A program made the position numbers and the translations under genes. DNA of 52,646 bases, taken from an uncultured Verrucomicrobiota bacterium (GTDB taxonomy: Bacteria; Verrucomicrobiota; Verrucomicrobiia; Limisphaerales; UBA9464). Position 1 is the stretch's first letter, and each line of letters opens with the position of its first letter. The DNA is taken from positions 1-52,646 of the forward strand of contig CAIWVP010000198.1 of NCBI GenBank assembly GCA_903916195.1, given 5' to 3'. The notes beneath the pieces were generated by a model that did not search any database, was not told where the DNA came from, and saw nothing but the letters and a program-made list of their open reading frames with translations. Below are positions 1 to 52,646 of this stretch, in pieces.

Positions 1-3
1 GAA

Positions 4-549
4 GCTTCAACGGGGCCGCGCTCTTTCGAGCGCGGAGATATCCTCTCCTCTGTCGTCGCCAACCTCCGCACACTCGGGCTTCAACGGGGCCGCGCTCTTT
101 CGAGCGCGGAGATGCGCCATGCCCGATTGGTTGGGCAATCCACCGCTGGCGCTTCAACGGGGCCGCGCTCTTTCGAGCGCGGAGATGGGACGAGCGTAAA
201 GGAGGCGGAAACGGAACGCGAGGCTTCAACGGGGCCGCGCTCTTTCGAGCGCGGAGATGGCTCTATGACCGGGATGGCTATCGTCCGCGCGACAAGCTTC
301 AACGGGGCCGCGCTCTTTCGAGCGCGGAGATGTGAGCGACGGATCCGTCGGGAAGCGTACCGGTCACGCTTCAACGGGGCCGCGCTCTTTCGAGCGCGGA
401 GATTAGCCGCTGTGTCACTAGGGGCGGGCCGATTATCCCTGCTTCAACGGGGCCGCGCTCTTTCGAGCGCGGAGATGTTTCTGTCGGTGCTCGTCGCGCT
501 CGTCGCATGATGCGCTTCAACGGGGCCGCGCTCTTTCGAGCGCGGAGAT
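4..549 (-). CRISPR. Type I-G CRISPR array, eight repeats visible
   Basis: Eight identical 36-bp repeats begin at 4, 78, 151, 223, 296, 368, 441 and 514, separated by seven unique spacers of 36-38 bp. Read on the plus strand each repeat starts GCTTCAACGGGG and ends GCGCGGAGAT; its centre is a perfect 8-bp stem (CCGCGCTC / GAGCGCGG) around a TTTC loop. Read on the minus strand the repeat ends in GTTGAAGC, which resembles the usual 3' end of type I repeats that becomes the crRNA 5' handle. I therefore infer minus-strand transcription, the same direction as the cas genes, with the leader on the right. No repeat is degenerate at the right end. The array starts within 3 bp of the window edge and so probably continues to the left. 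No spacer was seen to match the rest of the window. Confidence 0.98.
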
Positions 550-774
550 GACCAAGGGGCTAATCCTTATGGGGCAACCGCTTCCGGTCAACTCTGCGAG
601 CGGTCACCCACTTCTTTCCCCTGTCGGGTCGACCGCGGGCATTCTTCCGACGGAACTGATTCACTACCAGCTTTTTACAATGTGCGAGCGGACGCGGGGT
701 TTCCCGTGGCATCCCGCCGCTCGCGATTTCCCTGCGATGTCAAAGAGCTTGGTCCGTCCGCTTCCGCGGTCGGC
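550..774 (-). promoter_or_regulatory. Putative CRISPR leader between cas2 and the array
   Basis: These 225 bases separate the cas2 stop from the first repeat and hold no convincing gene. If the array is read on the minus strand, this is where its leader and promoter should be. A weak sigma70-like pair is present on the minus strand: TTGACC (586-591), 16 bp, then TAAGGA (564-569), about 15 bp from the first repeat. A second perfect TTGACA lies at 738-743 but has no good -10. Leader function is inferred from position; the promoter call is weak. Confidence 0.5.
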
Positions 775-1065
775 TCAAAAAACGAAACACGGGGCGTCCA
801 TCGTCACGTAAGGGATACCGATGGCGGAGATGACCCGGTCCCCCCGGCCTTCCGCGGGCCCGAGACGAACGAACATCACCTGGTCCTTGGTGGAGTCGAT
901 GATGTCCTTGATGGAGGTCTCGAAGCGGATTTTTTCCGTGGCGGACAGATCGCATTCGAAGACCGAGAACTGGAGGTGGTCGCCGAAGTTCTTGCAGAGC
1001 TTGAAGACCCGCCGCAACCGCTTGTCGTCGGCGATGTCGTAGCAGACCAGATAGGTGATGCGCAT
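775..1065 (-). CDS. cas2: Cas2, CRISPR adaptation protein
   Basis: This 96-residue protein is the usual length for Cas2. It opens with the family signature MRITYLVCYDIADDKR, in which the Asp of the YDI motif is the conserved acidic residue, followed by a ferredoxin-like pattern (RVFKLC, GDHLQFSVFECDL). Cas2 forms the structural core of the Cas1-Cas2 integrase that inserts new spacers at the leader end of the array. The gene begins 3 bp after the cas4-cas1 stop codon, so it is translated from the same operon and is its last gene. The array follows about 225 bp further on. Confidence 0.96.
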   Translation of the reverse strand: MRITYLVCYDIADDKRLRRVFKLCKNFGDHLQFSVFECDLSATEKIRFETSIKDIIDSTKDQVMFVRLGPAEGRGDRVISAIGIPYVTMDAPCFVF

Positions 1066-1068
1066 GAC

Positions 1069-3159
1069 CTAGCGGGTGGTGAGCGGCACGTATCCGGGGA
1101 TCTCGCCGGTCAGGGTCTTGGCGAGGATCCGGGCTTGCAGCTCCAGCGCCCGCCGGTAGCTAACCTTGTAGTCGAACAAAGGATGGGTGAGCAGGCTGGT
1201 CATCCGCTGTTCGTAGGCCATGAAGAACTTCTTCCGTCCTGCCGGGGTGAGGTTGACCGCCTGTCCCGCGCTGACGAAATCGTCGGGCGTGACCATGCGG
1301 TTGTTGATGGCGGTGAGCACGGCGCTCTCCGCGATGAGCGGCCGGAACTCCTCCATCAGATCGAGCGCCAGGGCGGGCCGGCCGAAACGCGGCTGGTGGT
1401 AGAAACCGACGTACGGATCGAAACCCACCGCCGCGGCGGCGATGGTGCAGTCCTTGGAGAGGACGCTGTAGGCCAGAGACAGAAGCGCGTTGACGGGATC
1501 GGTCGGAGGTCGGCGGTGGCGGCCCGAGAAATCGAAGCGGAGCTGCCGTTTCTCTCCTGGATCGCGTTCCACCTCGGCTCCTGGGATCTCATCGTCCAAC
1601 GGGTCGTCGACCTTCAACATACCGCCGAACTGCTGGAAATAAGCCGCCGCGGCCGCGCCTTCGATGCCCAGCAACTGTTCCAGCGATCCGGCCGTCAGTG
1701 CATCTTGGGCCGCCTGACGCAGGCGGTTCACCGTCCCCGCGGGCGGCTCGATGTGGTTCCGCATGAGCAGCGTGCGGTGGTTGCGGATCTTGCCGTTCAC
1801 GAAGGCGCGGGCCAGCTGAAGGGCAAAGGCCTCATCACGGGCAAGACGGAACTGCTCGATGCGCAGGAAGACGTTCTTCAGCCCGTGTCCGTGGGTGATG
1901 CCGTAGAACCAGCCTCCGCCGGAGAAGTAGGTCACGGGGATCTCGGCGTCGCACAGCCCCTGGATGGCTTGGGTGGTCAGCTGGATGTTGCCGAACAGGG
2001 CCACGTGCGACACGTCGTTCAACCGCACCTCCTCGATCAGAGTGTCCTCGTCCTTCACCGTGAGCGTCTCGTCCTTGCGCCCGACGCGGAGGCCGGGCGT
2101 GTTGAGGTAGAGCGCCCGTTTGTCGTCGCGGGCGGCCATGAGACGGCGGGGCGGATCCAGAGGAGCCGAAGGGAACCGGCCGGGCGGGGTCGATGCGGTG
2201 ATCGTCGCGTCGTCCACTTCGACGGGCGAAGGCACCGGGCTGGGGCACCCGCGCTCCCGAGCGAGCAGCGTGGTCTCATCCGGCAGGCAGACCGGCGCGA
2301 GGGAACAGCGCTTGCACTTGGGCGACGCCACCAACGGCGGCGGAATCGGTCCGGCCATCGTCTGCCGTGCGAGATCGATCTGTGCCCGCACCCAGGCCTC
2401 GCGTTCCGCCGTGAAGGGGAACCGCACGCGCTGCTTCGTGGCTCGGTAGTAGATGACGCCTTCCTGGCATTGGTAGCCGTTCTCGCGCAGCAGCAGGATC
2501 TGCAGGCCGAGTTGCATCTGGTCGGTGGGCCACAGCTCGTTCACGTCGCGGCCTTCGCGCGGAGCGCCTGCTTTGTAGTCCACCGGCACCACTTCGCGCG
2601 CCGTGAACAGATCACCCTGACCGCCACCGGACAGAGTCCCTCGCACCTCCACCAGATCGAGCTTCGCGATCACCCCGAGGGTCTCCGATCCCAGCGACAC
2701 GCTGCGGGAATGGATCATGTCGGTTCCGGGTCCCGGGTCTTGCAGCCCGGGTTCCGCGGCGGCACCGGCGGAGCCGGCCTTGGCGGCGGGTGGCAGGTCG
2801 CCTTTGCCGGAATCCACCCGCTTATGGATGGATGCGCCCCGGACGGTGTCGGCGTTCTCGACGAACACCCCTTCGACGTGCTCGTAATAGAACAATCGCG
2901 GGCAATAGACGAACTCGTTGAGCATCCGGGCGGGAATCAGCTCCGGCATCTTCGGTGATGCGGGGCCGACGGGCACGACCGGTTCGCCGCGCAGGATGGA
3001 CAAGGTCTTCTCGAAGATGGGATGGCCGGGCCCGCTGGCGGACGAAGCGTCCGGCGCCGGATCCGCGGACTGCGGTCGTTCTTCGGGCAGATCGATGGAA
3101 TCCGGCAGTGCCGCAGGAGCCACCGCGCGGTCGGAGAGGGATTCTTTGACCTCGGACAT
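1069..3159 (-). CDS. cas4-cas1: Cas4-Cas1 fusion, spacer acquisition nuclease/integrase
   Basis: This 696-residue fusion begins at the ATG preceded by GAGGA with about 10 bp spacing; an in-frame ATG at 3180 lacks a ribosome binding site. An 80-residue variable leader precedes the Cas4 (RecB-like nuclease) domain, which shows CPRLFYYEHV with its first cluster Cys near residue 86, the D-x-K motif VDYKAG near 194-196, a QMQLGLQ helix, and the C-x2-C-x5-C cluster at about 282, 285 and 291. Cas1 starts near residue 348 (RALYLNTPG). Its metal ligands are Glu about 500 in GIEGAAAAAYF, His about 588 in GFYHQPRFGR and Asp about 600 in ALDLMEEFRP, so the integrase looks active. Cas4 trims prespacers by PAM and Cas1 integrates them. 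A single-chain Cas4-Cas1 is typical of type I-G (formerly I-U) loci. Confidence 0.97.
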   Translation of the reverse strand: MSEVKESLSDRAVAPAALPDSIDLPEERPQSADPAPDASSASGPGHPIFEKTLSILRGEPVVPVGPASPKMPELIPARMLNEFVYCPRLFYYEHVEGVFVENADTVRGASIHKRVDSGKGDLPPAAKAGSAGAAAEPGLQDPGPGTDMIHSRSVSLGSETLGVIAKLDLVEVRGTLSGGGQGDLFTAREVVPVDYKAGAPREGRDVNELWPTDQMQLGLQILLLRENGYQCQEGVIYYRATKQRVRFPFTAEREAWVRAQIDLARQTMAGPIPPPLVASPKCKRCSLAPVCLPDETTLLARERGCPSPVPSPVEVDDATITASTPPGRFPSAPLDPPRRLMAARDDKRALYLNTPGLRVGRKDETLTVKDEDTLIEEVRLNDVSHVALFGNIQLTTQAIQGLCDAEIPVTYFSGGGWFYGITHGHGLKNVFLRIEQFRLARDEAFALQLARAFVNGKIRNHRTLLMRNHIEPPAGTVNRLRQAAQDALTAGSLEQLLGIEGAAAAAYFQQFGGMLKVDDPLDDEIPGAEVERDPGEKRQLRFDFSGRHRRPPTDPVNALLSLAYSVLSKDCTIAAAAVGFDPYVGFYHQPRFGRPALALDLMEEFRPLIAESAVLTAINNRMVTPDDFVSAGQAVNLTPAGRKKFFMAYEQRMTSLLTHPLFDYKVSYRRALELQARILAKTLTGEIPGYVPLTTR

Positions 3160-3592
3160 GGATGGGGCTTCCTCGGGCATTTGGTAGAAGTAGCCCGGAA
3201 GCTGTCGGCGAAACAAGCTACGGTTGCTCGATATAAATGTGGAGCCGCCGACTGGCCGTCCGCCGACATCCTGCATCCTGCGACTCCAAAGGGTTCTACC
3301 GGGACTCCCTGCGTATCGCCCGCAGATGACATTCGTCCTCGGCATCGATTCCGGTGCCACCGGCGGAATTGGACAAGACCGCGAGCGTCATCGATCCCGG
3401 CGCGCCAGGCGGTGGGGCTCCCCAATATCAGAACCCGTCCGCGGCGCTCCGCCAGGCTGCCGCCAGCATCCGCCAGCCGTGCGGTTCGTCGGAGAACAAC
3501 ACCAGCTCACCCGCAGTCGTCTGACACGCGGCGAACCGATCGTTGTCGAAATCAGGAAGTAGAACGACGGGCGGACACGGATGAACACCGAT
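3160..3592. other. Gap between csb2 and cas4-cas1 with a coding-like tail
   Basis: This 433-bp interval is the largest gap inside the cas operon. On the minus strand the codons directly after the csb2 TGA stay open for 54 residues in the csb2 frame (3592 down to 3428). They read like real protein, for example LLPDFDNDRFAACQTT and LFSDEPHGWRMLAAAW, but there is no start codon in a sensible place. It may be the 3' end of a decayed or replaced gene, or a readthrough extension. From 3427 to 3160 I see no gene; short open frames on both strands have no family resemblance. I cannot name the tail. Confidence 0.4.
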
Positions 3593-5170
3593 TCAGACGG
3601 GGACGAACAGGCCAAGGCCGAAGTGGGATGCGTAGCCCAATGCCAGCGGACCGTGAAAGGGTTCCTCGAAGGTTAGTCTCAACCCGTAGAAGCAATCCTG
3701 TGGTGGTTGCTTTTCCCCAGCGCGGCGGAGGCGGACGAATCGGTGCAGATGCCGTTCGGTGATTTCGTCGCGGTTGAGCAGTTCGACTTTGGCGCTCAGA
3801 CTGCGGGAGGCGAGTTCGCTGAGCACCTGACCCTCTACGCTGTTTACGCCCCGCTTTTTGACGAAACGTGGCGGGACGAAGGGCGTGCGGCTGATCCAGA
3901 CGCGGGATGGCCCGAGCGCTTTCTTTCCAAGTAGTGGCTGGAAATTCTGGAGGCTGCCCATCCCGGCGACGGTGACAAACAGCGGTTTTTCGCCGCCCTT
4001 CATGTAGGTTTTACGCACGGCGAAAATTGCCAGTTGGGCCTGGGCGTCTATGCCCAGCGGTGCCCACAGGAGGAAATGATCGAGGCGGCCCGGCTCGCTG
4101 GCGTCGAGGTTGAGCGGGATGATGTGGAGATGCCGGTGTCCCTTCAGTGGCGTGCCCGCGGTGTCTTTGCCGGTGAGCACGGGACAGGCGACGGGCAGCC
4201 CATTGCCGACTTTGCTCGCGAGGGACCGATGCAGTAGTTCGGCTTGCGGGAGCGCTCGGGAAAGAAGGGGCAGCACCTCATGCCGGCGGGTGTCGGAGGC
4301 GAGGGCGAGCAGGACGGCTTCGACGGGTTTGGTTTCGATGCCGGAGCGCGCCGTCCGCGCGGGTGCGGTGGTGAGGCTGTGCGAGGGCCGCCAGTAAAGC
4401 ACTCGGCGACTGCCGGGCGGTTGGCTCCAGCCATGAATTTGTAAGAACGAGGTGTCGCGCGTCAGGCAATCGAAGAGGTCCGTGGGATAGGGAGCGAGGG
4501 CGGTGGCACGTTTATTGAGGAGCGCGGTGGCGGGTTTCTTTTTGCCTTCCGGCAAAGGATCGGCGGCATCGACCTGGCGGCTGAATTCCTCGAACAGGCG
4601 CGCGTATTCATCCGCCGAGGTGGGTGCGAGCAGGGAGGTTTGCTCCCATCCCGGCCCCTTGCTCATACCGTCCGTGTGCGGTGTCATGTGATGATCGTCC
4701 GGCACGTCGGGCGTCGACGGAATGAACCGGCCTTCGACCCAGCTTTCGGCACGGCCGAGGTATCCCATCGCGCCGACGATTTGGTTCAGCAGTTCGAGAC
4801 AAACCTCATCGAGTTCCACCGCCCAGGACACGATGAGCGGTTCCGCGCCGGGCACCGCGCAGGTATCGAGAACCAGCGTCGTTTTGCCATCCTTGCCGCC
4901 GAGCGGCATGTAGTGGCGACTGTGCGTGGCGGGGCAAGGCGCGGCGAGGTAGCTCGGCGTCTGCGCCGCGAGCGCGGCGACCAGCTTGCGAAGCGGATGC
5001 TCCAGCGGCACCGGATCGGTCACGCCGAGCTTGGTGTAAGCCGTGGCGATGAAGGCGCGCACGAGCCGCCACGGGCTGGGTGGCCACTCGACGAGCCCTT
5101 CATTGACGTGATGCCCCCACGGCGTGGCGTGATAGCGCCCACCGGGAAAGCGGAATTCGATGTGGATCAT
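3593..5170 (-). CDS. csb2: Csb2 (Cas5/Cas6-like subunit of type I-G Cascade)
   Basis: This 525-residue protein begins MIHIEFRFPGGRYHATPWG and contains EWPPSPWRLVRAFIAT, both typical of the GSU0054/Csb2 family. It ends with a glycine-rich loop, LALGYASHFGLGLFVPV, like the C-terminal G-loop of Cas6-type RAMP proteins. In type I-G systems this single protein is thought to do both Cas5 work (holding the crRNA 5' handle) and Cas6 work (cutting pre-crRNA). That fits the absence of a separate cas6 here and the strong hairpin in the repeat. The gene starts 5 bp after the csb1 stop, so translation is probably coupled. Which residues cut RNA cannot be read from the sequence. Confidence 0.93.
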   Translation of the reverse strand: MIHIEFRFPGGRYHATPWGHHVNEGLVEWPPSPWRLVRAFIATAYTKLGVTDPVPLEHPLRKLVAALAAQTPSYLAAPCPATHSRHYMPLGGKDGKTTLVLDTCAVPGAEPLIVSWAVELDEVCLELLNQIVGAMGYLGRAESWVEGRFIPSTPDVPDDHHMTPHTDGMSKGPGWEQTSLLAPTSADEYARLFEEFSRQVDAADPLPEGKKKPATALLNKRATALAPYPTDLFDCLTRDTSFLQIHGWSQPPGSRRVLYWRPSHSLTTAPARTARSGIETKPVEAVLLALASDTRRHEVLPLLSRALPQAELLHRSLASKVGNGLPVACPVLTGKDTAGTPLKGHRHLHIIPLNLDASEPGRLDHFLLWAPLGIDAQAQLAIFAVRKTYMKGGEKPLFVTVAGMGSLQNFQPLLGKKALGPSRVWISRTPFVPPRFVKKRGVNSVEGQVLSELASRSLSAKVELLNRDEITERHLHRFVRLRRAGEKQPPQDCFYGLRLTFEEPFHGPLALGYASHFGLGLFVPV

Positions 5171-5175
5171 AACGC

Positions 5176-8444
<3,269 letters not shown>

Positions 8445-8462
8445 ATCGGCGGGGTTCTCGGC

Positions 8463-11177
8463 TTAGTGAGCGTCCGGGTGGCTGTTGGCGGGTGGCGCTT
8501 CGGCCGCAGGTGGTTCGGTGGCCGAGGATCGCGAGGCGCGGATGTCGGCGGCGCGCAGCAGCGCTTCGAGATAGGCGAGGGCGAAGGGTCCGTGCGACTG
8601 GAGCAGGCCGGCGACGCGCTCCGACCAACTCGCCCCGGTGCGCAGCGAAAGCCCGATGCGCGCGGGCTCCAGATGCAGCGATACCTCCGGGACAAGAGAT
8701 TCGCGGCCATCGGCAGCCGTCACGAGCAGCGCGGGGATCGAATCGCCTTCCCGGACTCCGTGAATGGGGAGGCCTCGGCCATCGCGATCCCGATACTCCT
8801 GATCGGCAGGCGCGGAGTGCCACGCGCCTCGGACTTTGCCGTGATGCGCGCAGTCGAGGTAAGCGAGCAAGTCGAAGGACGGCTGATCGAGATCGAGGAT
8901 GTCCTGCTCCGGCGCCGTTGGCGGAACCTCAGAGGATGCCGCAGCGAGCGTTTTGCCAAGCGCGGCGAGCAATTCCCGATGGTTGCCGAGCAGCGCGGGA
9001 TGCTGCGGCGCGTGGCGTTCCAGCACAGCAAAGAGCGCCAGCGCGGTCGCAAGCTCATGGCGGAAGCCACGGCGGCGCTCGCCGTCGGGCAACTGGTAGA
9101 GTTCACGTAGAGGCCGCCATGCGTTGGAGGGTGCTTTGGCGACATCAGACGTTCCGGGGTGATGCTGCGCATTGGTGAAGATGCAGCCTTGGAACGCAGG
9201 ATGACCTTTACCGAAGTCATGCCAGCGCGCGCCGGTCTGCAACACGCGCGTCACGGCTGCCGGAAGCCCAATTTTCGCGACCATCTCTCCCACCACACGA
9301 GCGACATGCCCGCCATGCACCGCAATGGATTCCCAAGCGCGTTGACTGGTGGCCTCCGATTCTACGGTTACATCGGCGGCGCGCCGATCCGTCAGGGACA
9401 CGACAGCAGCGGCCACGGCAAAGGCGCGATCAGCTGCTTCGCCCGTCCAGCCCACCGTCACGTCATAACCACCCGCATCGTGCGCCACGAGAATGGTCTG
9501 CCCCGGATAGATGTCCTCCTTGCGACAACTCCGCCATGCGTCATCCAGATAGTCCCAGACCCACGCCTTGCTCTTCCCCCCACCCTTGGTGAGCCAGTCG
9601 CGCGCGTCGCCGATGGAGACCGCGCAAAGTTCCTCGCGAATGGCTTTGACCGCACGGTCGGGCACCGTGCGCGGCTCGACATCGCGCCAGAAAACGAGCA
9701 CATCGCGCTCTTCCCCGCTGCGAATAAAACGGCTGATGTCGAGATCGGCGCCCGAGAGATCGGGTGTGGTATCGACGAGTTCCTCCAACTCGCGCCGCAG
9801 CAGCAAATGCTTCGGTGCATAGGGGAAGAGCAGCGGGATCAGTTCTGCGTGTTCCTGCTCAAACGCGGAGAGCCCCGCGAGCGAAGCATCCGGCACGAAA
9901 GCCAGGGCCTCCCGTGACGCCTCGAGTTCACTAAGCTGATAAGGCAGCGCCGCCTTTTCCGAAAGATTTCGATCCACGACAAAGAGCGTCGCCGTCCCGC
10001 CGTAACGCGCCGCCCGTCCGAAACGTTGCACGAGACTCGGCCACGGGGCGAGTTCGGCAAAGAGAGTCGTCGCGGAAATATCGACGCCCGCCTCGACCAC
10101 CTGCGTGGCCACGATGATACGGTCGGCCTCGGCATTGCAGGCCGCGCGCTGGAGAAATTTCCCGCGCCATTCCTTGCGCTCCATCCCGCGAAAACGGCTG
10201 TGAATCAGGCGGAGTTCGACCGTCTTGTTTTTGGCCTTCCTGCTCAGCCCCTCCAGCGTCGCATAGACTTCGCGCGCCGTGCGGACGGTATTCGCGATGA
10301 TCAGCGTGATGCGGCCGTATTCGCCCGCCGTGCTGGCGAGATGCGCTTCCCACGCCTTCGCCGCCCAGGCCTTCGTGTCTTTGAGCGGGAGGCGCGAACA
10401 CGGTTTCGAGAGCACCCACGGGCCGCCTTCTCTTTCCTCCGTGACAATGCGAACCAAGCTCGTCCGCAGACCAGCGACCATCTCACGGGTATCCGCACTC
10501 TCCAGCCAGGCCGGCTGCAGTGTGGCGCTCATCCACCAAGTCACGCACGGACGAAGCTGTTTCCCGGCGAGATGGTCATCGCGACGGAAGGCTTGGAGTT
10601 GAGCCGTCGTCGCAAGTCCGACATCCATTAACTGCACCTCATCAAGCGTCCAGAGACAGTCCTGATTCAACAACCCAAACTCCATCGGCCAGCGAGCACG
10701 AGACGACGAATAGCCGCGATTCAGCGCCTTGCTCAGTAGCATGTCCTGCGTGCCGATGAGGATGGCGTCGCGCTCAGGGTGGATGTCCCAGTCGCCCGAA
10801 TCTTCGCCGCCCATGAGGATGTGGACGCCAACTTTGCCTTCATGCGGCCCATGTCCATCCCACCGCAGTCCGCCGAGCCACTTCTCGACTTCATCACGCG
10901 TCTGCTCGACGAGCGTCCGCATCGGGAGGCAGTAAACAAGGCGACGAGGCCAGCGATCCGACTTCAGATGAACACGGTTCCACATCCACGCGAGCACCAC
11001 GGCAGCGGTTTTGCCTAAACCGGTCGGGATGGAGATCAACTGGGACTGGCATGTTGTTCCTTCCGTCAGCGTCTCCGGCCGATCCGGCTGGGCATCCGAA
11101 CCGCACGCAAGGCGGCATTGATAGCCGTGTGGATGCTGCTTCTCCGTGGCTTGGTGAAAGAACTGGTCGTAGGTCAT
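8463..11177 (-). CDS. cas3: Cas3, type I-G helicase with C-terminal HD nuclease
   Basis: The protein has 904 residues from the ATG of MTYDQFFHQAT; an in-frame TTG at 11222 would add 15 residues, and neither start has a good ribosome binding site. The superfamily 2 helicase comes first: Walker A PTGLGKT (about 51-57), Walker B DEVQ (about 179-182), motif III SAT (about 217) and motif VI QRFGRAAR (about 384-391). The HD nuclease is at the C-terminal end, with HGGHVARVVGEM and WHDFGKGHPAFQ (His-Asp about 653-654) and later His residues in FRHELATA and CAHHGKV. The helicase-then-HD order is the reverse of classical Cas3 and characteristic of type I-G. It unwinds and shreds target DNA after Cascade binding. 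It is the first gene of the operon. Confidence 0.96.
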   Translation of the reverse strand: MTYDQFFHQATEKQHPHGYQCRLACGSDAQPDRPETLTEGTTCQSQLISIPTGLGKTAAVVLAWMWNRVHLKSDRWPRRLVYCLPMRTLVEQTRDEVEKWLGGLRWDGHGPHEGKVGVHILMGGEDSGDWDIHPERDAILIGTQDMLLSKALNRGYSSSRARWPMEFGLLNQDCLWTLDEVQLMDVGLATTAQLQAFRRDDHLAGKQLRPCVTWWMSATLQPAWLESADTREMVAGLRTSLVRIVTEEREGGPWVLSKPCSRLPLKDTKAWAAKAWEAHLASTAGEYGRITLIIANTVRTAREVYATLEGLSRKAKNKTVELRLIHSRFRGMERKEWRGKFLQRAACNAEADRIIVATQVVEAGVDISATTLFAELAPWPSLVQRFGRAARYGGTATLFVVDRNLSEKAALPYQLSELEASREALAFVPDASLAGLSAFEQEHAELIPLLFPYAPKHLLLRRELEELVDTTPDLSGADLDISRFIRSGEERDVLVFWRDVEPRTVPDRAVKAIREELCAVSIGDARDWLTKGGGKSKAWVWDYLDDAWRSCRKEDIYPGQTILVAHDAGGYDVTVGWTGEAADRAFAVAAAVVSLTDRRAADVTVESEATSQRAWESIAVHGGHVARVVGEMVAKIGLPAAVTRVLQTGARWHDFGKGHPAFQGCIFTNAQHHPGTSDVAKAPSNAWRPLRELYQLPDGERRRGFRHELATALALFAVLERHAPQHPALLGNHRELLAALGKTLAAASSEVPPTAPEQDILDLDQPSFDLLAYLDCAHHGKVRGAWHSAPADQEYRDRDGRGLPIHGVREGDSIPALLVTAADGRESLVPEVSLHLEPARIGLSLRTGASWSERVAGLLQSHGPFALAYLEALLRAADIRASRSSATEPPAAEAPPANSHPDAH

Positions 11178-11725
11178 GAGGAAGTGGCCTGTGGCGGCAT
11201 TTGTTGAAAGCGGAGCTACCAAATCAGGTTCAACGGTAGCCGATCTAGCCGGTCAGCCGCTTCCAGTGCTCCGAAATACTCGGACCGGCGCGGTCCACCG
11301 GTCCGCCCCCGGACGCCATGCTCGCCAAAGCCAGTGCCCTTGCACGGCCTTGGCGCGGGGCTGGTAGGCGCTCCTGCCAAGGCCGCAGGGTCACGAGGCC
11401 GTCCACAGTCCAGAGGCTGCCCAATGCCACTTTCCACTCCAATGAATGGAGGACGAATCGTCCTGGAGGCCAGCGGGTTCATTTCAGTCGGACAAGAATC
11501 CTGGGCGTTCCCAAGGTTTCATTGGTGAAGATTTACCTGGACGGTAGGACAACCGCAGTCCGAGTAAACTTATTAAATCCAGATACTTCGGAAGGGATAT
11601 ATCACCCCCGATAAGGCATCGCTTTTTTCTCCGCGCCCATCCCTCCGTGGTGCTCCAAACCGGATTGTATCCGCCGGCCCTGGGCGGAGTCGGCCAGACC
11701 CGGCTACGCCCGCAATGTCGATCCT
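11178..11725. other. Region upstream of cas3, probable cas promoter region
   Basis: This 548-bp stretch has no gene I can support. It must hold the promoter of the minus-strand cas operon, but I find no confident -35/-10 pair. A hairpin GGACCGG / CCGGTCC lies at about 11281-11303. Between about 11520 and 11640 base composition turns clearly AT-richer than anything nearby, for example TTTAATAAGTTTACT on the minus strand near 11560-11580, with no coding pattern. This AT-rich piece adjoins the broken end of the BRO remnant and may be the join of a deletion or insertion. Confidence 0.4.
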
Positions 11726-12101
11726 GCGGCCGTGAGCCGGCGAGTCCGGGGTCCTCGATCTTCTCCAACCGCTCGTAGCCGACGCGGGCGAGCCCGAGTC
11801 TGAACGGCTCTGCCTTGGGCAAAGGGATTGATGGGATGAGGCGGAGAAGCTGCTCGGTGTGTGCGGCGTGGATGGGGCGTGTCCTGCCATCGGCACCCGG
11901 CATGGCTACCAGGGGACAGTTTGTCCCCCAGTCGGCGTTCAATCCAAAGTCACGCTTTCTGAGCTTTTTGACGTAATCGTTCACCCTGGCTGTGCCAGTG
12001 AGGACGGCGATGCCATCCACGATGGCGGAACACCATTCCCCCCCGTCTTTATCACACGCCCGGCGGACGTGCTTTTCTTCAATGAGGATGAGGTTGCGCA
12101 T
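11726..12101 (-). pseudogene. BRO-N family phage antirepressor, truncated remnant
   Basis: From the ATG at 12101 about 125 codons match the pattern of BRO-N antirepressor proteins found in phages and mobile islands. EEKHVRRACDKDGGEWCSAI is followed by VDGIAVLTGTARVNDYVKKL, then LLRLIPSIPLPKAEPF and LARVGYERLEKIEDP. After roughly 11726 the frame continues but resemblance stops; the C-terminal half expected of such proteins is missing in all frames. Some conserved positions also differ (CPLVAMPGADGR in place of the usual QLKM-type core). I read it as a decayed gene from a former prophage or mobile island. The frame runs on to 11484, but that part looks noncoding. BRO-N domains bind DNA and act in phage regulatory switches. 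Confidence 0.7.
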
Positions 12102-12372
12102 GGTTTGGATGCGGCTGGTTTTTGTGCGGGAACACGGGCGGCGGCGGCGCGCAGAGCGGTTTCGAGGAAGGCGAGGCGGAACGGTGTCGGACTGGTCGGT
12201 GGCGGCAAGAAACCCTTCAGCCGGTCTTCCTGCGCGCGGGCGAAATCTTCCATGTCGTGGGCGCTCTCCGGAACCACATCCACTACCGCAACATCGTCCG
12301 CGATCGCCTCAGCGCCGGGACCGCCGCGCGCGTCGCTCGTGCAGGTCTTCGCTGGGCTCGCGACAAGCACCG
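12102..12372. other. Intergenic region with no supported gene
   Basis: Between the BRO remnant and hairpin element A there are about 270 bases with no recognisable gene, repeat or promoter. The long open frames that cross it on both strands are GC-driven shadows. Confidence 0.4.
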
Positions 12373-12561
12373 GCCGCGATTGGAGGTGGCGGGCATACGT
12401 AGCGCAGACTGGTAGTCTGCTGCCGTGTCGCCGGCGGGTAGCCGGCCAGGGCGTCGGCGATCTGTTCGCCCTGGAAACATCAACGCCCAGCGGGTTGCCA
12501 ACCCGCGATACAGCAGACTGGCAGTCTGCGCTACGAGTGTCCGCCGCTTCGGCTCGCACCC
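12373..12561. repeat. Hairpin-array repeat element, copy A
   Basis: This 189-bp element is a chain of small hairpins: GCAGACT-ggt-AGTCTGC (12404-12420), CGGC-gggta-GCCG (about 12432-12445), GGCGA-tctgt-TCGCC (about 12456-12470), CGGGTT-gcc-AACCCG (12491-12505) and GCAGACT-ggc-AGTCTGC (about 12514-12530). Its ends, GCGATTGGAGGTGGCGGGCA on the left and GTGTCCGCCGCTTCGG then CTCGCACCC on the right, are imperfect inverted copies of each other and match the ends of copy B at 16639-16847. The right ends of A and B agree at 21 of 25 positions. It lies about 85 bp upstream of the next gene. No transposase is encoded, so it would be non-autonomous if mobile. Confidence 0.75.
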
Positions 12562-12646
12562 GCCCGCACTTGGCCCTCGGCTTTTCTTGTGCCAAAGTCC
12601 CATGCCGTTGTGCTGTCTTGAACGCTCCCAAACCGCGTGCTGTCCG

Positions 12647-14425
12647 ATGAAACCGATGTGCGTCCGATTCCTTGCCTTGATCCTCTGCCTCTCCGCCGTC
12701 CTGCCTTCCACGCAGGCCGCGGCAGAGGAGGTCCTCAACTTCGCGCTGCTCGACCAGCGGGGACGGATGCATGAGCTGCGGCGTTCCCAAGGCGATGCAG
12801 TGGTCCTCTTCTTCACCGCCAACGGGTGTCCGGTCGCACGGCAGAGCGCACCGAAGCTCCGGGCGCTCCAGGATCGCTTCGGCCATCGCGGCGTGCAGCT
12901 GCTGCTCGTCAACACGAGCCCGGCCGACGACGCCAAATCGATGGCCCGCGAGTCCCGCGAACTGGGCCTCGGGCACCTGCCGGTGCTCAAGGACGATGCC
13001 CAGGGCGTCGTGCGGCATCTCGGCGTGAAGCGCACCGCCGAGGTGGTCGCCATCAGCACGAAGGACTGGAGCGTCTTCTACCGCGGCGCGATCGACGACC
13101 AGCTCGTCGAGGGCTCGCAGAAACCCGAGCCGACGGAGCGTTATCTCGAGACAGCGCTCGACCAGTTCCTCGACGGCAAGCCCGTGACCCAAGCCAGGAC
13201 CGCCACCCGCGGCTGCGTCATCCACCTCGACGGCGGCGATGGCCCCGACGCCGCGCCGGTCTCGTACGTGAAGGACGTCGTGCCCATCCTGGTCGACAAG
13301 TGCGTGTCCTGCCACAGCCCCGGCAACATCGGGCCGTGGTCGATGACCAGCCACAAGAAGGTCAAGGGCATGGCCTCGATGATCGAGGAGGTCCTGCTCA
13401 CGCGCCGCATGCCGCCGTGGGATGCCGACCCCCACTTCGGCAAGTTCACCAACGACGCCTCGCTCTCCGTGGCGCAGACCCGGACGCTGCTGCGTTGGGT
13501 GGCTCAAGGCGCGCCGCGCGGCGAGGCCGATGGCGAAGACCCGCTCGGCTCGCTCAAGGTCCCGCCGGCCGGAGAATGGCCGCTTGGAAAGCCCGACATC
13601 GTGCTCCGGTTGTCGCAACCGGAGCAGATCCCGGCGACCGGGACGCTTGAGTACCGCCACATCGAGGTCCGCGCCGGCAACACCAACGAAGGCTGGGTCG
13701 GGGCCATCTACGTCAGACCGGGCAACAAGAAGGTGCTCCACCACGCCATCGCCCGGCTCAAGGAAGGCGGCGAGAAGGACAACCTCGGCCAGTCCGAGAT
13801 GTACGTCGGCTGGGCTCCGGGCGCGACCCAGGACTGGTTCCCGCAGGGCGGCGGCAAGTTCCTTCCCAAGGACGCCAAGTTCGATCTCGAGCTGCACTAC
13901 ACGACCAGCGGCGTGGCCCAGACCGATGCCACCGAGATCGGCCTCTACCTGCTGAAGGAGAAACCCGCGGCGCGGTTCGAGAGCGTTCCTGTCGTCAACC
14001 ACGGCTTCGAGATCAAGCCGGGCGATCCCGACTCGCAGGCGCAGGGGCTCTATTGCTTCCCGCGCGACGCGACGCTCCACAGCGTGACCCCGCACATGCA
14101 CGTCCGCGGCCGCTGGATGAAGTTCGAGCTGCTCCTGCCCGACGGCCGCCGCGAGACGGTCGCCTCGGTGCCGCGCTACGATTTCAACTGGCAGCTCACC
14201 TACGCACTCGAGAAGCCGAGGCGCATCCCCGCCGGCACCTGGGTGATGTTGACCGGCGGCTTCGACAACTCGCCGCGGAATCCCGCCAATCCCGACCCGA
14301 AGAAGACCGTCCACTGGGGCGAGCAATCGTGGGAAGAGATGTTCCTCGGCTGGTACAACGTGACCTGGGACCCGCCCAAGGTCGCCAAGCAGCCCGCGGC
14401 GTCGACCGCGGGCGGCGCGCCGTAG
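12647..14425 (+). CDS. Secreted redoxin / cytochrome c / PHM-like copper protein fusion
   Basis: The protein has 592 residues and a clear signal peptide (MKPMCVRFLALILCLSAVLP). A thioredoxin-fold redoxin domain follows, with VVLFFTANGCPVARQSAP; it keeps the CP of peroxiredoxin-like proteins but lacks a CxxC. Next is one heme c site, CVSCH (Cys219, Cys222, His223). The rest resembles type II copper ascorbate-dependent monooxygenases (PHM fold), with candidate copper ligands His365/His366 (LHHA), His417 (LHYT) and His483/His485 (PHMHV). This domain order is known from uncharacterised exported proteins of Planctomycetes and Verrucomicrobia. An envelope redox or oxidative role is inferred, and the substrate is unknown. 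A second ATG 9 bp downstream is possible as start; neither has a strong ribosome binding site. The gene appears monocistronic. Confidence 0.85.
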   Translation: MKPMCVRFLALILCLSAVLPSTQAAAEEVLNFALLDQRGRMHELRRSQGDAVVLFFTANGCPVARQSAPKLRALQDRFGHRGVQLLLVNTSPADDAKSMARESRELGLGHLPVLKDDAQGVVRHLGVKRTAEVVAISTKDWSVFYRGAIDDQLVEGSQKPEPTERYLETALDQFLDGKPVTQARTATRGCVIHLDGGDGPDAAPVSYVKDVVPILVDKCVSCHSPGNIGPWSMTSHKKVKGMASMIEEVLLTRRMPPWDADPHFGKFTNDASLSVAQTRTLLRWVAQGAPRGEADGEDPLGSLKVPPAGEWPLGKPDIVLRLSQPEQIPATGTLEYRHIEVRAGNTNEGWVGAIYVRPGNKKVLHHAIARLKEGGEKDNLGQSEMYVGWAPGATQDWFPQGGGKFLPKDAKFDLELHYTTSGVAQTDATEIGLYLLKEKPAARFESVPVVNHGFEIKPGDPDSQAQGLYCFPRDATLHSVTPHMHVRGRWMKFELLLPDGRRETVASVPRYDFNWQLTYALEKPRRIPAGTWVMLTGGFDNSPRNPANPDPKKTVHWGEQSWEEMFLGWYNVTWDPPKVAKQPAASTAGGAP

Positions 14426-14483
14426 GAAGCGGTCCCGCGGTCCGGGCCGCCCGCGACGCTGCGCTGGCGGCCGGCGAAATCAC

Positions 14484-14503
14484 GGCGGAGCGGCAGCTCC
14501 GCC
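14484..14503. repeat. Short intergenic hairpin (REP-like)
   Basis: GGCGGAGC-ggca-GCTCCGCC forms a perfect 8-bp stem between two convergent genes, followed by CTACC. There is no T-tract on either strand close by, so it is not a standard intrinsic terminator, though it could stall transcripts from both sides. It resembles the single stem units of the hairpin arrays at 12373 and 16639. Confidence 0.5.
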
Positions 14504-14571
14504 CTACCTCGGACGGGCTCGGCCTCGTCACCTCGGCGGCTACGGGGCAGTCGGATTTTTTCCAAGACCCA

Positions 14572-15462
14572 TCACCGGTGCAGGTCCGCCACCCCGTGCG
14601 GCAGGCGGCCGAGCGACCGGACCTCCTCCGCGCCCAGCGCGCGGTCGAAGAGGGCCAGGTCGTCCATCCAACCGGTGTAGCTGAAGCCCAGCATCACCAG
14701 CGCCTCGTCGAGATCCCAGGTGTAGGTCTGCGTGCGCGCGCCGATCTCACCCGCCGCCGCTCCATCGAGATAGAGCCGGGCGACACCCGAAGGCCGGCCG
14801 GTGTTGAAGCCGTCCCAAGTGAAGACCACGTGCGTCCAGCGATCACGACGGAACGGATGGCGCGCGACCTTGGCCATCGGCCGCTCGGAGTCCGGGACCT
14901 TCTCCCAATCGGTGCCGGCCGGGTTCCACACGGCCTTGTCGGCGAAGGCACCGAGCCGGAAGGAACGCGGATCGCCTTCCTTGTCGAAGTCGGTGAAGAA
15001 GGAGGCGTCGTCCCACGCTTTGGAGGTGATCTGGATGGGGTCGCAGAAATCGGGCGCGAGGTCCTGCTCCGGGCTCAGGCGCAACCAGAACGACACAGTC
15101 CCGGCCCAGCCCTCCTTCCGGTAAGCGACATTGCCCGCGGCCTTGAAGCCGACGACCTCGGTGATCTTGTGGTCGAAGCGCAACGCATCTCCGTACCGCC
15201 CGGCGCCCGGCGCGATATGGACGGCGCCGCCGGGCGGAAGGCCGGGCGAGACACGGCGAGGGGCGCTCCACCCGGGACCGACCTGCAACCGCCGGTCGCC
15301 CCGGGCGAAGGTCGCGTCCGGGGTCCCGTCGAACGGCGCATGGAAGGTCAGCGAACGGGCGAGACCGTCCCGGGTCGAGCGCGGCACCGGGTTGCTGGCG
15401 CAACCGGCGAGGACCAACGCGGACGAGACAGCGAGCAGGAGATGGGCGATGCGGTTTCTCAT
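14572..15462 (-). CDS. LamG-like lipoprotein (concanavalin A fold)
   Basis: The protein has 296 residues with a lipoprotein signal: hydrophobic HLLLAVSSALVLAG then Cys21 in the lipobox LAGC, so it should be lipid-anchored. The mature part has the jelly-roll pattern of LamG/concanavalin A-like domains, with GTVSFWLRL, WTHVVFTWDGF, ARLYLDGAAAGE and YTGWMDDLALFDRAL. Such domains usually bind carbohydrate; ligand and any enzymatic role are unknown. It starts 12 bp after the sialidase-family gene, so the two form an operon, which suggests joint action on an extracellular glycan (inference). It converges on the redoxin fusion gene. Confidence 0.82.
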   Translation of the reverse strand: MRNRIAHLLLAVSSALVLAGCASNPVPRSTRDGLARSLTFHAPFDGTPDATFARGDRRLQVGPGWSAPRRVSPGLPPGGAVHIAPGAGRYGDALRFDHKITEVVGFKAAGNVAYRKEGWAGTVSFWLRLSPEQDLAPDFCDPIQITSKAWDDASFFTDFDKEGDPRSFRLGAFADKAVWNPAGTDWEKVPDSERPMAKVARHPFRRDRWTHVVFTWDGFNTGRPSGVARLYLDGAAAGEIGARTQTYTWDLDEALVMLGFSYTGWMDDLALFDRALGAEEVRSLGRLPHGVADLHR

Positions 15463-15474
15463 AGAGGGTGCGGG

Positions 15475-16545
15475 TCAGCGATGGCCGGCGATATCGGCTT
15501 CCGTGAAGGTGGCTCGGCGGACGACGCGCCGCTCGTCGGAGGTGAACACGACATGGATCTTGCCGTCACGCGTCTGGATGGCCGTCGGATAGCCGTAGTC
15601 GCCCTTCGGATCGGCCAGCAGGTCACGCTTGTGCGGGAAGGTCTTCGCCCCGTCCGTCGAGAGCGCCACGGTGAGCGGCGTGCGGTCGGAGAAGCTGTCG
15701 TTGTAGACGAGAAGGTGGTGGCCGTTCTGGAGGCGCAGGAGATCCACGGCGGCGTTCGGGTTCGGGAACGCCGAATCGACGCCGTCGCTCCAGGTCTTGC
15801 CGCCGTCGGACGACTCCGTCCGGACCATCCAGCCGTCCAGACGCCCGCTGTAGTCGCCGCCGCGTCGGCAGAACGCGACCAACCGCTCGCCCTCGATCAC
15901 CGCCGGCGCCGGCTGGAGGTTGCCGAGACGCGACCGGACGCGGCTCGACTCGGTCCACTTCCGGGTCCGCGGATCATGGCGAAGGAAGAACGAGGTGCAG
16001 TCCTTGCTGGTCGTCTCCGGGTCATCGCCCACCTCGTGGTAGACCGGCAGCAGATAATCGCCGTCCGCGAGCACGATGGGCCGGTTCCGGACCATCGTCC
16101 CGGCCTCGAAGGTGAGCGCGAACGGTTCCGACCAGGTCCGCGCGCCGTCGCGGGAGATCTTCGCGGTGATCCGGGAGGTGTCCCAGGTCTCGCCGTGGCG
16201 GGTGACGTAGAAAAGCCAGACCACGCCGTCGGGTGCTTGCCAAGGAACGGCGTTGCCAAGCGCATGGAACGGGTCGCGAGCGATGGCCACCGGACGCGTC
16301 CACTTCTTCGCGCCGCGCTTCAATCGGGATCCGTAGACCGCCGCGGCGGCGTCCTTGTACTCGCCCTTGCCGCTGAAGAACGCGACGTAGAGGTCGCCGT
16401 CCGCCAGTTCGGTGATGCTCGCCGGATGCTTATAGTCGCCGGTGGCGATCTCGGGACCGAAGAGCCGGTCGATGCGGAGCCCGTCGGCCAGCAGCCAGCG
16501 GCATGAGCATGCGAAGGCGAGCAAGAGGAGGAATCGGAGGCGCAT
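15475..16545 (-). CDS. Exported sialidase-family (BNR repeat) protein
   Basis: The protein has 356 residues with an N-terminal signal peptide (MRLRFLLLLAFACSCRWLLA). The fold is a six-bladed beta-propeller with Asp-box motifs SRDGARTWSEP, SSDGGKTWSDG and STDGAKTFPHK, and segments such as MVRNRPIVLADGDYLLPVYH that are typical of exo-alpha-sialidase-like enzymes. The family removes or binds terminal sialic acid or related sugars; many environmental homologues have lost or changed specificity, so the substrate is not certain. It is the first gene of an operon with the LamG lipoprotein. The 350 bp upstream contain hairpin element B and separate it from a divergent hydrolase gene. Confidence 0.85.
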   Translation of the reverse strand: MRLRFLLLLAFACSCRWLLADGLRIDRLFGPEIATGDYKHPASITELADGDLYVAFFSGKGEYKDAAAAVYGSRLKRGAKKWTRPVAIARDPFHALGNAVPWQAPDGVVWLFYVTRHGETWDTSRITAKISRDGARTWSEPFALTFEAGTMVRNRPIVLADGDYLLPVYHEVGDDPETTSKDCTSFFLRHDPRTRKWTESSRVRSRLGNLQPAPAVIEGERLVAFCRRGGDYSGRLDGWMVRTESSDGGKTWSDGVDSAFPNPNAAVDLLRLQNGHHLLVYNDSFSDRTPLTVALSTDGAKTFPHKRDLLADPKGDYGYPTAIQTRDGKIHVVFTSDERRVVRRATFTEADIAGHR

Positions 16546-16638
16546 GGACGGACGCTACCGGTCCGCCGTTGCCGATGCCAACCCCCGGCTCGCGCGGCGG
16601 ACATGCCGGACGCACGGCCCGGGCGACGCCTTCATCCC

Positions 16639-16847
16639 ACGACCTGGGTGCGATCAGAAGTGGCGGACACGGCGGCTGGAAGTGGCGCAGACTGGTGGTC
16701 TGCGGTATCGCGGATCTGGAATCCGCAGGCGCTGCGGCAGGTGGGATGGCCGGTCTTGCCGACGTCCTGCCGAGTGCAACTCGGCGATACGGCAGATTGA
16801 AGATCTGCGCTACGAGTGCCCGCCACTTCCGATCGCACCCACGACCT
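16639..16847. repeat. MITE-like hairpin-array element, copy B, with 7-bp direct repeat
   Basis: The element proper is about 16646-16840. Its left end reads GGGTGCGATCAGAAGTGGCG then GACAC; its right end is the inverted copy (GTGCCCGCCACTTCC then GATCGCACCC), with about 23 of 25 positions paired. The 7-mer ACGACCT stands immediately outside both ends (16639-16645 and 16841-16847), as expected of a target-site duplication. Inside are successive hairpins: GCAGACT-ggt-GGTCTGC (16687-16703, one wobble), GCGGATctggAATCCGC (about 16710-16726), CCGAGT-gca-ACTCGG (about 16770-16784) and GCAGAT-tgaag-ATCTGC (about 16792-16808). It encodes nothing. It sits between the divergent sialidase and serine-hydrolase genes. 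The remaining flanks (16546-16638 and 16848-16894) show no other feature. Confidence 0.78.
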
Positions 16848-16894
16848 CGAGGAGTGACATCCGCGCGGGACCGCCCACCTTCCCCGCACTTCTC

Positions 16895-18136
16895 ATGCGA
16901 ACGAAAGTCACTGGCCCGATCGTTGCCCTCGCGCAGCTTGTCCTCATCTCGGCGGCCTTGGCGGCCGGGCCGTTGCCGGTCGTCTCGCCGGCGCGGGCCG
17001 GATTCGATCCCGGACGGCTGGACCGGATGCACGGGTACGCGCGCGGCCTGGTCGCCGATGGCAAGTATCCCGGCCTCGTCACGCTGGTCGCCCGCGACGG
17101 CAAGATCGTGGAGTGGCAGAGCTTCGGGGAACGCGCTCCGGGCGTGCCGCTCAAGCCGGACGATATCTTCGCCATCGCCTCTCTCACCAAGATCGTCACC
17201 ACCGTCGGCGCGCTCGTGCTGGTCGAGGAGGGCCGGCTCGGCATCGACGACCCGATCGCGACGCATCTTCCCGAGTTCAAGGACCAAAAAGTTGCGCAGG
17301 GCAGCCCGGCGCCATTCGCGCCGCCGGTCGATGCCGTGCGACCGATCACGCTCCGGCATCTGCTCACGCATACCGCCGGGCTTAGCGGATCCACCCCGTT
17401 GAAGGATGCCGACATCCCTCTGCCCCGCCGTGTCGACGGCGATTTCACGACGTTGGCCGACATGACCCGCGAGCTCGCTGCGCACACTCTGCAGCACCAA
17501 CCCGGCGAGAAGTGGGTGTACGGCCCGGCCACGGACGTGCTCGGCCGGTTGATCGAGGTCGTGTCCGGCAAACCGTTCGACGTGTTCCTCGACGAACGGG
17601 TGCTGCGTCCGCTGAAGATGCGCGACACATCGTTCGCCGTGCCGCCGTCGAAGCAGGCGAGACAGGTGACGATGCACGTGCGCCAGGCGGACGGGTCGTT
17701 GGCGGCGATGGCACCGAAGCCGCGGCAGCATCCGTGGCCGTCCGGATCGGGCGGGCTCTCCTCGACGCCGGCGGATTACGTCCGCTTCGCCCAGATGTTG
17801 CTCGATGGCGGCGAACTCGACGGCGTGCGGATCCTCGGCCGCAAGACGGTCGAGCTGATGACGCAAGACCATCTGCACGGCCTGGCCAAGCCGACCAAGA
17901 TCTATCCGGTGACCGATGGATTCGGTTTCGGCGTCGAGATCCGGAGCGACGTGGCGCGCTCCGGTTGGCTCGGATCACAGGGCACCTACGGCTGGAACGG
18001 CGCGACCACGGCCTATTGCAGCATCGACCCGAAGGAGCGGCTGATCGCCATGGTCTGGGCGCAGCACGCACCCAACGCCGAGTTCCAGCTCTACGAACGT
18101 TTCAACAATCTCGTCTATCAGGCGCTCGTCCGGTGA
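16895..18136 (+). CDS. Exported serine hydrolase, class C beta-lactamase-like
   Basis: The protein has 413 residues with a signal peptide (MRTKVTGPIVALAQLVLISA). The serine beta-lactamase/penicillin-binding fold is shown by SLTK (Ser96, Lys99), Tyr209 in WVYGPATDVLG, and a late GWNGA motif where classical enzymes have KTG. LRHLLTHTAGL and PGEKWVYG are hallmark segments of the broad beta-lactamase-related family (COG1680), which includes esterases and D-aminopeptidases. The altered third motif argues against true beta-lactam resistance; an esterase or peptidase acting in the periplasm is more likely. The gene appears monocistronic, downstream of hairpin element B. Confidence 0.88.
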   Translation: MRTKVTGPIVALAQLVLISAALAAGPLPVVSPARAGFDPGRLDRMHGYARGLVADGKYPGLVTLVARDGKIVEWQSFGERAPGVPLKPDDIFAIASLTKIVTTVGALVLVEEGRLGIDDPIATHLPEFKDQKVAQGSPAPFAPPVDAVRPITLRHLLTHTAGLSGSTPLKDADIPLPRRVDGDFTTLADMTRELAAHTLQHQPGEKWVYGPATDVLGRLIEVVSGKPFDVFLDERVLRPLKMRDTSFAVPPSKQARQVTMHVRQADGSLAAMAPKPRQHPWPSGSGGLSSTPADYVRFAQMLLDGGELDGVRILGRKTVELMTQDHLHGLAKPTKIYPVTDGFGFGVEIRSDVARSGWLGSQGTYGWNGATTAYCSIDPKERLIAMVWAQHAPNAEFQLYERFNNLVYQALVR

Positions 18137-18370
18137 CGAGTACCGGTCATGCCGCGCCGACGCGCGGGCGGGGGCTGTCCGTGCGTCGCCGATGCCAATC
18201 TTGGCGCGTATGGACGCCGGTCGCCGGTCGGATCGCGTCATCGTTCCTGCGAGGAAGAGGCCGATACCATCGCCACGTGCCACGGGAAGCACATCAGCCG
18301 AGATGTTGCCGGCCGACTCATGGACGGACCACCGGTGCCGGAATCGGGCGGGCGACCCCACGTCATGGGC

Positions 18371-18409
18371 AAAAACAAAAGACCGGCCTGCAACGAGTGC
18401 AGGCCGGTC
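18371..18409 (-). terminator. Rho-independent terminator of the PEP-CTERM operon
   Basis: A perfect 12-bp stem, GACCGGCCTGCA / TGCAGGCCGGTC, with loop acgag occupies 18381-18409. Read on the minus strand it is followed at once by TTTTGTTTTT (18380-18371), which is the standard intrinsic terminator layout. It lies 25 bp after the stop of the last PEP-CTERM gene. The rest of 18137-18370, between this and the serine hydrolase gene, holds nothing recognisable. Confidence 0.93.
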
Positions 18410-18433
18410 CGGGGGCTGGAAGCGTTTCGCGGA

Positions 18434-19126
18434 TCAGCAGCGTTGGCGGCGGATCCACACCGCGGCGCCCAAGGCGAGCACACCGAAGGCCGCGGCGTAC
18501 TCGGAAGGCTCCGGCACCGCGGTGACTCCCGGCGATCCGACCTCGATCCCGTCGGTGGCGGTGAAGGCACCGTTCACGCCGACGGTGCTCAGTGTCGAGA
18601 GCGTGACGTTGTCCAAGGCGGCGGTGTTGTCGAACGTCTGGAACGGCGAGACAGCGTCCGCGGCCCCGAAGGTCACTTTGGCCATCAGCGTGCCCGATCC
18701 GTTGAAGAGGTTCACGGCGTCGCCGCCGGTGCCCAGGCCGACGGATGTGCCGCCATATCCGCCGATCTCGAACCCGGCCGGGGCGGTGCCGCCGAACCAA
18801 GCGTTGACGAACCCCGTGCTCTTGGTGGCCAAGTCGGAGCCGGTGATATCGATGAAGACCACCGACTTCCCGGCAGCGATGCTGGTGATGCCGCTCAAAG
18901 CGACCGATGAGGCGAACAAGTTCGTGTTGTCGTCCATCTTCCACCCGGTGATGTCGGCCGCGGAAGCGCCGGTGTTGGTGACTTCGAACCAATCGGCCGT
19001 ATAGGCAGTGCTGCCACTGGCCCAAGGCGCGACCTCGGTGATGAAGACCTGCGCCTTGGCCGAGGCGGAGGCTGTCACGGCCACGGCGGCCGCGATGACG
19101 AGTTGCTTGAGGTTGTCTGAGTTCAT
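18434..19126 (-). CDS. PEP-CTERM protein with lamin-tail-like domain (paralogue 1)
   Basis: The protein has 230 residues: signal peptide (KQLVIAAAVAVTASASAKAQ), an LTD-type beta domain (VFITEVAPWASG, DWFEVTNTGASAADITGWK), and a C-terminal sorting signal with VPEPSEYAAAFG, a hydrophobic helix and RRQRC. PEP-CTERM tails are handled by an exosortase and usually mark proteins destined for the outer surface or exopolysaccharide matrix. It is the last gene of a three-gene PEP-CTERM operon and is followed by a strong terminator. It is clearly paralogous to the gene at 19185-19901: the same TEVA, DWFE-TNTG and DITGWKMDD segments occur in the same order. The specific role is unknown. Confidence 0.88.
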   Translation of the reverse strand: MNSDNLKQLVIAAAVAVTASASAKAQVFITEVAPWASGSTAYTADWFEVTNTGASAADITGWKMDDNTNLFASSVALSGITSIAAGKSVVFIDITGSDLATKSTGFVNAWFGGTAPAGFEIGGYGGTSVGLGTGGDAVNLFNGSGTLMAKVTFGAADAVSPFQTFDNTAALDNVTLSTLSTVGVNGAFTATDGIEVGSPGVTAVPEPSEYAAAFGVLALGAAVWIRRQRC

Positions 19127-19184
19127 GCGGGTATCGGTGTGTTGTCTTGGGGGACTTGGGTCAGGATGAGGTCCTGGAGAGGTG

Positions 19185-19901
19185 TCAAGCGGTGCGGGCA
19201 CGCCGCCAGCGCCGCGAAGCGCAGAACGCGGACACCGCGACACCGGTCACGAGCGCGTAGCTCTCCGGCTCCGGCACGGGGGCGAAACCCGGCGAGCCGA
19301 CGTACAGGGTCGTCGGCGTGGAGTCCGCCGAGGCGAAGGCCCCGTTGCTGCCGTCGGAGCTGAGCGTCGAGAGGGTCGAGCCGTCGAGCCGCGCGCTGTT
19401 GTCGAAGGTGAGGAACGGCGAGACCGCGGAGCTGGTCGCGAACCGGACCTGGGCCTGGATCACGTTCGCCCCGCTGTAGATGTTCACCGCGTCGAACGTC
19501 GAGCTGAGGCCGACGCCGGACCCGCCGTAGAACCCGAGCGTGAAGCCGGACGGCACGGAGCCGCCGAACCACGCCGACTTGAACGCGGTCCCGAGGGCAG
19601 TGTCGGTCGAGCCGTTGGCCACGCCTTCCAAGAAGACCACCGATTGGCCCGGCGCGATGCTGGTCGCTCCGCGCAACGCCACCGCGCCGACCGGCGACTC
19701 GGAGTTGTCGTCCATCTTCCATCCGGTGATGTCGATGGGGGACGAGCCGGTGTTGGTGAGCTCGAACCAATCGGCAGCGTAGGAAGCTCCGCTGCCCCAA
19801 GCGGCGACCTCGGTCACGAACAATTGGGCCCGGGCCGACGCGGCGCCGGCCATGAGAAGGGACGCGCTGAGGAGAGAGCGCGAGAACCGGATGGAGTTCA
19901 T
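19185..19901 (-). CDS. PEP-CTERM protein with lamin-tail-like domain (paralogue 2)
   Basis: The protein has 238 residues: signal peptide (SRSLLSASLLMAGAASARA), LTD-type domain (LFVTEVAAWGSGASYAADWF, DITGWKMDDNSES), then VPEPESYALVTG, a short hydrophobic helix and a basic RRWRRARTA end. The PEP-CTERM signal predicts exosortase sorting to the cell surface. It lies 17 bp downstream of the SdiA-regulated-like gene and 58 bp upstream of its paralogue, so it is the middle gene of the operon. The two LTD proteins probably arose by tandem duplication. The longer open frame reaching 21014 is a shadow of the upstream gene; the chosen ATG opens a typical signal peptide. Confidence 0.87.
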   Translation of the reverse strand: MNSIRFSRSLLSASLLMAGAASARAQLFVTEVAAWGSGASYAADWFELTNTGSSPIDITGWKMDDNSESPVGAVALRGATSIAPGQSVVFLEGVANGSTDTALGTAFKSAWFGGSVPSGFTLGFYGGSGVGLSSTFDAVNIYSGANVIQAQVRFATSSAVSPFLTFDNSARLDGSTLSTLSSDGSNGAFASADSTPTTLYVGSPGFAPVPEPESYALVTGVAVSAFCASRRWRRARTA

Positions 19902-19918
19902 CGGGGGCTGGAGGGGCT

Positions 19919-20971
19919 TCACAGCGAGGCCGAGGACTTGCGGACGCGGCGGAAGACCCCGAACGCGAGCGCGCCGAGGCCGACGACGACCGCATAGGCC
20001 GAAGGTTCGGGCACCGGAGAGACCGAGGAGTAGACCCAGAGCTGCGGATGATCGATGTCGCCACCACCGTTCTCGCTGACGACGTAAAGGTTGCCCTCGG
20101 TGTCCATCGTCAGCCCTTCGTGCTGTTGGTTGGGGATGTCGAGGGGATTGCCGAGGTCGGAGGCGATGGTCAGCGAGCTGAGGATGTTCCCCGCGCGATC
20201 CATCTGGACGATCTTGCCGGATTGCTGGCTGAGCACGAGCAGTTGGCCATACTGGCCCGAGGTGCCCGGCAAGATGTTGGACAGGGCGAAGACGTCCGCG
20301 AAATCCGCGGTCCCCGCGAGCGCCGGGTCGAACAGGTTGACGGAGTTGGCCGTCGAGGCCGACCCGTTGCTGGCGGTGCCCAAGGCGAAGTTGATGCCGG
20401 TCTGGAAGATCCCCATCGGCGTGATCTCCTTCACGGCGACATAGCCGCCGGTGGCCGGGTCGAAGCTGATCCCCTCGATGCCGATGTTGCCGATCGTGGT
20501 GCCGAGTTTCACCGATTGGAACGACGACCCGGGCCCGAGCGTCGTCCCGGCAGCGTAGGTGAAGAGGCTGGCCAGACGGGTGCGCTCTTCGACCAGCACA
20601 AACTTGCCGGCATCGGGCCCGCTGGACACGTAGGTGAGGCTCTCGGGGTCGTCGAAGTAGACGCCGCGGGGCTTCGTGACATCGGCGGCCAAGGTCATCG
20701 AATCCACAAGTTGGCCGGTCTTCGTGACCTGGACGATCGAGGAGCCACCGTCGCCGATCACGAAGAGCGTCCCGGTGTCCTTGTTGTAGGTCACCCCGGA
20801 GGCTTCCTGCGCGAGCAGGTTGCCAGAAGGCGCGGTCGTGCGGGTCGGTTCGGGAAGATCGTACCGGCCGACCCTCTGGTAGTTGGACAGGTCGATGCTG
20901 AGGATCTGCGCGGAAGCGGAGAGGGTGGCCATCGCGAACGCGAGAGGCACGACGGAGTTCTTCGAAGACAT
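19919..20971 (-). CDS. PEP-CTERM protein with SdiA-regulated/phytase-like beta-propeller
   Basis: The protein has 350 residues. A signal peptide (VVPLAFAMATLSASA) is followed by a propeller domain with repeated blades, such as EASGVTYNKDTGTLFVIGDG, GIEGISFDPATGGYVAVKE, and QQHEGLTMDTEGNLYVVSEN. This resembles the SdiA-regulated (YjiK) family, which is related to esterase-like phytases. It ends with VPEPSAYAVVVG, a hydrophobic helix and RRVRK, a PEP-CTERM sorting signal. It is the first gene of the operon. Whether it has enzyme activity is open: I see no obvious phytase RHG-type catalytic motif. Confidence 0.83.
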   Translation of the reverse strand: MSSKNSVVPLAFAMATLSASAQILSIDLSNYQRVGRYDLPEPTRTTAPSGNLLAQEASGVTYNKDTGTLFVIGDGGSSIVQVTKTGQLVDSMTLAADVTKPRGVYFDDPESLTYVSSGPDAGKFVLVEERTRLASLFTYAAGTTLGPGSSFQSVKLGTTIGNIGIEGISFDPATGGYVAVKEITPMGIFQTGINFALGTASNGSASTANSVNLFDPALAGTADFADVFALSNILPGTSGQYGQLLVLSQQSGKIVQMDRAGNILSSLTIASDLGNPLDIPNQQHEGLTMDTEGNLYVVSENGGGDIDHPQLWVYSSVSPVPEPSAYAVVVGLGALAFGVFRRVRKSSASL

Positions 20972-21531
20972 CAGTTGGGAAGGTTGGTGGATATCGGAAC
21001 GGGAAGACGGCCATGCCCCGGACAATACCGGCGCGCGCTTCCGACCGCGGAAGCCCTCACGGCCCCCGACTAGAACCACCGCACGCCGGACCCCGACTTT
21101 GTCTCAGCCCTGTGCCGACCCTGCCAACTGGCATGTTGCAACAAGGTCGTGACGGAGAAGCCACGCGCAGATGACGGACCTGGAAACCCTCCAGCGGATC
21201 CGTCGCGCGTATCGGCAGCGACCGCCTCGATACGTCGGCGAACGTCCGCAAGACCAACACGACGATGTGCTCCGGCGGCATCCCGGATCGGAGCCCATCA
21301 ACATCCTCTCCAAAGTCGATGGCACGCCGATGGCCAAGAACCCGGACGTGCCGGGTCGGGCAGAATTGCGTCCTGATCCGCCGGCGCTGCCACCTCGGAC
21401 CCGGACTGCTTCCCTTTCACCAGAACGGCGATAGAAGCTGGAGCCGGCCGGCACACCGTTCTCAGCCGACGGGCGGACGGACGAGCGTCCTTGCAGCCCG
21501 GCCGGCGTCCGAAGTTAGAGTGTCCGCGACG
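20972..21531. other. Divergent intergenic region with one doubtful small ORF
   Basis: These 560 bases lie between two divergent genes and must contain both promoters; none stands out. A plus-strand frame of 87 residues at 21171-21434 (start MTDLETLQRIRRAYRQRPPR) has a balanced hydrophilic composition that could be coding, but it has no family resemblance and no ribosome binding site. I keep it only as a doubtful candidate. Nothing else is seen. Confidence 0.3.
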
Positions 21532-23715
21532 ATGAATCTCCCGATGCTCCTGTCCGCGGCGGTCGGCTTGGCGGGTGCCGCCGGCATGATGATGGCGGCG
21601 GATCCGCCGCCCTTCCCCGAGGACCCGGCGGCGGTCCGCGAGCGCACCAGCTTCCAGACCTCGAAGTCCTGGAGCCCGCAGGGGAACCTCCGGTCCGACG
21701 TGGCCATGGTGTACGGCATCGACAGCACCCTGCCGGACCGCGTGAAGAGCTGGCGGGACCGCGGCTACCGCGTGCACCTGATGACGGGCGTCTCGTGGGG
21801 GCAGTATCAGGATTACCTCTACGGCCGGTTCGACGGGACGAACCACGTGGACAACGCGCAGACCGACCGCCACGGCAAGAAGATCAGCCACGGCGGCGAT
21901 GTGTATTACATGTGCCCGGCGGAGAACTTCGGCGAGTTCCTGGCCGTGGGCGTGCAGCGGGGCCTGGATGCGGGCGTGGAGGCCGTGCATCTGGAGGAAC
22001 CGGAATTCTGGGCGCGGGCGGGCTACTCGGAAGGCTTCAAGCGGGAATGGCAGAGCTTCTACCACGAGCCATGGCAGCCGCCGCACGAGTCGGTGGACGG
22101 CCAATGGCGGTCGTCGAAGCTCAAATACTTCCTGTATCGCCGGGCGCTCCAACAGGTGTTCCGGCATGTCCAGGAGCACAACCGGCGCACCGGCCGGGCG
22201 GTCCGTTGCTACGTGCCGACCCACAGCCTCATCAACTACGCGCACTGGCGCATCGTCAGCCCGGAATCGAGCCTCACCCAGCTCGAGGGCTGCGACGGCT
22301 ACATCGCGCAGGTGTGGACCGGCACGGCGCGCACGCCGAACCGTTTCCGCGGCGTGCGCAAGGAGCGGACCTTCGAGACCGCGTTCCTCGAATACGGCGC
22401 GATGCAGAACCTGGTCCGCGCCACCGGCCGCCGGGTCTGGTATCTCAACGATCCGGTGGAGGACGACCCGCGCCACGACTGGACGGATTACCGCGGCAAC
22501 TGGGAATCCACCCTGACGGCCTCGCTGCTCCAGCCGGAGGTCTGGCGCTACGAGGTGGCGCCTTGGCCGGAGCGGATCTTCGGCGGGAAATATCCGCTCG
22601 ACGCGAAGCCGGAGGACAGGAAGGCCATCCCGCAGGATTACGCCAGCGAACTACAAGTCGTGATGCAGGCGCTGGAAAACCTCCGGCAGGCGGATGTGCG
22701 ATGGGATTGCGGCACCCGCGGGATCGGCGTCCTCGTGAGCGATTCGCTGATGTTCCAGCGCGAGCAGCCGACGCCCAGCGATCCGGACATGGCGCAGTTC
22801 TACGGTCTGGCGCTGCCGCTCCTGAAACGCGGCCTGCCGGTGACCCCGGTGCAACTGGAGAACGCCGAGCTGCCCGGCTTCCTCGACGACCAGCGCGTCC
22901 TCCTCCTCAGCTATCAGGGCCAGAAGCCGCTTTCCGCCGAGGTGCATCCGCCGCTGGCGGCATGGGTCCGCAAAGGCGGCGTGCTCGTGGTGGTGGACGA
23001 CGATTCGGATCCCTACAACCGGGTGCGCGAATGGTGGAACGGCGAGGGGAAGGACGGGCGCATCCCCCGCAATGATCTCTTCGCGAAGTTGGGCGTTGCA
23101 GACGATAGCTTTTCCAAAGACGCGCCGACGATGCGGACGGTGGGCAAGGGAGCGGTCATCTGGGTGCGGGAGGATCCGGTCCGCTTCGCGCTCAGCGCCG
23201 AGGCCGACGCCCGCTTGGCCGGGATCGTCCGCAAGGCCGCGATCCGGGCCGGGCTGGAATGGAAGGAGAGCAACCACTTGGCGCTGCGGCGCGGCCCCTA
23301 CGTGATCGGCGCGGGATTGGATGAATCGGTGGCCGGTGCCGCCAAGGAGCTGAAAGGTCGCTTCGTGGACCTGTTCGACCCGGAACTCAAGGTGCGCCGC
23401 ACGGTCGCCTTGCAACCCGGCACCCGGGCCTTCCTGCTCGACCTCGACGTGGTGGGATCCGCCGCGGCGCCGCAGGTCATCGCGTCCGCGTGCAAGGCTC
23501 TTCCTTTGAAACGGGCCGGCGGCGGAGCGGCTTGGACCGTCGAGGGCGTCGGCGACACCCCGGGGCTGGTGCTGATCGCCACGCCCAAGGCACCCCGCTC
23601 CGTGCAACTGGAACGGCAGCCGCTCACGTCCTACACCTATGATACCGCCGAGGGATTGCTTTACGTCCGCTTTCCCAACGAAGCGCGGCCCCGGGACCTC
23701 GTGGTCGAGTTCTAG
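21532..23715 (+). CDS. Large exported protein, putative glycoside hydrolase, unclassified
   Basis: The protein has 727 residues with a signal peptide (MNLPMLLSAAVGLAGAAGMM). The first half reads like a TIM barrel: KSWRDRGYRVHLMTGVSWGQ, then GVEAVHLEEPEFWARAGYSE with acidic residues at the end of a strand, where barrel glycosidases place catalytic groups. Residues of about 440-530 (VTPVQLENAELPGFLDDQRV, AAWVRKGGVLVVVDDD) resemble the glutamine-amidotransferase-like domain of GH42-type beta-galactosidases. A beta-rich C-terminal domain ends FPNEARPRDLVVEF. A carbohydrate-active role is inferred; I cannot place it in a known family. It converges with the isochorismatase-ThuA gene, with 29 bp between stops. 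Confidence 0.6.
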   Translation: MNLPMLLSAAVGLAGAAGMMMAADPPPFPEDPAAVRERTSFQTSKSWSPQGNLRSDVAMVYGIDSTLPDRVKSWRDRGYRVHLMTGVSWGQYQDYLYGRFDGTNHVDNAQTDRHGKKISHGGDVYYMCPAENFGEFLAVGVQRGLDAGVEAVHLEEPEFWARAGYSEGFKREWQSFYHEPWQPPHESVDGQWRSSKLKYFLYRRALQQVFRHVQEHNRRTGRAVRCYVPTHSLINYAHWRIVSPESSLTQLEGCDGYIAQVWTGTARTPNRFRGVRKERTFETAFLEYGAMQNLVRATGRRVWYLNDPVEDDPRHDWTDYRGNWESTLTASLLQPEVWRYEVAPWPERIFGGKYPLDAKPEDRKAIPQDYASELQVVMQALENLRQADVRWDCGTRGIGVLVSDSLMFQREQPTPSDPDMAQFYGLALPLLKRGLPVTPVQLENAELPGFLDDQRVLLLSYQGQKPLSAEVHPPLAAWVRKGGVLVVVDDDSDPYNRVREWWNGEGKDGRIPRNDLFAKLGVADDSFSKDAPTMRTVGKGAVIWVREDPVRFALSAEADARLAGIVRKAAIRAGLEWKESNHLALRRGPYVIGAGLDESVAGAAKELKGRFVDLFDPELKVRRTVALQPGTRAFLLDLDVVGSAAAPQVIASACKALPLKRAGGGAAWTVEGVGDTPGLVLIATPKAPRSVQLERQPLTSYTYDTAEGLLYVRFPNEARPRDLVVEF

Positions 23716-23744
23716 CGGTCCGGACCACGGAACCGGGCAGGCGG

Positions 23745-25346
23745 TCAGAGATCCTCGGGCCGACCCGCGGGCGGGATGAAGTCGTCCATCGACCAGAGGA
23801 TCCCGTTCAGCAACAGCCGGCGGAAGCTCGGCTCGGCGAAATCATCGGGGCTCCCCAGCGAGGTGTAGAAGACGCGGCGACGTTCGCGCGTGTTCGTCCA
23901 CGCCACCGGCTCGGTCTCGGATAGGCCGTCCTCGGTGCGGCCGACCAGCAGCCGGGTGGTCGTCGGAGCGAGGTCGCGGTTGCGGTAGAGATGGGACTTC
24001 GCGCGGAACTCGGGCGCGACGCCGTTGAGGATCGGGCTGGCGGCGGTGGCGCGGTCGTGCCGAACGACCGTCACCTTCCCCGGACCGGTGCCGTAATGGT
24101 CCTGATAATCGCCGCCGAGCACCTCTTCGTCGAAGTGCATCCAGGTCGTGGCGGTCGGCGTCTTCTGGTCGCGCTCCTCGAAGGCGTGGCTCGCGGTGCG
24201 GATGCCGACGACGGCCTTGCCCGCGGCGATGTGGGCGCGGATGGCTTCGAGCATCGGCCCGGGCGGGCTACGGCGACGCGAGCTGATGACGAGCACGTCG
24301 GCCTTGGGGATGGCTTCCCAGCCTTTGAAATCGTTGTCCCCGACCTTCGGCGACGCGGTGACGAACGAAAGCTGATAGCCGCGCCAGGCGAGCTCCTTCT
24401 TGGCGAACTCCGGCAACGTCTCCCCGGTGCGGTATTCGTTCTCGCCGATGATGAAGCAGACCGTCTTCTTCGTGTCGGCCTTGAAGCGGAAGGGCTCGCC
24501 GCCGAGCAGGTCCGCGCTGGTGATGCTCGGGCACCAGTACTGCTCGATGTGCTCGGTCACCAGCTCGGTGCCGCGGAAGTGCGAGACGTAGGGCGCCTTC
24601 CGATGGTTGTACATCGAGTCGGTGAGGTCGCGCATGAGCACGACGTTCTGCCCTTGGGTCACCATCTGCCGGATGGAGAACGGCCGGCCGAGCACGCACA
24701 TGTTGATGTGCACGCCCATGACGATGACGTTCGTGATCCCCCGCTGCCGCATCAGGTAGAAGGCCTCGGCCGAATCGGTGATCGCATCGCCGTCCTCGAT
24801 GGCGAGCCCGGGATGCTGCCGGCTCCAGGCGCGGAAGCCCGGGCAATCGGGACAGCCGTCGCAGCCGCCGTCGGAATCGTCGATGGGGAGCTTCGGTTCC
24901 TTGCCGCCGTTCAACGAGCACCAGCCCTGGAGCGGGACGGTCGTGACGACCTTCGGCGCGGCCTGCGCGAGTTTCCGGCCCGGATGGTCCTGGTAGAACC
25001 CCAGCGTCTCGCTCGGGCAGTGGATGATCAGCGCGCCCTTCGCCCGCGCGGCCTTCAGCACCGCGTCCATGCGCGGCACCATCTCGCCCACGCGTTCGGT
25101 GGCGTCGGGGCAATGATGCTTGTCCCACATGTCGCACACGACGACCGCGGTGCGGGACGGATCCCACGACAGCGACCGCTCGACGGCGACGAAGGCGTTG
25201 GTGTCCTGCGCGTCGCGGACCCGGGAGCGGGCGTGGAGCGCGAGCGGTCCGGCCCGGAGCAGCAGCGGGAGGACGAATGCCGCGAGCAGTAGGATCCGGC
25301 TCGGCCGGCCGGGGGCAAGGCGGGGAATCTTCAAGGAGGCCACCAT
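23745..25346 (-). CDS. Isochorismatase-like cysteine hydrolase fused to ThuA domain
   Basis: The protein has 533 residues. A hydrophobic N-terminus (ILLLAAFVLPLLL, about 18-30) suggests export. The isochorismatase-like domain spans about 55-280, with conserved Asp72 (VVVCDMWDKHHC) and nucleophile Cys217 (GVHINMCVLGRPF). A ThuA-like, glutamine-amidotransferase-fold domain follows from about 294 (VCFIIGENEYRTGETLPEF, KADVLVISSRR, GGDYQDHYGTG), a family linked to carbohydrate use. Fusion of the two is seen in Planctomycetes and Verrucomicrobia; the substrate is unknown. It starts 62 bp after the stop of the HxHP membrane protein gene and may share its operon. The open frame upstream of the chosen ATG has no coding resemblance. 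Confidence 0.85.
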   Translation of the reverse strand: MVASLKIPRLAPGRPSRILLLAAFVLPLLLRAGPLALHARSRVRDAQDTNAFVAVERSLSWDPSRTAVVVCDMWDKHHCPDATERVGEMVPRMDAVLKAARAKGALIIHCPSETLGFYQDHPGRKLAQAAPKVVTTVPLQGWCSLNGGKEPKLPIDDSDGGCDGCPDCPGFRAWSRQHPGLAIEDGDAITDSAEAFYLMRQRGITNVIVMGVHINMCVLGRPFSIRQMVTQGQNVVLMRDLTDSMYNHRKAPYVSHFRGTELVTEHIEQYWCPSITSADLLGGEPFRFKADTKKTVCFIIGENEYRTGETLPEFAKKELAWRGYQLSFVTASPKVGDNDFKGWEAIPKADVLVISSRRRSPPGPMLEAIRAHIAAGKAVVGIRTASHAFEERDQKTPTATTWMHFDEEVLGGDYQDHYGTGPGKVTVVRHDRATAASPILNGVAPEFRAKSHLYRNRDLAPTTTRLLVGRTEDGLSETEPVAWTNTRERRRVFYTSLGSPDDFAEPSFRRLLLNGILWSMDDFIPPAGRPEDL

Positions 25347-25408
25347 GCACCCGGAGCCGCCCCGATCCCAAGCGAAGTCTCCCGGCCCCGAGGTCTCCCG
25401 GTCGCGCC

Positions 25409-26983
25409 TCAACGCGCGGCCAGCGCGTCGTCGGCGACCGTCACCTGGAACGCGCCCGTCCGGACCGCTCCGCCGACCCGGACCTGGGTCCAGACGCGGT
25501 AGCGGCCGGGCTTCGGGAAGACGAACGGGAAGCTCACCTCGCCGCCCCGCGACAGCGCCTCGGCGACGGCCGGTGTCACCGCGGTGAGGTCGCCGCAGTT
25601 CGCATCCACCGCCCGCGCGGCCGCGTCGCCCGCGGTCTTCATCGCGAACCTTCGCGCCGCCGCCATCGAGAGCGTCCCTGCCGGATGCACATGGGCGAAG
25701 ACCGAGCCGTCCTCGTGCTCGACGACCCCGTGACCGAGCATGCGCAGATACGGTTGGAGCGCCGCCGGGCGGCCATCGCGCGACCGGACCAAAGCCCGGA
25801 GCGACGCCGGTTCGCCGACGCGGAAGGTTGCCGGGACGAGTTCGATCGTGGGGTCGTCGGCCGCCGCCGGTACCGTGGCCGCGAGCACGGAATCTTCCGG
25901 GTCGCTCGGGACCCAAGCCACCGAGGAGACGCCCGCGACGATGTCGACCGAATGGGTCACGGTCTCGGTCAAGCCGCCTTCGTGGGTGATATCCGCATAG
26001 AGACGATAACGCCCTTCCGGCAGCGGAGGCAGCGCCGCGGTGTACGACTTGCCGCCCTCCGCGACCGGATGGAGATGCGCGAAGGCCGGGATCGTGCCGG
26101 CCCGGCTTTCACCGACCAGGAACAGATGGAGGAGTTTTCCGTGGTCCGGCACCAGTGCGTAGTCCGGCGACCCCGCGCGGCGATCCGTGATATCGAACCG
26201 CAGCGTCGGCACGCCCTCCGCGACCACGATGGCGACGCTATGTCCCATCGGCTGGAACAACACGCGCGTCCGGTGGTGGCGATCGGTCGCTTCCCACCAA
26301 CGGGATCCGCCCCACACCGCTAGGACCGCGATGCCTGTGGCGAGCGTCCCGCCGATCCAGCCCCGCAACCGGCGACGTCCGTCGATGGCGATGCCCGGCG
26401 CGAGCGTGCTCTCGCGGACCGCGCCGGCGGCGATGCCGGCCAACGCGCCGACCAGCCCGAGCCCGAGGCCGCCCAGCACCCATCCCAACCACTTCGGCAA
26501 CGGTCTCTGCACGGTGGCGACCGAGTTCACCGGCACCAGCAGCGAGCCGCCACTTTCGCCTTCGACCGCCACCTCGACCCCGTACGCGCCGCGCACCATG
26601 AACCAGAGCGCGGCCTGATAGAGGCCTTGTCCGCCCGGCACCGGCACGGCGACGTCCGCGCGCGGCGCGGCGCCGCGTCCGGAGCCGGCATGCAGCGGCA
26701 GCACGGTCACCCGCGTCGGCGATCCCGCGAGCACGCGCACGGAGATCTCGGCGAGGCCGGGCACCACGTCGGGCTGTCGCACCACCACGCGCACCGGGAA
26801 CGAACCGGCCTTCCCTTCGAAGATGATGTGCGGGCTGCCGACATGCGCCCGGACCGGGAGCGCCGCGAGCAGCGACGCCAGCCAGAGGAACGCGGAGAAG
26901 ATCCCGGGCAACCCGGGCAACCCGGGCAACCCGGATGCGCGATGCCCGGACCGGAAGGCGACGACGAGGAGAGGGAGGTTCAT
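25409..26983 (-). CDS. Membrane protein with two HxHP-containing ectodomains
   Basis: The protein has 524 residues. A signal-like N-terminus contains an LPG-LPG-LPG repeat and ends near RAHVGSPHIIFEG. A first beta-rich exported domain runs to about 160, two transmembrane helices follow (about 165-195, LGWVLGGLGLGLVGALAG, and about 210-230, GTLATGIAVLAVWGG), then a second ectodomain to the end. That part contains FAHLHPVAEGG and FAHVHPAGT plus LPEGRYRLYADI, a pattern seen in exported proteins near copper or heavy-metal genes; metal binding is my inference. The ATG overlaps the stop of the upstream membrane gene by 4 bp, so the two are co-translated. The function is unknown. Confidence 0.8.
   Translation of the reverse strand: MNLPLLVVAFRSGHRASGLPGLPGLPGIFSAFLWLASLLAALPVRAHVGSPHIIFEGKAGSFPVRVVVRQPDVVPGLAEISVRVLAGSPTRVTVLPLHAGSGRGAAPRADVAVPVPGGQGLYQAALWFMVRGAYGVEVAVEGESGGSLLVPVNSVATVQRPLPKWLGWVLGGLGLGLVGALAGIAAGAVRESTLAPGIAIDGRRRLRGWIGGTLATGIAVLAVWGGSRWWEATDRHHRTRVLFQPMGHSVAIVVAEGVPTLRFDITDRRAGSPDYALVPDHGKLLHLFLVGESRAGTIPAFAHLHPVAEGGKSYTAALPPLPEGRYRLYADITHEGGLTETVTHSVDIVAGVSSVAWVPSDPEDSVLAATVPAAADDPTIELVPATFRVGEPASLRALVRSRDGRPAALQPYLRMLGHGVVEHEDGSVFAHVHPAGTLSMAAARRFAMKTAGDAAARAVDANCGDLTAVTPAVAEALSRGGEVSFPFVFPKPGRYRVWTQVRVGGAVRTGAFQVTVADDALAAR
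26903..26935. repeat. 9-bp tandem repeat in the start region of the 25409-26983 gene
   Basis: Three perfect copies of CCCGGGCAA and a partial fourth lie inside the signal region, encoding Leu-Pro-Gly repeats. The unit is a multiple of three, so copy-number change would alter length without breaking the frame. Confidence 0.9.
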
Positions 26984-28152
26984 CGGCGGACGCGCGAAAG
27001 GAACGAACCCGCGCCGAGCCCGACCGCGGAGGCCGCGAGCGCGATCGACCCGGCGATGACCATCGACCTCAGGTCGAGCGGATCACGGTCGAGATCCCAG
27101 AACTGGTGCAAGCGGGGCCCGTTGCCGCGCAGGTACCCGAAATACCGGCCACCGGCGAAGATCCCGTTGTCAGCGGCCGGGCTGATCAAGAACGCAGCGA
27201 ACGCGCGCTGCACCGGAAGGAACGTTCCGAGGAAGAGCGCCGCCGCCGCCGGGATCCGCAACAGGTCCCATCCCCGTGCCGACCGCTTCCGCAGCGCGAA
27301 GAACAACAGGTCGATCGCGATCGCCGGCGCGACCAGCAACAGCGGAAACACCGGCGGCGTCATGTGGTCGATGCGGTTCTGGACCGGCGCGAGCTTCGGT
27401 TCCGCCGGGAACAACGGCAGCAGCCAGACCATGCTGACGAGCACGCCGGTGTAGACGAGGGCGACCTTGGTCGCGGACCCGCGCACCGGCGCATACCGCG
27501 CGGCGGCGACGAGGAAGGCCGGATAGAGCAACGACGACGCCTTGGCGAACGTCCCGGTGTGCTGGAGGTTCGGCCAGCTCGCCTCGGTGAGCATGATCGA
27601 CGCGAGCGCGAGCTGGATGCCGTTGGCCGCGATGACCATCCAGCCCCCGCCCGCCGCCCCGCCGGCGGCGACCGAGCGGTTGCGTTCCGCCGCCACGAGG
27701 ACCGACGCGCCGACGACCACGCCGTACATCCCCACCGCCAACAGCGAGTGCGGCGGGGAAAGGATCTTCACATCGAGCCCGTAGGCGCTGTGCCACCAAT
27801 CGTCGAACGGCGCGCTGGTCAGCATCGCCGTGGCGCCCCAGATGCAGATCCAGGCCCCGAGCGGCGCGCGCGCGCCCCAGACCCCGACGGTCACGCCGCG
27901 GAGACCGGCCCGGTCGAGGATCGTCGCTTGGAACGCCAGCCAACCGCTCACGCAGCCGCCCAGCGTCCCGCCGAGGTAGAGCATCATGTGCGCGGGCGTC
28001 CAGAAGGTGTCGCGGCCGATGGAGACGTGCCACGAGATGTCCCAAAGGATGCCGAAGGTGATGCACGCCGCGCCCAAGAGCAGAGCGAGCGAGGTCCAGG
28101 CAGGGCGCGACGAAGCGCGCGCGGTCCCGGCCGCGGGCATCATGACGTCCAT
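26980..28152 (-). CDS. Polytopic membrane protein of unknown function
   Basis: The protein has about 390 residues with roughly ten hydrophobic helices. The ATG of MDVMMPAAGT is chosen; others in frame at 28170 and 28143 cannot be excluded because no ribosome binding site is visible. Conserved-looking polar residues lie in or beside helices: ILWDISWHVSIGRDTFW, PAHMMLYLGG, SPPHSLLAVGMYG and a C-terminal RLHQFWDLDRDPLD. Membrane histidines of this kind often bind heme or metal, which is inference. The stop overlaps the start of the next gene (ATGA), which encodes the HxHP ectodomain protein, so the two probably form one complex. I do not recognise the family. Confidence 0.75.
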   Translation of the reverse strand: MDVMMPAAGTARASSRPAWTSLALLLGAACITFGILWDISWHVSIGRDTFWTPAHMMLYLGGTLGGCVSGWLAFQATILDRAGLRGVTVGVWGARAPLGAWICIWGATAMLTSAPFDDWWHSAYGLDVKILSPPHSLLAVGMYGVVVGASVLVAAERNRSVAAGGAAGGGWMVIAANGIQLALASIMLTEASWPNLQHTGTFAKASSLLYPAFLVAAARYAPVRGSATKVALVYTGVLVSMVWLLPLFPAEPKLAPVQNRIDHMTPPVFPLLLVAPAIAIDLLFFALRKRSARGWDLLRIPAAAALFLGTFLPVQRAFAAFLISPAADNGIFAGGRYFGYLRGNGPRLHQFWDLDRDPLDLRSMVIAGSIALAASAVGLGAGSFLSRVRR

Positions 28153-28619
28153 CGACAAGGCGGTCGGCATCCGCGGCACGATCCCAGCAATGCAGCGCGT
28201 GCGCAACCCCGCCGCCGGATCCCGGGTCGGGCGCCTGTTGCCTCAGAAATTTCGACACCCTGGTGGGGTTGCCTTGGCGCTCGGCAAGAGGCGGCGGCTC
28301 TGTGGAGAAGACCGGTCTGGAAGTTACGAGAACAGCAAAGGTGCCGGCAGATCCCAGGTGTTCCTGCCTTCTCGTCATCCAGCCCCTCTCTCCGGCCGGT
28401 GTTCTCCACCCAGCAAACCCGGCTCCGCGCCGGCTGCCGTCGGCACTGTCGGGTATGGCACAGCGTCCAGTCCAAGCCCAGCGGACACCGGATGGTGGAC
28501 CGACTCGACGCCGAAAGGCGTTCCCATCGGAAGTGAGAACCGCAGGCGACAGGCCACCCGATGGCTCGATTCCTCGATTCCGTTTTCCTGACAGCACGTT
28601 TTCCGTAGGATCCTGACCC
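28153..28619. other. Divergent intergenic region, no supported gene
   Basis: These 467 bases separate a minus-strand membrane gene from the plus-strand pectate-lyase-fold gene. Open frames here lack coding character. The segment around 28295-28350 shares CTCTGTGGAGAA with a segment near 39200 and looks loosely alike beyond it, so it may be a decayed copy of a dispersed sequence. The plus gene has only a weak ribosome-binding-like GGATCC before its ATG. Confidence 0.35.
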
Positions 28620-31600
28620 ATGACATCTCGACGGAAGTTTGGCTGGCGCTGTGCCGTTCCAGCTTTGACGGGCTGTGTCAGGATCATCGCCGTTTGTGGT
28701 TTCATCGTCCGGTCCTGGGCCGGCGAACCACAGGTGCTATGGCACTCCCAACCGGTGAAACCCGGGCAGACCGTCTTGATCTATGGCGATGGACTGGCCG
28801 CTGGCCAGGTGGTCGGGGGACGTTTGGACGATGGTCCGGCAGGGATGCCAGGAGAGGAACAACGGCCGGTCCTGGATTTCAGCTCTCGGCCTTTGACTGT
28901 CATCCAGGCAAGGGAACGGGCGTTGAAAGCCATCCTCCCGGAAGAAGCCCCCGGTGTCTACGCGCTGACCGTCGGGGCAGCCCCACACTCCCGGAGGATC
29001 TTGGTCAACGCGCCCCAGGTCTGGTGGGCCCGCGGCGCCCAGCGGTTGGATGCCGTGCCCGGTGAGGAGCTGCGGCTCTTCGGACTCAGCCTGGGTTGGC
29101 GTGGAGTCCATGGGCCCCTGGCCGGAGAACCTCCGAAAAACCTGGGGACGCGCATCGTGCTCCAGGGACCGCGGACGACCGAGTTGGTCGTCGCGGATGC
29201 GGATCTCTATTCGGCTCGCGCACCGCTGCCCGCGGACCTGCCCGTCGGGGAACACACCGTCTGGGTGCACAATGGTTGCGGAGGTCCTGAGGCCTGGGGG
29301 CGATGTCTGGAACCCTTGCGCGTCGGTCGGCCGGATCCCTGGCCCACGACCGAACACAACGTCCTCCGGTTCGGAGCTCGCGGGGACGGGGTGGCGGACG
29401 ACACCGATGCCGTGCAGGCCGCCTTGGATGCCGCCGGCCAAGCCGGGGGTGGGACGGTCTATTGTCCATCCGGGCAGTATCGATTCAACCGGCCCCTGAG
29501 GATCCCGCGAAAGACGCTGCTGCGCGGGGAGAACCGCGACAAGACCCTCTTCTACTGGAGCAACCGGCATTTCGCGCGGCTCCGCGGGATCATCCATGGC
29601 GAGGCCCAGTTCGGGCTGGAGGACCTGACCATCTGGTACGTGGGAGCTGAACGCGGGATCGAGAACATGGCCGAAGTGGAGGGGAAAAGCCTCTATTCCG
29701 ACGCGAACCGCCCTTCTTGGTGGCAGGAAGGAGACATACGGTTGCGGCGGCTTTCCATCCGGTGGAGTCCCTATGGAGCGCGGCCAGGATGGGGCCAGTT
29801 GAGCGACACCATCGAGTTGACCCGGCAATTGAACTTTGAATCGCTCGATGCCGCAGGAAAGGGCGTGGCGATCTGGCTGTGCGGACGCGACATCCGGGTG
29901 GAGGATTGCGACGTCTATTCCGGCGGGTTCCCGTTGTTGTTGGCCTTCATGTCGGACGGCAGCCTGGTGCGCAACAATGTGCTGCGGACCGGTCGGGGCG
30001 GACTGGTGTGGGCGCAGCGCGGTCGGAAGGTGATCTGGGAGGACAACCAGATGCTGGGATCCGACAACCTCTCGCGGGCCGGCTGGAGCACCAAAGCGCA
30101 TCCGTATTACGACCAAGTCTATTTCCGCGGCAACACCGTCGCTTTCGCCCAGTCAGCCGATTACGAGATCGTCGGATCCGACGGGGCCTCGCCGGTCTAC
30201 TACGGTGGCGTGGTGCCGGGGGGCGGACCGCAGGTGCAGCTCAAGCGCCCGGTCCGATCGTGGCCCTTTGAACCGGAGGGCCATCTCGCCTTCGTGCTCG
30301 CGGGCAAGGGCAAGGGACAGGCCCGGGCCGTCGTCCGCGGATCCACCCAGAGCATCGAGTTGGATCGTCCCTGGGAGGTTCCCCTCGACGAGACGTCGCT
30401 GCTGGGCATCAACCACAGCCTGCGCCAATGGCTGATGGTCGGGAACCGGATCGCCGACGGCGATTCGATGCAGATGTATGGACTGAACCACGAGGTGGTC
30501 TTCGCGGAGAACCGTTTGGAACGGGTGGGTGGCAGTTCTGAGGCCGCGCTGAGGTTCCTGGCCTTCCAGCACACGAGCGACGGTCCGGAGGCGGCGGAGC
30601 CTTCGTTCTTTTCCCAGATGCTGGGCAACCATTTGGTGGCCCACCGGATGGATCTGAGGCGTTTTGAATCCGGAACCGCCGCCATGGAATTGAGCGGAGG
30701 CGACGTGGATTCGTTGGGTGACGTCGAGACCCCCTGTCTGATGAATGCCGCCGTTCTACGGGGCAACCGGATCCAGGGTGGCAAGATCCTGATTTCGGTG
30801 GGGAGCCAGAAACCGTTCCGGGCAGAGGATATCCTGATCGAGGACAACGTGGTCTCCGATGCTCCGGTGGGGATCGAGATCGGTGGTCGGACCGCTGGCA
30901 TCATGATGCGTCGGAACTCCCTGACCGCGGTCCGGGAACCCCTGCTCGGGGAAGGGATCCGGGATGCTTGGCAGGAGCCGGGGATGCGCGTCCGGAACTG
31001 GCTGAGTTCCCTCGACGGGGTGGGTGGACGTCTCGCCCACACGGCTTGGCCCGCGACCTATGCGCGCGTCGCTCGTGCCGTGCAGATGGGCCCGCAGGGC
31101 GACTCCGAAGTGGTTCTCGGGGAACTCCAACGATTGGTCGCGCCCATCGTGACCCAGTCCATCCCCCCGCCGCAGCACGCGGAACTCGCGCGGGTCTTGT
31201 TCTCGGTGCAGGCCGAGGTGCAGCCGGACGCATCGCTGGACAGATTGCTCGATACCGGTGCCGGTGGTTCCAGCGAAGTGCGTGTGCAGTTCTCGAACGT
31301 GGGAAGCCAGACGCTCCAATGCCAGGTCGAGCCCGTTTGGCCCCGGGGTTGGCAGGCGGGCAGCGGGGCTGTCGAAGCTCCAGCGGGCCGGTCGACGACA
31401 CTGCGGTTGCCGGTGGTGCTTTCTCCGGGATCGCGAGGATCCTATGCCATTCCGGCGAAGATCACGGTCCGATCCGGGGAGTCCGTGGTGTCGTGGCTGG
31501 AATCCGTCCCGGTCGGAACCGGCGCGGTCCGCGAATGGCAGGTGGTCGGGCCGTTCCCGGCCGACACCCCGGCGGCCTCCGCTCTCGTCGCCACCGCGCG

Positions 31601-32045
31601 TGATTCCTGGGACCTCGCAGCTCCGGTGAAGGTGGGGAACGTGGAGTTTCTCTGGCGACCTATCACCAACACGGCGCGGTTGGAGTTGACGGATCCCGTC
31701 TCCGGGTCCCGGGAGTCCGGGGCAGGATGGGTGGGGGCCTATGCCCTTTGTGCGGTAGAAGCCGATGCCGACCTCTGGGCTGAGGTCACCGTGGGTTCCG
31801 GTGCTCCGGGTGGGAAGTTCGAAGTCCAGTTTTACCTGGATGGCAAAGAGTTGTGGGACCTGCGGCTGGGACGGGAAACCTGGTCCCCGAAGCGGTTGCC
31901 ACTGCGGATAGATCAGGGCCGGCATTTCCTCCTCGTCGCCGCACGTGATCGGCGCACGGTTCCCGACGTGTCCATTTCGATCCGTGAGCTCGGCCTTCCT
32001 TCCGGAGGCCGGGTCCGGCCGGTCGCGCCAAAGACGCTCAAGTGA
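28620..32045 (+). CDS. Large exported pectate-lyase-fold (right-handed beta-helix) protein
   Basis: The protein has 1141 residues. A hydrophobic N-terminus (IIAVCGFIVRSWAG) precedes an early beta-sandwich region. The start of a pectate-lyase-3/GH28-like helix is unmistakable near 246-290: NVLRFGARGDGVADDTDAVQ followed by GGTVYCPSGQYRF. Coil repeats with N-rich turns follow (RVEDCDVYSG, SLVRNNVLRTG, NQMLGSDNLSR, LRGNRIQGG) to about 780. The last third is beta-sandwich-like, including FSNVGSQTLQCQVEP and a carbohydrate-binding-like end (FEVQFYLDGKELWDL). It probably binds or cleaves a polysaccharide; I could not identify catalytic residues. GC content is visibly lower than in the genes after 36 kb. 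About 1 kb of decayed sequence follows. Confidence 0.82.
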   Translation: MTSRRKFGWRCAVPALTGCVRIIAVCGFIVRSWAGEPQVLWHSQPVKPGQTVLIYGDGLAAGQVVGGRLDDGPAGMPGEEQRPVLDFSSRPLTVIQARERALKAILPEEAPGVYALTVGAAPHSRRILVNAPQVWWARGAQRLDAVPGEELRLFGLSLGWRGVHGPLAGEPPKNLGTRIVLQGPRTTELVVADADLYSARAPLPADLPVGEHTVWVHNGCGGPEAWGRCLEPLRVGRPDPWPTTEHNVLRFGARGDGVADDTDAVQAALDAAGQAGGGTVYCPSGQYRFNRPLRIPRKTLLRGENRDKTLFYWSNRHFARLRGIIHGEAQFGLEDLTIWYVGAERGIENMAEVEGKSLYSDANRPSWWQEGDIRLRRLSIRWSPYGARPGWGQLSDTIELTRQLNFESLDAAGKGVAIWLCGRDIRVEDCDVYSGGFPLLLAFMSDGSLVRNNVLRTGRGGLVWAQRGRKVIWEDNQMLGSDNLSRAGWSTKAHPYYDQVYFRGNTVAFAQSADYEIVGSDGASPVYYGGVVPGGGPQVQLKRPVRSWPFEPEGHLAFVLAGKGKGQARAVVRGSTQSIELDRPWEVPLDETSLLGINHSLRQWLMVGNRIADGDSMQMYGLNHEVVFAENRLERVGGSSEAALRFLAFQHTSDGPEAAEPSFFSQMLGNHLVAHRMDLRRFESGTAAMELSGGDVDSLGDVETPCLMNAAVLRGNRIQGGKILISVGSQKPFRAEDILIEDNVVSDAPVGIEIGGRTAGIMMRRNSLTAVREPLLGEGIRDAWQEPGMRVRNWLSSLDGVGGRLAHTAWPATYARVARAVQMGPQGDSEVVLGELQRLVAPIVTQSIPPPQHAELARVLFSVQAEVQPDASLDRLLDTGAGGSSEVRVQFSNVGSQTLQCQVEPVWPRGWQAGSGAVEAPAGRSTTLRLPVVLSPGSRGSYAIPAKITVRSGESVVSWLESVPVGTGAVREWQVVGPFPADTPAASALVATARDSWDLAAPVKVGNVEFLWRPITNTARLELTDPVSGSRESGAGWVGAYALCAVEADADLWAEVTVGSGAPGGKFEVQFYLDGKELWDLRLGRETWSPKRLPLRIDQGRHFLLVAARDRRTVPDVSISIRELGLPSGGRVRPVAPKTLK

Positions 32046-32072
32046 AGCGATACGGGAAACGACCCGGCCTGC

Positions 32073-32745
32073 CAGTATGTCTTGCCGGTGATCAAGTCCG
32101 CCCAGCGGCTCAAAAACGAAATTCCCCATGACGCCTAGGCCCAAGCCCCCGAGATGCAGTATCGTGAAAAGCCCGATTTCAGCCTCGGAGCGCGGGTTGA
32201 GGTTTACCTGCGCGATACGTCCACGGAAGTGGTGGTTGTCCCAGCGTCAGCCGACATTCGGTTGCGCGGTCGCACTCCCGAGGAACTGCTTCAGGGCGAC
32301 GAGTAGGCGTGGCATGACCTGCCGTCCGCGTGTTGAGGCGAACCGCTCCGTCTGCCGCCGGGTGCGATGACCGTTTGGAGTTGGAACGGCAAGCGCGCGG
32401 AGTGGGGAACGAACACACAGACGGAGTTGGCGGCCGGTCTTTCTGGAATGGGCGATGCGGATCGGATGCGGGTGCGGATCGAAAGTCCCGAGGCATGGCT
32501 GTCGGTCGTGACGTTTCTCGACACGGGACCCAACCTACGCGCCGACCCGACTTCCGACCTCGGTGACGCTCAACGAGGAACGGGTGTGGCGTTTCTACGC
32601 CGGTGTCTCCGACTACCCGCACTACGACGCCTATCGCGCCACCGCACCATCGCCCGATGCCTGGGGCCAGTATGACCGCTGGGGTGGCCAGCGTATCCGT
32701 TGGGGTTGTCCCCTCGAAACCATTGGTGAAATGACGTTCTCCTCG
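32073..32745 (+). pseudogene. Decayed gene of unknown family (three stops and one frameshift)
   Basis: One reading frame from 32073 to about 32575 looks like protein but is broken by TAG at 32136, TAG at 32304 and TGA at 32334. Segments include PDFSLGARVEVYLRDTSTEV, AWHDLPSA, TVWSWNGKRAEWGTNTQ and ESPEAWLSVVTFLDTGPNLR. Near 32563-32575 the coding signal jumps to another frame and continues with VTLNEERVWRFYAGVSDYPH and DRWGGQRIRWGCPLETIGEM, as if a single base had been gained or lost. The tryptophan- and tyrosine-rich content suggests an exported hydrolase-like protein; I cannot name the family. It lies directly after the pectate-lyase-fold gene and was perhaps once part of the same cluster. 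Confidence 0.65.
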
Positions 32746-32996
32746 CGATCCTGTCCATCGCCGTCGCGGTGGTCTTCCTGCGCTACTTTCTGGCTCCGGA
32801 CACCGCTCCCCGGCTGAAGCCGTCGCGGCTCTGGTTGCCCGCGCTCCAGGCTGCCATCGGTTCGTTCATGGATGCCTACCGCACCGTCGCCTGGCTGTGC
32901 TCTGTGCCGAACGCCATCGCGGCCGAGATCATCCCTCGCGCCAGATCTTCAGGTGACAGACGCGCTGGGCGTGCAGTTCGAGATGAGCGGGATTGA
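32730..32996 (+). pseudogene. Second coding-like fragment, possible membrane protein relic
   Basis: An open frame with no credible start reads VLLAILSIAVAVVFLRYFL, then LKPSRLWLPALQAAIGSFMD and AYRTVAWLCSVPNAIAAEII, which has the look of a real, partly membrane-embedded protein. It ends at TGA 32994-32996, with no upstream start or ribosome binding site. A further short coding-like run in another frame (LQVTDALGVQFEMSGIDAPA, about 32947-33050) follows. Both are best read as debris. From 33050 to 33123 nothing is seen. Confidence 0.4.
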
Positions 32997-33123
32997 CGCG
33001 CCGGCCACGAAAGCCTCGAACCGACTCGCGAGAACAGGATATGGACCGTGAAACGCCTGCTTGCCGCAAAAGGAGCCTGTCCATCACAGATTACAAAAGA
33101 ATCCCAAAAATGACACCTAGGAC

Positions 33124-33157
33124 TTGCGTGCATTGAACCTCAATGCATAGTAGTCCC
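33124..33157 (+). promoter_or_regulatory. padR promoter with perfect palindromic operator
   Basis: TGCATTGA-acc-TCAATGCA (33129-33147) is a perfect 8-bp inverted repeat with a 3-bp centre. It sits between a candidate -35 (TTGCGT, 33124-33129) and -10 (CATAGT, 33146-33151), 16 bp apart. The padR ATG at 33158 is only 6 bp after the -10, so the message would be nearly leaderless. PadR proteins commonly bind such inverted repeats and repress their own promoter; binding here is inferred from position and symmetry. Confidence 0.65.
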
Positions 33158-33529
33158 ATGAAGATAAACAAGGACCTCAACGCCGCCTCCGCCAGCGCCA
33201 TTGTCTTGGGCATCCTTCAGACCGGAGAAAGCTATGGGTATGCCATCGTCCAAAAAGTCCGCGAACTCTCCGCCGGGGAGGTCGAGTGGACCGATGGCAT
33301 GTTGTATCCGATCCTGCACCGACTGGAAGCCGATGGGCTCATCGTTGCCCGCTGGGGCGAGTCGGAGACCGGTCGCAAGCGGAAGTACTACCAACTCACC
33401 CTCCAGGCCCGCCCCGTGATGGAGGACGACCGCAGGCAATGGCAGACCGTCCACGCGATCCTCAACCGATTGTGGGCCCCCGAGGCCTCCCCGCGTTCCC
33501 CGGGGTGTGCGCCGGCTCCTGCTGTCTGA
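33158..33529 (+). CDS. PadR-family transcriptional regulator
   Basis: The protein has 123 residues. It carries the PadR winged helix: IVLGILQTGESYGYAIVQKV, WTDGMLYPILHRLEADGLIV, and a wing with GRKRKYYQLT, followed by a short C-terminal helix (VMEDDRRQWQTVHAILNRL) used for dimerisation. PadR proteins are mostly repressors. The in-frame ATG at 33143 lies inside the operator palindrome, so the later ATG is preferred. It is followed after 47 bp by a HAAS-type membrane protein, the standard partner of PadR regulators that sense envelope or antibiotic signals. The inducing signal is unknown. Confidence 0.92.
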   Translation: MKINKDLNAASASAIVLGILQTGESYGYAIVQKVRELSAGEVEWTDGMLYPILHRLEADGLIVARWGESETGRKRKYYQLTLQARPVMEDDRRQWQTVHAILNRLWAPEASPRSPGCAPAPAV

Positions 33530-33576
33530 GATTCGCCACCGAGTCGTCACGGATCCTCTCTTCCCAAGACCCTTCC

Positions 33577-34152
33577 ATGAATGCTTCCCCCTTCTCCCTG
33601 GATCTGGCTGGTCTGCCTGCGCCGCTGGCTGCTGAGCTGGAAGACCACCTGATGGAATCCCTTGAGGCTGGCCTCCGCTCGGGAATTTCCCCCGAAGAAG
33701 CTCGCCAGTCCGCCCTACGTTCAATGGGTGCGCCGCTTGATGTGGCCCGTCGCTGCCTCCGCGAGTCCGACCCTCGGGAGTCCCACCGGATTCCCCTGAC
33801 CCCGCCCCAGCGGGTGGCCCTCGTGGGATGGCTTTTGCTGGGCGTCGGTTTTGCTTCGCGGGTGTGCGCTGCCTCCGACCCGAGCCACGGGTCCATCGCC
33901 GCCTGCGTGGGGCTTTCGGTCGGGTCGCTGGCCATGGCCTTGTTGATCCGTCGGGCGTGGATTCCGCTTCGCCTGGCCATCGGGCTTTCGCTGGGTCTGA
34001 CCGGGATGGCAGTCGTGGCCTTCCTCCAGTCGGCTTGGCATCCGTGGATCCACAACAGTCTCGCCCTGACCCCGGCGGCCCTTGGGATCCTCGCGCTCTT
34101 CGGTGCGGTGTCCGGAGGAGCCCTCACCGCTACGCCACGCCGGACTGCCTGA
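33577..34152 (+). CDS. HAAS-like membrane protein, partner of PadR
   Basis: The protein has 191 residues. The N-terminal soluble helical part (residues of about 12-65: PLAAELEDHLMESLEAGLRS, SPEEARQSALRSMG) matches the HAAS / permease-prefix type domain that typically follows padR genes. Four hydrophobic helices come after (about 72-90, 100-120, 127-147 and 160-180). In known PadR-HAAS modules the membrane protein is thought to take part in signalling or in controlling the regulator or a transporter; here no ABC transporter follows, so its partner is unclear. It is cotranscribed with padR by spacing. Confidence 0.75.
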   Translation: MNASPFSLDLAGLPAPLAAELEDHLMESLEAGLRSGISPEEARQSALRSMGAPLDVARRCLRESDPRESHRIPLTPPQRVALVGWLLLGVGFASRVCAASDPSHGSIAACVGLSVGSLAMALLIRRAWIPLRLAIGLSLGLTGMAVVAFLQSAWHPWIHNSLALTPAALGILALFGAVSGGALTATPRRTA

Positions 34153-34262
34153 ACGGTACTGATCGCTTTTCCGCTTTTCCAACAAGGATGCCCTCCGGGG
34201 CTCGCTGTCTGCTTTCAGCAAGCAAAAATTGTCCAAAAGATAAAAAACTCAAATCCAGAGCC

Positions 34263-35477
34263 ATGAACACTCAACGAACCCGAAAACCCGCGTTCCTCGA
34301 ATGTCTCCTCACGATGCGGCCCCTCTGGGCCGTGGTCGTTGCCACCGCCATCCTGACGAACGCCACCCTGTTGGCGCAGGTCCGACCGATGCCGGACACC
34401 AACCCGGTGCCGCCGCAGCAGCAAGTTGAACCGCCCCCGGAGTGGCCGTTGCCGCCGACGCCCCCGACACCCCCGTCCGACCCGGCGGTGACCGAGCCCG
34501 TCTCGAACGTCGCCAATGGCCAGCAAAGCCTGTCCCTGAAACTCGACTACCCGAAGCTCGAGATAGCGGAGGACCGTGCCTATATCCCTCTGTTCTTCAC
34601 GATCCTGGGCGATTATCAGGGTACCAATGACATTGTGGTGCGGGCCCGCTTCATTGACGGCACCGCTACCCCGGGAAAGGACTTCGTGATGGACCCGGCC
34701 GTGGAGGTCATGCCGGCGCAGGGCGGACGGGAATTCTGGGTGTCCTTGCCCACGATTCTCGACGAGATCAACGAGGGTACCGAGACGGCTGTCTTCGAGT
34801 TGTCCATCGATGGCAGTACTAACGCTCCGGTCCGCATGGAAGTGAGCCTCCTCGACGACATGGACCCGGGCGAGGTTGGGTTCGTCTCGACCCGCTTCCA
34901 GGTCAACGAAGGCTCCGCCAACGGCTACGCCCAAATCCGCTTGTGGCGCACCCTCGACACCCGGCAGGCGGCCACTGTGACCTATCGTTTGGAGGGCGCG
35001 GCCTCGGCGCTGGCCGTCCTGGGCGGTCAAACCAATCGCACTGCGACCTTCGAGCCGGGACAGTCGCAGATTTTCGTCCAGATCCCGCTGGTGAACAATT
35101 CCGAGGCGCAGGGCACCTTGGATGTGACCCTCATACTCGGGTCCGGTGAAGGGGGCCTGAAGCTCATGAAGGGCCTCGAGAGCACCGTGTTGACCTTGGC
35201 CGACGACGAGACGCCCAGTTCCGGCGAGCCGCTGACAATCTCTCAGTATGACGTCGGGGGCGGCCAGCGCGGCGCGATGCTTTCGACCCGTGTGTCCCGC
35301 GGGTATCAAGTCCGGCTGGAGTCTTCCGACACGGGTGCGGCGGGCCCTTGGCGCCCCTACTGGATCTTCGAAGGCGCTGATACCGAGCGCTACGCCTTCG
35401 ACTCCTTCGACGCCTCCGTGATGCGGATGTACCGGATCCTTCCGCCCGAACCCCTCGACTATACCTACCCCTGGTAA
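34263..35477 (+). CDS. Exported Calx-beta domain protein
   Basis: The protein has 404 residues. A signal-like segment (LWAVVVATAILTNATLLAQV) is followed by a proline-rich linker (VPPQQQ to PPTPPTPPSD, about 43-78). Two Calx-beta-type domains follow, with EIAEDRAYIPLFFTI, GTATPGKDFVMDPAVEVMPA and DEINEGTETAVFELSI in the first and FQVNEGSANGYAQIRLWR, NNSEAQGTLDVTLILGSGEG in the second. Calx-beta domains bind calcium and serve adhesion or surface roles. A 70-residue C-terminal region ends in DYTYPW. The AT-rich 110 bp upstream (AAAAATTGTCCAAAAGATAA) probably hold a promoter. Whether the PadR pair controls it is unknown. Confidence 0.83.
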   Translation: MNTQRTRKPAFLECLLTMRPLWAVVVATAILTNATLLAQVRPMPDTNPVPPQQQVEPPPEWPLPPTPPTPPSDPAVTEPVSNVANGQQSLSLKLDYPKLEIAEDRAYIPLFFTILGDYQGTNDIVVRARFIDGTATPGKDFVMDPAVEVMPAQGGREFWVSLPTILDEINEGTETAVFELSIDGSTNAPVRMEVSLLDDMDPGEVGFVSTRFQVNEGSANGYAQIRLWRTLDTRQAATVTYRLEGAASALAVLGGQTNRTATFEPGQSQIFVQIPLVNNSEAQGTLDVTLILGSGEGGLKLMKGLESTVLTLADDETPSSGEPLTISQYDVGGGQRGAMLSTRVSRGYQVRLESSDTGAAGPWRPYWIFEGADTERYAFDSFDASVMRMYRILPPEPLDYTYPW

Positions 35478-36002
35478 GAGGGCAGGGGCGGTTGGTCATC
35501 CGAACAAACGGGCGAACTTCGCCCTGCAACGGCCGGAGGAACTGGGCGGCTCACCCCCAGCCTCCGGCTCTTTCCCATCACCGGGGTACCACCTTCCCGG
35601 GGCACCGAGTCCGGGTGCCTCCCGCCGCTGGCGGCCCCGGTGGACAATAAGACCCGCCACTTGGGGATCTTGGCCGCGGATGGACCGTCGGACATCGCGC
35701 GGGATAGCCCAGCGACGCTCCTTCGCTTGGTCCGCTCGCTTTCGCAGGTCGGCTCGTGACCACGAACGACTCACAACCACCTTGGCCGCTTATCACTGGC
35801 GCGCTTTCGCCCTCCTCATGCCACGATCCTGATTCGCCAAAAGTGCATGACAGGCTCTAGGAACCCATGAGGTGAGGCCCGGGTGCCTGGGCAAGGGCGG
35901 CGTGGGCGGACCGGAAAGTCCGCCCTCCCGGCGATACGCGGTGCGTGGACAGCCCAGATTTGGCTCGCGGACATGGACGCATTCTGGTTGGGTGGCCAGT
36001 CC
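35478..36002. other. Intergenic region with scattered hairpins
   Basis: There is no gene I can support in these 525 bases. Two hairpins stand side by side at 35601-35634 (GGCACC-gagtccg-GGTGCC and CCGCC-gct-GGCGG), and a third at 35904-35925 (GGGCGGAC-cggaaa-GTCCGCCC, perfect 8-bp stem). None has a T-tract. They resemble the stem units of the hairpin-array elements elsewhere in the window. A minus-strand open frame of about 94 residues (35496-35780) shows no family resemblance. Confidence 0.4.
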
Positions 36003-36875
36003 ATGAGAGCGAATCTCCGATGGGTCTGTTTGATGTTGCTCGCCTGCGTGTGGTCCGCCGGCGCGCTCCCGGCTGCCGAGTCCGAGGCGAAGGACGACTT
36101 CGGGCGCGCGATGGCGGCCTGGCGCGACGGCAAGCACACCAACGCCATCGCCATCCTGACCAAGGCCATCAGCACGTCGCCCAAGGAATCCCGCCTCCTG
36201 AACCTTCGGGCCCAGATGCGGTCGATGATGCGCGACCACGAGGCCGCCGTCGCCGACCTCGACGCGGCGATCAAACTGGAGCCCGATTCCGGGTTCCTCG
36301 TCCGCGAACGCGCGAACGCCTTGTTCAAGCTGGGCCGTTTCGCCGCTGCCGCCGCTGATTTCGACCGGGTGAACGAGCTCTTGCCGAAGTCCGCGCCGCA
36401 CAACTGGCAGCGGGGCATCGCGCTCTACTACGCCGGGAAGTTCGCGGAAGGACGCAAGCAGTTCGAACTGCACCAGACCGTGAACCCCGACGACGTGGAG
36501 AACGCCGTCTGGCATTTTCTCTGCACCGCGCGCGAACAAGGTGTCGAGGCCGCCCGCAAGCAGCTCATCCCCATCCGGGGCGACACGCGCATCCCGATGA
36601 AGGAGATCCACGACCTCTTCGCCTCGAAGGCGACGCCGGAGGACGTGCTCGCCGCCGCCGCTGCCGGCGAGGCCGCGCCCGCGGACCGTCGCAACCGGAC
36701 TTTCTACGCCCATCTCTATCTCGGTCTCTATTTCGAGGCGCTCGGCGATGCCGCGCGGATGCGCGAGCATATCCTCGCCTCTCTGCCGCTCGCGGCGCGC
36801 GATGACTACATGGGCGATGTCGCCCGCGTCCATGCGCAGCGCCTCACGGCCGAACTTTCTCCGAAATCCAAATGA
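36003..36875 (+). CDS. Exported TPR-repeat protein
   Basis: The protein has 290 residues with a signal peptide (LRWVCLMLLACVWSAGALPA). Tetratricopeptide repeats occupy about 25-165, for example DFGRAMAAWRDGKHTNAIAI and HEAAVADLDAAIKLEPDSGF, and there is a helical C-terminal half. The layout resembles NlpI-type scaffold proteins, which hold other envelope proteins together; the partner is unknown. The stop overlaps the ATG of the RNA methyltransferase gene (ATGA), so the two are co-translated although one product is exported and the other cytoplasmic. The start was chosen because upstream codons in frame cover a hairpin and lack coding character. Confidence 0.83.
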   Translation: MRANLRWVCLMLLACVWSAGALPAAESEAKDDFGRAMAAWRDGKHTNAIAILTKAISTSPKESRLLNLRAQMRSMMRDHEAAVADLDAAIKLEPDSGFLVRERANALFKLGRFAAAAADFDRVNELLPKSAPHNWQRGIALYYAGKFAEGRKQFELHQTVNPDDVENAVWHFLCTAREQGVEAARKQLIPIRGDTRIPMKEIHDLFASKATPEDVLAAAAAGEAAPADRRNRTFYAHLYLGLYFEALGDAARMREHILASLPLAARDDYMGDVARVHAQRLTAELSPKSK

Positions 36876-38989
36876 ATCCCCGTCCCGGCGGCCCTGACCG
36901 TCGTCCCTCGTTCCGTAGCGGCCCTCCTTCGGCGCGCGATGGCTCCCGTCCTCCCGCCCGCCCCTTCCGCGACGACGCGCGTCCGCGTCCCGCCGCTCCA
37001 GGTCCCCGGCCGTTCCGCGACGAGCAGCGGCCGCAGCAGGGTCCTCCGCGCCCGCAGTATGGCACGCCGCGTCCTCCTTACGGAGCCCCTCGCCCCTCTG
37101 GAGCACCGCGTCCCTACGGTGGCGGTGCCCCGAGCGGCGGCGAAGATGCACGCCCGTTCCGCTCCGAAGGCGGCGCCGGACCGCGGCCGTTCCGCAGCGG
37201 TCCGCCGGCATATCGCCCGGACGAACGGCCACAGGCCGGCGGCCCTCGCCCGTTCCGCGACAACGGCCCCCATGAACGTCCGATGGACGGCCCGGCCGGC
37301 GGGCGACCGGATGGCGACGCAGTCCCGCCGATGCGCGAGCCGCGCGGCCCCCGGCCCGGCCGGTTGGAGCGCGAGGCCATCAAGCGTGGCGAACGCCCGT
37401 TCTGGCTAGGCCGCTCTTCGCCCGAGACCGCTTCCGGCCCGACCGCCGTCCCCGGTGCCGGTGCGGGCCCGAGCGATTATGAAGGCGGCAAGCCGAACTA
37501 CGGCACCGGACCCTCGCGTCCGCCGTTCCGTCCGCGCCCGCCGGCCGGACCGCCGCAACCCCGAGAGGACCGCGGGGACCGCGACGATCGCGAGCACCGT
37601 GCCCCGGCACAGCCCGCCGCGCCGCGAGCGTTCTATAACCGTTTCGCACGCAACCCATCGCCCCGCCCGGCACCCGCTCCGCGCCCCGATGCGGCCTTCG
37701 ACGACGGTGACGACGACAACTTGCCCGCTGAACCGGCGCCCGCCGCGCCCCGGCCGGCCCCAGCGGCTCCGCGCCCCCGGCCTGCCGCCGGCCGGTCGAA
37801 CGCTCCGCGGCATCCGGTCAAAGAGAACCGTCAGGCGACCGCGCCGACGGAGACGCAGGTCAGCACCACGGAGCTGATCGAGCGGATCATCGAGAAATCG
37901 AGCCGCGAAGTGGCGGCCGACCTCGCGTTGCGCCAACAACTCAAGCGCCGTCGCAGCCTCCCGCCGGAGACCGCCGCGCAGATCGCCCGCACGGTGTTCC
38001 GCTACTTCCGCTGGTCGGGCTGGCTCGATCCACAGGTCCCCGTCGGGTTGCGGATCGTCCAAGCGAACGGCCTCGCGGAACGCTTCCGCTCCCGTCCGAC
38101 CGACCTCACCGAGGAGGAGCTCCGCGCGAAGACCGTCCCGGCGTGGACCTGGGATGCGCTGTCCGCCGACGTCGCGTGGCTGCGCGCCTTGCAGCGCGAG
38201 CCCCAGCTCTGGCTGCGCGCCCGCACCGGCCGCCGCGCCGGCATCGCCACCCTGCTCGGCTCGTCCCGCCCGGGTCCGTTGCCCGAGAGCCTGGCCTACG
38301 ACGGCACGGAGGACCTCTTCCACAACGAGGCCTTCCAGTCCGGCGAGTTCGAGATCCAGGACATCGCGTCCCAGGTGGTCGGAAATCTCTGCGCGCCGCA
38401 GCCCGGCCAGTTCTGGTGGGATGCCTGTGCCGGCGAAGGCGGCAAGACGCTCCACCTCGCCGACCTGATGCAGGGCAAAGGCCTGATCTACGCGAGCGAC
38501 CGCGCCGAGTGGCGTCTCGAACGCCTCCAGCTCCGGGCCAGCCGGGCGAAGTGCTTCAACTATCGCGCCGTGCCTTGGGACGGTGGAACGAAGCCGCCCA
38601 CCAAGACCCTGTTCGACGGCATCCTTGTCGATGCCCCCTGCTCCGGCCTCGGGACCTGGGGCCGCAACCCGCACTCCCGTTGGACCGCGACGACCAACGA
38701 CGTCTCCGAGCTGGCCGCCGTGCAGAAGAGCCTGCTCGCGAACGTCGCACCCTCGGTGAAACCCGGCGGCAAGCTGGTGTACGCCGTGTGCACGCTCACC
38801 CGTGCCGAGACGACCGAGGTCGCCGAGGCGTTCAGCGCGGCGCATCCGGACTTCGAGCCCCTGCCGTTCGCGGATCCGTTCGATGCCGACGCGGTCCCGG
38901 CGGCGCAGACCACGTTCTGGCCGCAGCAGACCCATGGCAACGGGATGTTCGTCGCCATGTGGCGCAAGAAAGCGGCCGTCCCGGTCTGA
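36872..38989 (+). CDS. RsmB/NOP-family RNA (m5C) methyltransferase with long disordered N-terminus
   Basis: The protein has 705 residues. The last 380 or so form an RsmB/NOP-type SAM-dependent methyltransferase: an N-terminal helical part (TELIERIIEKSSREVAADLA), then the Rossmann core with DACAGEGGKTLHLADLM (SAM loop), motif IV Cys590 in DAPCSGLGTWGRNP and motif VI Cys640 in AVCTLTRAET. The two cysteines are the release and attack residues for 5-methylcytosine formation in rRNA or tRNA. The first 300 or so residues are very unusual: Pro, Arg, Gly and Asp-rich low complexity with repeated PFRD/PFRS units, absent from ordinary family members of about 430-480 residues. An RNA-binding or phase-separating tail is inferred. 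Confidence 0.88.
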   Translation: MNPRPGGPDRRPSFRSGPPSARDGSRPPARPFRDDARPRPAAPGPRPFRDEQRPQQGPPRPQYGTPRPPYGAPRPSGAPRPYGGGAPSGGEDARPFRSEGGAGPRPFRSGPPAYRPDERPQAGGPRPFRDNGPHERPMDGPAGGRPDGDAVPPMREPRGPRPGRLEREAIKRGERPFWLGRSSPETASGPTAVPGAGAGPSDYEGGKPNYGTGPSRPPFRPRPPAGPPQPREDRGDRDDREHRAPAQPAAPRAFYNRFARNPSPRPAPAPRPDAAFDDGDDDNLPAEPAPAAPRPAPAAPRPRPAAGRSNAPRHPVKENRQATAPTETQVSTTELIERIIEKSSREVAADLALRQQLKRRRSLPPETAAQIARTVFRYFRWSGWLDPQVPVGLRIVQANGLAERFRSRPTDLTEEELRAKTVPAWTWDALSADVAWLRALQREPQLWLRARTGRRAGIATLLGSSRPGPLPESLAYDGTEDLFHNEAFQSGEFEIQDIASQVVGNLCAPQPGQFWWDACAGEGGKTLHLADLMQGKGLIYASDRAEWRLERLQLRASRAKCFNYRAVPWDGGTKPPTKTLFDGILVDAPCSGLGTWGRNPHSRWTATTNDVSELAAVQKSLLANVAPSVKPGGKLVYAVCTLTRAETTEVAEAFSAAHPDFEPLPFADPFDADAVPAAQTTFWPQQTHGNGMFVAMWRKKAAVPV

Positions 38990-39006
38990 TCCAGGTCGCC
39001 CGGATG

Positions 39007-39048
39007 AAAGGCCGGTGGTCTCTTCGAGGCCGCCGGCCTTTTTGTTTT
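39007..39048 (+). terminator. Rho-independent terminator after the RNA methyltransferase gene
   Basis: AAGGCCGGTGG pairs with CCGCCGGCCTT (one G-T wobble) around the loop tctcttcgagg, and the stem runs into TTTTTGTTTT on the plus strand. It lies about 20 bp after the stop codon and ends the TPR-methyltransferase operon. Confidence 0.93.
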
Positions 39049-39430
39049 GCGAGACGCCGGCTGCGGGTGCGATCCGAAGCGGCGTCCACAGGATCTGGCA
39101 CGGCACGGGTCCAAAAAAGCTCGAGCGAGAGGATCTGGAGAGTCGGAAAAAAAGGGGCTTTTCTTGGTCCTTTCCTGTCTTCGTGCTTTGCGGCTCCATT
39201 TTCTCCACAGAGCAAGTCGCACCCCGCAGCATCGCGGTCCGGCGATCCGCAGAGGCTGTCCCATTTCGCTCGTTCAAGCTTCGTCGCCCCCCGGCCTCGT
39301 CCGGCTCGGCGAGACACCCGAGCAAAAACCGGCGCCACAAGCCGTCCGCCACTTCCGATCGCCCGCGGCCATCAGGAGACATCGCTTGCGGGGCTTCCAT
39401 GCGGCCAATACGGTCCATTCCACCTTCCTC
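39049..39430. other. Intergenic region, possible third hairpin-family relative
   Basis: This gap upstream of the FG-GAP gene holds GCGGGTGCGATCCGAAGCGG at 39063-39082 and its imperfect inverted copy (CCGCCACTTCCGATCGCCCGC) at about 39346-39366. These resemble the ends of the elements at 12373 and 16639, but the core between them is different, with A/T runs (AAAAAAA near 39145) and no hairpin chain. No flanking direct repeat was found. No gene is seen; the gene downstream probably uses a promoter in the A/T-rich part. Confidence 0.35.
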
Positions 39431-42400
39431 ATGCCAACGGCGGAGCCCTCATCCATCGCGTCCCAGCTCCACCGCGATCCCGACCGTTTCCGCGACGCGG
39501 GTCGTTGCCGTGACGTCCTGCGGCGCTGCCGGACGTGGTGGACCGGGAAGCTCCCCTTCTTGCTTGGCGTCTTGGCCGTGATCTGGATCCCGGCAGCGGT
39601 GGCCGCACCATCGGAGGTCCGGTCGACCGCGGTCACGCCACCCTCAGGAGGCCACGCCGGTTTCAGCCGGCTCGACCCCGCGGCCACCGGTCTGGTCTTC
39701 ACCAACCTCCTCGCCGGCGACGCGTATCTCACCAACGCCGTCGCGCACAACGGTTCGGGCGTCGCCATCGGCGATGTCGACGGCGACGGCCGGCCCGACA
39801 TCTACCTGTGCAGCCTGCAGGGCACGAACCAGCTCTTCCGGAACCTCGGCGGCTGGAAGTTCGCACCGATGGAGATCGGCCCCGCCGCGTGCGCCGGCCA
39901 GATGTCCACCGGCGCGGTGTTCGCCGATGTCGATGGCGACGGTGATCTCGACCTGCTCGTCAACGGCATCGCGGCCGGCACGAAGCTCTTTCTCAACGAC
40001 GGCCATGGGCATTGGACCGAGAAGACCGGTTCCGGCCTCTCCCGCACCGCCTCGGGCACGTCGATGGCCCTGGCCGACATGGACGGCGACGGCGACCTCG
40101 ACCTCTACGTCGCGCACTACATCGACTTCATGCACCTGGTCGATCCGACGACGCGCTTCGCCATGGGCCAACGCGACGGACGCTGGGTCGTCAGCAAGGT
40201 CAACGACGTGCCGACCAACGACCCTCGCTACCAGGACCGCTTCGAGGTGATGCCCGACGGCGAGATCCGCGAGAACCCGGAGGCCGACGCCTTGTACCGC
40301 AACGACGGGGACGGCCGCTTCACCGCGGTCCAAGGCGAGCCCGGGGTCTTCTCGGACGCCGCGGGACGCCCCATGCCGGCACCGCGGGACTACGGCCTCG
40401 CAGTCGTCTTCCGCGACCTCGACGGCGACGGCTTCCCGGACCTGTACGTCTCCAACGACTATGCGTCCCCGGACCGCATGTGGATCAACGACGGGCACGG
40501 CCACTTCCGCGCGGCCGATCCGCTCAAGCTCCGGCACACGAGCTTCAACTCGATGGGCATCGACGTCGCCGACGTGGACCGCGACGGCTTGGACGACATC
40601 CTCGTCGTGGACCTGCTCGCGCCGCAGCACGAGCGCCGCATGCGCCAACTGGCAAAGACCCCGCCCGACCCGCGCGAACGCGACGCCATCGCCGGCCGGC
40701 CGCAGTACAACCGCAACATGCTCTTCATGGGCCGCCCGGGCGCCGACTTCGCCGAGACGGCGCTGATGGCCGGCATCGCCGCCACCGGCTGGAGCTGGAC
40801 GCCGGTGTTCCTCGACGTGGACCTCGACGGCTACGAGGACCTGCTGGTGACGAGCGGGTTCGGGTTCGACCTGATGGACCAGGATACGCACGACCGGCGC
40901 CAGGACCCGCGACGACGCCGGACGCGCGAGGAACAGAAGCGTTGGATGAAGGACTTCCCCGATTGGCGCAGCGAGAGCCTTGCCTTCCGGAACCGGGGCG
41001 ACGGCACGTTCGGACCGGTGGTCGGCAACTGGGGCTTCGGCGACAAGGGGCTCGCGTTCGGCATGGCGCTCGGCGATCTCGACGGCGACGGCGACCTCGA
41101 CGTCGTGGTGAGCCACATGAACGCTCCCGCGGCCCTGTACCGGAACGACACCTCCGCCGGCCGCGTCGGCGTCCGCCTGCGCGGCACCGCCCCGAACACC
41201 GCCGGCGTCGGCGCGCGCATCCGCCTCACCGGCCCCTCGATCACCCAAAGCCAGGAGATGGTCGCAGGCGGACGTTATCTCTCCGGCGACCAATCGATGC
41301 GCGTCTTCGCCACCGACCTTCCCCGGACCAACGCGTTGGCCATCGAGGTCCGCTGGCGGAACGGCGCCACCAGCCGGATCACCGATGTCGCACCCGACCA
41401 CATCTACGAGATCGGCGAGGCGGGGACCGCCGCTCCGGCCCCAGCGGCCCCTCCGCCTGCCACGGCACCGATGTTCCGGGACGTCAGCGATTGGTTGGAC
41501 CACGCGGGCGTCGGCGAACCCTTCGACGATGCGGGCCTGCAGCCGCTCCTGCCGCGACGCCTCAGCCGGTCCGGTCCCGGCGTCGCTTGGACCGACCTCG
41601 ATGGCGATGGTTGGGAAGATCTCGTGATCGGCGCTCCTCGCGGCGGACGCCCCACGATCTTCAGCAACCAGCAAGGGAAGTCGTTCAAACCGGCCCGGCC
41701 CGATGCCGTCCCGGGCGGCGAACGCGGGGTCGTCGGATGGGCCGATGCAGGTGCCGGACGGAAATGGCTCGGGGCCGCGTCCGATGCCCGCCCTGGCCAG
41801 CGATCCACGGGCCGGTTGGCCGTGCACGGAGATGGCCAGTCCGCGCCACGATACCTCGACGGCGGTGACGATCCGATCGGCCCGCTCGCGGTCGGTGACA
41901 TCGACGGCGACGGCGACCTCGATGTCTTTGCCGGCGGGCAATCCCGCCCCGGCCGTTATCCTGAGTCCGGTTCGTCCGCGATCTGGACCGACGACGGCGG
42001 CACGCTCCGCCGGGCGGCCGACGCGAGCCGGCCGTTCGCCTCGGCAGGTTTCGTCAGCGGTGCGACGTTGGTGGACCTCGACGGCGACGGCGATCTCGAC
42101 CTCGCGCTTGCGGTGGAATGGGGCCCCGTCCGGATCTTCCGCAACGACGGCGGACACTTCGAGGAGGTGACCGCATCGATGGGCCTGGCGGACCGGACCG
42201 GTGGGTGGACGGGCATCGTGGCCGGCGATTTCGATGGCGACGGCCGCATGGACCTCGCCGTGGGCAACTCCGGCAACAACACCGGCTACGCCCTGCTCGG
42301 GCCGGGACCGATCCGCATCTACCACGGCGCATGGAGCGTCCCGGACCGTGTGGAGATCCTCGAGGCGTGGCGACGCGACGGGTCCTGGTTGCCGATCAAG

Positions 42401-43180
42401 AACCGCAACCTCCTCGCCACCGGCCTGCCCGATCTTACCGCCCGCTTCCCGACCCACGAAGCCTTCGGCAAAGCCACCGTCGCGGAGATCCTCGGGGACA
42501 ACGCCGCCAAGGCGCGGTACCTGGAGGCTAACGAATCCGCCTCGGGGATCCTGCTGAACCGCGGTTCCCGGTTCGAGTGGCATCCCCTGCCCCGCGAGGC
42601 CCAGCTCGCGCCGGTCTTCTCGGTGAACGTCGGCGATGTCGACGGCGACGGCATCGAGGACCTCTTCCTCAGCCAGAACCGTTCGGACCTGCTCCCCGAG
42701 CTTTCGCGCGACGATGCCGGACGCGGGCTCTGGCTGCGGGGCAAAGGCGACGGCACGTTCGCCGCTTTGGACGCGGGCCTCACCGGCATCACGGTCCACG
42801 GCGAGCAACGCGCCGCGGCGATCGCCGACCTCGACCACGACGGCCGCATCGACCTGGTCGTGACCCAGGTCGACGGACCGACCCGGCTCTTCCTCAACCA
42901 ACGGGCCAGACCCGGTCTGCGCGTCGTCCTCGAAGGCCCGTCATCGAACCCGGACGGCATCGGCGCCCAGGTGCGCGTGCGGTTCCAGGACGGGCACGAG
43001 GGTCCGGTCCGCGCGGTCCAAGGCGGTTCCGGCTACGGCTCGCAGGATTCGGCTGCAGCAGTGCTCGGCCTGCCGACGGCACCGAAAGCCGTGTGGGTCC
43101 GCTGGCCGGGCGGAGAGATCCAGATCGAGCCCGTGGCCGCCGGCCAAGCCGAGGTGAAGATCCGGAGCGAGAAGCGCTGA
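39431..43180 (+). CDS. Exported FG-GAP/VCBS protein with two ASPIC/UnbV domains
   Basis: The protein has 1249 residues. A hydrophobic segment near 40-60 (LPFLLGVLAVIWIPAAVAA) follows a basic 39-residue start and suggests export. Many calcium-binding FG-GAP/VCBS blades are visible through DVDGDGRPD, DVDGDGDLDLL, DMDGDGDLDLY and DLDGDGFPDLY motifs. Two ASPIC/UnbV-type domains (CRTAC1 family) are present: about 575-660 (NTAGVGARIRLTGPSITQSQ) and at the C-terminus (NPDGIGAQVRVRFQDGHEGP). The protein thus looks like two propeller-plus-ASPIC units in tandem, roughly 50-660 and 680-1249. Relatives are usually single units; they are surface proteins of unknown ligand. The ATG follows the A/T-rich intergenic region. 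Confidence 0.87.
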   Translation: MPTAEPSSIASQLHRDPDRFRDAGRCRDVLRRCRTWWTGKLPFLLGVLAVIWIPAAVAAPSEVRSTAVTPPSGGHAGFSRLDPAATGLVFTNLLAGDAYLTNAVAHNGSGVAIGDVDGDGRPDIYLCSLQGTNQLFRNLGGWKFAPMEIGPAACAGQMSTGAVFADVDGDGDLDLLVNGIAAGTKLFLNDGHGHWTEKTGSGLSRTASGTSMALADMDGDGDLDLYVAHYIDFMHLVDPTTRFAMGQRDGRWVVSKVNDVPTNDPRYQDRFEVMPDGEIRENPEADALYRNDGDGRFTAVQGEPGVFSDAAGRPMPAPRDYGLAVVFRDLDGDGFPDLYVSNDYASPDRMWINDGHGHFRAADPLKLRHTSFNSMGIDVADVDRDGLDDILVVDLLAPQHERRMRQLAKTPPDPRERDAIAGRPQYNRNMLFMGRPGADFAETALMAGIAATGWSWTPVFLDVDLDGYEDLLVTSGFGFDLMDQDTHDRRQDPRRRRTREEQKRWMKDFPDWRSESLAFRNRGDGTFGPVVGNWGFGDKGLAFGMALGDLDGDGDLDVVVSHMNAPAALYRNDTSAGRVGVRLRGTAPNTAGVGARIRLTGPSITQSQEMVAGGRYLSGDQSMRVFATDLPRTNALAIEVRWRNGATSRITDVAPDHIYEIGEAGTAAPAPAAPPPATAPMFRDVSDWLDHAGVGEPFDDAGLQPLLPRRLSRSGPGVAWTDLDGDGWEDLVIGAPRGGRPTIFSNQQGKSFKPARPDAVPGGERGVVGWADAGAGRKWLGAASDARPGQRSTGRLAVHGDGQSAPRYLDGGDDPIGPLAVGDIDGDGDLDVFAGGQSRPGRYPESGSSAIWTDDGGTLRRAADASRPFASAGFVSGATLVDLDGDGDLDLALAVEWGPVRIFRNDGGHFEEVTASMGLADRTGGWTGIVAGDFDGDGRMDLAVGNSGNNTGYALLGPGPIRIYHGAWSVPDRVEILEAWRRDGSWLPIKNRNLLATGLPDLTARFPTHEAFGKATVAEILGDNAAKARYLEANESASGILLNRGSRFEWHPLPREAQLAPVFSVNVGDVDGDGIEDLFLSQNRSDLLPELSRDDAGRGLWLRGKGDGTFAALDAGLTGITVHGEQRAAAIADLDHDGRIDLVVTQVDGPTRLFLNQRARPGLRVVLEGPSSNPDGIGAQVRVRFQDGHEGPVRAVQGGSGYGSQDSAAAVLGLPTAPKAVWVRWPGGEIQIEPVAAGQAEVKIRSEKR

Positions 43181-43350
43181 CAGCCTGTCCGAGGATGTTC
43201 CGCCACGGGGTCGGAGCCGAGGTGAAGAGGCTCCGATATCCCGTTCCTCTCGACCGCGACTGCTCACCCCGGGACTTTGCACAAGGATCCCCCCTTCCCC
43301 GCCGGTTCATCCGCGTTGCCACTCGGGCGCAGGCCGGTAGCGTCGCGGGC

Positions 43351-46300
43351 ATGACATCACGGTTCGTCCTGTCGGCTCTCGCGGCCCGCGCGTGGCTTGG
43401 TTGTCTCTTGGCGCTCGGCGAGGCGGTCGGCGCTGGGGCGGCCGAAGCGCGGTTGCTCCGGTTCCCGGCCATCCATGGCGACCAGATCGTCTTCGGCTAC
43501 GCCGGCGACCTGTTCACGGTGTCCGCCCGGGGCGGCGTGGCGCGGCGGATCACCAGCGATCCCAAGGGCTACGAGATGTTCCCGCGCTTCTCGCCCGACG
43601 GGAAGACCCTCGCCTTCACCGGCCAGTACGACGGCAACACCGAGGTGTACGTGATGCCGGCCGAGGGCGGCGTGCCGCGGCGCCTCACCTACACCGCCAC
43701 GCTGGAACGCGACGACGTGTCGGACCGCATGGGGCCGAACAACATCGTGATGGCGTGGCGCGACAGCGGGACGGTGGTGTACCGGTCGCGGCGCACCCAG
43801 TGGAACCCCTTCAAGGGCGAGCTCACCTTGGCGAAGCTCTCGGGCGGCGTGCCCGAGGTGCTGCCGTTGCCGCGGGGCGGATGGTGCTCCTTCTCGCCGG
43901 ACGGCAAACAGATGGTCTACAACCGCGTGTTCCGCGAGTTCCGCACCTGGAAGCGCTACCGCGGCGGCCAGGCGGACGACCTGTGGCTTTACGATTTCGC
44001 CAGCAAACAGACCACGCGGCTCACCGAGGACGGCGCGCAGGACATCTTCCCGATGTGGCACGGCGACCGCGTCTACTTCGTCTCGGAACGCGACACGAAC
44101 CATCAGGCGAACCTGTTCGTGACGGACCTGAGGACGAAGGCCGTCCGGCAGTTGACGACGTTCACCGAGTTCGCGGTGAAGTTCCCGTCGCTCGGGGACG
44201 CGGCGATCGTGTTCGAGAACGGCGGATACATCCATCGCTTCGACCTGGCGACGGAGAAGGTCGCCCGCGTGCCGGTCGAGATCCGCGAGGACCTGGCCAT
44301 CGGCCGCGACGCGCGGCGCGACGTGTCGAAGGACACGACCAGCTTCGACGTGGCGCCGGACGGATCACGGGCGGTGCTCGGCGCGCGGGGCGATGTCTTC
44401 AGCGTGCCGGCGAAGCACGGTCCCACGAGGAACCTCACCGCTTCGCCGGGCGTGCACGAGCGCGATGCCGTGTGGTCGCCCGACGGACGCTGGATCGCCT
44501 ACATCAGCGACCGCAGCGGCGAGGACGAGATCTGGACCGAGGCGCAGGACGGCTCGGGCACGCCGCGCCAGCTGACCACCGGAGCGGACACTTACAAATA
44601 CCAGCCCGATTGGTCGCCCGATTCGAGGCACATCGCCTGGAGCGACAAGCTCAACCGGCTGAGCATCGTCGACCTGGACGGCGGCAAGGTCACGCGGGTG
44701 GCGCGGTCGGAGGCGGCGGAGATCCGCGACCATGCGTGGTCGCCGGACAGCCGGTGGATCGCCTTCACCGAGCCGTTGGCGCGGAAGTTCCCGGTGATCC
44801 AGCTCTACTCGTTGGACACGCAGGCGACGGTGCCGGCGACCGATGGATGGTCGGCGGTGGGTTCCCCGGAGTTCAGCGCGGACGGCAAGCACCTGTTCTT
44901 CGTCTCGGACCGCACGTTCCATCCGACCTATGGCGACACGGAATGGAACCACGTCTACACCGACATGCAGCGCATCTATCTGGTGACCTTGGCGCGCGAC
45001 ACGAAGTCGCCCTTCGCGCCGAGGTCCGACGAGGTGAAGCTGGCCGACGAGAAGAAGCCTGACGCGGCGAAGACCTCGCCGCCGGACACGCAGACCGGCG
45101 AGAGCGGCGGGACGGCGAAGACCGGTGATGCCGCCGCGGCCGCCACGGAGAAGAAGGACGACAAGAAAGAGGACAAGAAGGTGGTGGTGAAGGTCGATGC
45201 CGAGGGCCTGGCCGGGCGGATCGCCGTGCTGGCGCCGGCCGCCTCGGGCTACGGCCAGCTGACCTCGGTGGCCGACAAGCTGTTCTATCTCAAGAAGGGC
45301 AAGCTGAACGTCTTCGAGCTCCCGAAGGAGAAGGAGACGGAGATCGGCGAGATCGCCGGCTACCGGATCACCGCGGACCGGAAGAAGATGCTGGTGAAGA
45401 CCGGCGGCGACTTCGCGATCATCGACCTGCCGTCCGCCAAGCTGGACCTGACGGACAAGAAACTGGGTCTCGGCGAGATGCAGGTGTCGCTCGACCGGCA
45501 TGCGGAATGGGCGCAGATCCACGCGGAATGCTGGCGGCAGATGCGCGATTTCCTCTTCGACCCGAAGATGCACGGCGTGGATTGGCCGGCGATGCGCAAA
45601 CGGTACGAGCCGTTGCTCGCGCACGTGCAGCACCGGGCCGATCTCACGTACGTCATCGGCGAGATGATCGGCGAGCTGAACATCGGCCACGCCTACGTCG
45701 GCGGTGGCGACCAGCCGAAGCCGGAGCGCATCCCGCTCGGCCTGCTCGGCGCGCAGATCCGGCGCGACGCGTCTGGATTCTATCAGATCGACCGGATCCT
45801 GCCCGGACAGAACTGGGACCCGAAGTACCGGTCGCCGTTGACCGAGATCGGCGTCGCGGCGAAGGCCGGCGACTTCATCGTGGCGATCGACGGCCGGTCG
45901 ACGAAAGACATGCCCGACCTGTACGCCGCGCTGGTCGGCAAGGCGGGCCGTCAGGTGCGCTTGAAGCTCAACGCCGCCGCGAACGAGGACGGCGCGCACG
46001 AGGAGACGGTCGTGCCGACGGCGGACGAGCAGCCGTTGTACTATCTCGACTGGGTGCTGAAGAACATCCGTGCGGTCGAGAAGGCGAGCGGCGGGCGCAT
46101 CGGCTACGTCCACGTGCCGGACATGGGCGTGCCGGGGCTGAACGAGTTCGCCAAGTTCTACTATCCGCAGCTGCACAAGGACGCGCTGGTGGTCGATTGC
46201 CGCGGGAACGGCGGCGGGAACGTGTCGCCGATGATCATCGAGCGCCTGCGCCGCGAGCCGGCGATGTGGACCATCGCGCGCAACGGATCGGTGAACGTGG

Positions 46301-46701
46301 ACCCGAGCGGCCAGGTGCTCGGGCCGAAGGTGCTGCTCATCGACCAACATTCGGCGAGCGACGGCGACATCGTGGGCTACCGCTTCCGCAAGCACCGGCT
46401 CGGCCCGATCATCGGACAGCGGTCGTGGGGCGGCGTCGTGGGCATCCGCGGTTCGTTGCCGCTGCTGGACGGCGGCACGCTGATGCGCCCGGAGTTCAGC
46501 CGCTTCGACCTGGAGGCGCGCGAATGGATCATGGAAGGCCACGGCGTGGACCCCGACATCGAGGTCGACAACGATCCGGCCCGCGAGTTCGCCGGCGAGG
46601 ACGACCAGCTCGCGCGCGCCATCGCCGAGCTGAATCGCGCTCTCGCGGCCAACCCGGTCACGATCCCCCCGCCCCCCGCGTATCCCGACAAATCGAAGTG
46701 A
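43351..46701 (+). CDS. Tricorn-like S41 protease
   Basis: The protein has 1116 residues with a signal peptide (FVLSALAARAWLGCLLALGE). Two N-terminal propellers carry WD40/TolB-like blades (FSPDGKTLAFTGQYDGN, WSPDGRWIAYISDRSGEDE). A Lys/Glu/Ala-rich linker (about 560-615, including KKDDKKEDKKVVVKV) precedes the C1-PDZ-C2 protease core: His780 in NIGHAYVGGG, PDZ near 800-880 (AGDFIVAIDGRS), and Ser1003-Asp1004 in QHSASDGDIVGY. These fit the tricorn catalytic His and Ser. Tricorn enzymes degrade peptides of moderate length; the signal peptide suggests a periplasmic place of action here. The short gap of 170 bp after the ASPIC gene shows no promoter or terminator. Confidence 0.92.
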   Translation: MTSRFVLSALAARAWLGCLLALGEAVGAGAAEARLLRFPAIHGDQIVFGYAGDLFTVSARGGVARRITSDPKGYEMFPRFSPDGKTLAFTGQYDGNTEVYVMPAEGGVPRRLTYTATLERDDVSDRMGPNNIVMAWRDSGTVVYRSRRTQWNPFKGELTLAKLSGGVPEVLPLPRGGWCSFSPDGKQMVYNRVFREFRTWKRYRGGQADDLWLYDFASKQTTRLTEDGAQDIFPMWHGDRVYFVSERDTNHQANLFVTDLRTKAVRQLTTFTEFAVKFPSLGDAAIVFENGGYIHRFDLATEKVARVPVEIREDLAIGRDARRDVSKDTTSFDVAPDGSRAVLGARGDVFSVPAKHGPTRNLTASPGVHERDAVWSPDGRWIAYISDRSGEDEIWTEAQDGSGTPRQLTTGADTYKYQPDWSPDSRHIAWSDKLNRLSIVDLDGGKVTRVARSEAAEIRDHAWSPDSRWIAFTEPLARKFPVIQLYSLDTQATVPATDGWSAVGSPEFSADGKHLFFVSDRTFHPTYGDTEWNHVYTDMQRIYLVTLARDTKSPFAPRSDEVKLADEKKPDAAKTSPPDTQTGESGGTAKTGDAAAAATEKKDDKKEDKKVVVKVDAEGLAGRIAVLAPAASGYGQLTSVADKLFYLKKGKLNVFELPKEKETEIGEIAGYRITADRKKMLVKTGGDFAIIDLPSAKLDLTDKKLGLGEMQVSLDRHAEWAQIHAECWRQMRDFLFDPKMHGVDWPAMRKRYEPLLAHVQHRADLTYVIGEMIGELNIGHAYVGGGDQPKPERIPLGLLGAQIRRDASGFYQIDRILPGQNWDPKYRSPLTEIGVAAKAGDFIVAIDGRSTKDMPDLYAALVGKAGRQVRLKLNAAANEDGAHEETVVPTADEQPLYYLDWVLKNIRAVEKASGGRIGYVHVPDMGVPGLNEFAKFYYPQLHKDALVVDCRGNGGGNVSPMIIERLRREPAMWTIARNGSVNVDPSGQVLGPKVLLIDQHSASDGDIVGYRFRKHRLGPIIGQRSWGGVVGIRGSLPLLDGGTLMRPEFSRFDLEAREWIMEGHGVDPDIEVDNDPAREFAGEDDQLARAIAELNRALAANPVTIPPPPAYPDKSK

Positions 46702-47160
46702 TCCGGCGAAAGGGAGGAGGCATCACCGGCTTGACCTAGCGCTCCTCCCTCTCCCGGAGGGAGGGGGCCAATGATCCGCTACGGCCCACGAGATGTGCCC
46801 CTGGACCGCGTCAAGGCATCGTCGGCGCGCCCGCGTCATGGAGGGCGCATGGGTTGCCACCGCTTTCTTGGCGCCACGGGCTTCGCCAGCCGGTCGGGTG
46901 CGGCCACGCCTTCGGGCTTCGCCGAAAGCGGCAGCTCCGCCGCCGCACCCCAGCCCCCCGGGGAGAACGAGCGGTCCATGGGAAGGGCAAAACGCAGGCC
47001 CGCGCGGAGGCGTCCGGGGCCGGCCCGACGGACGCAGCCGGCCCGATCCGGGCCGGTGGACAGGGGGCGCCCGGGCCGGACCCAGGTAAGAAGGGGGGCT
47101 TCGTTTCCCCTCCCCGCTTCGGTCGGCCGCTTCTAATCGTGACCTCGCCGCATCTCCTGC
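46702..47160. other. Intergenic region upstream of gltB, no supported gene
   Basis: These bases carry a strong hairpin at 46744-46764 (CCTCCCTC-tcccg-GAGGGAGG), 43 bp after the protease stop. It could end transcription but has no T-tract. The rest is GC-rich sequence with shadows of open frames on both strands and no conserved leader, riboswitch or gene that I can identify. Confidence 0.4.
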
Positions 47161-47191
47161 TTGACCCCCACTGGCTGTTCTCGCCTAGGCT
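47161..47191 (+). promoter_or_regulatory. Candidate sigma70 promoter of gltBD
   Basis: TTGACC (47161-47166) and TAGGCT (47186-47191) are separated by 19 bp, slightly longer than ideal, and lie about 90 bp upstream of the gltB start. No operator was recognised. It is the best promoter-like pair in the region but is not strong evidence. Confidence 0.35.
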
Positions 47192-47278
47192 AGCGGGAAT
47201 TTGCCGCTGCGGGCGGCCGGAAACCCGGACGCCGGAGCAGCCAGATCGGATGCGGTGGTCGTTTTTCAATCGTCGAGC

Positions 47279-51907
<4,629 letters not shown>

Positions 51908-51948
51908 TCGGATGGACGGAAGACCTTGACCCCGAAAAAGACTGAGAA

Positions 51949-52646
51949 ATGGGCAAACCCACTGGATTCCTAGAATACGTCCGCGAGCTCCCGCTCGACC
52001 GGAGCGCGCAGAACCGCATCCGCGATTGGAACGAGTTCCATGAGCACATGGACGACAAGAAGCTGCGCGAGCAGGGCGCCCGCTGCATGGATTGCGGCAT
52101 CCCGTTCTGCCACAGCGGCACGCTGGTCAGCGGGATGGCGAGCGGCTGTCCGATCAACAACCTGATCCCCGAGTGGAACGACCTCGTGTACCGCGGGCTC
52201 TGGCGCGAGGCGCTGGACCGGCTGCACAAGACGAACAACTTCCCCGAGTTCACCGGCCGCGTCTGCCCGGCGCCGTGCGAAGGCTCGTGCGTGCTCGGCA
52301 TCAACGCGCCGCCCGTCACGATCAAGAACATCGAGTGCACCATCATCGACCACGCCTGGGAAAAAGGCTGGGTCGTGCCCGAGGCGCCGAAGAAGCGCAC
52401 CGGCAAGAAGATCGCCGTGGTCGGCTCCGGTCCCGCCGGCCTCAGCGCCGCCGCGCAGCTGAACCGTGCCGGCCATTGGGTCACCGTCTTCGAGCGTGCC
52501 GACCGCCCCGGCGGCCTGCTCATGTACGGCATCCCGAACATGAAGCTCGAAAAGGACATCGTCGAGCGGCGTTTGAACCTGCTCGCCGAAGAAGGCGTGA
52601 ACTTTAAGACGAACACCGAGATCGGTAAGGACATCCATGCCAAGGA
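51949..52646 (+). CDS. gltD: Glutamate synthase small subunit, 5' part (cut by window edge)
   Basis: The first 232 codons are present and the gene runs off the right edge. From the ATG the protein reads [20 protein letters not shown]. The N-terminal domain has the cysteines that bind two 4Fe-4S clusters ([12 protein letters not shown], and [14 protein letters not shown]), then the FAD-binding Rossmann motif [20 protein letters not shown] and [20 protein letters not shown]. GltD takes electrons from NADPH and passes them to GltB. The 41-bp spacing from gltB and shared strand indicate one operon. No strong ribosome binding site precedes the ATG. Confidence 0.97.

Follow-up and report, generated by a model that had tools for sequence, protein, structure and literature searches.

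A REP-like four-hairpin repeat between ISKra4-type ends in an uncultured Verrucomicrobiota bacterium: a probable composite non-autonomous transposon

The small mobile DNA of bacteria includes REP and REPIN repeats and the MITEs of DDE transposons, and these two groups are usually considered apart. The element described here has features of each. The ISKra4 family (p-MULT 4, Mutator superfamily; PMC3942029) and its MITEs have GGG-starting ends of about 24 bp and a 9-bp target duplication, as does the present element; in addition, its ends agree at 19 of 24 positions with those of an ISKra4-family insertion sequence (L171), and the genome has a dead transposase copy enclosed by the same ends. 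The window element differs from that family in having no transposase and in carrying an apparently foreign four-hairpin repeat as its interior. This repeat shares with the GTAG REPs and REPINs and their RAYT transposases (PMC3733652, PMC3116915) the GTAG tag, the short-stemmed hairpins, the inverted doublets that form a larger hairpin, the compensatory changes, the tandem arrays and, at one locus, a RAYT-like gene between copies. Unlike a REPIN, it has two hairpins in each half, four in total, with conserved TGTATC and GATACA linkers, and whereas REPINs lack a target duplication, the unit here often lies within DDE-type ends and a duplicated target. The TIRtrons or TIRYT-associated repeats (PMC3733652) likewise combine terminal inverted repeats with stem-loops, but theirs flank tyrosine transposases, while the ends here match a DDE transposase and duplicate their target. 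In the literature searched, no paper was found on ISKra4 MITEs that carry REPs, and none but PMC3733652 on REPs in Verrucomicrobia. The parts are known in kind, and their combination is new and unreported in that literature.

The window, which is the whole 52,646-nt stretch of DNA analysed, holds a copy of the element between two genes that point apart. The neighbours are a BNR-repeat protein (15475-16545, minus strand) and a beta-lactamase-domain protein with its ATG at 16895; the intergenic setting was checked at this site. The first-pass annotation had described terminal inverted repeats of about 25 bp with about 23 positions paired, and the arms at 16645-16670 and 16816-16841 bear this out, being 26 nt each and 92% complementary. 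Comparison across the family sets the true ends at 16646 (GGGTGCGATC...) and 16840 (...GATCGCACCC). The left terminal inverted repeat, GGGTGCGATCAGAAGTGGCGGACAC (16646-16670, plus strand), matches the ISKra4-family ends of L171, and the right one (16816-16840, minus strand) has the reverse complement GGGTGCGATCGGAAGTGGCGGGCAC. The chain of small hairpins claimed for the interior was also found. Four perfect or near-perfect hairpins are present on the plus strand: GCAGACTGGTGGTCTGC (hairpin 1, 16687-16703), GCGGATCTGGAATCCGC (hairpin 2, 16710-16726, with a conserved TATCGC linker before it), GCCGAGTGCAACTCGGC (hairpin 3, 16769-16785), and GCAGATTGAAGATCTGC (hairpin 4, 16792-16808, followed by a CTAC tag at 16810-16813). 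The strand folds at -123.6 kcal/mol, compared with -92.2 +/- 5.0 for shuffled sequences (z = -6.2). In alignments, the four-hairpin unit of most copies opens with a GTAG tag on its 5' side, of which GTGG at 16682-16685 (plus strand) is a degenerate form; the complete unit spans 16682-16814 on the plus strand, covering positions 1-135 of the covariance model R1. The window element is short and non-coding, with terminal inverted repeats and multiple copies, as is usual for a MITE. An integron attC site was considered and rejected; read by eye, the ends GGGTGCGATC...GATCGCACCC lack RYYYAAC and GTTRRRY cores. Nothing matching the window element was found among plasmid records.

The element belongs to a large family in its own genome (G000). 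BLAST adds dozens of copies, most of them 73-87% identical, and the full-length ones start and stop at or near the positions that match 16646 and 16840. With up to three mismatches, the end pattern GGGTGCGATCNGAAGTGGC has 218 matches in this genome, compared with 9 for a reversed control. Facing end pairs number 66 within the 282 kb of sequence examined. The commonest element size is 194-196 bp, other classes measure about 282 bp, 446 bp and 533 bp, and minimal elements of 89 bp (C54:18836, C6:4224) consist of two ends and one hairpin. Numerous contigs of the genome terminate within these elements or arrays. Two further elements lie in the window. One (12372-12561, minus strand) has the same ends, the left one decayed, and an interior of subfamily B with hairpins GCAGACTGCCAGTCTGC, GCGGGTTGGCAACCCGC and others; it has no recognisable target duplication. 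The other (39065-39366, plus strand) is strongly decayed, 302 bp long with three mismatches in each end, and gives a weak R1 match at 39206-39338. Elsewhere in the window are a type I-G CRISPR-Cas locus (3593-11222, minus strand; Cas56g, Cas7g, Cas8g and Cas3g by PADLOC models) with a repeat array at the window start (4-550; repeat GCTTCAACGGGGCCGCGCTCTTTCGAGCGCGGAGATG, period about 73 bp), and an open reading frame (11484-12101, minus strand) that matches the PADLOC candidate defence model PDC-S13 (E 9.8e-36) and adjoins the element at 12372-12561.

Some copies are more complex than the one in the window. The interior unit occurs in arrays at C67, C155, C206 and C81, with a spacing of about 210-300 bp. 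The three-unit array at C67 has full ends on the outside only and is flanked by TGACCGAA on the left and TGACCGAA on the right, so that the array as a whole acts as a single element. Inside one end pair, the hairpin unit is repeated in tandem at L041 (G000 C67:13611-14278), L044, L049, L033 and L035, a pattern that resembles satellite-like growth within a MITE; several contigs stop inside such arrays. At L080 (G000 C5:45900-47232), facing and correctly oriented ends surround a biotin synthase-like gene, named by eye, without a duplication; they are read as two decayed elements. A cargo-transposon reading of the ends around bioB (C5) and glcD (G003 C67) was rejected, as the halves resemble decayed separate elements and no duplication is present. 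An apparent pair at C67:6640-7379 encloses a small gene, PhnA-like by eye, beside an ordinary copy; this pair was also set aside, as its left end is spurious.

The family duplicates 9 bp of target DNA on insertion, and the 7 bp of the window copy are atypical. The repeat ACGACCT does stand directly outside both ends, at 16639-16645 and 16841-16847, as the first-pass annotation had claimed; its length, however, is not the family norm. The flanks of 48 elements were compared after removal of array-internal units and two spurious pairs. Identity between the left suffix and the right prefix is highest at 9 bp (0.50, compared with 0.29 for mispaired flanks), and at lengths of 5-7 and 11-12 bp it is at background. 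At this length 9 of the 48 pairs are at least 85% identical, where mispairing gives an expectation of 0.00. Together with the excess of end-pattern matches over the control, this shows that the element is not a product of chance. Two explanations fit the window copy: it is a variant, or its duplication had the usual 9 bp, CCACGACCT, and two C were then lost from the C-run of the right end; CCCACGACCT is present twice here, at 16636-16645 and 16838-16847.

Empty sites in a relative of the same genus (G003) confirm that the element was inserted, in agreement with the proposal that it is a transposed non-autonomous element. Both refuting outcomes named in the first-pass annotation were checked and did not occur, since other copies are numerous in the genome and the orthologous empty sites carry the duplicated target once. 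The orthologue of the window locus has flanks that are 91-93% identical, lacks the element and contains CACGACCT once; about 30 bp elsewhere in the left flank also differ. The joined-flank query against this genome covered 2,506 bases, C42 and C58 excluded, and found contiguous element-free sites for six more elements (C54, C103, C148, C170, C179 and C186). Those for C170 and C54 are clean, and C170 shows a single GGCTCGAAGTC. The sites for C148 and C179 have small indels or mismatches nearby, and at C103 and C186 the target itself has diverged. The joined flanks of C105, C138 and C40 had no contiguous match in G003. One target is occupied in both genomes, by a 533-bp element in G000 (C183:7266-7798) and a 281-bp element in G003 (C361:2758-3038), reflecting either a shared insertion that later changed internally or two insertions at the same place.

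The ends of the element match those of an ISKra4-family insertion sequence found elsewhere in the order. The statement that no transposase in the window would move the element holds, and the only trace of one in its own genome is dead. The NCBIfam ISKra4 model (NF033572) has a single weak match there, a C-terminal remnant at C184:14784-14933 (E 5e-9), and degenerate copies of the same ends surround this remnant (L148, about 1272 and 1700-1718). L171, from another family of the order, has the ends GGGTGTGATTAGAAGTGGGTGAGA and GGGTGCGATTAAAAGTGGGTGAGA, spans 1,435 bp, and carries a perfect 9-bp duplication, TTGGAAATG. The 19/24 match to the MITE end holds at both of its ends, and these are the two best MITE-end matches among 196,776 positions in 29 ISKra4 loci. 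Its transposase scores 185 bits with NF033572 (curated cut-off 205; next best ISLre2, 63.7) and is closest to the own-genome remnant, at 53% over 51 amino acids. Nine A in a row separate two reading frames of L171, an arrangement described for the ISMich2 group (PMC3942029). Because its score is under the cut-off and the A run recalls that group, L171 is assigned to ISKra4 at the level of the family and to no subgroup. Three other ISKra4 loci (L167, L168 and L183) have GGG ends and perfect 9-bp duplications. The direct repeat of the ISKra4 family is 9 bp. Neither the own genome nor the genus yielded an intact transposase bounded by exactly these ends; the search found only the G000 remnant and a fragment in G003, and the ISKra4 copy of G006 has different ends. 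From its ends and its 9-bp duplication, the element appears to be an ISKra4-family derivative, and its predicted mover is a transposase of that family.

The modular interior noted in the first-pass annotation has turned out to be an independent and widespread repeat. The unit is 135 bp long and has the layout GTAG-[hairpin]-TGTATC-[hairpin]-spacer-[hairpin]-GATACA-[hairpin]-CTAC. In full-length copies it is enclosed directly, so that the order is end, GTAG, hairpin 1, TGTATC, hairpin 2, spacer, hairpin 3, GATACA, hairpin 4, CTAC, end. There are two subfamilies with distinct hairpin sequences, and the window has one of each, at 16646-16840 and 12372-12561. As in GTAG REPs and REPINs, the tag lies beside a short hairpin, copy number is high, the hairpins form inverted pairs, and the window site is intergenic. 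The unit is broader in distribution than the ends and exists independently of them. Of the 58 relatives, 24 have matches to the R1 model, with other families of the order represented among them, and in G000 the model matches at least 57 times. The end pattern, by contrast, is shared among these relatives by G003 only, besides the own genome. The unit occurs without these ends in G000 (C176, C93, C23) and in two genomes of the same genus, G002 and G004, and around most of these loci nothing end-like was found even at seven mismatches.

A RAYT link for the unit is suggestive. A RAYT-like gene at C176 (NF047646, E 5e-22, 78.3 bits; cut-off 80) has the unit on either side, in tandem with a 239-bp period. 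Among the RAYT-like loci returned for the genus, this is the only one that the unit flanks, and the RAYT loci of the genus were rejected as a general source of the unit. The ends, for their part, have probably enclosed REP-like hairpins more than once, since in a Verrucomicrobiales MAG (UBA12295, L211) the same ends surround a GTAG hairpin pair unlike the present one, and the target duplication is again 9 bp, GGGTGCGAC. They also surround another GTAG-hairpin interior at C179. The duplication of the L211 copy (1451-1737) resembles the start of an end, and this copy may have inserted into another one.

The element is very probably a composite non-autonomous transposon, in which a GTAG/REPIN-type repeat was captured inside an ISKra4 MITE. 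The outer 25 bp on each side would be the ends of an insertion sequence of the ISKra4 family (DDE, Mutator superfamily), and ISKra4-family transposition would have spread the element through the genome and produced the 9-bp duplications. The supplying transposase would no longer be intact in the assembly, one eroded copy being left. The interior would be a complete GTAG-tagged repeat of the REP/REPIN kind, with two inverted hairpin pairs, a short spacer, and no transposase leftovers. Its dispersal without the ends suggests that it was mobile in its own right, and its first multiplication was most likely the work of a RAYT tyrosine (HUH) transposase with single-stranded hairpins as its substrate. 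Once between the ISKra4 ends, the unit would have travelled as a passenger and been partly amplified into tandem arrays.

Two other origins keep the DDE ends and explain the rest differently. In a plain ISKra4 MITE, the hairpins would have arisen inside by palindrome formation and tandem growth, and the end-less units by loss of the ends. The coexistence of interiors with and without ends in one genome and the arrays within one end pair agree with this origin, but it is unlikely, given that many units occur in genomes and families without the exact end pattern (G002, G004, G036, G042, G051 and others) and that unrelated GTAG hairpins lie between the same ends elsewhere. Alternatively, the ends could belong to a different DDE family with an active element and 9-bp duplications, the likeness to ISKra4 being convergence. 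Several families make 8-9-bp duplications, and an intact ISKra4 transposase with just these ends is absent from the assembly. The end match of L171, and the dead ISKra4 remnant that lies between these ends and is closest to L171, speak against such a source and leave it with little probability.

The covariation of the stems bears on whether the unit is instead a structured RNA (a non-coding RNA, attenuator or terminator) that is selected in the transcript and carried by the MITE as a passenger. The fold is very strong and so is the covariation. Across 20 copies the four local hairpins are 93-98.5% paired. A long-range alternative, in which hairpin 1 pairs with hairpin 4 and hairpin 2 with hairpin 3, was tried and rejected, as it gives 82.6% paired with 13 double changes compared with 92.2% and 42 for the local hairpins, which are therefore favoured. 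Over 21 units, end-less ones included, 97.4% of cells are paired and there are 72 double-sided changes, compared with 22 +/- 4 in shuffles. At several stem positions three or four Watson-Crick types occur, and unpaired cells are absent or very rare there. Selection on RNA tolerates G-U pairs, but only 6 G-U cells were found among the changed hairpin cells of these units. The covariance model also scores both strands nearly alike (118.3 and 98.9 bits for the window unit), and no Rfam family reaches threshold, the only match, MIR1437 at 29.5 bits with a gathering score of 168, being dismissed as chance. An RNA role is on these grounds highly improbable. The covariation suggests that palindromes are kept up at the level of DNA, through replacement or copying of whole hairpins. 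More tentatively, and less likely than not, the unit may form a class of its own among the palindromic mobile repeats of Verrucomicrobiota, spread as single strands by an HUH transposase and in this lineage also as double strands by a DDE transposase, the tips of its hairpins being replaced or copied as whole palindromes, with near-perfect covariation arising without selection on RNA.

A captured REPIN-type repeat within an ISKra4 MITE would connect two kinds of mobile DNA. Here a REP-type repeat is nested in a DDE MITE in dozens of copies, and differing hairpin interiors lie between ends of the same kind. If this reading is right, ordinary insertion-sequence machinery can redistribute REP clusters, and such redistribution may help to explain the patchy and species-specific spread of REPs. 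The order-wide unit, with up to four Watson-Crick types at a stem position and almost no G-U, also provides a data set for studying how palindromes are maintained in DNA.
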